From Bacillus sp. 123MFChir2 (GTDB taxonomy: Bacteria; Bacillota; Bacilli; Bacillales; Bacillaceae_G): a DNA stretch of 34,605 nucleotides. The position numbers and the translations under genes are program-made. The notes beneath the pieces are model-generated. The model saw only the letters and a program-made list of their open reading frames with translations, was not told the DNA's origin and searched no databases. Position 1 is the first letter of the stretch. The number at the start of each line of letters is the position of its first letter. The stretch spans positions 1-34,605 of the forward strand of contig NZ_KB910967.1 in assembly GCF_000383235.1 (NCBI RefSeq). Reading direction: 5' to 3'. This document shows positions 1-34,605 of this stretch, piece by piece.

Positions 1-211
1 GAGCTAGTAATTCAGCTTCTTTTGAAGAGAATGATTGGACAGCTTTAATCTCTGGTTGTTGACCATACTTCTTGACCCAGCCATGTAAAGTATTCTCATT
101 CACACCCATTTCTCTAGCCACTTGAGCTACAGGCTTATGATTTTCATGAATATACTTTACCGCTTCAATTTTAAATGTCTCATCGTATCGTTTTCCGTTA
201 CCTCTTGCCAT
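1..211 (-). CDS. IS3-family transposase OrfA, N-terminal part (cut by window edge)
   Basis: Reading the minus strand from 211 gives MARGNGKRYDETFKIEAVKY and continues in frame to the window edge, about 70 residues. The Y-x-E-x-F-K-x-E-A-V-K start followed by a helix-turn-helix (VAREMGVNENTLHGWVKKYG) is typical of the OrfA DNA-binding subunit of IS3-family elements (HTH_Tnp_1 type). OrfA would recognise the element's ends, and OrfB with the DDE catalytic domain should lie outside the window. A GAGG-type ribosome binding site precedes the ATG. The function is clear from the family; whether the element is intact cannot be seen. Confidence 0.85.
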   Translation of the reverse strand, partial: MARGNGKRYDETFKIEAVKYIHENHKPVAQVAREMGVNENTLHGWVKKYGQQPEIKAVQSFSSKEAELLA

Positions 212-284
212 ACAGACACACCTCGTTATAGTTGATATATTTATTATAACAATCTGTGTCTACTTTTTAGTCTAGCATCATATA
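1..284 (-). mobile_element. Left end of an IS3-family insertion sequence
   Basis: The OrfA start at 211 is followed, moving outwards, by about 70 bases of non-coding DNA. On the minus strand the outer edge reads TGCTAGACTAAAAAGTAGAC, consistent with a TG-starting IS3-type terminus near 280-284. The other terminus is not in the window, so the exact boundary and the target duplication are not established. Confidence 0.45.
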
Positions 285-299
285 CCTCAAAAAACTAAA

Positions 300-345
300 A
301 CGGATCACAACATGGAAAATAAACTCAGTCCATGTCATGACCCAT
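300..345 (-). terminator. Rho-independent terminator for the secreted repeat protein gene
   Basis: Imperfect hairpin with arms GGATCACAACATGGA (302-316) and TCCATGTCATGACC (about 329-342). Read on the minus strand it is followed by a T-rich tract (GTTTTAGTTTTTTG). It lies just downstream of the stop of the 737-residue protein gene. Confidence 0.5.
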
Positions 346-392
346 TTTTATACGTATAGGTTAACTCTTCAAACTATCATCATGCTATTATT

Positions 393-2606
393 TTAGTACG
401 GCATTTTATGTCCCCACTTGTCAAAGTGATAATCTTTACCGTCGATTTTAAACCAAGCGTCTGCATAAAGTGAACCATCTTCTCTAGCACAATACCAAAG
501 GTATCCGTATGCAAGAGGAATAGGTCTATATCCGCCGCCAACTTGGAACCATCCTGTTTTAGCTGCCCCATTTTCATCGAAGTAATAATATTTATTATCG
601 ATAGTTTGCCAGCCCTTTTGTGCTACGCCGTTATTATCGAAATGGTATATCTTACCATCTATTTTTTCAAATCCTGCTCGGTTAGCTGATCCGTCTTCAT
701 GGAAATAATATTTTTTTCCGTCAATGTTTTTATAATCATTGAACGTATCATTGTGGCCATTTGTGAAATAGTATCTTTTACCGTCTATCATTTTCCAACC
801 AGTATAGGAAACGCCATCTTCTAAACTATAATATGCCAGTGTTTTTTCGATTTTGTTGACCCCTGTTTTCAAAATCGAACCGTCTTTATTAAATGCTAAT
901 ATTTTATTGTCAAACTTAACATTAACAATGCTGTTTATAGCTTCTCCATTTAGTTTAGAAATTCTCTCAAGCATACCTTTGTCGGAAAAGTGAAGGATGA
1001 CATTTTGATCTTCTAGACGTATTTCATTTTTATTTACATTGTAATTTTGGAAGTAATAAATTTTACCATCGATGTCTCGTAGACCTTTTTCAACTTCTGC
1101 TCCTGAAGCATCAGAATAGTGTAGACCATGTTGGTCTTCCGTCCATGTTGAACGTTTTACAGAACCGTCATCGTTGAAACTGTAATACTTTCCATCAATA
1201 TTGTATCCATTTGTATTGATTAATCCTACATCCGCTTTAAAGTAATACCTCTTTCCTTCAATGTCTTGCCACCCCGTCATGAAGATTCCATCAGCATCTG
1301 CAAAAAAGTACTGATCATCTCGGTTTACCCAACTGTTTTTTATCACATTCCCAGAAGAATCTTTTGCAGTCGTTGGGGCATTTTTATTTTTTTCATCATT
1401 ATATTCAAATTTCACCCCATCATATTTCTGTTTCGTATTTCCTTTACCCGGATACCATTCTTTTAACCAATTGGCAATTTCATTGTTGCTTTTTCCTTGG
1501 AAACGAATTTCAGAACGCCATGCTTCCCCGGTAGTAAATCCTTTACCGTTAGCGGTCTCAATTAAACGTACTCCATTCTTGTTTATAAAATGAAATTGAA
1601 ATTGACCGTTAACAAGATTTTCGATTTGGACAAGTTCTAATACTTCGTCATCACCAATAGAATCTGAATATTGAAGCGTTTGTCCGTCTTTCCCTGAAAG
1701 ATATTTCGAACCGATTTTTACAAATACTTTATTGCTTCCTTTTGTAATCGGGATAATTTGATAAGGTTTACCATCGTTCAATCCGAGATTTCCCAACGAA
1801 ATTTCTGTCTTTAGGATCGGATTCGTATTTGCTAATAGTTTCACTGATCGATCATGAAAATCTGCAAGAGCTTTAGAATCGCTTGTGAGATAATTCCAAA
1901 GAACATCTTTGGATACTGGCTTTGAAGTCAGTGTTGATATTTGTTTTTCCTCTTCTGATAACTCAGCAAATAGGGCATCTGTACCTCTAGCAAATGACCA
2001 TTCAGAAGTAGGTGTTGGGTATCTTTTCTTATGAAATGGAATAACAAGTCTTGGGTTTTTACCAGACGTTTTTTCTACGAATGCTGTTTGACCTTGATTC
2101 ATTACAACTCCGGTCTTTCCTTCGTCTAATTGTGCTTGTGTAATGTAAAGAAGATCGTGTTCTGAGACAGATTTTGCATCAGGGTTTAGATCTATAATTG
2201 TACCCGCTTCAGTAATTTTAAGCTGCTGTCCAGATCTTAATTTATGAATTTCAATTTTTCCATTTGGATAGAGTACTTTAACTGATTTAGTAAAATTTGA
2301 ATCATCTGTTGTATGATGCATGGAAATATTAAATTCCCCAGATGTAAAATTAGGAGCCCTGTAAGTTATATTTTCTGCATATACATCAATGTGAGTGCCT
2401 GGTCCTGGATCCTCTGGAGATATTCCAAGTCCTTCATAAATGTCTTTTACAATACCTAATGAAGTAATAGTTACATCTAGTATCGTACCTATTCCTGCGC
2501 TAGCCTTATGTTCTGCAATAGGTGCCATAGAAAAAAGAATACCTAATGCTGCTGTTGCAGGGATGACCTTCTTTCCAATTCCAGTTGTTTTAAATTTCTT
2601 TTTCAT
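393..2606 (-). CDS. Secreted protein with C-terminal choline/glucan-binding-type repeats
   Basis: A 737-residue protein. Residues 1-37 form a signal peptide (MKKK...GKK, hydrophobic ATAALGILFSMAP, cleavage after KASA). About residues 420-737 hold roughly a dozen CW_binding_1-type repeats of the pattern G-W-x-x-I-D-G-K-x-Y-Y-F-x-x-D-G, which in other Gram-positive proteins bind teichoic-acid choline or glucans at the surface. Residues 38-410 are not recognised. Part of this (about 295-370, KYLSGKDGQTLQYSDS onward) looks like a beta-trefoil-like carbohydrate-binding stretch, and I see no catalytic signature. The product should be exported and held at the cell wall. The RBS (GGAGAACGG on the minus strand) is adjacent. 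It stands alone with its own terminator and a repeat-rich upstream region. Toxin, adhesin or wall hydrolase are all possible; I assign none. Confidence 0.8.
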   Translation of the reverse strand: MKKKFKTTGIGKKVIPATAALGILFSMAPIAEHKASAGIGTILDVTITSLGIVKDIYEGLGISPEDPGPGTHIDVYAENITYRAPNFTSGEFNISMHHTTDDSNFTKSVKVLYPNGKIEIHKLRSGQQLKITEAGTIIDLNPDAKSVSEHDLLYITQAQLDEGKTGVVMNQGQTAFVEKTSGKNPRLVIPFHKKRYPTPTSEWSFARGTDALFAELSEEEKQISTLTSKPVSKDVLWNYLTSDSKALADFHDRSVKLLANTNPILKTEISLGNLGLNDGKPYQIIPITKGSNKVFVKIGSKYLSGKDGQTLQYSDSIGDDEVLELVQIENLVNGQFQFHFINKNGVRLIETANGKGFTTGEAWRSEIRFQGKSNNEIANWLKEWYPGKGNTKQKYDGVKFEYNDEKNKNAPTTAKDSSGNVIKNSWVNRDDQYFFADADGIFMTGWQDIEGKRYYFKADVGLINTNGYNIDGKYYSFNDDGSVKRSTWTEDQHGLHYSDASGAEVEKGLRDIDGKIYYFQNYNVNKNEIRLEDQNVILHFSDKGMLERISKLNGEAINSIVNVKFDNKILAFNKDGSILKTGVNKIEKTLAYYSLEDGVSYTGWKMIDGKRYYFTNGHNDTFNDYKNIDGKKYYFHEDGSANRAGFEKIDGKIYHFDNNGVAQKGWQTIDNKYYYFDENGAAKTGWFQVGGGYRPIPLAYGYLWYCAREDGSLYADAWFKIDGKDYHFDKWGHKMPY

Positions 2607-2694
2607 TCCGTTCTCCTCTCTTTGTGAAAAAATTTACTTTTAAATTTATATCTCGAAGTTCATTTTAGTTTAAATATCTTTCGAATTTCTTGCA

Positions 2695-2715
2695 TAAGTA
2701 TTACAAAAGTCTTTC
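2695..2715 (-). repeat. Inverted copy of a 22-bp upstream repeat
   Basis: TAAGTATTACAAAAGTCTTT here is the reverse complement of the tandem repeats at 3029-3072, with no mismatch over 21 bases. It lies about 90 bp upstream of the secreted protein start, where a regulator or its promoter would be expected to act. Confidence 0.75.
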
Positions 2716-3028
2716 ATAAAATTCTAAAAATAATGGTAACTGGTAACTTTTTCAATATTAAACACTATTTATTTCCTTTATTAACTAATAAATAGGAGAA
2801 TTACCTATTACCACCAGGCTAAGAATGGGAAGTGATTGTGTATTTCTCTACATTCTCCATACTAACTTCTTTCCTATAATCAATTTGGTATCGTTCATCG
2901 TATATCGTTGGAAAACCTTACAAAATACAAAAATCCAAGTACAGAAAAAGTACACATAGTATTGTTAGCGTGAGGTAGAGAATAAAATAATTCTGGCATT
3001 CATCTTGGCAAAGCGTCTTTAAACTAAA

Positions 3029-3072
3029 GAAAGACTTTTGTAATACTTACGAAAGACTTTTGTAATATTTAC
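3029..3072 (+). repeat. Two tandem copies of a 22-bp direct repeat
   Basis: Copy one (3029-3050) begins GAAAGACTTTTGTAATAC. Copy two (3051-3072) is identical except for one C-to-T change. A third, partial unit (GAAAG, then TTTGAAAGACATTTAAAG) follows directly. The 22-bp period is two helical turns, so all copies face the same side of the DNA, as cooperative operator sites often do. The function is not known. Confidence 0.8.
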
Positions 3073-3323
3073 GAAAGTAATTTGAAAGACATTTAAAGTA
3101 AGATAAGTTTATCCCTAATATACATTCAGGAAACTTTATATTTTGTTTTTCTAATTCGATAAGAATGTCATTTGATATGAAATTATTTCTTGAATTTTAA
3201 GCAAGTTATGAGTTCCAAAGTACATTTGGTATAAGTAGCGCACTAAGTGAAGAATCAATCGTTCAGATATGTTAGAAAAATAAAATTGATCAAACAGAGC
3301 TCCCCCAAAGCTTCTTTGAAATA

Positions 3324-3367
3324 AACAAAACCCACAGAAAACATTCTTGTTTTCTGTGGGTTTTGTT
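3324..3367. terminator. Strong bidirectional hairpin terminator
   Basis: Perfect 19-bp stem (arms 3324-3342 and 3349-3367, core CCCACAGAAAAC / GTTTTCTGTGGG) around a 6-base loop, with A/T-rich flanks on both sides so it can act in either direction. It separates the upstream region of the secreted protein gene from the decayed zone that follows. Confidence 0.85.
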
Positions 3368-3477
3368 GTGTTTATGTTTTTTTACTTGAACAAGTAAGAT
3401 TTATTGCAGTAAAAATGCTTAACATATTAGTCATATCAAATATGTTGGAGTTCTTTATTTTTAAGAATTTTTTTCAA

Positions 3478-3801
3478 TTAGGTCTTGATAAAGAACGGCT
3501 GCCACTTCACCATTCCTCGGCCTTTTATTTTTGGTACTCCTACATTTCCGATCAGTGTGTTTCTATATCTTCCAGTAGCGGTAGGGGAGTAGGATACTGT
3601 TTTTGCGAGGATGATTTCCCGTTCTCTTGCCTGTATGTCATCAAAAGGGCTGATTTGTTCTTCGCCTTCGTTTACTAAATTCGTTAGCGCGATACTGACT
3701 GTGCGAATCGGTTCGCCTGTATGTAATTGTTTTAAAAGTCTTAAACAAACACGATAAACGCGGACGATTTGCGTATTTTGAACACCGGGTGGTTGATTCA
3801 C
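3478..3801 (-). pseudogene. Truncated Y-family DNA polymerase (UvrX/YqjW-like), C-terminal remnant
   Basis: The 107-residue frame opens with NQPPGVQNTQIVRVYRVCLR and continues LLKQLHTGEPIRTVSIALTN, EEQISPFDDIQ and VSYSPTATGRYRNTLIG. These match the little-finger and C-terminal region of the UV-damage-repair Y-family polymerases of Bacillus (UvrX). The whole catalytic palm is missing. The expected stretch between ILAKT and VSYSPTATG (about 20 residues, normally containing an IRxxxG-A-L-R segment) also seems deleted. The upstream side ends where the IS1182 remnant begins, so a rearrangement removed the 5' part. It is not expected to encode an active polymerase. Confidence 0.75.
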
Positions 3802-4371
3802 TTTATAATTTTATCATTGCCACAGATGTCACCGCTGCGAATGTTCCAGGACATCGTAAGTTGATTGAACAAATAGAATGGTTAAAACAATTATTCGGAA
3901 AGTATGCGGGAGAAATTGCCCTTGATTCAGGCTACTACGCAGGTTGTTTCAACGTAAATTCTTTGTGTACATATCTTATCGCCGATTTGCGACAAAGGAT
4001 CATCCGAATTGTCGCCGTCATCACTTTAAACAAGTGAATGAGGATCTCTATGCCTGTCCTTGTGGTGTACCATTTTATTATAAAACAACAAATCGTCAGG
4101 GATATCATGAATTCAAACCACCTAAAGGAAGCTGCCAATTCTGTTCATTTGCGAAAAAAGAAAATGAAGACCGTGTGTTACGAATCTCAATTCATCAAGA
4201 CATTTCCGATCAATTAAGAGAACAGCGTTTGTCGATGAGAGGGGAAATTCTCCGTTCTGTTCGGCCATCTACGGTGGAACTAAGTTTCGCACATAGTAAA
4301 GAGCTCCACGGTTTGCGCGATACCGTAGAGCGCAAAAGGTAAAAATACAAGTTTTGATGAACAGGCGGTGA
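3797..4371 (+). pseudogene. IS1182-family transposase remnant with two frameshifts
   Basis: Three consecutive frames join into one IS1182-type DDE transposase segment. Frame 1 has ATDVTAANVPGHRKLIEQIE and ALDSGYYA. Frame 2 has FFVYISYRRFATKDHPNCRR, YACPCGVPFYYK, the zinc-ribbon-like GSCQFCSFAKKENEDR and STVELSFAHSKELHGLR. Frame 3 resumes RYRRAQKVKIQVLMNRR and stops at 4371. A deletion of about 9 residues plus a frameshift lies near 3940-3950, and a second frameshift near 4318. The N-terminal half and both element ends are absent. Inactive debris. Confidence 0.85.
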
Positions 4372-4433
4372 ATTTTTACTGGGTATTTGCATGCATTTTA
4401 ATTGTAAGCTAGGGAAAGGAGAACGATGGTACA

Positions 4434-4595
4434 GTGATATATCAATATGAAATTGATTTTTTTGTCATGTATAGTGACAAGGTAACAACTGTACAATCTG
4501 CAACAATTCCACCACATTTTTTAGAATTTGCAAAAGAAAAGTTAAAAACAGAAGTAAAACGAAGAATAGGTAATTGTGAATTTTTGACTTGTTAG
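4434..4595 (+). CDS. Small hypothetical protein (53 aa)
   Basis: A GTG start at 4434 follows an AAAGGAGA ribosome binding site at about 11 bases. The 53-residue product begins VIYQYEIDFFVMYSDKVTTV and ends ...KRRIGNCEFLTC. I do not recognise it. It has no membrane segment. The alternating hydrophobic pattern followed by a charged stretch (FAKEKLKTEVKRR) suggests a small folded alpha/beta protein. It sits between IS1182 debris and a dispersed repeat, so it could also be a shortened remnant. Confidence 0.4.
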   Translation: MIYQYEIDFFVMYSDKVTTVQSATIPPHFLEFAKEKLKTEVKRRIGNCEFLTC

Positions 4596-4596
4596 T

Positions 4597-4640
4597 TTGA
4601 TAGCGATACGGCGGGCATGTATGGCGCCCCTATTACACTA
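4597..4640 (-). repeat. Dispersed ATCAAG-type intergenic repeat (reverse orientation)
   Basis: Read on the minus strand: GGGGCGCCATACATGCCCGC, then CGTATCGCTATCAAAC. The CGCTATCAA core recurs at 5253, 6731, 16128 and 21510. The longer GCCAT...GCCC part resembles the copies at 11680 and 19936. Confidence 0.55.
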
Positions 4641-4741
4641 CCTCTAAAGATGTATAGAATTTTAATACTTTTAGTGGACTTAATATTGTTCCCGCACTGA
4701 TATATTTAATATTAGAGTACAGAAAGTAGGGGGGAAACTAT

Positions 4742-5209
4742 ATGATTAAGGGATTGTATGAAGCACACTTGCCAGTTAGTAATTTGCAAAATTCAATTGA
4801 ATTTTACCGGAAATTAGGATTGAACCTTGCTTGGTGTGATGAAGACACTGCTTTCTTTTGGATTGAAAAAGGGAAAAGTTGGCTAGGTTTATGGGAAGGA
4901 AATGAGTATGAAACTCGATACCATCCTTCTTTACGACATATTGCTTTTCGTGTTTCATATGAAGATTTAAAAGAATCTTTAAAGTGGCTAGATTCTATTC
5001 AAGTTGAAGCTACCCCATTTGGTAATGGAAAATCTATTGATCCATTTATTCGACCACATCAAGGGAATGCTTCAGTATACTTCAATGATCCAGATGGTAA
5101 CAGTTTAGAATTAATCTGTTATGTTGAAGCTCCTGATGAATTAAAACATATTACAGATAAGTTGTCCTTCATAAATTGGGAGGAACTAGTTAATAATACA
5201 TTTAAATGA
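4742..5209 (+). CDS. VOC-family (glyoxalase/dioxygenase superfamily) protein
   Basis: A 155-residue vicinal-oxygen-chelate fold protein. It starts with the usual MIKGLYEAHLPVSNLQNSIE-FYRKLGL unit (His9 a likely metal ligand). The first beta-alpha module is followed by LRHIAFRV (second His) and closes with the hallmark FNDPDGNSLELICY, whose Glu is the usual last ligand. Such single-domain proteins act as metal-dependent isomerases, thiol transferases or drug-binding resistance proteins; the substrate cannot be read from the sequence. A GGGGGG ribosome binding site lies just before the ATG. Monocistronic. Confidence 0.85.
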   Translation: MIKGLYEAHLPVSNLQNSIEFYRKLGLNLAWCDEDTAFFWIEKGKSWLGLWEGNEYETRYHPSLRHIAFRVSYEDLKESLKWLDSIQVEATPFGNGKSIDPFIRPHQGNASVYFNDPDGNSLELICYVEAPDELKHITDKLSFINWEELVNNTFK

Positions 5210-5240
5210 GAGATTATGAGATGAGCTTATTTCACTAAAC

Positions 5241-5290
5241 GGGGTCATAACATATCACTATCAAGCTAATATTTTGGATTATCCCCAAAA
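5241..5290 (+). repeat. Dispersed ATCAAG-type intergenic repeat
   Basis: TATCACTATCAAGCTAATAT at 5253, continuing TTTGGATTATCCC, matches the copy at 6731-6767 with one difference over 37 bases. It directly follows the VOC gene. Confidence 0.75.
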
Positions 5291-5341
5291 AGAAAAAGCA
5301 CCCTATATAGAGCGCTTTACTAATAAGTATTTTCAAGTTTA

Positions 5342-5690
5342 TTATTGTTCGCTTTTTGCCTTCATTTGTTTTTCATACACATATTTAGCTGTAGAAAAAT
5401 CGTTAGGAAAATCACGTAATGCGTTGTTCATTATGTTTAATTCTTCCTGTGATTTGATTTCAATACTATTTAAATCATCAAACGCTTTCGATTGTTTTTT
5501 TGCAACATAATTTTGTGTTGAGTAATCATCTTTGAAATCTTGTTTTGCTTTTTCCTTAACTTTATCCATAGCAGAATTTTTATCAATCTTTTTCATAGGA
5601 TTTTCAAAAGCAGCTGTAGTTTGTTTCTGTTCCTGCTTCGGCTCTTCTTTCTTCGGTTGTTCTTTCTGAACTGGTTGAGCAAGCCCTTTC
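5342..5690 (-). pseudogene. 5'-truncated gene for a charged, repeat-bearing protein
   Basis: The minus-strand frame contains a Lys/Glu/Gln-rich linker (PVQKEQPKKEEPKQEQKQ), then two related units of about 25 residues, KQDFKDDYSTQNYVAKKQSK and RDFPNDFSTAKYVYEKQMK, about 40 residues apart. Such a linker usually follows an N-terminal membrane anchor or signal peptide, and none is present. The frame stays open upstream to 5758 with unrelated residues and overlaps an opposite-strand gene fragment (5692-5835). I infer that the true 5' end was lost at a junction near 5690. I do not recognise the family. Confidence 0.5.
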
Positions 5691-5691
5691 C

Positions 5692-5835
5692 TTATATCAA
5701 GAAGGAAAAACCTCCCCGAAACGATTAAGAAACCTTCTTGCACTTTTAAATTGTGCACCGAAAGATTTTGGCATTTTTATGCCGGACGACCTTCCAACTG
5801 AAGAAGAGATTGAGAATCTTAACCAAAATTCGTAA
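5692..5835 (+). pseudogene. 3' fragment of an unidentified gene
   Basis: The plus-strand frame reads LYQEGKTSPKRLRNLLALLN, then CAPKDFGIFMPDDLPTEEEI-ENLNQNS and stop. It has a protein-like composition and no start codon with a ribosome binding site; it loses coherence upstream of about 5692. It looks like the C-terminal tail of a larger gene whose 5' part was deleted at the same junction that truncated the opposite-strand gene. Family not recognised. Confidence 0.35.
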
Positions 5836-6016
5836 AGCATGGATGTTAGAATTTTAAGTTGTAATTATATATAAGAGCATGCAGAATTTTATAATATCGG
5901 AGCGTAAGAGAATCCCTTGGTATAAAAGGATTCCTGACGACATCCAACTTTTTTATGTTAACCGAGAATGAATAGAATATTGATCCGAATTTGCACAATA
6001 CATCTTTTTATAAGAA

Positions 6017-6025
6017 TGATACAAT
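6017..6025 (+). promoter_or_regulatory. Extended -10 promoter for the small membrane protein
   Basis: TGATACAAT fits an extended -10 element (TG-N-TACAAT). It lies 22 bases before the ATG at 6048, with an AGAGGTGA ribosome binding site between. No good -35 at normal spacing is visible, which is acceptable for extended -10 promoters. Confidence 0.4.
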
Positions 6026-6047
6026 GAATAAAAGAGGTGAATAAATT

Positions 6048-6239
6048 ATGGCAAAAAAAACAAGTTGGTCTTACATTGTCGGTTTAACATGGCTGGCAAC
6101 CATTACATTACTTTGGGCAAACTTTGCTTATTTGATTCCAAATAAAGTTGTCTCTCTAAGTGTTTCTATCATTATGATTGTCATTGCAACAGGAGCCAGC
6201 CTGACAGGACTTTACCGACTTAAAAAGAAAAAATATTGA
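6048..6239 (+). CDS. Small two-helix membrane protein (63 aa)
   Basis: It starts MAKKTSWSYIVGLTWLATIT. Two hydrophobic segments (about residues 8-27 and 36-55) are joined by the short loop YLIPNK, and the tail RLKKKKY is basic. By the positive-inside rule both ends are cytoplasmic. Not recognised as a named family. It has its own extended -10 promoter, an AGAGGTGA ribosome binding site and a hairpin just after the stop, so it is a real monocistronic gene. Confidence 0.65.
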   Translation: MAKKTSWSYIVGLTWLATITLLWANFAYLIPNKVVSLSVSIIMIVIATGASLTGLYRLKKKKY

Positions 6240-6251
6240 GAACAGATTGTG

Positions 6252-6273
6252 CCTCTCTCCAAATAGGGAGAGG
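6252..6273 (+). terminator. Hairpin after the small membrane protein gene
   Basis: CCTCTCTCC and GGGAGAGG pair with one bulged T around AAATA, followed by TTTGCTGT. The T-tract is short, so termination strength is uncertain. Confidence 0.5.
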
Positions 6274-6345
6274 TTTGCTGTGTATTTAATAAATTGGTAA
6301 AACAAATAGAATCTGTTGCTAAATGCTTTTGAAGGAGGTTCATAC

Positions 6346-6615
6346 ATGAGCGACGTAATTGGTGATGTAATGGGAGGACTCATCATGTCTATTCCATCAA
6401 AGAAAGAAAAAATAGTTCGCCAAAATTTAAAATTACTGAGAAAAGAAGCGTGGTTTAAAGAAATTGAACAAAGATACGGCAGATTGATGGTATTTAACCA
6501 TTCAATTAGAGAATTTGTAGGAAAAGAGAATCTTGAAATAATCTTAAAAGATGTTGAAGAAGCTAATAAGTTTCAAAATAAATTAGAGGCACTCCTAAAT
6601 CAAGAAAAGATATGA
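6346..6615 (+). CDS. Hypothetical helical protein (89 aa)
   Basis: The start is set by an excellent AAGGAGGT ribosome binding site at 6332-6339, seven bases before the ATG at 6346; a longer in-frame start at 6316 would lie upstream of that site and is rejected. The product begins MSDVIGDVMGGLIMSIPSKK and is otherwise charged and helical (VRQNLKLLRKEAWFKEIEQR, then LEIILKDVEEANKFQNKLE). It has no membrane segment beyond a weak N-terminal patch and no recognised domain. Confidence 0.6.
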   Translation: MSDVIGDVMGGLIMSIPSKKEKIVRQNLKLLRKEAWFKEIEQRYGRLMVFNHSIREFVGKENLEIILKDVEEANKFQNKLEALLNQEKI

Positions 6616-6658
6616 CTGGAATAACTATGAAGGTTTAAATAACGAGAATCATGTAAAT

Positions 6659-6680
6659 GAGCTGTCCATATGGGCAACTC
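6659..6680 (+). terminator. Weak hairpin terminator after the 89-aa gene
   Basis: GAGCTGTCC and GGGCAACTC pair imperfectly around a TAT loop (one C/A mismatch and one G-T pair), followed by ATTATTTTTC. Confidence 0.45.
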
Positions 6681-6719
6681 ATTATTTTTCTTGCTTAGCT
6701 TAGTTTTTTTCCAAAATGT

Positions 6720-6828
6720 TGGCGGTACCGTATCACTATCAAGCTAATATTTTGGATTATCCCTAAAATGAAAATTTTATCTGTCCATAGTTGTCTACGA
6801 AAATTTAGTTCGTTTTTTCATTTTAGGG
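6720..6828 (+). repeat. Dispersed ATCAAG-type repeat with long-range inverted arms
   Basis: GGTACCGTATCACTATCAAG opens a copy of the dispersed repeat (6731-6767 matches 5253-5289). Its end, CCCTAAAATGAAAA (6761-6774), is perfectly complementary to TTTTCATTTTAGGG (6815-6828), giving a 14-bp stem with a 40-base loop. The copy at 16118 is likewise followed by a hairpin, so the repeat may include a terminator-like end. Confidence 0.65.
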
Positions 6829-6926
6829 AACAAAGGATTTCTTATATATTCACACACATAATCTAGCAGTGCCAAGATGTGAAGGCATATAAAATATTCT
6901 GCCCGGTATGAAAATATATCCCTTTT

Positions 6927-7274
6927 CTATTCTTCGTCTGCTGTAATAAGCATATCCGTGTTCCCATTCTTCTCAAGATGACATTCGCCCCAAGTACAGA
7001 GAGAATCTAGTATGGAATCTAAAGATGAACCGTAATCCGTTAATGAATATTCTACTTTCGGTGGTACTTGGTTATATACTTTTCTTTGGATGACACCGTC
7101 TGCTTCTAGTTCGCGTAATTGTTGGGTTAACATTTTTTGTGTAATACCAGGCATTAAACGTTTTAACTCGCTCGTTCTCTTTTTGCCTTTCTTTAAATGA
7201 CAAAGGATAACAACTTTCCATTTTCCACCGATAACCTCTAAAGTTGCCTCCACAGGAATATTGTATTTCTTCAT
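6927..7274 (-). CDS. HxlR-family transcriptional regulator
   Basis: A 115-residue winged-helix protein with the HxlR signature VIGGKWKVVILCHLKKGKKR, TSELKRLMPGITQKMLTQQL, then RELEADGVIQR and the wing PPKVEYSLTDYG. Family members bind near-palindromic sites as dimers and often sense electrophiles or quinones through an N-terminal Cys. The only cysteines here are Cys25 (ILCHL), Cys93 and Cys98 (LCTWGECH). It is divergent from the MFS and aldo-keto reductase genes, as ytcD is to ytbD-ytbE in B. subtilis, so it probably represses them. Repeated TACTT-type sites fill the shared promoter. RBS GGAGA. Confidence 0.9.
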   Translation of the reverse strand: MKKYNIPVEATLEVIGGKWKVVILCHLKKGKKRTSELKRLMPGITQKMLTQQLRELEADGVIQRKVYNQVPPKVEYSLTDYGSSLDSILDSLCTWGECHLEKNGNTDMLITADEE

Positions 7275-7319
7275 ATGAAAATCTCCTTTGATGAATTTAT
7301 CGCTAAATAAGCTAAAGGT

Positions 7320-7464
7320 TACTTTTAAGTACCTATAGCACTTTTAAGTACGTACTTTTTATTAGGTTGAATATGTTTCATAATAACATACGTAAGAGGT
7401 AAACGAGTAGTACGGTACCAAAAGGTTCCTATGTTACTTTTTGGTATCTATATTACTTAAAAGT
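7320..7464. promoter_or_regulatory. Candidate HxlR operator sites (three copies of ACTTTTAAGT)
   Basis: ACTTTTAAGTAC occurs at 7321-7332 and 7340-7351, and the inverted form ACTTAAAAGT at 7455-7464. The first is part of TACTT-TT-AAGTA, an inverted repeat of the TACT...AGTA type used by HxlR/YodB-family repressors. All three lie between the divergent regulator and the MFS gene. Confidence 0.6.
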
Positions 7465-7594
7465 GCGTTCTTCAGAAAAAGGATGAAATCATTCATAATA
7501 GCATTTATAGGAAATAATATATTGTTTCAGAAGATAAAAGGGCCTTTTTATCATACTATTATGATTGGATTTCTTGTATTAAGGAGGGGTTCAA

Positions 7595-8809
7595 TTGCAT
7601 TCATATACAGTATCTTCTTCGGGCGTTCAAACAAATAGAAGAAGTGTGTTTGCGTTATTAGCATTAGCAATTAGTGCATTCGGAATTGGGACAACTGAAT
7701 TTATTAGTGTCGGTTTGTTACCATCGATTTCGGAAGATTTACATGTTTCGGTTACAACAGCTGGTTTAACCGTTTCTTTATATGCGTTAGGGGTAGCTTT
7801 TGGAGCGCCTGTTTTAACGTCGTTAACAGCTAGTATGTCGCGAAAGACATTGTTAATGTGGATTATGATTGTTTTTATTGTCGGGAATGGAATTGCGTCG
7901 GTCGCAACAAGTTTTGCTGTATTACTTATCGCGAGGGTTGTATCTGCGTTTGCGCATGGCGTTTTTATGTCGATAGGATCGACAATTGCAGCTGCACTCG
8001 TACCAGAGAATAAACGTGCTAGTGCGATTGCATTCATGTTTACCGGTTTAACGGTTGCGACTATTACAGGTGTACCAATTGGAACATTTATTGGTCAACA
8101 GTTTGGATGGAGAGCATCGTTTATGGTGATTGTGGTAATTGGAATCGTTGCCTTCATCGCAAACAGTATGTTAATTCCTTCTAATTTTAAAAAAGGTACG
8201 TCTGTATCATTTCGTGATCAATTTAAACTGATCACAAATGGAAGGCTATTACTTGTTTTCATCATTACTGCATTAGGATATGGGGGGACATTCGTAACAT
8301 TTACGTATTTATCTCCGTTATTACAAGAGGTAACAGGATTTAAAGAAAGTACCGTTACAATCATTTTGTTAGTCTATGGAATTGCGATTGCGATTGGAAA
8401 TATGATTGGCGGGAAGCTATCCAATCATAATCCAATTCGTGCATTATTTTATATGTTTTTCATTCAAGCAATTGTCTTATTCGTACTGACATTTACAGCG
8501 CCATTTCAAGTAGCAGGGCTTATTACGATTATTCTCATGGGTCTATTCGCATTTATGAATGTTCCGGGGTTACAAGTGTATGTCGTTATATTGGCTGAAC
8601 GATTTGTACCGAGCGCTGTCGATGTTGCTTCAGCAATTAATATTGCAGCGTTTAACGCAGGAATTACTCTTGGGGCTTATTTAGGTGGTATTGTAACGAA
8701 CTCGTTAGGGCTCATTCATACAGCTTGGGTAGGCGGCATTATGGTAGGAGGCGCTGTTATTTTAACAGCTTGGAGTATGAAGTTAGAAGAAAGAGATCAA
8801 GTTAAATAA
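7595..8809 (+). CDS. MFS drug/metabolite efflux transporter (AraJ/YtbD type)
   Basis: A 404-residue, 12-helix major-facilitator protein. The N-terminus has FGIGTTEFISVGLLPSISED, typical of the AraJ/YdhP/YtbD group of DHA1 antiporters. The loop 2-3 motif appears as SLTASMSRKTLLM, and the VPIGTFIGQQFGWRASF motif C region is present. The TTG start at 7595 is chosen because AAGGAGGGG lies six bases before it and no ATG fits. It is the first gene of a two-gene unit with the aldo-keto reductase (14-base gap), controlled by the divergent HxlR regulator. Substrate unknown; export of a toxic carbonyl or aromatic compound is an inference from the neighbours. Confidence 0.9.
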   Translation: MHSYTVSSSGVQTNRRSVFALLALAISAFGIGTTEFISVGLLPSISEDLHVSVTTAGLTVSLYALGVAFGAPVLTSLTASMSRKTLLMWIMIVFIVGNGIASVATSFAVLLIARVVSAFAHGVFMSIGSTIAAALVPENKRASAIAFMFTGLTVATITGVPIGTFIGQQFGWRASFMVIVVIGIVAFIANSMLIPSNFKKGTSVSFRDQFKLITNGRLLLVFIITALGYGGTFVTFTYLSPLLQEVTGFKESTVTIILLVYGIAIAIGNMIGGKLSNHNPIRALFYMFFIQAIVLFVLTFTAPFQVAGLITIILMGLFAFMNVPGLQVYVVILAERFVPSAVDVASAINIAAFNAGITLGAYLGGIVTNSLGLIHTAWVGGIMVGGAVILTAWSMKLEERDQVK

Positions 8810-8823
8810 AGGAGAAACGTATA

Positions 8824-9663
8824 ATGAAAAATTTACAAAGTAAAACAGTATTGCATAATGGTGTAGAAATGCCTTGGTTCGGTTTAGGCGTATTTAAAGT
8901 AGAAGATGGGCCAGAACTTGTAGAGGCTGTAAAGGTAGCGATTAAAGAAGGATACCGTAGTATCGATACAGCTGCGATTTATGGAAATGAAAAAGCAGTG
9001 GGGGAAGGCATCCGTGCAGGTATAAAAGAAGCTGGTATTTCAAGAGAAGATTTATTTATCACTTCAAAAGTGTGGAACGCAGATCAAGGATATGAAACAA
9101 CAATCGCTGCATATGAAGAGAGTTTAAAAAAATTAGAACTAGATTATTTAGATTTATATCTCGTTCACTGGCCTGTAGAAGGAAAATATAAAGATACGTG
9201 GAGAGCGTTAGAAACACTTTACAAAAATGATCGTGTGCGTGCGATTGGCGTAAGTAATTTTCAAATCCATCACTTGCAAGATGTAATGAAAGATGCAGAA
9301 ATGAAACCGATGATTAACCAAGTGGAATATCACCCACGTTTAACACAAAAAGAACTACAAGCTTTCTGTAAAGAGCAAGGTATTCAAATGGAAGCATGGT
9401 CACCGCTTATGCAAGGTCAATTATTAGATAACGAAACATTACAAGAAATAGCCGATAAATATGGTAAAACAACAGCGCAAATTATTTTGCGTTGGGATTT
9501 ACAAAATGAAGTTGTAACAATTCCAAAATCAACGAAAGAACACCGTATTATTGCAAATGCTGATATATTTAATTTTGAACTAACAAAAGAAGATATGGAA
9601 AAAATCGATGCATTAAACGAAAATCACCGCGTTGGTCCAGATCCTGATAACTTCGATTTCTAA
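8824..9663 (+). CDS. ytbE: Aldo-keto reductase (YtbE-like)
   Basis: A 279-residue (beta/alpha)8 NADPH-dependent oxidoreductase of the AKR5 group. The catalytic tetrad is visible: Asp48 (SIDTA), Tyr53 (AIYGNE), Lys82 (TSKVW) and His115 (LVHWP). The family signatures GVSNFQIHHL and the NADPH-binding IPKSTKEHRI near the C-terminus are present. It reduces aldehydes and ketones to alcohols in the cytoplasm. It is cotranscribed with the MFS pump (RBS AAAGGAGAA) and ends at a strong terminator. Under an HxlR regulator the pair is probably a carbonyl or electrophile detoxification unit. Confidence 0.93.
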   Translation: MKNLQSKTVLHNGVEMPWFGLGVFKVEDGPELVEAVKVAIKEGYRSIDTAAIYGNEKAVGEGIRAGIKEAGISREDLFITSKVWNADQGYETTIAAYEESLKKLELDYLDLYLVHWPVEGKYKDTWRALETLYKNDRVRAIGVSNFQIHHLQDVMKDAEMKPMINQVEYHPRLTQKELQAFCKEQGIQMEAWSPLMQGQLLDNETLQEIADKYGKTTAQIILRWDLQNEVVTIPKSTKEHRIIANADIFNFELTKEDMEKIDALNENHRVGPDPDNFDF

Positions 9664-9674
9664 TGGAAAATAGT

Positions 9675-9706
9675 AAAAAGAGTGCAGTTTTTGCACTCTT
9701 TTTTTG
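9675..9706 (+). terminator. Rho-independent terminator after the aldo-keto reductase
   Basis: Arms AAAAAGAGTGCA (9675-9686) and TGCACTCTTTTT (9692-9703) form a perfect 12-bp stem with a 5-base loop and a T-tract. Confidence 0.9.
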
Positions 9707-9764
9707 TGCAGAAAAATATGTTCTAATTACATACGGAGTACTGCACACACCGGTATCAAGTTTC

Positions 9765-10253
9765 TTATTCATGAATAATTCCGATAGCCCTGCCGATCGT
9801 AATAAAAGTGAAACACCATAGAAATGCGCCGATAGCAGCGAATAACATATAAGTTTTCAGCTTCATTTTGCTAATCCCAGAAAGGTAACAGGTTATATGT
9901 CTGACGCCGGGAATGAAATACCCAAAAATAAGAGAATAGGGTCCATATTTCTCCATCCATTTTTCAACTTTAATTATTCTCTTTTCCTTCAAACCGATCC
10001 ATTTTCCATATTTCTCAATAACAGGACGACCTGCCTTTTTGCCGATCATGTAACTGATCAGCATACCCGATAGCGCTCCTACAAAACTGACTAAAATGGC
10101 AAGCTCGTAATTTAGGACATGAATATTCGTAAAGTAACCTACGACTGTCATCATGACTTCATCAGGGATTGGTAATCCGATAATTCCAAAAACAAGCATG
10201 AAAAAAATAGCGAGGTAACCATAGTCTGTTATAACTTGCTGTACTAATTCCAT
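9765..10253 (-). CDS. DedA-family membrane protein (YbfM-like)
   Basis: A 162-residue protein of the DedA/SNARE-associated family with about five membrane segments. It has the family elements FGIIGLPIPDEVMMTVVGYF, SYMIGKKAGRPVIEKYGKW and FGYFIPGVRHITCYLSGIS, the last carrying the conserved F-x-x-x-x-P-G-x-R motif. DedA proteins act as lipid scramblases or flippases (undecaprenyl phosphate or phosphatidylethanolamine). It overlaps pssA by 10 bases, and the B. subtilis counterpart ybfM also sits beside pssA, so a link to phosphatidylserine or phosphatidylethanolamine handling is likely. Confidence 0.88.
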   Translation of the reverse strand: MELVQQVITDYGYLAIFFMLVFGIIGLPIPDEVMMTVVGYFTNIHVLNYELAILVSFVGALSGMLISYMIGKKAGRPVIEKYGKWIGLKEKRIIKVEKWMEKYGPYSLIFGYFIPGVRHITCYLSGISKMKLKTYMLFAAIGAFLWCFTFITIGRAIGIIHE

Positions 10254-10777
10254 CTTTCAGACTCCAATTTTTCTGACATATGTTTTTTAAAATGGGGAAA
10301 TTTGATATTGCTCACCATTAAATAAGACAGTACGCATGTGCCAAGGGCTAGGAGAATTGGCTTATTCAAAAAGCATAAAATGACGAGACACATAGCCGCA
10401 AATGGAATTGGCATTCCGATAAACGCCGGGAGCTTGCTTTGTTGCACATTAAATCTAGCGAGTCGAAGCATTCCACAAATACTGTAAGCCAGTGCACATA
10501 GTATCCCGATAACCTGCAAATCATTTAAAGCGACACTATATGCAAGGATAGACGGAGCTACACCAAAGGTAACTAAATCCGCAAATGAGTCTAATTCTCT
10601 ACCTATCTCTGAAACAGAATCAAGTTTCCGAGCAACCATGCCATCAAAAAGATCAAATAACATACCTGTCATAATAAAAATTACTCCAAAATGAAAATCG
10701 TGAACGAAAACTGAGTAAATAGCCAGAAGTCCACAGGTGAAATTTGCTATTGTAATCATATTTGGTATATAACTCAT
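10244..10777 (-). CDS. pssA: CDP-diacylglycerol--serine O-phosphatidyltransferase
   Basis: A 177-residue membrane enzyme that makes phosphatidylserine from CDP-diacylglycerol and L-serine. The CDP-alcohol phosphatidyltransferase signature D-G-x2-A-R-x8-G-x3-D-x3-D is complete (D45, G46, A49, R50, G59, D63, D67, in DGMVARKLDSVSEIGRELDS). About six hydrophobic segments follow. Length matches the B. subtilis enzyme. It follows a MarR regulator gene and overlaps the DedA gene. Phosphatidylserine decarboxylase (psd), which completes the B. subtilis cluster, is absent here. Confidence 0.93.
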   Translation of the reverse strand: MSYIPNMITIANFTCGLLAIYSVFVHDFHFGVIFIMTGMLFDLFDGMVARKLDSVSEIGRELDSFADLVTFGVAPSILAYSVALNDLQVIGILCALAYSICGMLRLARFNVQQSKLPAFIGMPIPFAAMCLVILCFLNKPILLALGTCVLSYLMVSNIKFPHFKKHMSEKLESERWN

Positions 10778-10849
10778 AATATGCTTTTCCCACTTTCAAC
10801 GAACTAAGTTATGTTTCAAAAAAGTTAATGAACATATGTAACTGTATTC

Positions 10850-11305
10850 CTATTTGGGCTCAATGTTCTTCTTTTTTTCTTCCCGTATAATTTGATTTAT
10901 TTTAAGTAAGGTATTAGTCATTTGCTGCAAGGCTTCGATATCAATTTTAGAGAAGTATTTCTCAATCAGTAAATCATCTAGCTGAGACCACCGTTCTATA
11001 TAATTGCTACCATTAGGACCAAGTGTAAGGAAATACTCACGTTTATTGTTAGGATTGACTTGTTTCGAAATCATATTATGCTTTTCCAATTTAGATAAAA
11101 CTTGGCTGACAGCACTTTTGGAGATATTAAAGGTGGTCGCAATGTTGTTTGCTGTAGTGTTTTGATTTGAATTAATATAGAAGATCATGCTCTCTTGCTG
11201 TCCTGTAAGACCAAACTCATCCTTTAACTCATGAGATAGTAAAATGTAGAATTCATTGTAGGCTCGGTTCATTTCGTTAATTACTTCTTTATAAGACCTA
11301 GTCAT
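10850..11305 (-). CDS. MarR-family transcriptional regulator
   Basis: A winged-helix regulator of 151 residues beginning MTRSYKEVINEMNRAYNEFY. The recognition helix region is TTANNIATTFNISKSAVSQV, and the wing contains NPNNKREYFLTLGPNG (the N-K-R-x-x-x-L-T-x-x-G motif). The start at 11305 is chosen because TTGGAGG lies eight bases upstream; an ATG 11 codons earlier has no ribosome binding site. It is the first gene of a likely marR-pssA-dedA operon (72-base gap to pssA), so it may control membrane lipid synthesis. The perfect palindrome upstream is the likely autoregulatory operator. Ligand unknown. Confidence 0.88.
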   Translation of the reverse strand: MTRSYKEVINEMNRAYNEFYILLSHELKDEFGLTGQQESMIFYINSNQNTTANNIATTFNISKSAVSQVLSKLEKHNMISKQVNPNNKREYFLTLGPNGSNYIERWSQLDDLLIEKYFSKIDIEALQQMTNTLLKINQIIREEKKKNIEPK

Positions 11306-11375
11306 AGTATTCTGCCTCCAATCTTTCTGTTGTTGCATTGTACGCTATTTTTTCGTTTCAATACATAGTTTAGTT

Positions 11376-11397
11376 TAGTTAACTTAACTATATTATA
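11376..11397 (-). promoter_or_regulatory. MarR operator palindrome overlapping the promoter
   Basis: TAGTTAACTTAACTA (11376-11390) is a perfect inverted repeat with 7-base arms and a central C. On the minus strand a TATAAT hexamer (11397-11392) sits directly before it, so the palindrome covers the likely transcription start of the MarR gene. Confidence 0.7.
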
Positions 11398-12196
11398 GCT
11401 TTATGTTAGTGTAAAGGAAAACATATCTCAATCCTTTAATTACAAACTCTTTTTCGTAACACATAAAAAGTTCCAATATCACAGCTGTATTTGCAAGAAT
11501 CTCTTGAAATTCATAAGGTACACCTTTTATTTGAAACAATTGGTGATTCATATAGTTCCTTTTATTTGAATGTTAGAATTTTGTAACGTTTCTGCAATCA
11601 TTTTGAAAGATTTTTAAGTTAAGATAACTATAGATGAACGCACTCATGTTGTCTTTAGCATGTCGTGAGCAAACTACAAGGGGCGATATGGCATGCCCAT
11701 CAAGTTAGGATTTTGAAGCTCTTTAAATCCCTAGTCGAAAAGTTTTGTATAGAAGTTCATCTTATTTTTGATTTGGGAGAGCAATGGAAACTTAATTAGA
11801 TGGTAACGAAGAACACTAACAAATCGTAGGAAATATATACTAAGGGATGTAAATGATTTTAAGGAAATACGTAATTAAGATTTTGTTTAGGATATTTTTT
11901 TATAGCATACTAGGGAAAATATGAGATAAAAATCACCATGAACCTTTGTTTTTCGCAAAAAAATTCTTAATGAATAAAAAATCATTTTTTCCACTTCCAA
12001 GCCAGTCCCTAGTGTATGTTTTTTACGAGATGTTAGTGGCACATATAACCGAACAGATAGAGGATTTAAGGATACATTTAAATAACTAAAGAATAAGAGA
12101 TTATGCACAAAATAAGAGCTGAAAGGTTCTTTTTTTATGCATATTTTTTGGTGCAGTTCAAAATTTCGTTATAGTGGGTGTCTCAACATAATAAAA
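11391..12196. other. Gene-free interval
   Basis: About 800 bases with no convincing gene. The open frames here lack ribosome binding sites and protein-like composition. It contains one dispersed repeat copy (11680-11715). TTTTGAAAGATTTTTAAGTT near 11602, followed by AAGATAAC, resembles the sequence at 3083-3110 (TTTGAAAGACATTTAAAGTA, then AGATAAG). Confidence 0.5.
11680..11715 (+). repeat. Dispersed ATCAAG-type intergenic repeat
   Basis: GGGGCGATATGGCATGCCCA followed by TCAAGTTAGGATTTTG. This is the CATGCCCATCAAGTTA subtype, shared in reverse with the copy near 16240 and related to 19936. Confidence 0.55.
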
Positions 12197-12226
12197 GAAA
12201 GAGCATATTTTGAAACATGCTCTTTC
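12197..12226. terminator. Hairpin terminator
   Basis: Perfect 10-bp stem GAAAGAGCAT / ATGCTCTTTC with a 10-base loop. It lies downstream of the broken sdaAB region on the minus strand. Confidence 0.6.
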
Positions 12227-12258
12227 ACTAAATAACAAACGTAAAAAGTACTTTAGAA

Positions 12259-12395
12259 TTATTCCTCAGGATATCGCTCTTTTACAAGTTCTTCGAGGTT
12301 ATTACTTTTTTGATTTCTTCTGATGATAACCAGGCACTATATATTGTTCCATTCTTGTTGGTTAAACATATGGTAAATTCTTTATTATGTAGTTC
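12259..12395 (-). pseudogene. Frameshifted C-terminal fragment of an unidentified small protein
   Basis: On the minus strand a frame reads KEELHNKEFTICLTNKNGTI, then YSAWLSSEEIKKVI. After a one-base slip it continues NLEELVKERYPEE and stops at 12259. The composition is protein-like, and joining the two frames gives a sensible C-terminus. It overlaps the tail of the broken sdaAB and has no visible start. Family not recognised. Confidence 0.35.
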
Positions 12396-13047
12396 CTCTT
12401 TAAGGCTAGTGTTTGATAAATCTTTGGTAATCCTTTAATTTCCTCAATTACTTCATGATTTAATAGTTCCTCAGTTTCAATCACCAATAGAGATATTTTT
12501 CCTTTTACGATACACGTATCATATTAATATTAATTTTACGTCTTGCTAATATAGAAGCTACAGACGAAATTGTACCAAAATGATCATTGTTCATAATAAG
12601 AAGAGCTGATCTTGTTTCATTTAACTTCAAATCAAAACCGTTAATCTCAATAATTTTGATTTTCCCCCAACCAATCGAACAAGCAATCATCTCAATTTTA
12701 TCTTCACCTTTGTATAAAGTAATCTTTACTGTATTGGGATAAAACGGTTTTGCAATCTCTTCTATACAATTAACTGTAATTCCTCTCTCTGTTGCAATTG
12801 TAAGGGCATTAGAGAATAGTGAGTCCTCCATTTCAAATCCTAAAATACCACCAACAATTGCTACGTCGGCTCCAACAGTGCAATTCATTTTTTTGAATGC
12901 TCCATATAAAGAAATTTTAATTTTTTCTGGGTCTTTTAAAAATAGATGACGAACAATATGTCCTATCTTTGTTGTTTCTACTCCATAAGCACTAGGTGTT
13001 CCAATAGTAATAGGACCAATAATATCAAATACTGATTTATATTTCAT
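12362..13047 (-). pseudogene. sdaAB: L-serine dehydratase beta subunit, frameshifted
   Basis: The first frame (180 codons) reads MKYKSVFDIIGPITIGTPSA, then the beta-chain features HLFLKDPEKIKISLYGAFKK and an ACT-like C-terminal part (HFGTISSVASILARRKINI). It stops at 12505 after NMIRVS. A different frame continues GKISLLVIETEELLNHEVIE, EIKGLPKIYQTL, which is the expected SdaAB C-terminus. Intact Bacillus SdaAB is about 220 residues. The gene lacks a good ribosome binding site, and its partner sdaAA, which holds the iron-sulfur catalytic subunit, is absent. It is almost certainly non-functional in serine deamination. Confidence 0.8.
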
Positions 13048-13299
13048 AACTGAAAGGTAATGAAAATACGGATTATAATAAGCGATCCATCCTTTTATTA
13101 AGATATCTATTCAATATAAAGAGTTTTTTGATATTTTTAACAATAATTTTTAATAAAAAGATGTATTGATTTATTTGTCATTATTGAAGGTGAACGATCA
13201 TGTTTATTTAAAAAATCAGTAAATAGAGAATGTAATTTGTTAGGTAGTTATGCCTTATTTACAATTACACTAGAAATCCTGTAGAATATTTTATAAATA

Positions 13300-13334
13300 A
13301 AGCCCATGGGAATTTTTTAATTCCCTGGGCTTTC
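13300..13334. terminator. Bidirectional terminator overlapping the transporter stop
   Basis: AAAGCCCATGGGAATT and AATTCCCTGGGCTTT pair with a single unpaired A around TTTT, and TTTCATTTTT follows on the plus strand. The stem includes the last codons and stop of the EamA gene. It ends the ALAS-like/EamA transcription unit. Confidence 0.75.
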
Positions 13335-14228
13335 ATTTTTCGTAACATTCCGAGTCCTGTATGGTAAGCGAAATCCTAGTGCAATTGCTGCTCCAATGCA
13401 ACTAAATAAACATCCGAACAGTAAATAGAGAGTAGGTGTAGAATCTCCAATCGCAACAGAGGCAACCCCACCTATTGCCGGAAAGAGTGCCACCATATAA
13501 CTACTAACTGATGCACCGATTCGTTCTACTAGCTTGAGGTAGAACATCCATGCCCCAAAGGAAGCAAATACAGTTAAAAATGCCAAAGCTCCAAGATAGG
13601 AAACGGACGTTGGTAGTGTAAAGTTCTGTTCCTGAAAGGTACAAACAGCAAGTAAAAGTATCGAAGCCACAACAAAGCCAACACTATTCGAATAAACCGC
13701 ATTAATACCACGTCGTGCATTTTGGGCGGAAGCTGCATCACCAATAGCTGTAAGTATAGTTCCAATCAATGCAAGGCCTATTCCTTTTAAATCACTTGTA
13801 CTAGAGCCCTTTATTAGTAATGGATAAACCAATATAGAAACACCCGTAATACCGACTATTCCCCCTATTAGAATTCGGGGATGAAGACGCTCACCTAGAA
13901 ATATACGAAGTGCAATCGGTGTCAGAACTGTCTTCAGTGAAAACAGCAGCGTTACTAGTGCGGCAGAAATCCAAATTGTCGCGTAGTATAAACACAAGTA
14001 GCTTAGAGCTAAGTTACATACCCCAAAAGTAACAAGGGGGAAAACATCTTTACGAGAAGGCCTACCATTAGGACGTACCACGCACATGAGGACAATAAAC
14101 ATTAGTGCAGCCCCCATCAAGCGATAGGTCAATGACAATTCAAGACTTACAGGTGTACCTTGTATTTTTACTACAATAAAGTTTAATCCCCAAACTATTA
14201 AGCAGAAGATATACATAAAAGCTGTCAT
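13317..14228 (-). CDS. EamA-family (DMT) exporter coupled to the ALAS-like gene
   Basis: A 303-residue protein with ten hydrophobic segments arranged as two EamA repeats. The first begins [20 protein letters not shown] (W-G-x-N-F motif); the second starts near [20 protein letters not shown]. The EamA landmark FLGERLHPR closes the first half. DMT proteins of this type export amino acids and small metabolites. The ATG overlaps the ALAS-like stop by four bases (ATGA), so the two are translationally coupled and the natural inference is that it exports that enzyme's product. By eye the pair is somewhat richer in G+C than its neighbours, which fits acquisition. Confidence 0.9.
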
Positions 14229-15457
14229 ACATGTATCACGTCGTTCTCCTGTGCGAAAGGAATATCGAAATAATTAAAAACTTCTGTTAATGCAACAGCC
14301 AGTTGCGTTATCTGTTCCTCAGTATGATTCGGTGTAACGTTAACCCGGAAGCGTTCTGTGCCGACAGGAACCGTTGGTGAATTAATAGGTTGCAGATAGA
14401 CGTGATGTTGTTCAAGGAGACGTTGGGCAGCAGCTTTACATTTTTTTGCATCACCAATCAGTACAGGGAGAATATGCGTTTCACTTGAGTCCATTATCGG
14501 AATATTTGCTTGAGCAAGTGCCTCTCTTAACATGCTAGTTTTTTGGTGTAGAGCATTCCGCTCGTTATCTGAAGATTTTAAGTGCTCAACGCTAGCATGA
14601 CAGGCCGCAACAACAGCTGGTGGTAAAGATGTTGTAAAAATAAAACCGGACGCAAAAGAACGAACAGCGTCAATTAGTAGTGATGAAGCTGCAATGTATC
14701 CCCCGATTACTCCAATACCTTTTGCCATTGTTCCTTGAATAAAGTCCAATCGATCCACAAGACCTAGTTCAGCAGCTATTCCTGCTCCGCGAGGACCGTA
14801 CATACCGATTGCATGTACTTCATCAAGAAATGTTAAAGCGTTATATTTATCTGCAAGATCCGCAATTTTCTGAATCGGTGAAATATCGCCATCCATTGAG
14901 TATACTGATTCAAACACAATAATTTTTGCTCGATCATGTGGTTGAGCTGCAAGTAACTCTTCCAAATGGTTAACGTCATTATGTCTAAATATCGCTCGTT
15001 CGACTTGAGTGCTACGTATACCATTAATAATTGAAGCGTGATTTCGTTCGTCAGAAAATACTATGCAATTTGGAAATAGACGAAGTAAACATTGTAATGT
15101 TGCATCATTCGAGCCATATCCTGTAGGAAAAACTAATGCGGCTTCTTTACCATGCCATTCCGCAAGTGAAGATTCAAGTGCAGCGTAATGATAATGTGTA
15201 CCACCTATATTTCGAGATCCGCCTGAACCAGCACCAAATGCTCGAATTGCATCATGCATTGCTTCGGTAACTACTGGGTGCTGAGACATTCCTAGATAGT
15301 CATTGCTGCACCAAACGACAACTGGTTGCCCATCTTTCTGGCCATTCAATTGTGCTAAAGGATATTGGCCACGCATCCGATTAATTGTAACAAATTCTCG
15401 ATATTGTCCGCTTTCTTTCAAAGATTCGAGCTTATTTTCAATAATTTTTGCATACAT
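14225..15457 (-). CDS. 5-aminolevulinate synthase-like PLP enzyme (alpha-oxoamine synthase)
   Basis: A 410-residue fold-type I PLP enzyme that condenses an amino acid with an acyl-CoA, releasing CO2. It follows the ALAS pattern end to end: [94 protein letters not shown] and [17 protein letters not shown]. Likely residues are Arg20 and Asn83 (succinyl-CoA carboxylate), His140, Asp212, His215, Lys246 (PLP Schiff base) and Thr362. Two departures from canonical ALAS: Ser81 where ALAS has Thr in the glycine-specificity loop, and AKGIG around the PLP lysine instead of AKAFG. Bacillus makes ALA by the C5 route, so this is not a housekeeping haem gene. RBS TTGGAGG. It could make ALA itself or a serine-derived analogue. 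Confidence 0.88.
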
Positions 15458-15581
15458 GACTTTTCCTCCAATTATAGTTATAGTTTACAGTTCATCCAGT
15501 TTAATATTTTTTCATAAAAATTAAGGAAAACTCTTAAATAATTGTTTTTTATTATATCGAGAAAATATAATAAAACTAAAC

Positions 15582-15621
15582 AAAAAACAAAATTATGCAT
15601 ATTTTTATAATTTTGTTTTTT
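15582..15621. terminator. A/T-only stem-loop upstream of the ALAS-like gene
   Basis: AAAAAACAAAATTAT (15582-15596) and ATAATTTTGTTTTTT (15607-15621) form a perfect 15-bp stem with a 10-base loop, about 125 bases upstream of the ALAS-like start codon. It could be an old terminator or part of a long 5' leader. Confidence 0.5.
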
Positions 15622-15888
15622 AAAAATTCAAATTTCTTTAAGTCGATATAATTAATTCTAAATAAATAATAACAATTTTTTGAAATTAAAACCATATTTT
15701 AGAATTTTATCAACAAAAAACAGATAATTATTATTAAAAAATGGTCATATTAAGCTAAATATTATAAGTAAAGACTAGTTTCCTCTAAAAGAATCATTGT
15801 AATGATTTGCGAAATCCATATAAAACAATACCTTTAGAACAAAATATAAATATAATTTTCTTATTTTTTATCAATATAACTTTTTAGA

Positions 15889-15904
15889 ATTCTGTTGCAA
15901 AGTT
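15889..15904 (+). repeat. IS6-family-like terminal inverted repeat remnant
   Basis: ATTCTGTTGCAAAGTT closely resembles the IS6-family (IS257/IS240-type) end GGTTCTGTTGCAAAGTT. No transposase coding follows, so at most this is a solo end. Confidence 0.3.
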
Positions 15905-15985
15905 GATTAAAATCAAATTAGATAAGCGATTTGAGAATACTTATTATGCAACTATAAATAAATCTCTTAATTCATTGCACATCGA

Positions 15986-16020
15986 AAAACAGGAGTCTAG
16001 TTTATGACTTCTGTTTTATT
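15986..16020. terminator. Hairpin terminator without an adjacent gene
   Basis: AAAACAGGAGTC (15986-15997) pairs with GACTTCTGTTTT (16006-16017; one G-T pair), followed by ATTTG. No gene precedes it on the plus strand. Confidence 0.6.
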
Positions 16021-16117
16021 TGTATAAGGCATGGTCGGTTGCGATCCCTTTCAAGGTACATGAAGCATGACGAATACTTTGAAATCCTGCGAATTTGGCA
16101 AAATGCCTTTTTAGGGG

Positions 16118-16165
16118 GAGCACGCCATCGCTATCAAGTAAGATTTTGCATTATCCATAAAGCAA
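16118..16165 (+). repeat. Dispersed ATCAAG-type intergenic repeat
   Basis: GCACGCCATCGCTATCAAGT then AAGATTTTGCATTATCC. It parallels the copies at 5253 and 6731 (CTATCAAGCTAATATTTTGG, ATTATCC) with several differences and, like 6731, is followed by a hairpin. Confidence 0.6.
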
Positions 16166-16170
16166 AAAAG

Positions 16171-16218
16171 ACGTTATCCTTTCTAATCTAGCTTGTTTAG
16201 AAAGAATAACGTTTTTTT
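16171..16218 (+). terminator. Strong hairpin terminator following a dispersed repeat
   Basis: ACGTTATCCTTTCTAA (16171-16186) and TTAGAAAGAATAACGT (16197-16212) pair with one C/A mismatch, followed by TTTTTTAT. No intact gene lies upstream. Confidence 0.75.
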
Positions 16219-16220
16219 AT

Positions 16221-16270
16221 ACTTGGGGGTAGTGGATATTTTTAAGTTGATGGGCATGGGATAGCACCAA
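16221..16270 (-). repeat. Dispersed ATCAAG-type intergenic repeat (reverse orientation)
   Basis: On the minus strand: GTGCTATCCCATGCCCATCA then ACTTAAAAATATCC. Same subtype as 11680 (CATGCCCATCAAGTTA). Confidence 0.5.
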
Positions 16271-16356
16271 CAAAACGCGGATTCCGTACACTAAGGCTGA
16301 ATTACTTGATATAACAGTAAGCGTCAAACTGTCCCCACCTACCAATAGAATCAGTT

Positions 16357-16406
16357 CCATGTCAAAATCTCCTTATGTACAAGACGGAAAGGAGATTTTG
16401 ACATGG
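16357..16406 (+). repeat. 18-bp perfect inverted repeat over the IS66 orfA start
   Basis: CCATGTCAAAATCTCCTT (16357-16374) and AAGGAGATTTTGACATGG (16389-16406) are exact reverse complements with a 14-base loop. The right arm contains the ribosome binding site and ATG of the transposon gene, so in RNA the stem would hide the start codon. Confidence 0.85.
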
Positions 16407-16486
16407 CTAAAATAGATCAATCAATAGCGTGGAAGAATTGAGTGGACGCTTGTCGTTCCAGTGGTTTAAGCATCCGAAGCTCGTAA
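16403..16486 (+). pseudogene. IS66 orfA (TnpA-like) remnant with a nonsense codon
   Basis: From ATG 16403 the frame reads MAKIDQSIAWKN, then TGA, then VDACRSSGLSIRSS and stop. IS66 OrfA proteins have W-x-x-x-I/V-x-A-C-R-x-S-G-x-S-I-R here, so the TGA is probably a former TGG (Trp). The frame dies after 27 sense codons. Non-functional. Confidence 0.7.
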
Positions 16487-16670
16487 GAAAAAGAAAGGTG
16501 TTTATTTAAGTCTTAATGCGTTCGCTTTTACTGTTGGTTATGATTGGTAGGGACATTCTCCATTAATTATTCGTAGGAAAGAGATGAAAATTAGAAAAAC
16601 TGTCAATGAAAATTCATGTAAACCCTCTAAAAAGGTCTTACAATCAAAGCAGAGAGGGAGGGCACTAGCC

Positions 16671-17003
16671 ATGAATCGAATTGAACGTGAAGAGAAAACA
16701 ATTAGTATTATGATTGATATGTATTGTAAAAACGAACATGAACAAGATATTATATGTGAAGAATGTCAGAAGTTAAAAGAGTATGCTTATTTTCGTTTAT
16801 CAAAATGTCCATTTCAAGAGAAGAAGCCAGCATGTCAAAATTGCAAAATTCATTGTTATAAACCAGATATGAAAGATTTCGTTAAGGATGTTATGAAGAA
16901 GAGCGGACCGAAAATGATTTTTAAACATCCATATTTCGCGGTCATGCATGTTGTTGACACAATGAAGAAGGCTCCTGACTTACCGAAAAGAAAAAAGAGA
17001 TAA
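16671..17003 (+). CDS. YgbA-like Cys-rich protein (nitrous-oxide-stimulated promoter family)
   Basis: A 110-residue cytosolic protein beginning MNRIEREEKTISIMIDMYCK. Six cysteines are set as CEEC, CPF, C-x2-C (ACQNC) and HCY, followed by KPDMKDFVKDVMKKSGPKMI and the basic tail LPKRKKR. This matches the YgbA/PF11756 family, whose E. coli member is under nitric-oxide control; the biochemical role is unknown, though the cysteine spacing suggests metal binding. The start at 16671 follows GAGGGAGGG; an in-frame start 29 codons earlier falls in low-complexity DNA next to IS debris. Its presence fits the NO/anaerobic theme of the right half of the window. Confidence 0.75.
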   Translation: MNRIEREEKTISIMIDMYCKNEHEQDIICEECQKLKEYAYFRLSKCPFQEKKPACQNCKIHCYKPDMKDFVKDVMKKSGPKMIFKHPYFAVMHVVDTMKKAPDLPKRKKR

Positions 17004-17047
17004 AAGAAAACGGGTTGTCTAACAAGCACGTTTTTGCTTTTATTAAC

Positions 17048-17109
17048 GTAAACGACAATAGACCTAGAAAGTCAATTTTATTATATCTTTAGGTTTATTT
17101 GTCGTTTAC
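17048..17109. terminator. Long imperfect hairpin between convergent genes
   Basis: GTAAACGACAATAGACCT (17048-17065) and AGGTTTATTTGTCGTTTAC (17091-17109) are nearly complementary, giving a stem of about 20 bp with small bulges. It lies between the plus-strand YgbA-like gene and the minus-strand ABC permease, where a bidirectional terminator is expected. Confidence 0.55.
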
Positions 17110-17172
17110 ATATAACAAGGATTTAACAATAGGAGCCAAAAATCTCATACTATCATTATGGTTATTCTCTAC

Positions 17173-17958
17173 TTATTCATGACTAAATTTTTTATTAACA
17201 ATCCAATAATTCGTTACAAAAAGTGTCAATAAAATCCAAACGAGTGTTAGAAGTACATTGCCTATTGCGTTTGAATTTGCTAATCCCGTGATTAGTGTTT
17301 CCATTGCATGTTTGCTCATACTGGCTGGATTTACCTGATACATTATTGGATTCAAACCAACGATTATTCTACAACCTATAAGAAAAATAATTGAAATTAG
17401 TGCGATAATACCTTGACTGTGAAAAATAGTGCTTATCATTGTTGTGAAAGATACGATAAAAAGAACCCATACTAGATAAAATAACAATCCAGTAATCATG
17501 TGTGAAAATGGAACAGCAGTAAAAAGATAATTTACATATAGATAAGACGCAAAGTATCCACTCGTTACACTAAAAGCTGCCACCAAATAATTTGATATTA
17601 TTTTTCCCCCAATATATGAAGTAACGGATACAGGCCGTGTTAAAATAAATGCCAGCATATCGTTGGCTTTATCTGTTTGAACGATACCCATCAGAGAAAT
17701 TGCAAGAATCATAAGCCCGAGCTGATCAAATTGAGATCCTAAAGTACTTGCTAGTACTTCGCCTCCTTTTTGTGTCATACTCGGATCAATGGTAATTCCC
17801 TGACCACTGCCCAATGCTTCTAAAATTGATGGCAAGTAATGAGTTACTATCGGCTGAGTTGCCCCTAAAAAGATAAAAACAATTGGTAACCAAATTACTT
17901 TAAAATCACGTACCATCTGAACAAATTCTTTTTTTATCAGTACAATTAAGTTATTCAT
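17173..17958 (-). CDS. ABC-2 type transporter permease (YxlG-like)
   Basis: A 261-residue, six-helix membrane protein of the ABC-2 class. It begins MNNLIVLIKKEFVQMVRDFK and contains DKANDMLAFILTRPVSVTSY-IGGKIISNYLVAA, the conserved cytosolic stretch before helix 2 of Nos/YxlG-type permeases, and ends NYWIVNKKFSHE. The start overlaps the ATPase stop by four bases. With the ATPase and the small YxlE-like protein it forms a three-gene unit of the B. subtilis yxlEFG type. Substrate unknown; roles in peptide or antibiotic resistance are typical for such modules. Confidence 0.85.
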   Translation of the reverse strand: MNNLIVLIKKEFVQMVRDFKVIWLPIVFIFLGATQPIVTHYLPSILEALGSGQGITIDPSMTQKGGEVLASTLGSQFDQLGLMILAISLMGIVQTDKANDMLAFILTRPVSVTSYIGGKIISNYLVAAFSVTSGYFASYLYVNYLFTAVPFSHMITGLLFYLVWVLFIVSFTTMISTIFHSQGIIALISIIFLIGCRIIVGLNPIMYQVNPASMSKHAMETLITGLANSNAIGNVLLTLVWILLTLFVTNYWIVNKKFSHE

Positions 17959-18860
17959 TTTTGCACCACCAATTTTAAGAAGATTTCTTCTAAAGTATCG
18001 TTATTCATTTCAAATTTAACGATGTCTACTTTATGTTCGAGTGCATTTTGCAGCAATAAATTTTTGTTTATTTCGATACTTTCAACCGTTACTTTGACTT
18101 TAAGCCCAATCACTTCTACGTCCTTCACATAAGGTAATTTTTTTACAACGTCAATCCATTTTTGATCTTTAGCTGTGATTTCCACAATTAACTTATTTTC
18201 GCTATTGCGGTGTAAAAGCTCGGTGATCGTTGTATCTTCTATTTTTGTTCCATCTTTTATAATGACAAATCGTTCACAGATTTCTTCCGCATCGCTTAAT
18301 ATATGGGTGGATAATAGAATGCTTGTATCTTTTTTTATTTCTTCAATCAGATTTAATACTTCTCTTCGGCCGATTGGATCTAATGCGGATACTGGTTCAT
18401 CCATAACAATAAGCGAAGGTTTATGTAGCAATGCTTGAGCAATACCGAGTCGTTGTTTCATTCCACCAGAAAATGTACCAACCTTTGAATTTTCTACGTC
18501 CTTTAGTCCAACTTTCTCTAAAGTTTCTGGAATAGACTTTGACAATTCTTCTTTTTTCAATCCCGAAAGTTGCCCCATAAACGTAAGGGTTTCTCTTGCT
18601 GTCATCCAATGAAAAAAATTAGGGTACTGCGGTAGGTAACCAATTTCCCTTTTCATTTTTGATATTTTTATCCCATTCAATAAGACTTCACCAGCATTTG
18701 GATTAATAATATCCGAAATCATTTTTATTAATGTGGATTTACCTGCTCCATTTGGTCCGATTAATCCGACACATTCCCCCGATTGCAGTTCCATCGAGAA
18801 ATTATTGACAACAATTTTTCCTTTAAATGATTTTGTTACATTTCTAATCTCTAATTTCAA
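17955..18860 (-). CDS. ABC transporter ATP-binding protein (YxlF-like)
   Basis: A 301-residue ATPase with Walker A GPNGAGKS (35-42), Q-loop YLPQYP, signature FSGGMKQRLGIAQALLHKPS (130-149), Walker B IVMDEP (catalytic Glu155) and the H-loop STHILSD. The C-terminal 80 residues are the regulatory extension common in ABC-2 drug/peptide exporters. The start overlaps the YxlE-like stop by four bases and the end overlaps the permease start by four, so all three proteins are translationally coupled. Confidence 0.93.
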   Translation of the reverse strand: MKLEIRNVTKSFKGKIVVNNFSMELQSGECVGLIGPNGAGKSTLIKMISDIINPNAGEVLLNGIKISKMKREIGYLPQYPNFFHWMTARETLTFMGQLSGLKKEELSKSIPETLEKVGLKDVENSKVGTFSGGMKQRLGIAQALLHKPSLIVMDEPVSALDPIGRREVLNLIEEIKKDTSILLSTHILSDAEEICERFVIIKDGTKIEDTTITELLHRNSENKLIVEITAKDQKWIDVVKKLPYVKDVEVIGLKVKVTVESIEINKNLLLQNALEHKVDIVKFEMNNDTLEEIFLKLVVQK

Positions 18861-19096
18861 GATTTCTCACTGTCCTTTCTCCCTATGACAAAGTACAAAA
18901 TAGGTCCCAATATATGAGCAAAAAGAATAATTAGCGTCCATATAAGTACATTTTTTCGTGTTTTCCTATGTCGGTATAAATCAATTAATGCAATTAAAAT
19001 TAAAAGTGCATCCACTGCAATAACTGGCAATATAATGGGGAGAAAAGCCATAATATCAATGTCTTTAAGGTCATTTAAGCCATAATGTAGTTGCAT
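18857..19096 (-). CDS. PLDc_N-domain small membrane protein (YxlE-like)
   Basis: A small protein with two membrane segments (about residues 17-37 and 50-70) beginning MQLHYGLNDLKDIDIMAFLP. It ends in the PLDc_N pattern NVLIWTLIILFAHILGPILY, FVIGRKDSEKS. In B. subtilis, YxlE precedes YxlF-YxlG and dampens SigY activity; no sigma factor is present here, so it more likely assists the ABC pair. The start at 19096 is preferred because an upstream ATG at 19105 lies almost on the AGGAAGG ribosome binding site. Confidence 0.75.
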   Translation of the reverse strand: MQLHYGLNDLKDIDIMAFLPIILPVIAVDALLILIALIDLYRHRKTRKNVLIWTLIILFAHILGPILYFVIGRKDSEKS

Positions 19097-19119
19097 TTTC
19101 ACCATTCCTTCCTAAACTC

Positions 19120-19201
19120 ATTCTCATTATCAATAATAATAATAATAGAACAAGAGTGGATGCATTGCAATCATTATTCTCATTATTTATAATGAGAATA
19201 A
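19120..19201. promoter_or_regulatory. Divergent promoter with a perfect operator palindrome
   Basis: TTATTCTCATTAT (19174-19186), TT, ATAATGAGAATAA (19189-19201) is a perfect 13-bp inverted repeat. A plus-strand promoter TTGCAA (19165-19170), 17-base spacer, TATAAT (19188-19193) lies inside it, so a bound repressor would block the regulator's own gene. A further half-site ATTCTCATTAT sits at 19120-19130, just upstream of the YxlE-like gene. Confidence 0.75.
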
Positions 19202-19227
19202 AAATAAACAATAAATAAGGTGATATA

Positions 19228-19773
19228 GTGGGTAATAAAGTTGAAATTTTAATGCATCCGGTAAGAATGAAAATTTGCCAAGTATTAATGAGAAATAAGG
19301 AAAGTGGGTTAACACCATTAGAAATGGTAAAAATCATTAAAAATGTACCACAAGCAACTCTATATAGACATCTACAAACTATGGTTGATTCTGGTATTGT
19401 CCGTGTGATTAAAGAAAAAAAGGTGAAATCTGTTTCCGAAAAATATTACGCAATAAATGAAGAAGATGCAAAAATTGAAGGAAGTGAATGGAAGAGATTA
19501 TCGAATAAAGAAAAGTTAAACTACATTTCCTATTACCAGTTATCACTTATGACACAATATCAAAGTTATCTTAAGAAATTAGGTGAACAAAACAGCCAAG
19601 AAGATAATGCTACCTTTTCTGTAGTGGAATTAAAGATAGATGAGGAACACTTTATAAAATTTCAAAACGAACTCAACGAATTAATGACTAAATACTACCA
19701 TACCCAAAGTAAGGACAACGAAATAGAGGCTCCAGTTCGGACCATCGCTATTACAATTATTCCAGAAACTTAA
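19228..19773 (+). CDS. ArsR-like winged-helix regulator divergent from the ABC unit
   Basis: A 181-residue protein with an N-terminal HTH_20/ArsR-like domain: ILMHPVRMKICQVLMRN, TPLEMVKIIKNVPQATLYRH, LQTMVDSGIVRVIKEKK, and wing VSEKYYAINEED. The C-terminal 90 residues are an all-helical/beta effector or dimer domain of the YdfL/YdeS kind. The GTG start at 19228 follows AAGGTGA. It is divergent from the YxlEFG-like unit and the palindrome between them overlaps its own promoter, so autoregulation and control of the transporter are likely. Confidence 0.85.
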   Translation: MGNKVEILMHPVRMKICQVLMRNKESGLTPLEMVKIIKNVPQATLYRHLQTMVDSGIVRVIKEKKVKSVSEKYYAINEEDAKIEGSEWKRLSNKEKLNYISYYQLSLMTQYQSYLKKLGEQNSQEDNATFSVVELKIDEEHFIKFQNELNELMTKYYHTQSKDNEIEAPVRTIAITIIPET

Positions 19774-19785
19774 ACTAATCCGATA

Positions 19786-19825
19786 TAAAAATACAGGCCA
19801 ATGATTTCTTAGCGTAGGAATCATC
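19786..19825 (+). terminator. Terminator of the ArsR-like regulator gene
   Basis: GCCAATGATTTC and GGAATCATCGGC pair imperfectly around TTAGCGTA, followed by TTTCTTTATG. The loop sequence CTTAGCGTA is the exact complement of the loop of the next hairpin. Confidence 0.7.
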
Positions 19826-19880
19826 GGCTTTCTTTATGTCGAAAATTACTTAGTATACTAAGACATTTTTTGGAGAGATA

Positions 19881-19925
19881 AGACCCTGATTTCCTTACGC
19901 TAAGTAGGAAATCAGGGTCTTTTTA
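19881..19925. terminator. Strong bidirectional terminator
   Basis: AGACCCTGATTTCCT (19881-19895) and AGGAAATCAGGGTCT (19906-19920) form a perfect 15-bp stem with loop TACGCTAAGT, then TTTTTATG. It lies between the plus-strand regulator and the minus-strand EamA gene. Confidence 0.85.
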
Positions 19926-19935
19926 TGTCCTTGAA

Positions 19936-19985
19936 GGGGTACCGCCACATTGCCATCAAGTTAAAATAAATTTGTATCCATCGAA
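19936..19985 (+). repeat. Dispersed ATCAAG-type intergenic repeat
   Basis: GGGGTACCGCCACATTGCCA then TCAAGTTAAAATAAATTTGT, ATCC. It shares GGTACCG with the 6720 copy and GCCCATCAAGTTA-like sequence with 11680. Confidence 0.55.
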
Positions 19986-20007
19986 AATAAGAAAAAGCCC
20001 TAAGTAG

Positions 20008-20916
20008 TTAGGACTCGTTTTGTATACCTTTAACAGGAATATTTAATTTGATTTTACGACTAGTTATATAAACTCCCATAAGTATAAAAACTAACCCAAT
20101 GATTAATCTCCAACTTATATTTTCATTTAAAAGAATATATCCCCAGAAAATAGCTGATACTGGCACTAAATATGTAGATATAGAAGCAAAGTTTGGGCTC
20201 CCTTTTTGAATTAAGTAAAAATAAAGTAAATAGGCTATACCTGATCCAAATGTACCTATTCCAATTAATGCGCCTATATGATGCAATGATATTATAGTTA
20301 AAATTTGAATTGGTTCTTCTAAAAATAGAACTACGACACCACTACATATGCTACCGACTAATAATGTACCTAAAGAAATTTGGAACATGGATATTTCTTT
20401 AAGATAACGCTTTGTTATATGAGTTGCTAAACCATAGCAAAAAGTTGCTATCAACATTGCGACGAAATTTAATGAATCAACCGAAAAAATATTTGATAGA
20501 TGTATATCTGAGAGTATTAAAATACCTATGAATCCAATACATAGACCTATAATTTGGTTACGATTGGAACGTATACCAAATAATAAAATTCCTAAAACCA
20601 TTGTCCATAATGGTTGGGTTGCATTTAAAACAGAAGCTAAATTACTAGTCATTTTTTGTTCGCTAAAACAAATAAGTGTCCATGGAATTAAAGTATTTAG
20701 TATTCCTACAGCAAATAAAGGTATAAAAGGAATTTTCCCTCTAAAAGATTTGCGGAAAAATGGTATAAGTGCAATAAGTGTTATAGTTCCAAAAGTTGCC
20801 CGTAAAAATGCAACTACCAAAGGATTGAAATCTGCAACTAAAATCTTGAAAAAATAGAAAGATCCTCCCCAAATAAGACTTAACATAATGAGTGCAAAGT
20901 ATAATTTACGTGACAT
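20008..20916 (-). CDS. EamA-family (DMT) transporter
   Basis: A 302-residue, ten-helix protein with two EamA repeats. It starts MSRKLYFALIMLSLIWGGSF (W-G-G/S-x-F motif). VLNATQPLWTMVLGILLFG and YLVPVSAIFWGYILLNENIS are the family landmarks at the end of each half. It is related in fold only to the exporter at 13317-14228. Predicted to export an amino acid or other metabolite; the substrate is not inferable. RBS AGAGGAG. Monocistronic. Confidence 0.88.
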   Translation of the reverse strand: MSRKLYFALIMLSLIWGGSFYFFKILVADFNPLVVAFLRATFGTITLIALIPFFRKSFRGKIPFIPLFAVGILNTLIPWTLICFSEQKMTSNLASVLNATQPLWTMVLGILLFGIRSNRNQIIGLCIGFIGILILSDIHLSNIFSVDSLNFVAMLIATFCYGLATHITKRYLKEISMFQISLGTLLVGSICSGVVVLFLEEPIQILTIISLHHIGALIGIGTFGSGIAYLLYFYLIQKGSPNFASISTYLVPVSAIFWGYILLNENISWRLIIGLVFILMGVYITSRKIKLNIPVKGIQNES

Positions 20917-21354
20917 TTTTTCTCCTCTTTACTTTTTGATATTTATAGCTTTTTATCACTAGTGTCGTATTAAAATAATTAAATTCAAAAATTCATTTAT
21001 AATGATTTTGCCATTTAGTATGTTAAGTAACTCAATTAAAGTGAGTTAATCAAATTCTTGAAATAAATCAAATACAATTACACCACAAATTATCTTACAG
21101 TTGAATTTTATAATAAGAAATTTCATAATGAAATTTGAATGTTCTTATAAATAATAATAAGTTTGGTTTATTATGGATTAAGATTAATGATTCAAAAAAT
21201 TGTAACTACTCAGCCGTACATTTCATTTAGAAGTTTAGTAAGGGGGATGATTCCAGTGAGAATACGCTCCTTATTACTTATTTTCATTTTTCAGCATATA
21301 GATTACTACCATGAAGAGAAAAATAGACCTACACTTCGCTGCTTTTCTTTGCTT

Positions 21355-21455
21355 TAAAATGTTGCACGTGGCAGGAAAAGACCCTGACCGCTCCTATATA
21401 TAGCCAGTCTCTCTCGACCATTTAAAAAAATGCTTTTTTGTCGTTTTTTTATAGA
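21355..21455 (-). repeat. Structured dispersed repeat, copy 2 (reverse orientation)
   Basis: Reverse complement of the element at 30533-30629. On the minus strand it reads AAAGCATTTTTTTAAATGGT, CGAGAGAGACTGGCT, GGAGCGGTCAGGGTCTTTTC, CTGCCACGTG. The stem CTGGCT/GGTCAG is kept. Confidence 0.85.
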
Positions 21456-21509
21456 GTGGCTTTTGTGTATTATGCTCATTTTTATTGTTTTGAGGTAACC
21501 CGTTCTTTT

Positions 21510-21535
21510 TAGCTTGATAGCGATGGGGGTTTATC
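21510..21535 (-). repeat. Dispersed ATCAAG-type intergenic repeat (reverse orientation)
   Basis: On the minus strand: CCCCCATCGCTATCAAGCTA. Same subtype as 5253, 6731 and 16128. Confidence 0.5.
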
Positions 21536-21813
21536 ACTAAGTGAATCTTATCGACGAACGCAAATAGAAACGTTAAAAATCAAATTATTGAACCGAATCT
21601 TGAAAATAGCATTCTTTTTTAAGGAGCTATGAGCGAGAAAGAACCAGCGAAGAAGTGGAAAAAGCTATACTAACATTTAATACAGGTACGGCAATATTGA
21701 ATGGAGTAGCGTTTGTAAGCGGTATAAAAATAACCGTAGAAGGTCAATGTATATTAGTAGGAAATGATAGAACGGTAAGATTTGAGACTAATATAAGTAC
21801 AAGGAGAATAAGA

Positions 21814-22305
21814 ATGATTAAAACAGACATAGGAGAATATATCGTCGGCGGATACTTAAAAGTAATCCAAAACTGTGACTTTATTGACTATAATGTCAGA
21901 ATACCTGGTGGTGGGCTTAAGGGATTAAGTGAATTGGATGTAGTAGGTTTGAATTTAAAGACTAAAACGGCCTACCTTTGTGAAGTAACAACTCATATTC
22001 GTGGGTTGCTGTATGGGTCTAATCAACAAACGGTAGAGAAGATTAAGAAAAAACATGAAGTGCAGAAGGAATATGCATCGTTACTATTAGATGATTTTCC
22101 TAATCGAGTATACATGTTTTGGTCCCCATATGTACCAGAAGGATATATAACGAATGAACTTCGTAAGGTAGAAACATTACAGCTGATAATAAATAAAGAA
22201 TATACGAACTGTGTTGATGAAATGAAATCATTCGCGGCGCGCAATACAAATGATTTAGGAAATCCATTTTTGCGCATGTTGCAAATTTTAGAGCACTTGA
22301 GGTAG
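21814..22305 (+). CDS. PD-(D/E)XK-like conserved protein
   Basis: A 163-residue protein beginning MIKTDIGEYIVGGYLKVIQN. The segment GGGLKGLSELDVVGLNLKTK followed by TAYLCEVTTHIRGLLYG matches the restriction-endonuclease-like core: Glu-x-Asp on one strand, then E-V-T (the (D/E)-x-K position carries Thr rather than Lys) on the next. The rest is helical (TVEKIKKKHEVQKEYAS) with FWSPYVPEGYIT. The start at 21814 is chosen because AAGGAGAATAAG lies directly before it; the frame is open further upstream without such a site. It may be a nuclease or an inactivated nuclease fold. Orphan, no partner methylase. Confidence 0.65.
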   Translation: MIKTDIGEYIVGGYLKVIQNCDFIDYNVRIPGGGLKGLSELDVVGLNLKTKTAYLCEVTTHIRGLLYGSNQQTVEKIKKKHEVQKEYASLLLDDFPNRVYMFWSPYVPEGYITNELRKVETLQLIINKEYTNCVDEMKSFAARNTNDLGNPFLRMLQILEHLR

Positions 22306-22436
22306 TTTAGTAAAAATCCTATATTAAAATATATCTATTAATTGTTATAACGAGAGGGAAAATTAGGTTAGAGAAACAAATGAAAAAGAGGGGTATTACA
22401 GTTATCCTTATTATCAAATACCATACCAAAAACAAA

Positions 22437-22461
22437 ACACCCCTCTAAAAAAGAGGAGTGT
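22437..22461. terminator. Hairpin terminator between convergent genes
   Basis: ACACCCCTCT and AGAGGAGTGT pair with one mismatch around AAAAA. It lies just after the end of the minus-strand ABC exporter gene. Confidence 0.65.
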
Positions 22462-22471
22462 CCCATCAATA

Positions 22472-24346
22472 TCAAGAAGCATCCGCACTCTCAAACTGAC
22501 TATTATAAAGTGAAGCATAAAACCCATCAGCTTTCAACAATTCTTCATGATTACCCTGTTCAACAATATCCCCGTCTTTCATGACAAGGATTAGATCGGC
22601 ATCACGAATTGTTGATAATCTATGAGCGATGATGAAGCTTGTTCGGCCTTTCATCAGGTTTTCCATTGCTTTTTGGATGAGTACTTCTGTACGCGTGTCG
22701 ATGGAGCTTGTTGCTTCGTCGAGTATTAAGATTTTCGGATCCGCTAGGAGGGCGCGGGCAATTGTGAGTAATTGCTTTTGTCCTTGGGATACGTTGCTTG
22801 CTTCTTCGTTTAGTTCCATTTGATATTTGTTTGGTAATGTTTTGACGAAGCTGTGTACGTGTGCGGCTTTCGCTGCTTCGATGACTTCTTCGTCGGTTGC
22901 GTCTAGTCTGCCGTAACGGATGTTTTCCATGATGGATCCGTTAAATAGCCAGGTGTCCTGTAGTACCATTCCGAACATGTTTCGCAATTCTTCGCGGGTG
23001 AAGTCTTTGATGTCGTGACCGTCTATGCAGATGGCACCGCTGTTTACGTCGTAGAAACGCATTAATAGTTTTACGATCGTTGTTTTACCTGCACCGGTTG
23101 GACCGACGATTGCGACTTTTTGACCAGGTTTGATAGCAGCTGAGAAGTTGTTGATGATCGTTTTATCTGGATTGTAGCCAAATTCAACATCTTTGAAGGT
23201 AACTTCTCCGTTTACTTTTTGTAGCTGCACTGGATTTTCTGATTCTGGCGTTTCCTCTTCTTCTTCTAAAAATTCGAAGACTCTTTCGGCAGCAGCAGCT
23301 GTCGATTGGAGTACGTTCGCGATTTGCGCTACTTGTGCGATTGGTTGTGTAAAGCTTCTTACATATTGCACAAATGCTAAAATATCACCAACTGCAATTG
23401 TTCTCTTTGCCGCAAGCCATCCACCTAAAATCGATACGGCTACGTAACCGATGTTACCGATAAACATCATAATCGGCATCATCATTCCTGATAAAAATTG
23501 CGACTTCCATGCCGAGTGGTAAAGGGTATCGTTTACCTCTTCGAATTTTTTTACTTCTTCTTCTTCTGTGTTAAAGGCTTTGACGATATTGTGACCACTG
23601 TAAATTTCTTCAACTTGCCCGTTTACGTGTCCTAAATATTCCTGCTGGGATTTGAAGTATTTTTGTGATCGTTTTACGACTGCCATGATGAGCATCATTG
23701 ATACTGGCAAGATTAAGAGCGCGACTAATGTCATTTGCCAGCTAATTGATAACATCATGATGAGTACACCGATGATTGTAATCACGGATGTAATAATTTG
23801 CGACATACTTTGATTTAACGTTTGGCTCACTGTATCTACGTCATTTGTAATGCGAGATAATACTTCTCCGTGCGTCGTTTTATCAAAGTATTTCAGCGGC
23901 ATCCGGTTAATTTTTTCATCAATTTCTTTTCTGAAGTTATAAGATACTTTTTGAGCTACACCGGAAATAATGTATCCTTGAATAATGCCAAATGCAGCGC
24001 TCAGTATATATAATCCAAGGAGTAACAAGACAATGTTTCCGATATAAGTAAAGTCAATTGCCGCACCTGGTGCTCCTGTTACTTTGCTTACGAGTCCTTC
24101 GAAAAGTTTTGTTGTGGCTTTTCCTAAAATTTTTGGACCGACGATTGTAAAGGCTGCGCTACCAATTGCGAAAAGGATGACGACTAAGATTGATAATTTA
24201 TAGGGCTTCAAGTATTGAAGTAACTTATTCATCGTTTCTTTGAAGTTCTTTGCTTTCTCAATCTTTCGCATGCCGCCGCCCATATGACCACCGCCGCCAG
24301 GACCAGGGCTACCTTGTTTTTTATGTTCTATTTTTTTATCGCTCAT
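22472..24346 (-). CDS. Heterodimeric ABC exporter subunit with catalytic Glu (YfiC-like)
   Basis: A 624-residue half-transporter with a Gly-rich N-terminus (GSPGPGGGGHMGGGM), six membrane helices (about 50-345) and an ATPase domain. Walker A is GPTGAGKT (415-422), Walker B LILDE with catalytic Glu544, and the H-loop His575 (IIAHRLS) is intact. Its signature is degenerate: NVSQGQKQLL (519-523 VSQGQ) instead of LSGGQ. That is the pattern of the subunit paired with a degenerate partner in LmrCD/BmrCD/TM287-288-type exporters. Cotranslated with the 739-residue subunit (ATGA overlap). Probably multidrug or lipid export; substrate unknown. Confidence 0.92.
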   Translation of the reverse strand: MSDKKIEHKKQGSPGPGGGGHMGGGMRKIEKAKNFKETMNKLLQYLKPYKLSILVVILFAIGSAAFTIVGPKILGKATTKLFEGLVSKVTGAPGAAIDFTYIGNIVLLLLGLYILSAAFGIIQGYIISGVAQKVSYNFRKEIDEKINRMPLKYFDKTTHGEVLSRITNDVDTVSQTLNQSMSQIITSVITIIGVLIMMLSISWQMTLVALLILPVSMMLIMAVVKRSQKYFKSQQEYLGHVNGQVEEIYSGHNIVKAFNTEEEEVKKFEEVNDTLYHSAWKSQFLSGMMMPIMMFIGNIGYVAVSILGGWLAAKRTIAVGDILAFVQYVRSFTQPIAQVAQIANVLQSTAAAAERVFEFLEEEEETPESENPVQLQKVNGEVTFKDVEFGYNPDKTIINNFSAAIKPGQKVAIVGPTGAGKTTIVKLLMRFYDVNSGAICIDGHDIKDFTREELRNMFGMVLQDTWLFNGSIMENIRYGRLDATDEEVIEAAKAAHVHSFVKTLPNKYQMELNEEASNVSQGQKQLLTIARALLADPKILILDEATSSIDTRTEVLIQKAMENLMKGRTSFIIAHRLSTIRDADLILVMKDGDIVEQGNHEELLKADGFYASLYNSQFESADAS

Positions 24347-26562
24347 GATGACAACTCCTCTCTTGAAAGTTGTGATAAAGCAATTTGCTTATAAACTTCA
24401 CAGTTCTCCATAAGCTCTTCATGAGTACCAGTTCCGACGATTTCTCCTTCGTCCAGTACAATGATCTTATCAGCATTCATAATCGTACTAATTCTTTGAG
24501 CAACAAGTAAAATCGTACTTCCTGCAAGTTCGTTGTTTAAAGCTCTGCGAAGCAGGGCGTCTGTCTTAAAGTCAAGAGCTGAGAAGCTATCATCAAAAAT
24601 GAAGATTTCCGATTGTTTCGTAAGAGCACGCGCGATCGAAAGTCGTTGTTTTTGACCACCGGAAACGTTCGTACCACCTTGTGATATTTCTGTACGGAAG
24701 GTTTCTGGTTTCGCGTTAATAAACTCCATCGCTTGCGCAATTTCTGACGCTTTTACTAATTCTTCTTCACTTGCTTCTTTCTTGCCGTATTTCAGATTAC
24801 TTTCAATTGTACCTGAGAAGAGAACTCCTTTTTGCGGTACATAACCGATTTTCTCTCGTAATTCTTTCTGAGATACTTCTCTAACATCAGTGCCATCAAT
24901 TAAGATTTGGCCACTTGTTACATCGTAAAAGCGCGGAATCAAGTTGATTAATGTTGATTTCCCGCTGCCTGTACTTCCAATGAAAGCCGTTGTTTCACCA
25001 GGTTTTGCGGTAAAGGTGATATGAGAAAGCACATCTTCTTCTGCACCTGGATATTTAAAGCTAACATCTTTAAATTCAACGTAACCGTTCTTGTCTGATG
25101 CGAATGTTTTTGTTTCTTCTGCATCGCGAATGGAAACGTCAGTATCTAGCACTTCTGCAATGCGCTGCGCGGATACAGAAGCACGTGGAACCATAATCGA
25201 AACCATGGAAATCATTAAGAAGGCCATGATGATTTGCATGGTATATTGCATAAACGCCATCATATCACCGACTTGCATATTTCCCATGTTTACTTGGTGC
25301 GATCCAACCCAAATAATCAGTAACGTAACAGCATTCATGATCAACATCATCATCGGCATCATAAATGACATTAAACGGCTGACAAATAAATTTGTTTTTG
25401 TTAAATCTTGATTTCCTTTTTCAAATTTCTTTTCTTCATGCTTTTGATTGTTAAACGCGCGAATGACAAGCATACCTGTTAACGATTCGCGTGTAATTAA
25501 GTTAATGTTATCAACTAACTTTTGGATCATTTTAAATTTAGGGATGGCAACGCTAAATAAGCCGATGACTAAGCTTAAAATTGCGACTACTGCAACGCCG
25601 ATAATCCAGCCCATGGAAAGGTCTGTATTCAGCACTTTAATCATGCCGCCTATGCCTAAAATCGGTGCATAGAAGACGATTCGAAGCATCATGACCATCA
25701 ATGTTTGCACTTGTTGAATATCATTTGTGCTTCTTGTGATTAAAGAAGCAGTGGAAAACTTATCAAACTCCGCATTTGAGAAGCTTGTAACCTTCCGAAA
25801 TACTTTCTTTCGAAGATCTCTGCCGAGTCCAGCAGATACTTTTGCCGCTAGTAAACTTACGATAACGGTAGCTGCCATACTTACTAATGATAAAAGCAGC
25901 ATTTTCCCGCCAGAAGTAAGAATATAACTGGATTGAAGTTTACCTGTATCGATACCAATTGTTTTATATTCATTCTCAATGAATGAAACGGCCGCCTGCG
26001 TTATCATGCTGCCTGGCATCTTTTTAAACTTTTCGTCTGCCTTTTCTTTCATCGCATTGATTTGCTCTTGCGGCAGTTTCGCAATGACTGCGAAAGGATC
26101 GGTATTTGGCGGAAGCTTCATCTCTGTTTTACTATCATTGCCGCCTTTTTCAATTCCTTGTGTAATTAACATCGGTTTCCCAAAGATATCGTTCAGTTCA
26201 CTGATTGTATGTTTATCCGTTGTATGTAGCTTATAAAGAGGTTCTTTATCAAGCTTTGGATAATCTTTTACGTCATTTTTCAGTTCACTTTTAGAAAGAT
26301 TGTTCTTATCTAACAGTACATAGTTGTCAGTTACTGTTTTCTTCTCTTTGTCATTCATAAAGAGCGTAAGTTTATCCATCTCACTTTTACGAATAACCTC
26401 AGGTACTGCGTTTTCGACACCTTTTTGTTGAATCCCTACATTGACAATGTTAGACATGTAGTCTGGCAGTGATAGGTCACATACTGCCTGCACAGTTAAA
26501 AGACATATAACTGCAATGATGGAAGCAACAAATGGTTTTAAATGTTTGATGATCTTGAACAT
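24343..26562 (-). CDS. Heterodimeric ABC exporter subunit with degenerate site and large extracellular insert (YfiB-like)
   Basis: A 739-residue half-transporter. After the first helix (about 11-30) comes an insert of about 180 residues (35-215) rich in Lys, Asp and Asn, presumably extracellular, before helix 2. Walker A is GSTGSGKS (529-536) and the signature NVSGGQKQR is canonical. Walker B ends FIFDD, so the catalytic Glu is Asp658, and the H-loop His is Gln689 (LLVAQRIST). This subunit therefore supplies the good signature motif and the inactive Walker B, complementing its partner exactly. The insert is far longer than in the roughly 580-residue common form. RBS GGAGAG. Confidence 0.92.
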   Translation of the reverse strand: MFKIIKHLKPFVASIIAVICLLTVQAVCDLSLPDYMSNIVNVGIQQKGVENAVPEVIRKSEMDKLTLFMNDKEKKTVTDNYVLLDKNNLSKSELKNDVKDYPKLDKEPLYKLHTTDKHTISELNDIFGKPMLITQGIEKGGNDSKTEMKLPPNTDPFAVIAKLPQEQINAMKEKADEKFKKMPGSMITQAAVSFIENEYKTIGIDTGKLQSSYILTSGGKMLLLSLVSMAATVIVSLLAAKVSAGLGRDLRKKVFRKVTSFSNAEFDKFSTASLITRSTNDIQQVQTLMVMMLRIVFYAPILGIGGMIKVLNTDLSMGWIIGVAVVAILSLVIGLFSVAIPKFKMIQKLVDNINLITRESLTGMLVIRAFNNQKHEEKKFEKGNQDLTKTNLFVSRLMSFMMPMMMLIMNAVTLLIIWVGSHQVNMGNMQVGDMMAFMQYTMQIIMAFLMISMVSIMVPRASVSAQRIAEVLDTDVSIRDAEETKTFASDKNGYVEFKDVSFKYPGAEEDVLSHITFTAKPGETTAFIGSTGSGKSTLINLIPRFYDVTSGQILIDGTDVREVSQKELREKIGYVPQKGVLFSGTIESNLKYGKKEASEEELVKASEIAQAMEFINAKPETFRTEISQGGTNVSGGQKQRLSIARALTKQSEIFIFDDSFSALDFKTDALLRRALNNELAGSTILLVAQRISTIMNADKIIVLDEGEIVGTGTHEELMENCEVYKQIALSQLSREELSS

Positions 26563-26716
26563 TTAATTCATCTCTCCATTTTCCGTTTCTAATTTTTTTA
26601 GCTTTCTCTTTTTTCTTCAGTTTACCCGCTCTTTATCTATCTTCGACTACTGATTAATTTTATGACTATATTAAGATGTAATGCAACATTTAGCTCTTAG
26701 AGTATAAAGATAAATT

Positions 26717-26765
26717 AAAAACCTGGGGCGAAAGGATTTGGCTATGTGTAGAAGCGGTCAGTTGA
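26717..26765 (+). repeat. Structured dispersed repeat, degenerate copy 3
   Basis: AAAACCTGGGGCGAAAGGAT, TTGGCTATGTGTAGAAGCGG, TCAG aligns with the core of the element at 30533-30629. Only the stem-loop part remains. Confidence 0.6.
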
Positions 26766-26826
26766 TTAACTAAAAATAGAAGTTCTAAGTACATGAGGCC
26801 TCATGCGGATTCTAAACTAAGTAAAA

Positions 26827-26875
26827 CCCCCACCTTAACATTCAGTAAAAGTAAAAATGTTAAGTGGGGGAGTCC
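26827..26875. terminator. Terminator downstream of the DUF438 gene
   Basis: CCCCCACCTTAACAT (from 26827) and ATGTTAAGTGGGGG (26857-26870) form a 14-bp stem with one unpaired C and a 15-base loop. On the minus strand GTTTTAC follows. Confidence 0.8.
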
Positions 26876-26914
26876 ATAAAAGTTCGATTGGTGAGGGCTA
26901 ATAAGAGTTTCACT

Positions 26915-28144
26915 TTATGAGAGAATGCGTTTTTCTCCTTGGATTTCTTGAATTGGATTGATATTTTGTGTGAATTCAAGGGTGCCCATGTATTCCCCAT
27001 CTTCACTCCGTATAGCGAAATAGCGAATGTATACATATTTATCTTTGAACTTAATCCAGAAATCTTCACAATCTTTGCTTCCAGATTTAAAGTCTTCCAA
27101 GAGTTTTTCAACGACATGAACGCTTTTCGGAGGATGGCAGTTTTGAACCGTTCTGCCGATTATCGCTTTTGTGCGAGCAAAGATTCGCTCTTTTCCATGA
27201 GAGAAGTAGCGTACAACATCATCTTGATCAATGTACGTAATATCTACAGGTAAGTGGTTCAACATCAACTCTAGTTGTTGTAAAGATAGTATACCTGTTT
27301 CTAAACGAATGAATCCTTCAGACATAGCCTGGTCTTGCACCGCTTTTCTTTCAGGTTTCCATACACTCGCAGGACCTGTTAAGCAATAGCCAATTTCATC
27401 ACTTTCATGAGCGATTTTAACCCATTCATCTTCCGTAAGAGTTTGAAGAGCCATTGGAAACAAAATGTTTTCCTCTTTAAAAATCATTTCAGTTACCTCA
27501 CGGATGACAAAGTAAATGCCGTCTAAGACCGTCTTTTTATCTCCGTTATAATTTGTTAATGATTGTTTCACATCTTTAATGGCGTTACGAATGACATCAT
27601 CGATTCCCCACATTACTTGTGTCGGGCCGTAAATTCCGTATTTCTCTAAATAGGGAAAAAGTAGATTTTCTTTACGGCTGTAATGTTTATCTATATCCAA
27701 CAACAGATTTAAATCTTCGATTAGTTTATAAACGTTTTCTTCACTATCTTCTTTCTCGAAACGTTCGTAGTGAAGTTGAAGTTTGAAGTTAACAAGCTTA
27801 TCAATTTTTTTGTTTTCAAGCTTAAATGTATGAATTGGATGCCCAGCTTGATCTTCGGGTTTATCGGATCGATGGATTTCTTCAATGGAACCTTTAAAAA
27901 TAGCTGTATGCACCGAGCATAAACGTTGTACTTCTTCCACTGGAATTCCTTCTTCTTCCATGAGTGCCTGTTCAAGTTTTGAAATTTCCGCGACAGTAAT
28001 ATTCCCGACTGCTTCTTCAAATTGAGCCTTCACTTCTTCCACACTTTTTCCATTATGAAGATTTTTAATAATTTCCTTTAAGATAGCCTGTCTTTCAAAT
28101 TTATTTATACTTTCTTGTTCACGGTTGTTAATTATTTCGCTCAT
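26915..28144 (-). CDS. DUF438 / hemerythrin / PAS protein
   Basis: A 409-residue cytosolic protein in three parts. Residues 18-85 are DUF438. Residues about 100-240 form a hemerythrin-like helical bundle, with candidate di-iron ligands in GHPIH (102, 105), KHYSRKENLLFP (His154, Glu159), FKEENILFP (Glu224/225) and AHES (His246). Residues 290-395 form a PAS domain with the motif GRTVQNCHPPKSVH. Proteins of this build are thought to sense or handle O2 or NO through the iron pair. It follows the DUF1858 gene by 12 bases, in a unit read from an FNR-type promoter. RBS GAGGAGA. Confidence 0.9.
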   Translation of the reverse strand: MSEIINNREQESINKFERQAILKEIIKNLHNGKSVEEVKAQFEEAVGNITVAEISKLEQALMEEEGIPVEEVQRLCSVHTAIFKGSIEEIHRSDKPEDQAGHPIHTFKLENKKIDKLVNFKLQLHYERFEKEDSEENVYKLIEDLNLLLDIDKHYSRKENLLFPYLEKYGIYGPTQVMWGIDDVIRNAIKDVKQSLTNYNGDKKTVLDGIYFVIREVTEMIFKEENILFPMALQTLTEDEWVKIAHESDEIGYCLTGPASVWKPERKAVQDQAMSEGFIRLETGILSLQQLELMLNHLPVDITYIDQDDVVRYFSHGKERIFARTKAIIGRTVQNCHPPKSVHVVEKLLEDFKSGSKDCEDFWIKFKDKYVYIRYFAIRSEDGEYMGTLEFTQNINPIQEIQGEKRILS

Positions 28145-28156
28145 AAGAATTCTCCT

Positions 28157-28384
28157 CTATTCTTTAATGTTAAATCCATTATTTTCAAAAGTTTTTTTAA
28201 CGACATCGAACGAAATTCCCTTCATACGGCAGCCATTTGGAATAGTCATCACACGGCCGGCCGTGTTGAGCATACCTGGTTTGGTTATTTGTTCAAAGCC
28301 TAATTCTTTTAAGATAGGGATGATTTCAGGGTATTTGTTAGCCAAATCACAAACGGTTTGACTAAAATCAATTATCTTTGTCAT
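28157..28384 (-). CDS. DUF1858-domain protein
   Basis: A 75-residue protein beginning MTKIIDFSQTVCDLANKYPE, with IPILKELGFEQITKPGMLNT and RVMTIPNGCRMKGIS, the DUF1858 (ScdA N-terminal-like) pattern. The family accompanies hybrid-cluster, hemerythrin and DUF438 proteins in anaerobes and NO-stress loci. Two Cys (TVC, NGC) are present. The start at 28384 is used because an upstream GTG lies inside the GAGGTGAG ribosome binding site. First gene of the unit with the DUF438 protein. Confidence 0.85.
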   Translation of the reverse strand: MTKIIDFSQTVCDLANKYPEIIPILKELGFEQITKPGMLNTAGRVMTIPNGCRMKGISFDVVKKTFENNGFNIKE

Positions 28385-28425
28385 CACTCTCACCTCGGAA
28401 ATAAATGATATTAATTCTCAAGAAC

Positions 28426-28468
28426 AATGTAACATAGAGATAATGAATAAGAAGTGAGGAAAATCACA
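28426..28468 (-). promoter_or_regulatory. FNR-type promoter for the DUF1858-DUF438 unit
   Basis: AGTGAGGAAAATCACA (28453-28468) matches 9 of 10 defined bases of the FNR box TGTGA-N6-TCACA. On the minus strand, 21 bp further, lies the -10 hexamer TACATT (28431-28426). This places the box centre at about -41.5, the class II activator position. Confidence 0.75.
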
Positions 28469-28508
28469 CGTAAAAGCTTGATTGGAAAGCGCTGATTAAA
28501 GTTTCACT

Positions 28509-28551
28509 CGTGATATATCTCACAACATGAGTTCTTATATCACTTTACAAT
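28509..28551 (+). promoter_or_regulatory. FNR-type promoter for the radical SAM-YwiC unit
   Basis: CGTGATATATCTCACA (28509-28524) matches 9 of 10 defined bases of the FNR box. After exactly 21 bp comes TACAAT (28546-28551), giving a box centre at about -41.5. The TTG start of the radical SAM gene follows at 28582. Confidence 0.8.
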
Positions 28552-28581
28552 GAGGATATAAATCGATAGGAGGGTTTAATC

Positions 28582-29703
28582 TTGATTAATCGTGATTTTA
28601 ACAAAAATCCATTTATTGTGATATGGGAGTTAACGAGAGCATGCCAATTAAAATGTCTTCATTGTCGTGCGGAAGCTCAGTATCATCGTCATCCTCTGGA
28701 GCTAACATTTGAAGAAGGTAAAAAACTAATTGATGATATATATGAAATGGATAATCCAATGCTTGTTTTTACCGGCGGTGATCCGTTAATGCGTCCAGAT
28801 GTATATGATATTGCGGATTATGCGATAAAAAAAGGTGTTCGAGTCTCTATGACACCAAGTGCTACTCCAAACGTTACGAAAGAAACCATCCAAAAAGCAA
28901 AAGAAGTAGGGCTTGCAAGATGGGCATTTAGTTTAGATGGACCAACAGCTGAAATACACGATCATTTTAGGGGGACAGAGGGGTCATTTGAATTAACAAT
29001 GAATGCGATTCGGTATTTGCATGAATTGAAAATTCCTATTCAAATTAATACGGTTATTTCTAATTATAATGTGAATGTACTTGAAGATATGGCGAAATTA
29101 GTAGAGGAATTAGAGTGTGTGCTTTGGAGTGTATTTTTCTTAGTTCCAACTGGGCGCGGTAAGGAAACAGATATGATTTCACCAGCTGAGCATGAAAGAG
29201 TATTCCAGTGGCTATATCAATTAAGTAAAAAGGTTTCTTTTGATATTAAAACAACGGCTGCTCAGCACTACAGACGTGTTGTGATTCAACAAAAAATGCG
29301 AGAGAGTAAAAAAGCAGATCAGGCTATTCAATATCAGGATGTATTGATGAATGGAATGACAGGGCAGATTGATGGACTTGGGCGTGCTCCAAAAGGGGTA
29401 AATGATGGAAATGGTTTTGTATTTATCTCTCATATTGGAGATGTGTATCCAAGTGGGTTATTACCTATTAAAGCCGGGAATGTTCGAATAACACCACTAG
29501 CTGATATTTATCGAAACTCTCCCATCTTCCAAGACTTGCGTAACCCGGACAAGTATAAAGGGAAATGCGGTGTTTGTGAGTTCCGATATGTTTGCGGAGG
29601 ATCTCGTTCTAGAGCTTTTGCTATGACTGGAGATTACATGGGAAGTGAACCTTTCTGTGTATACATTCCAAAAGCATTACGAAAACAGAAACAAAACGTA
29701 TAA
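28582..29703 (+). CDS. Radical SAM/SPASM-domain enzyme
   Basis: A 373-residue protein. The radical SAM [4Fe-4S] motif is C21-x3-C25-x2-C28 (ACQLKCLHCRA), followed by FTGGDP (65-68, the GGEP position) and FSLDGPTAEIHDHFRG. The C-terminal SPASM region binds auxiliary cluster(s) through C329, C332, C338 and C359 (GKCGVCEFRYVCGGSRSRAF and PFCVY). It resembles the group annotated as TIGR04053-like, related to haem/peptide-modifying enzymes; the substrate is unknown. No precursor peptide was found nearby. The TTG start at 28582 has AGGAGGG seven bases upstream. Under FNR-type control and followed by a YwiC-like gene. Confidence 0.9.
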   Translation: MINRDFNKNPFIVIWELTRACQLKCLHCRAEAQYHRHPLELTFEEGKKLIDDIYEMDNPMLVFTGGDPLMRPDVYDIADYAIKKGVRVSMTPSATPNVTKETIQKAKEVGLARWAFSLDGPTAEIHDHFRGTEGSFELTMNAIRYLHELKIPIQINTVISNYNVNVLEDMAKLVEELECVLWSVFFLVPTGRGKETDMISPAEHERVFQWLYQLSKKVSFDIKTTAAQHYRRVVIQQKMRESKKADQAIQYQDVLMNGMTGQIDGLGRAPKGVNDGNGFVFISHIGDVYPSGLLPIKAGNVRITPLADIYRNSPIFQDLRNPDKYKGKCGVCEFRYVCGGSRSRAFAMTGDYMGSEPFCVYIPKALRKQKQNV

Positions 29704-29748
29704 AAATGACATTGTTGATAAAAAACTTTGGATAAGGGTGTTGGAAGA

Positions 29749-30471
29749 ATGAAGTTAATTATTCCAAAGCAGCACGGGGCATGGGGAATGCTGCTTATTC
29801 CATTTGTATTGGGTGTTTTAATTGGTAAAGGGGCATGGTATCACATACCGCTCTTTGTGGCATGGTTGTTTGTGTACTTAGCTACGTATCCTTTATTAAT
29901 GTACGTAAAACAACCACGAAAGAAGTATTATTTACATTCATTCTTTCTTTATTTTGGTGTGGCTTGTGTGTGTGCAATCATTGCTCTTATATATGAATGG
30001 CGTATTGTGTTCTTTTCCATTATTATGCTCCCATGTTTTTTCGTAAATATTTACTTTTCTCGCCAAAAAAACGAACGAGCTTTACTAAATGACATGTGTG
30101 CGATTCTTTTGTTTTGTATAGGGGGAATCATTAGTTATTATTTCACAATGAAAACAGTTGATGAGAAGATATGGATTGTTGCAACTATATCATTTTTATA
30201 TTTTATGGGAAGTACGTTTTATGTGAAGACGATGATTCGTGAGAAAAAGAATCCAACGTATCGCTTTGTTTCATGGGGGTATCATTCTTTACTTGTGATT
30301 GCGACTTTCATTGCAATACCGTGGTTTACCATTGTCTTTATACCAAGTTTGATACGATCTATATTCCTTTATGGTAGAAATATTTCGATTCTACAAGTGG
30401 GTATTTTAGAGAGTGTAAATTCTATTTACTTTTTTGTTTCAGTAGTATTGTTAGCCAGAGCATTACTGTAA
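29749..30471 (+). CDS. YwiC-like membrane protein
   Basis: A 240-residue protein with about seven to eight membrane helices, beginning MKLIIPKQHGAWGMLLIPFV. The PKQHGAWGML opening is the YwiC family hallmark. In B. subtilis ywiC sits beside narK-fnr and the nitrate reductase genes and is anaerobically expressed; its activity is unknown (a prenyltransferase-like membrane fold has been suggested). ATG 29749 follows GGTGTTGGAAG; an upstream TTG at 29728 has no ribosome binding site. It lies 45 bases after the radical SAM gene in the same direction and so probably in the same FNR unit. Confidence 0.85.
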   Translation: MKLIIPKQHGAWGMLLIPFVLGVLIGKGAWYHIPLFVAWLFVYLATYPLLMYVKQPRKKYYLHSFFLYFGVACVCAIIALIYEWRIVFFSIIMLPCFFVNIYFSRQKNERALLNDMCAILLFCIGGIISYYFTMKTVDEKIWIVATISFLYFMGSTFYVKTMIREKKNPTYRFVSWGYHSLLVIATFIAIPWFTIVFIPSLIRSIFLYGRNISILQVGILESVNSIYFFVSVVLLARALL

Positions 30472-30486
30472 TAATTATTACAGTAA
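30463..30486. promoter_or_regulatory. 24-bp perfect palindrome at the ywiC stop codon
   Basis: TTACTGTAATAA (30463-30474) is followed immediately by its exact reverse complement TTATTACAGTAA (30475-30486). It overlaps the ywiC-like stop. No T-run follows (GTTTGTGAG), so it is a poor terminator and may be a protein site or an RNA 3'-end stem. Confidence 0.6.
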
Positions 30487-30532
30487 GTTTGTGAGTGTTT
30501 AGTAATATTTGTAACTACTTAGTTACTTTATC

Positions 30533-30629
30533 AAAAACCGACAGAAAAGCATTTTTTTAAATGGGCGAGAGGGACTGGCCATGCATAGAAACGGTCAGGG
30601 TCTTTTCCTACCACATGCCATGTTTAAAA
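30533..30629 (+). repeat. Structured dispersed repeat, copy 1
   Basis: About 95 bases: AAAAACCGACAGAAAAGCAT, TTTTTTAAATGGGCGAGAGG, GACTGGCCATGCATAGAAAC, GGTCAGGGTCTTTTCCTACC, ACATGCCATG. CTGGCC pairs with GGTCAG (one G-T pair). It is matched by an inverted copy at 21355 and a degraded copy at 26717, and is likely one of the bcr-type repeats of the B. cereus group; which one I cannot say. Confidence 0.85.
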
Positions 30630-30736
30630 CAAAAGGAGAAAGTAAGTAGGAGTCATGTTGTATTTTGCACGGCAATGACTTATATGTCGAAAAATTAAAA
30701 TGGATATATATATATCCTGAAAGGACTGTACAAATA

Positions 30737-31444
30737 ATGACTTTCTATCAAACGTTAACGCCATATTATGATGAAATTTTTCCTGCAAATGAGCAACAAA
30801 TAAATTTTATAGTCTCTTATTTACAAAAAGGTAGCTCTATACTGGATGTGGGCGCAGGAACAGGCAATGTAGCCCAAGCGTTAGTTGAAAAGGGGTTTGC
30901 TGTTACTGCGATGGAACCAGAGAAGACGGTGGCTGCAAAAATTCGGGAGAAAGCTGCAGTTTATGAAGGGGTATTTAGTGTAAATACATTTGGAATGCAA
31001 CAAATTGAAAATGTGCCTGGAGTATTTGATGGTATTTATTGTATTGGAAATACACTTGTTCATTTGGATAATTCGAAAGAAATCTTTAATTTTATTTGTG
31101 GATCTTATGAAAAATTAAAAGCAAACGGAAAACTAATGATTCAAATTGTAAATTATGAAAAAGTATTAGCTGAAAATAATTTCGAATTTCCGGTACTGGA
31201 GAAGAAACGTTTCTCGTTTAAGCGTAATTATACGCTAGAAGGAGAAAAAGTATTATTTACTGCAACATTGAATGTGGATGATAAAGAACTATCAAATAGT
31301 ATCCCGTTATATCCTATTACAAAAAAACAACTACTGCCGATGTTAAAAGAATGTGGTTTTCGTACTGTAGAAACTTTCGGTAATTTTAAAAAAGAGGCGT
31401 ATTCACCGAATGGGCCAGCTTTCGTTCTTGTAGCTAAAAAATAA
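30737..31444 (+). CDS. Class I SAM-dependent methyltransferase
   Basis: A 235-residue protein beginning MTFYQTLTPYYDEIFPANEQ. Motif I is SILDVGAGTGNVAQALVEKG. The acidic residue binding the ribose follows in AMEPEKTVAAKI, and motif IV is DGIYCIGNTLVHLDN. The C-terminal half (FSFKRNYTLEGEKVLFTATL) is a typical substrate-binding beta region of small-molecule methyltransferases. Substrate unknown. ATG 30737 follows AAAGGACTG at a slightly long distance. Not obviously part of the FNR units on either side, though its own promoter may be the repeat-rich gap. Confidence 0.85.
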   Translation: MTFYQTLTPYYDEIFPANEQQINFIVSYLQKGSSILDVGAGTGNVAQALVEKGFAVTAMEPEKTVAAKIREKAAVYEGVFSVNTFGMQQIENVPGVFDGIYCIGNTLVHLDNSKEIFNFICGSYEKLKANGKLMIQIVNYEKVLAENNFEFPVLEKKRFSFKRNYTLEGEKVLFTATLNVDDKELSNSIPLYPITKKQLLPMLKECGFRTVETFGNFKKEAYSPNGPAFVLVAKK

Positions 31445-31454
31445 ATATGTCATA

Positions 31455-31500
31455 AAAAATACTTTAGTAAAGAAAAATTTTCATTTACTAAAGTATTTTT
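31455..31500. terminator. Strong terminator after the methyltransferase gene
   Basis: AAAAATACTTTAGTAAA (31455-31471) and TTTACTAAAGTATTTTT (31484-31500) form a perfect 17-bp stem with a 12-base loop. It insulates the downstream flavodiiron operon. Confidence 0.9.
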
Positions 31501-31517
31501 TATTTGTTTTTACAAAA

Positions 31518-31560
31518 TGTGATTCAAGTCCTCTTTTTATCTTAGGGAAATTTTTATAAT
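31518..31560 (+). promoter_or_regulatory. Candidate FNR half-site promoter of the flavodiiron operon
   Basis: TGTGATTCAAGTCCTC (31518-31533) has a perfect left half TGTGA and a weak right half (TCCTC for TCACA). Exactly 21 bp later comes a consensus TATAAT (31555-31560). The spacing is identical to the two better FNR promoters at 28.4-28.6 kb. Confidence 0.55.
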
Positions 31561-31603
31561 AAATTTGTTGTTAAGAGATAGCAATCAGGAGGAATTAAAA
31601 AAT

Positions 31604-32839
31604 ATGAATAGAGAAATTAAGCTAACTGAAGATATATATTGGGTAGGGAAAATTGATGATAGGGAAGTTCCGTTTCATCGTTTAATCTTAGCAAAAGGAA
31701 CGACTTATAATGCGTATCTTCTAAAAACTGAAAAACCGACAGTGATTGATACAGTTGACATAGAGTTTGGAAGAGAATTTGTAGAATATTTAAGTGAATT
31801 CATTGATCCACAAGACATTCAATATATTGTAGTAAACCATACAGAACCTGATCATTCAGGTGGTTTGGCAGCATTAGCATCAAGAGCTACAAATGCTACA
31901 ATCGTATGCACAGAAATTGCAGTACCTGAGTTACAAGAAATGTATAAATTGCATCATAGAAATTTCTTAGTTGTAAAAGATGGTGACACATTAGATATCG
32001 GTGGAAAAACATTGAAATTTAAAGAAACGCCATATCTTCATACAGAAGAAACGATGATTACGTATTGCATAGAGGATAAAATTTTATTCCCATGTGATAT
32101 CTTTAGTACGCACGTAGCGAATAATGAAATTTTTAGCGATGAAGCGAATGTAGATATTACAGAAGATTTTATTGGCTACTATAATGCAATTATTCATCCG
32201 CATAGAAGATACGTTAGAACGTTAATAGAAGCATTAGAAGATTTAGATGTACAAATGATCGCTCCATCTCATGGATACATTTTACGTCAAGATGTCCAAA
32301 AATATATCGATTTATATGCAGAAATGAGTAAGGATACAACGCAAGGTAAAAAAGTAACAATCGTCTATACGACAATTAAAAATAACACAAAGAAAATAGC
32401 AAATATTATAAAAGAAACATTTGAAGCAGAAAACATTGAAGTAACAGTATTTAATGCTGACAAATCAGATAAAGCGAAAATTCTAGAAAGTATTCAATAC
32501 GCAGATGCAGTCTTCATCGGATCTTCAACGAAATACGCAGATATGATTGGAAACTTAGAAGAAATTTTAATAGAAATGAAGGGGATGAACTTAGAAGGGA
32601 AAATTGCAGCTGCATTCGGATCATACGGCTGGAGTGGTGAAGCAATTGAGGTCGTACAAGATTACCTAAATGAAACAAACATGAATGTACAAAGTACATC
32701 AAATGTTATTAAGTCTACAGGTATGACTCATGTTGAATTCCCTATTCGTGTAAGATTCTCTCCAAAGGATGAAGAGAAAACAAAACGAATTAAACATGCA
32801 ACAACATTTGTTACGGATTTATTACTAAGCTCTATTTAA
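31604..32839 (+). CDS. Flavodiiron protein (FprA-type NO/O2 reductase)
   Basis: A 411-residue protein with two domains. The N-terminal metallo-beta-lactamase-like domain (1-245) carries every expected di-iron ligand: His79, Glu81, Asp83 (HTEPDHSG), His146 (YLHTEE), Asp165 (FPCDIF) and His223 (PSHGYI). The C-terminal domain (250-400) is a flavodoxin with the FMN phosphate loop YTTIKNNTKKIA and the FGSYGWSGEA loop. Such enzymes reduce O2 to water or NO to N2O with electrons from rubredoxin. The start at 31604 is set by AGGAGG ten bases upstream. First gene of a three-gene operon with its complete electron chain. Confidence 0.96.
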   Translation: MNREIKLTEDIYWVGKIDDREVPFHRLILAKGTTYNAYLLKTEKPTVIDTVDIEFGREFVEYLSEFIDPQDIQYIVVNHTEPDHSGGLAALASRATNATIVCTEIAVPELQEMYKLHHRNFLVVKDGDTLDIGGKTLKFKETPYLHTEETMITYCIEDKILFPCDIFSTHVANNEIFSDEANVDITEDFIGYYNAIIHPHRRYVRTLIEALEDLDVQMIAPSHGYILRQDVQKYIDLYAEMSKDTTQGKKVTIVYTTIKNNTKKIANIIKETFEAENIEVTVFNADKSDKAKILESIQYADAVFIGSSTKYADMIGNLEEILIEMKGMNLEGKIAAAFGSYGWSGEAIEVVQDYLNETNMNVQSTSNVIKSTGMTHVEFPIRVRFSPKDEEKTKRIKHATTFVTDLLLSSI

Positions 32840-32860
32840 TAGAAAAACGTAGGTGAAAAT

Positions 32861-34081
32861 ATGGAAAAGAATTTTGTAATTATCGGAAGTGGAGTAGCCG
32901 CTGTAAATGCCGCAAAGACAATTAGAGATCATGACAAGGATTCAAAGATATTCATTTTGGGTGAAGAACCATCTTTACCCTATAACAGAATTAAACTATC
33001 AAAAGAGCTATATTCAGATTTACACAGTGAAAAAGTTTTAATCAAAAAAGAAAAATGGTACCAAAATAATAATATATCAGTTTTCACAAATACAAAGGTA
33101 GTAAAAATTGATACAGAGCAGCAAAATATTGTTACATCAAATCATGAAAAAATTTCTTATTACAAATTATTAATTTGCACGGGTGCAAATAATAGAAGGC
33201 TACCAGTAGATGGCATAAATAAAAAAAATATCTTTACGATTAGAGACATGCAGGAAGCAGATAACTTTAAAGCATGTTTAGAAGATAAAAAGCATGTTGT
33301 AAACATTGGCGGAGGCGTACAAGGATTAGAAACAGCTTGGTCTATGATGAAAGCTGGTAAACAAGTATCCATTGTAGAAGTTGCTCCTGCACTAATGGGA
33401 AGACAATTAGATGAAAAAATGTCTCTTTTATTAAAAGAAAAAATTGAAAGTGCCGGAGTAAAAGTATATGTAAATACGACGATTGATTCTATTCTTGGAG
33501 AAGAAGTAGTAACTGGAATGAAAGTGAATGGTGAACAACGAATAGATTGTGATAGTGTTGTGTATTCAATTGGGGTCACTCCTAACATTTCTTTAGTAAA
33601 TAATACTCCTATTCATGTAAATAGAGGTATTGTTGTCAATGAGAAGATGGAAACGAATGTGGAATCTGTATATGCTGCTGGGGATGTAGCAGAAGTAAAC
33701 GGTGAAATTGGCGGACTATGGGGACAAGCAATGGATCAAGGGAAAATTGCAGGAAGTAATATGGTTTCTAATCCTGCAATTTATAAGGAAGCAATTCCAA
33801 CTACTATTTTTAATGCATTCGATGTATCTTTATTCTCAATTGGATTCGTTGATGAAAAACAATGTGATATAACTATCGTTGAAGAAGATGGTAAAGAGAA
33901 GTATACGAGGTTATTTATCAAGGATAATAAAATAGTAGGCGTCATCTCATTAGAAGGAGTTGCGGCGTCCATCCCTTACAAGTCAGCTATTGAAAAGCAA
34001 GTATCATTAGAAGAGATTGATATGGAAAATACGAATATAAGTGAAATAATGAGCAAGGTAAAAGAGAAACTAAAATCTTAA
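32861..34081 (+). CDS. NADH:rubredoxin reductase-like FAD oxidoreductase
   Basis: A 406-residue flavoprotein of the pyridine-nucleotide-disulfide fold without a redox-active CxxC. The FAD ADP-binding motif is FVIIGSGVAAVNAAKTIRDH, the second glycine motif for NAD(P)H is HVVNIGGGVQGLETAWSMMK, and the FAD motif is SVYAAGDVAE. The PYNRIKLSKEL segment is typical of rubredoxin/NorW-type reductases. It would move electrons from NAD(P)H to the rubredoxin encoded next and on to the flavodiiron protein, as NorW does for NorV. Located 21 bases after fprA and 26 bases before rubredoxin. Confidence 0.93.
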   Translation: MEKNFVIIGSGVAAVNAAKTIRDHDKDSKIFILGEEPSLPYNRIKLSKELYSDLHSEKVLIKKEKWYQNNNISVFTNTKVVKIDTEQQNIVTSNHEKISYYKLLICTGANNRRLPVDGINKKNIFTIRDMQEADNFKACLEDKKHVVNIGGGVQGLETAWSMMKAGKQVSIVEVAPALMGRQLDEKMSLLLKEKIESAGVKVYVNTTIDSILGEEVVTGMKVNGEQRIDCDSVVYSIGVTPNISLVNNTPIHVNRGIVVNEKMETNVESVYAAGDVAEVNGEIGGLWGQAMDQGKIAGSNMVSNPAIYKEAIPTTIFNAFDVSLFSIGFVDEKQCDITIVEEDGKEKYTRLFIKDNKIVGVISLEGVAASIPYKSAIEKQVSLEEIDMENTNISEIMSKVKEKLKS

Positions 34082-34107
34082 TATAATAATAGAAAGAGGG
34101 CATTATA

Positions 34108-34272
34108 ATGAAGAAATATATTTGTTTACCATGCGGCTATATTTATGATCCGGAAGTTGGAGATCCGGATGAAGATATAGAACCAGGAACATGTTTTGAA
34201 GATTTACCAGAAGATTGGGTGTGTCCAGTATGCGGTGAAGATACTGAACACTTTGCACCGGTAGAAGAATAG
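34108..34272 (+). CDS. Rubredoxin
   Basis: A 54-residue one-iron electron carrier beginning [20 protein letters not shown]. Both knuckles of the Fe(Cys)4 site are present: C6-x2-C9-G and C39-P-x-C42-G (WVCPVCGED). The [10 protein letters not shown] segment before the second knuckle is characteristic. It is acidic overall, as usual. Last gene of the flavodiiron operon; it links the reductase to the flavodiiron protein. RBS AGAGGG, followed by a strong terminator. Confidence 0.96.
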
Positions 34273-34278
34273 CAAAAG

Positions 34279-34319
34279 AAAAAGTAACGAGAAGATTATA
34301 TCATTTCTCGTTACTTTTT
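34279..34319. terminator. Terminator of the flavodiiron operon
   Basis: AAAAAGTAACGAGAA (34279-34293) and TTCTCGTTACTTTTT (34305-34319) form a perfect 15-bp stem with an 11-base loop, just after the rubredoxin stop. Confidence 0.92.
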
Positions 34320-34332
34320 ATATGACGGTTTG

Positions 34333-34605
34333 TCAATCTAAGTGCGACAGTTCCTCCTGAAACGCTTCGTGGGCAGTTTTCCAACCTAAACATTTTCTTG
34401 GTCTTTGATTTATAAGAAGTAGTGCTCGATTTAATTGTTCTTGTGAAACAAGGCTCAAATCTGTTTTTTTCGGGTAAAACTCACGTAATAGACCATTTGC
34501 ATTTTCGTTACTCCCACGTTGCCAGGAAGAATAAGGATCGGCAAAGAACACTGCGATTTCCAAATCTTTTTCTACACGTTGATAACACGAAAATTCTTTT
34601 CCTCT
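34333..34605 (-). CDS. IS30-family transposase, C-terminal part (cut by window edge)
   Basis: The minus-strand frame is open from the window edge: RGKEFSCYQRVEKDLEIAVF, then FADPYSSWQRGSNENANGLL-REFYPKKTDLS and INQRPRKCLGWKTAHEAF. G-S-N-E-N-x-N-G-L-L-R-x-F/Y-x-P-K carries the catalytic Glu, and R-G-K-E-F follows the second catalytic Asp just beyond the edge, the DDE pattern of IS30 elements. About 90 of some 320 residues are visible and no defect is seen. The element end should lie within a few dozen bases of the stop, close to the rubredoxin terminator. Confidence 0.92.
   Translation of the reverse strand, partial: RGKEFSCYQRVEKDLEIAVFFADPYSSWQRGSNENANGLLREFYPKKTDLSLVSQEQLNRALLLINQRPRKCLGWKTAHEAFQEELSHLD

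Follow-up and report, generated by a model that had tools for sequence, protein, structure and literature searches.

What does a Bacillus do with a 5-aminolevulinate synthase (ALAS), and why should its gene be joined to that of an exporter? Bacillus makes 5-aminolevulinate (ALA) from glutamyl-tRNA by the C5 route. In the stretch of Bacillus sp. 123MFChir2 DNA analysed here, the first 34,605 nucleotides of contig NZ_KB910967.1 (hereafter the window), an ALAS-like gene is followed immediately by a gene of the EamA family. An initial annotation took the two for an operon that makes and exports ALA or an ALA analogue, a reading that has proved largely right, although the transporter of the system to which it was likened is of another kind. 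The features are as follows.

13295..13338, minus strand: hairpin, probable intrinsic terminator (RNA fold -22.1 kcal/mol, z -5.03)
13317..14228, minus strand: EamA/DMT-family exporter, 303 aa (PF00892, E 5e-28)
14225..14228, minus strand: ATGA overlap of the synthase stop with the EamA start (from the sequence)
14225..15457, minus strand: AlmA-type 5-aminolevulinate synthase homologue, 410 aa (TIGR01821, tree and residues)

The gene pair and its surroundings

The exporter scores 98.5 bits against PF00892, for which the gathering score is 28.2, and contains two EamA stretches, as in the EamA/DMT family. A sequence search of the PDB with this protein gave no match, and no characterised close relative of it was found. 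The four-base overlap between the genes, already noticed in the initial annotation, is indeed an ATGA on the minus strand. An EamA-family gene also adjoins the synthase in ten relatives. The ATGA overlap is kept in seven of the nine that are arranged head to tail, with a TTGA overlap in L034 and genes that simply abut in L081, and in the tenth, L082, the exporter is divergent from the synthase. No internal stop is present in any frame of the 11 synthase–EamA pairs. Because the overlap recurs in relatives and the frames of all the pairs are open, the coupling of the two genes is not due to chance.

The single terminator proposed to follow the pair is plausible: the hairpin folds stably, but its U-tract is weak, its 5' arm lies inside the last EamA codons and it was not among the results of a simple terminator pattern scan. 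An Rfam scan, which could have disclosed the amino acid through a riboswitch or T-box, revealed no RNA element in the window, and no regulator gene adjoins the pair there. The GC content of the pair is 41%, compared with 34.7% for the window, but an ABC gene at 22472-24346 has 41.1%, so that a value of around 41% is not unique to the pair. Directly downstream of the pair, on the minus strand at 12362-13047, is a gene for an L-serine dehydratase beta subunit with an apparent frameshift near its end; its ACT domain seems to resume in another frame, and no adjoining alpha-subunit frame was seen. The region 22472-29703 is possibly a peptide-modifying or anaerobic module: it encodes two neighbouring ABC exporters on the same strand and, in the opposite orientation, a radical SAM/SPASM protein (28582-29703). 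In a search for the species of the window, 249 genomes gave a single hit, at 76%, while three Priestia plasmids matched a 12-kb stretch over 22% of its length at 87%.

Clade and active-site residues of the synthase

Against TIGR01821, the NCBIfam equivalog model for ALAS, the synthase reaches 566 bits (cut-off 338.6). With the bioF and kbl models the values are 354 and 319 bits respectively, each below the model's own cut-off, and among solved structures the enzyme comes closest to the ALAS chains 2bwn and 7x98. The tree described below likewise places it elsewhere than with AONS or KBL. These two identities were therefore rejected and the initial description of a complete ALAS-type protein upheld. 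The PLP lysine is Lys246, and Ser81 aligns with Thr83 of the Rhodobacter capsulatus enzyme (RcALAS), the numbering of which is used from here on. Sixteen records in a phage collection matched the synthase, all at less than 60% identity; among the eight of these that were listed, three are annotated, as KBL or AONS.

A genome scan gave 79 loci, taken from the 80 best of the 96 stretches that were confirmed, and plasmid records added more, of which five were opened. A tree of 85 synthase rows was built by a quick method, leaving out five broken or truncated synthases. In this tree, with its rows from the best 80 of the 96 stretches and from plasmids, the window synthase falls in a clade of 42 rows (SH-aLRT 96). 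A haem ALAS group of 26 rows, mostly alphaproteobacterial (support 98), and a C5N-like group of eight rows (support 97) both stand apart from this clade; a further haem-labelled row, L070, sits alone on a long branch.

AlmA, the synthase of the alaremycin pathway, reportedly acts on L-serine and succinyl-CoA, as a 2025 study of that pathway is said to have found; the names in use for the pathway are AlmA to AlmE. Alaremycin biosynthesis was reported in 2025 from Streptomyces sp. A012304, to go by the title given in the reference lists of citing papers. The A012304 genome has one gene above the ALAS cut-off, and for this reason we take its product (L071) to be AlmA and infer from the producer strain and its single ALAS that the locus is the alaremycin cluster. 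L071 is a member of the 42-row clade. It is 73% identical to the window synthase, and the 15-residue active-site loop is the same in both. The alaremycin connection drawn in the initial annotation is thus supported at the sequence level by the clade of the producer's only ALAS. The DMT-type transporter named with it is not, the A012304 locus having a transporter of the MFS type.

Within the 42 rows the PLP lysine and most of the other checked catalytic positions are invariant, with variation at 149, 156 and 365. The lysine and most of these positions are shared with the haem ALAS (HemA) of the Alphaproteobacteria, from which the clade is nevertheless separated by 12 alignment columns. Position 83 is among them, being serine in all 42 clade rows and threonine in 27 of 27 haem-group rows. 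The C5N cyclising ALAS (cALAS) of the actinomycetes, another ALAS of secondary metabolism, also has Ser83, but differs in grouping in a separate clade, in its loop (AINAPSV, compared with PINSPTVP in the window synthase) and in carrying T365S together with T83S, Thr365 being kept in the window synthase. The kept threonine, the different loop and the separate clade rule out a C5N identity, though T365S alone is no mark of C5N enzymes since it is also found in eight of 31 alm-type rows. The partners of the C5N enzyme, amide synthase and aminolevulinate ligase, were absent from the 20 window ORFs scanned of 53.

Position 83 bears on the choice of amino acid. A position near the amino-acid side chain is described as serine in AONS and SPT and threonine in R. 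capsulatus ALAS (PMC11906848), and by our own mapping this is taken to be residue 83. Thr83 is reported to direct amino-acid specificity, and serine is found at 83 in the C5N ALAS, which uses glycine (PMC4525017). Since this glycine-using enzyme shares it, Ser83 is no proof of a serine or alanine substrate and is only suggestive of one.

Full alm-type clusters and EamA pairs

The neighbourhood survey covered 52 sources, namely 47 alm-type loci, three from Tsukamurella and two C5N-like. The 47 comprise the 42 tree rows and the five broken or truncated synthases, which were placed by identity. In this sample, drawn from the best 80 of 96 stretches and from plasmids, a GNAT acetyltransferase gene and a Gfo/Idh oxidoreductase gene lie beside the synthase in 32 of the 47 loci, 31 of which have an MFS gene as well; in the remaining one, L002, the contig ends first. 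In two of the 32, L031 and L044, the synthase reads as broken. An EamA gene, with neither GNAT nor Gfo/Idh, is found in 11 loci including the window, and EamA together with tailoring genes in none of the 47. Of the four loci left over, L029 lacks all of these genes, while the synthase is broken in L043 and L078 and truncated in L075. The broken or truncated AlmA-type synthases come from Piscirickettsiaceae bacterium (L031), Photorhabdus bodei (L043), Acinetobacter rudis (L044), Streptomyces thermodiastaticus (L075) and Brenneria salicis (L078), suggesting recurrent loss or draft errors.

By Pfam, the neighbours of the A012304 synthase are GNAT, Gfo/Idh, MFS and LysR genes, whereas the window synthase is paired with EamA only. 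No GNAT or Gfo/Idh match lies within 6 kb of it, and the nearest MFS match in the window is about 5.5 kb away on the other strand, and only 28% alike. As the acetyltransferase and oxidoreductase genes of the A012304 locus are absent, the window pair cannot be called an alaremycin cluster. Tailoring by homologues encoded elsewhere was also considered and rejected: whole-genome searches of seven EamA-pair genomes, which may be incomplete drafts, gave no match for Gfo/Idh (E 1e-15) or GNAT (E 1e-8) in any of the seven. The same queries, which were Paenibacillus proteins, matched in all four full-cluster genomes searched. Relatives of the EamA protein (E up to 1e-30), on the other hand, turned up in all seven pair genomes, always next to the synthase, but were absent from nine other genomes. 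Peribacillus simplex has two synthase–EamA pairs.

Full clusters and EamA pairs interleave in the synthase tree. The AU test rejects the placing of all 11 paired synthases in one clade (p 0.0009) but not that of the nine non-staphylococcal ones alone (p 0.23), and on this basis the arrangement recurs. Among the non-staphylococcal Bacilli only one alignment column, in the C-terminal tail, separates nine EamA-paired from 14 full-cluster enzymes. Given this, and the loop shared with A012304, the paired synthase probably does not differ in its chemistry from that of the full clusters. When relatives are compared with the window, the dN/dS of the synthase comes to about 0.06 in the three of eight non-staphylococcal comparisons in which dS was unsaturated, and to 0.15 and 0.24 in the two staphylococcal ones.

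Several loci in the survey vary on these themes. Six proteobacterial alm-type clusters (L018, L022, L025, L026, L030 and L076) have an asparagine-synthase-like amidotransferase between the Gfo/Idh and MFS genes, that of L026 being a 617-aa protein with PF00733 and GATase domains, which hints at an amidated or conjugated relative of alaremycin. The three Tsukamurella genomes (L035, L038 and L042) have a divergent alm-like locus, in which a Ser83 ALAS at 55% identity has GNAT and Gfo/Idh genes downstream and an MFS gene upstream. Two mobilizable plasmids carry synthases annotated as haem biosynthesis: L080, of 9.3 kb from Staphylococcus capitis, has synthase, GNAT, Gfo/Idh and LysR genes and L081, of 14.4 kb from Macrococcoides canis, has a synthase–DMT pair.

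Haem supply, export and the likely product

Glutamyl-tRNA reductase was found above its curated cut-off in all 11 of the relatives' genomes searched, seven of which are pair genomes. Thus for the relatives, at least, an ALAS is not needed for haem, as the initial annotation had held. Nor is the pair a universal feature of Bacillus, since the synthase is present at 78% identity or more in only three of 398 Bacilli genomes, counting the genome at the centre of the search; all three were already in the genome scan, and among the matches listed all others are at most 41% identical. Within one family it occurs in two of 36 genomes, the search centre again included. With serine in place of Thr83, a clade separate from the alphaproteobacterial HemA and relatives that keep glutamyl-tRNA reductase, a haem ALAS was rejected as the identity of the window protein.

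The exporter is found more widely than the synthase. Close EamA relatives (46-65%) occur in 24 of the 398 Bacilli genomes, 21 of them without the synthase and three with it, and also on six Priestia or Peribacillus plasmids, three of which were opened, none of the six having a synthase match above 60%. At the 16 solo loci that were opened, out of 21, there was no match to the synthase, GNAT, Gfo/Idh or the alm MFS, and the commonest neighbour family was present at seven of the 16. These solo genes count against an exclusive role for the exporter, and its restriction to the synthase is ruled out. Paired and solo genes interleave in the EamA trees, and the AU test rejects the grouping of the paired genes in one clade (p 1.8e-7 for 11 genes and 2.1e-6 for the nine non-staphylococcal ones); accordingly, either an existing pump family was joined to the synthase several times or the synthase was lost several times. 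The recurrent pairing, with its ATGA overlap in most head-to-tail relatives, argues for a working link. The solo pumps could be generalists or provide orphan immunity.

The reading we favour, with a fair degree of confidence, is that the pair is a minimal alaremycin-type cassette in which a free ALA analogue is made and is exported by EamA; it would probably serve to secrete a small molecule that imitates a haem precursor, and not to supply the cell's own haem. The cassette, related to the alm clusters, was probably acquired horizontally. Its AlmA-type synthase would give the ALA analogue by condensing a small amino acid with succinyl-CoA; L-serine and L-alanine are the likeliest candidates, and glycine is a possible one. 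In the full clusters the analogue would then be acetylated by the GNAT enzyme and modified by the Gfo/Idh enzyme. Because the genes for both are missing from the pair, the free amino-ketone may itself be the end product, and the unacetylated AlmA product is probably a C5-substituted ALA. RhtA, a threonine/homoserine exporter, belongs, we assume, to the same DMT superfamily as the EamA carrier. It has been used for the export of ALA in engineered strains (PMC10991938), and the coupled carrier may likewise move the amino-ketone outwards, sparing the porphobilinogen synthase of the producer. A second HemB as self-protection was ruled out, a single full-length copy being present in all 16 genomes searched, and this leaves export as the simplest protection. 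In Ectobacillus panaciterrae (L116, 4472-4780) a 102-aa frame gives a match confined to positions 1 to 85 of the HemB profile; nearby are genes for COG0523-type GTPases and for a protein resembling a zinc-binding protein. Alaremycin is described as displacing ALA in porphobilinogen synthase (PMC12670364), and the secreted amino-ketone might act through this enzyme as an antimetabolite of tetrapyrrole synthesis in neighbouring cells, or else as a signal.

The main rival to this is that the pair makes plain ALA from glycine and secretes it, whether as a public good, as the precursor of a photosensitiser or as an overflow valve. In E. coli and C. glutamicum an amino-acid exporter is reported to be enough for the export of ALA (PMC10991938), the C5N ALAS condenses glycine with succinyl-CoA in spite of its Ser83 (PMC4525017), and both the equivalog match and the largely invariant catalytic positions would fit such an enzyme. 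We nonetheless consider it rather unlikely, given the 12 columns, position 83 included, that set the clade apart from the haem group and the acetyltransferase and oxidoreductase genes of 32 of the 47 loci, as an alaremycin-like product would need.

It is very improbable that the synthase, intact and ALAS-like as it is, provides a spare C4 route to the cell's own haem with a transporter linked by chance, when glutamyl-tRNA reductase is present in all 11 relatives' genomes, the gene is sporadic (three of 398 Bacilli), its coupling to the exporter is conserved and the protein groups apart from haem ALAS. Hardly any weight can be given to the idea that the pair is a useless remnant of a full alm cluster after loss of the tailoring genes. 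The interleaving of clusters and pairs and the damaged synthases of L031, L043, L044, L075 and L078 are what would be expected of decay, but the frames are intact in all 11 pairs, dN/dS is low where measurable, the ATGA is conserved and the arrangement recurs.

Beyond the favoured reading of a minimal cassette lies a wider and more doubtful proposal, which we put forward tentatively: that a synthase and an exporter, on chromosomes and plasmids of the Bacillota, form an antibiotic system among the simplest imaginable, secreting a free C5-substituted aminolevulinate against porphobilinogen synthase, and that it arose more than once by the stripping of clusters or the recruitment of a resident EamA pump, the solo pumps being the immunity of non-producers.

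The enzyme type is already known; its two-gene form, the exclusion of the tailoring genes and the spread of the pair appear to be new. In a literature search of titles and abstract openings, a coverage outside which the main alaremycin papers fell, no description of an ALAS–EamA pair, of the exclusion or of the spread was found. Horizontally transferred 'blue branch' hemA genes of actinomycetes and bacilli were treated in 2015 under the heading of a 'black box' (PMC4525017). They too are ALAS genes, resembling loci of Bacilli and of Geobacillus thermoglucosidasius, and the part of that paper concerned with them saw no link to secondary metabolism, whereas here a plasmid of Parageobacillus thermoglucosidasius carries a full alm-type set. 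These mobile hemA genes are now tied to alaremycin-type gene sets in the Bacillota, Pseudomonadota and Actinomycetota. The two-gene form is directly testable. Should a free ALA analogue prove to be its product, a single enzyme would be enough to make a tetrapyrrole antimetabolite, and it would be misleading to annotate plasmid genes of this kind as haem biosynthesis.
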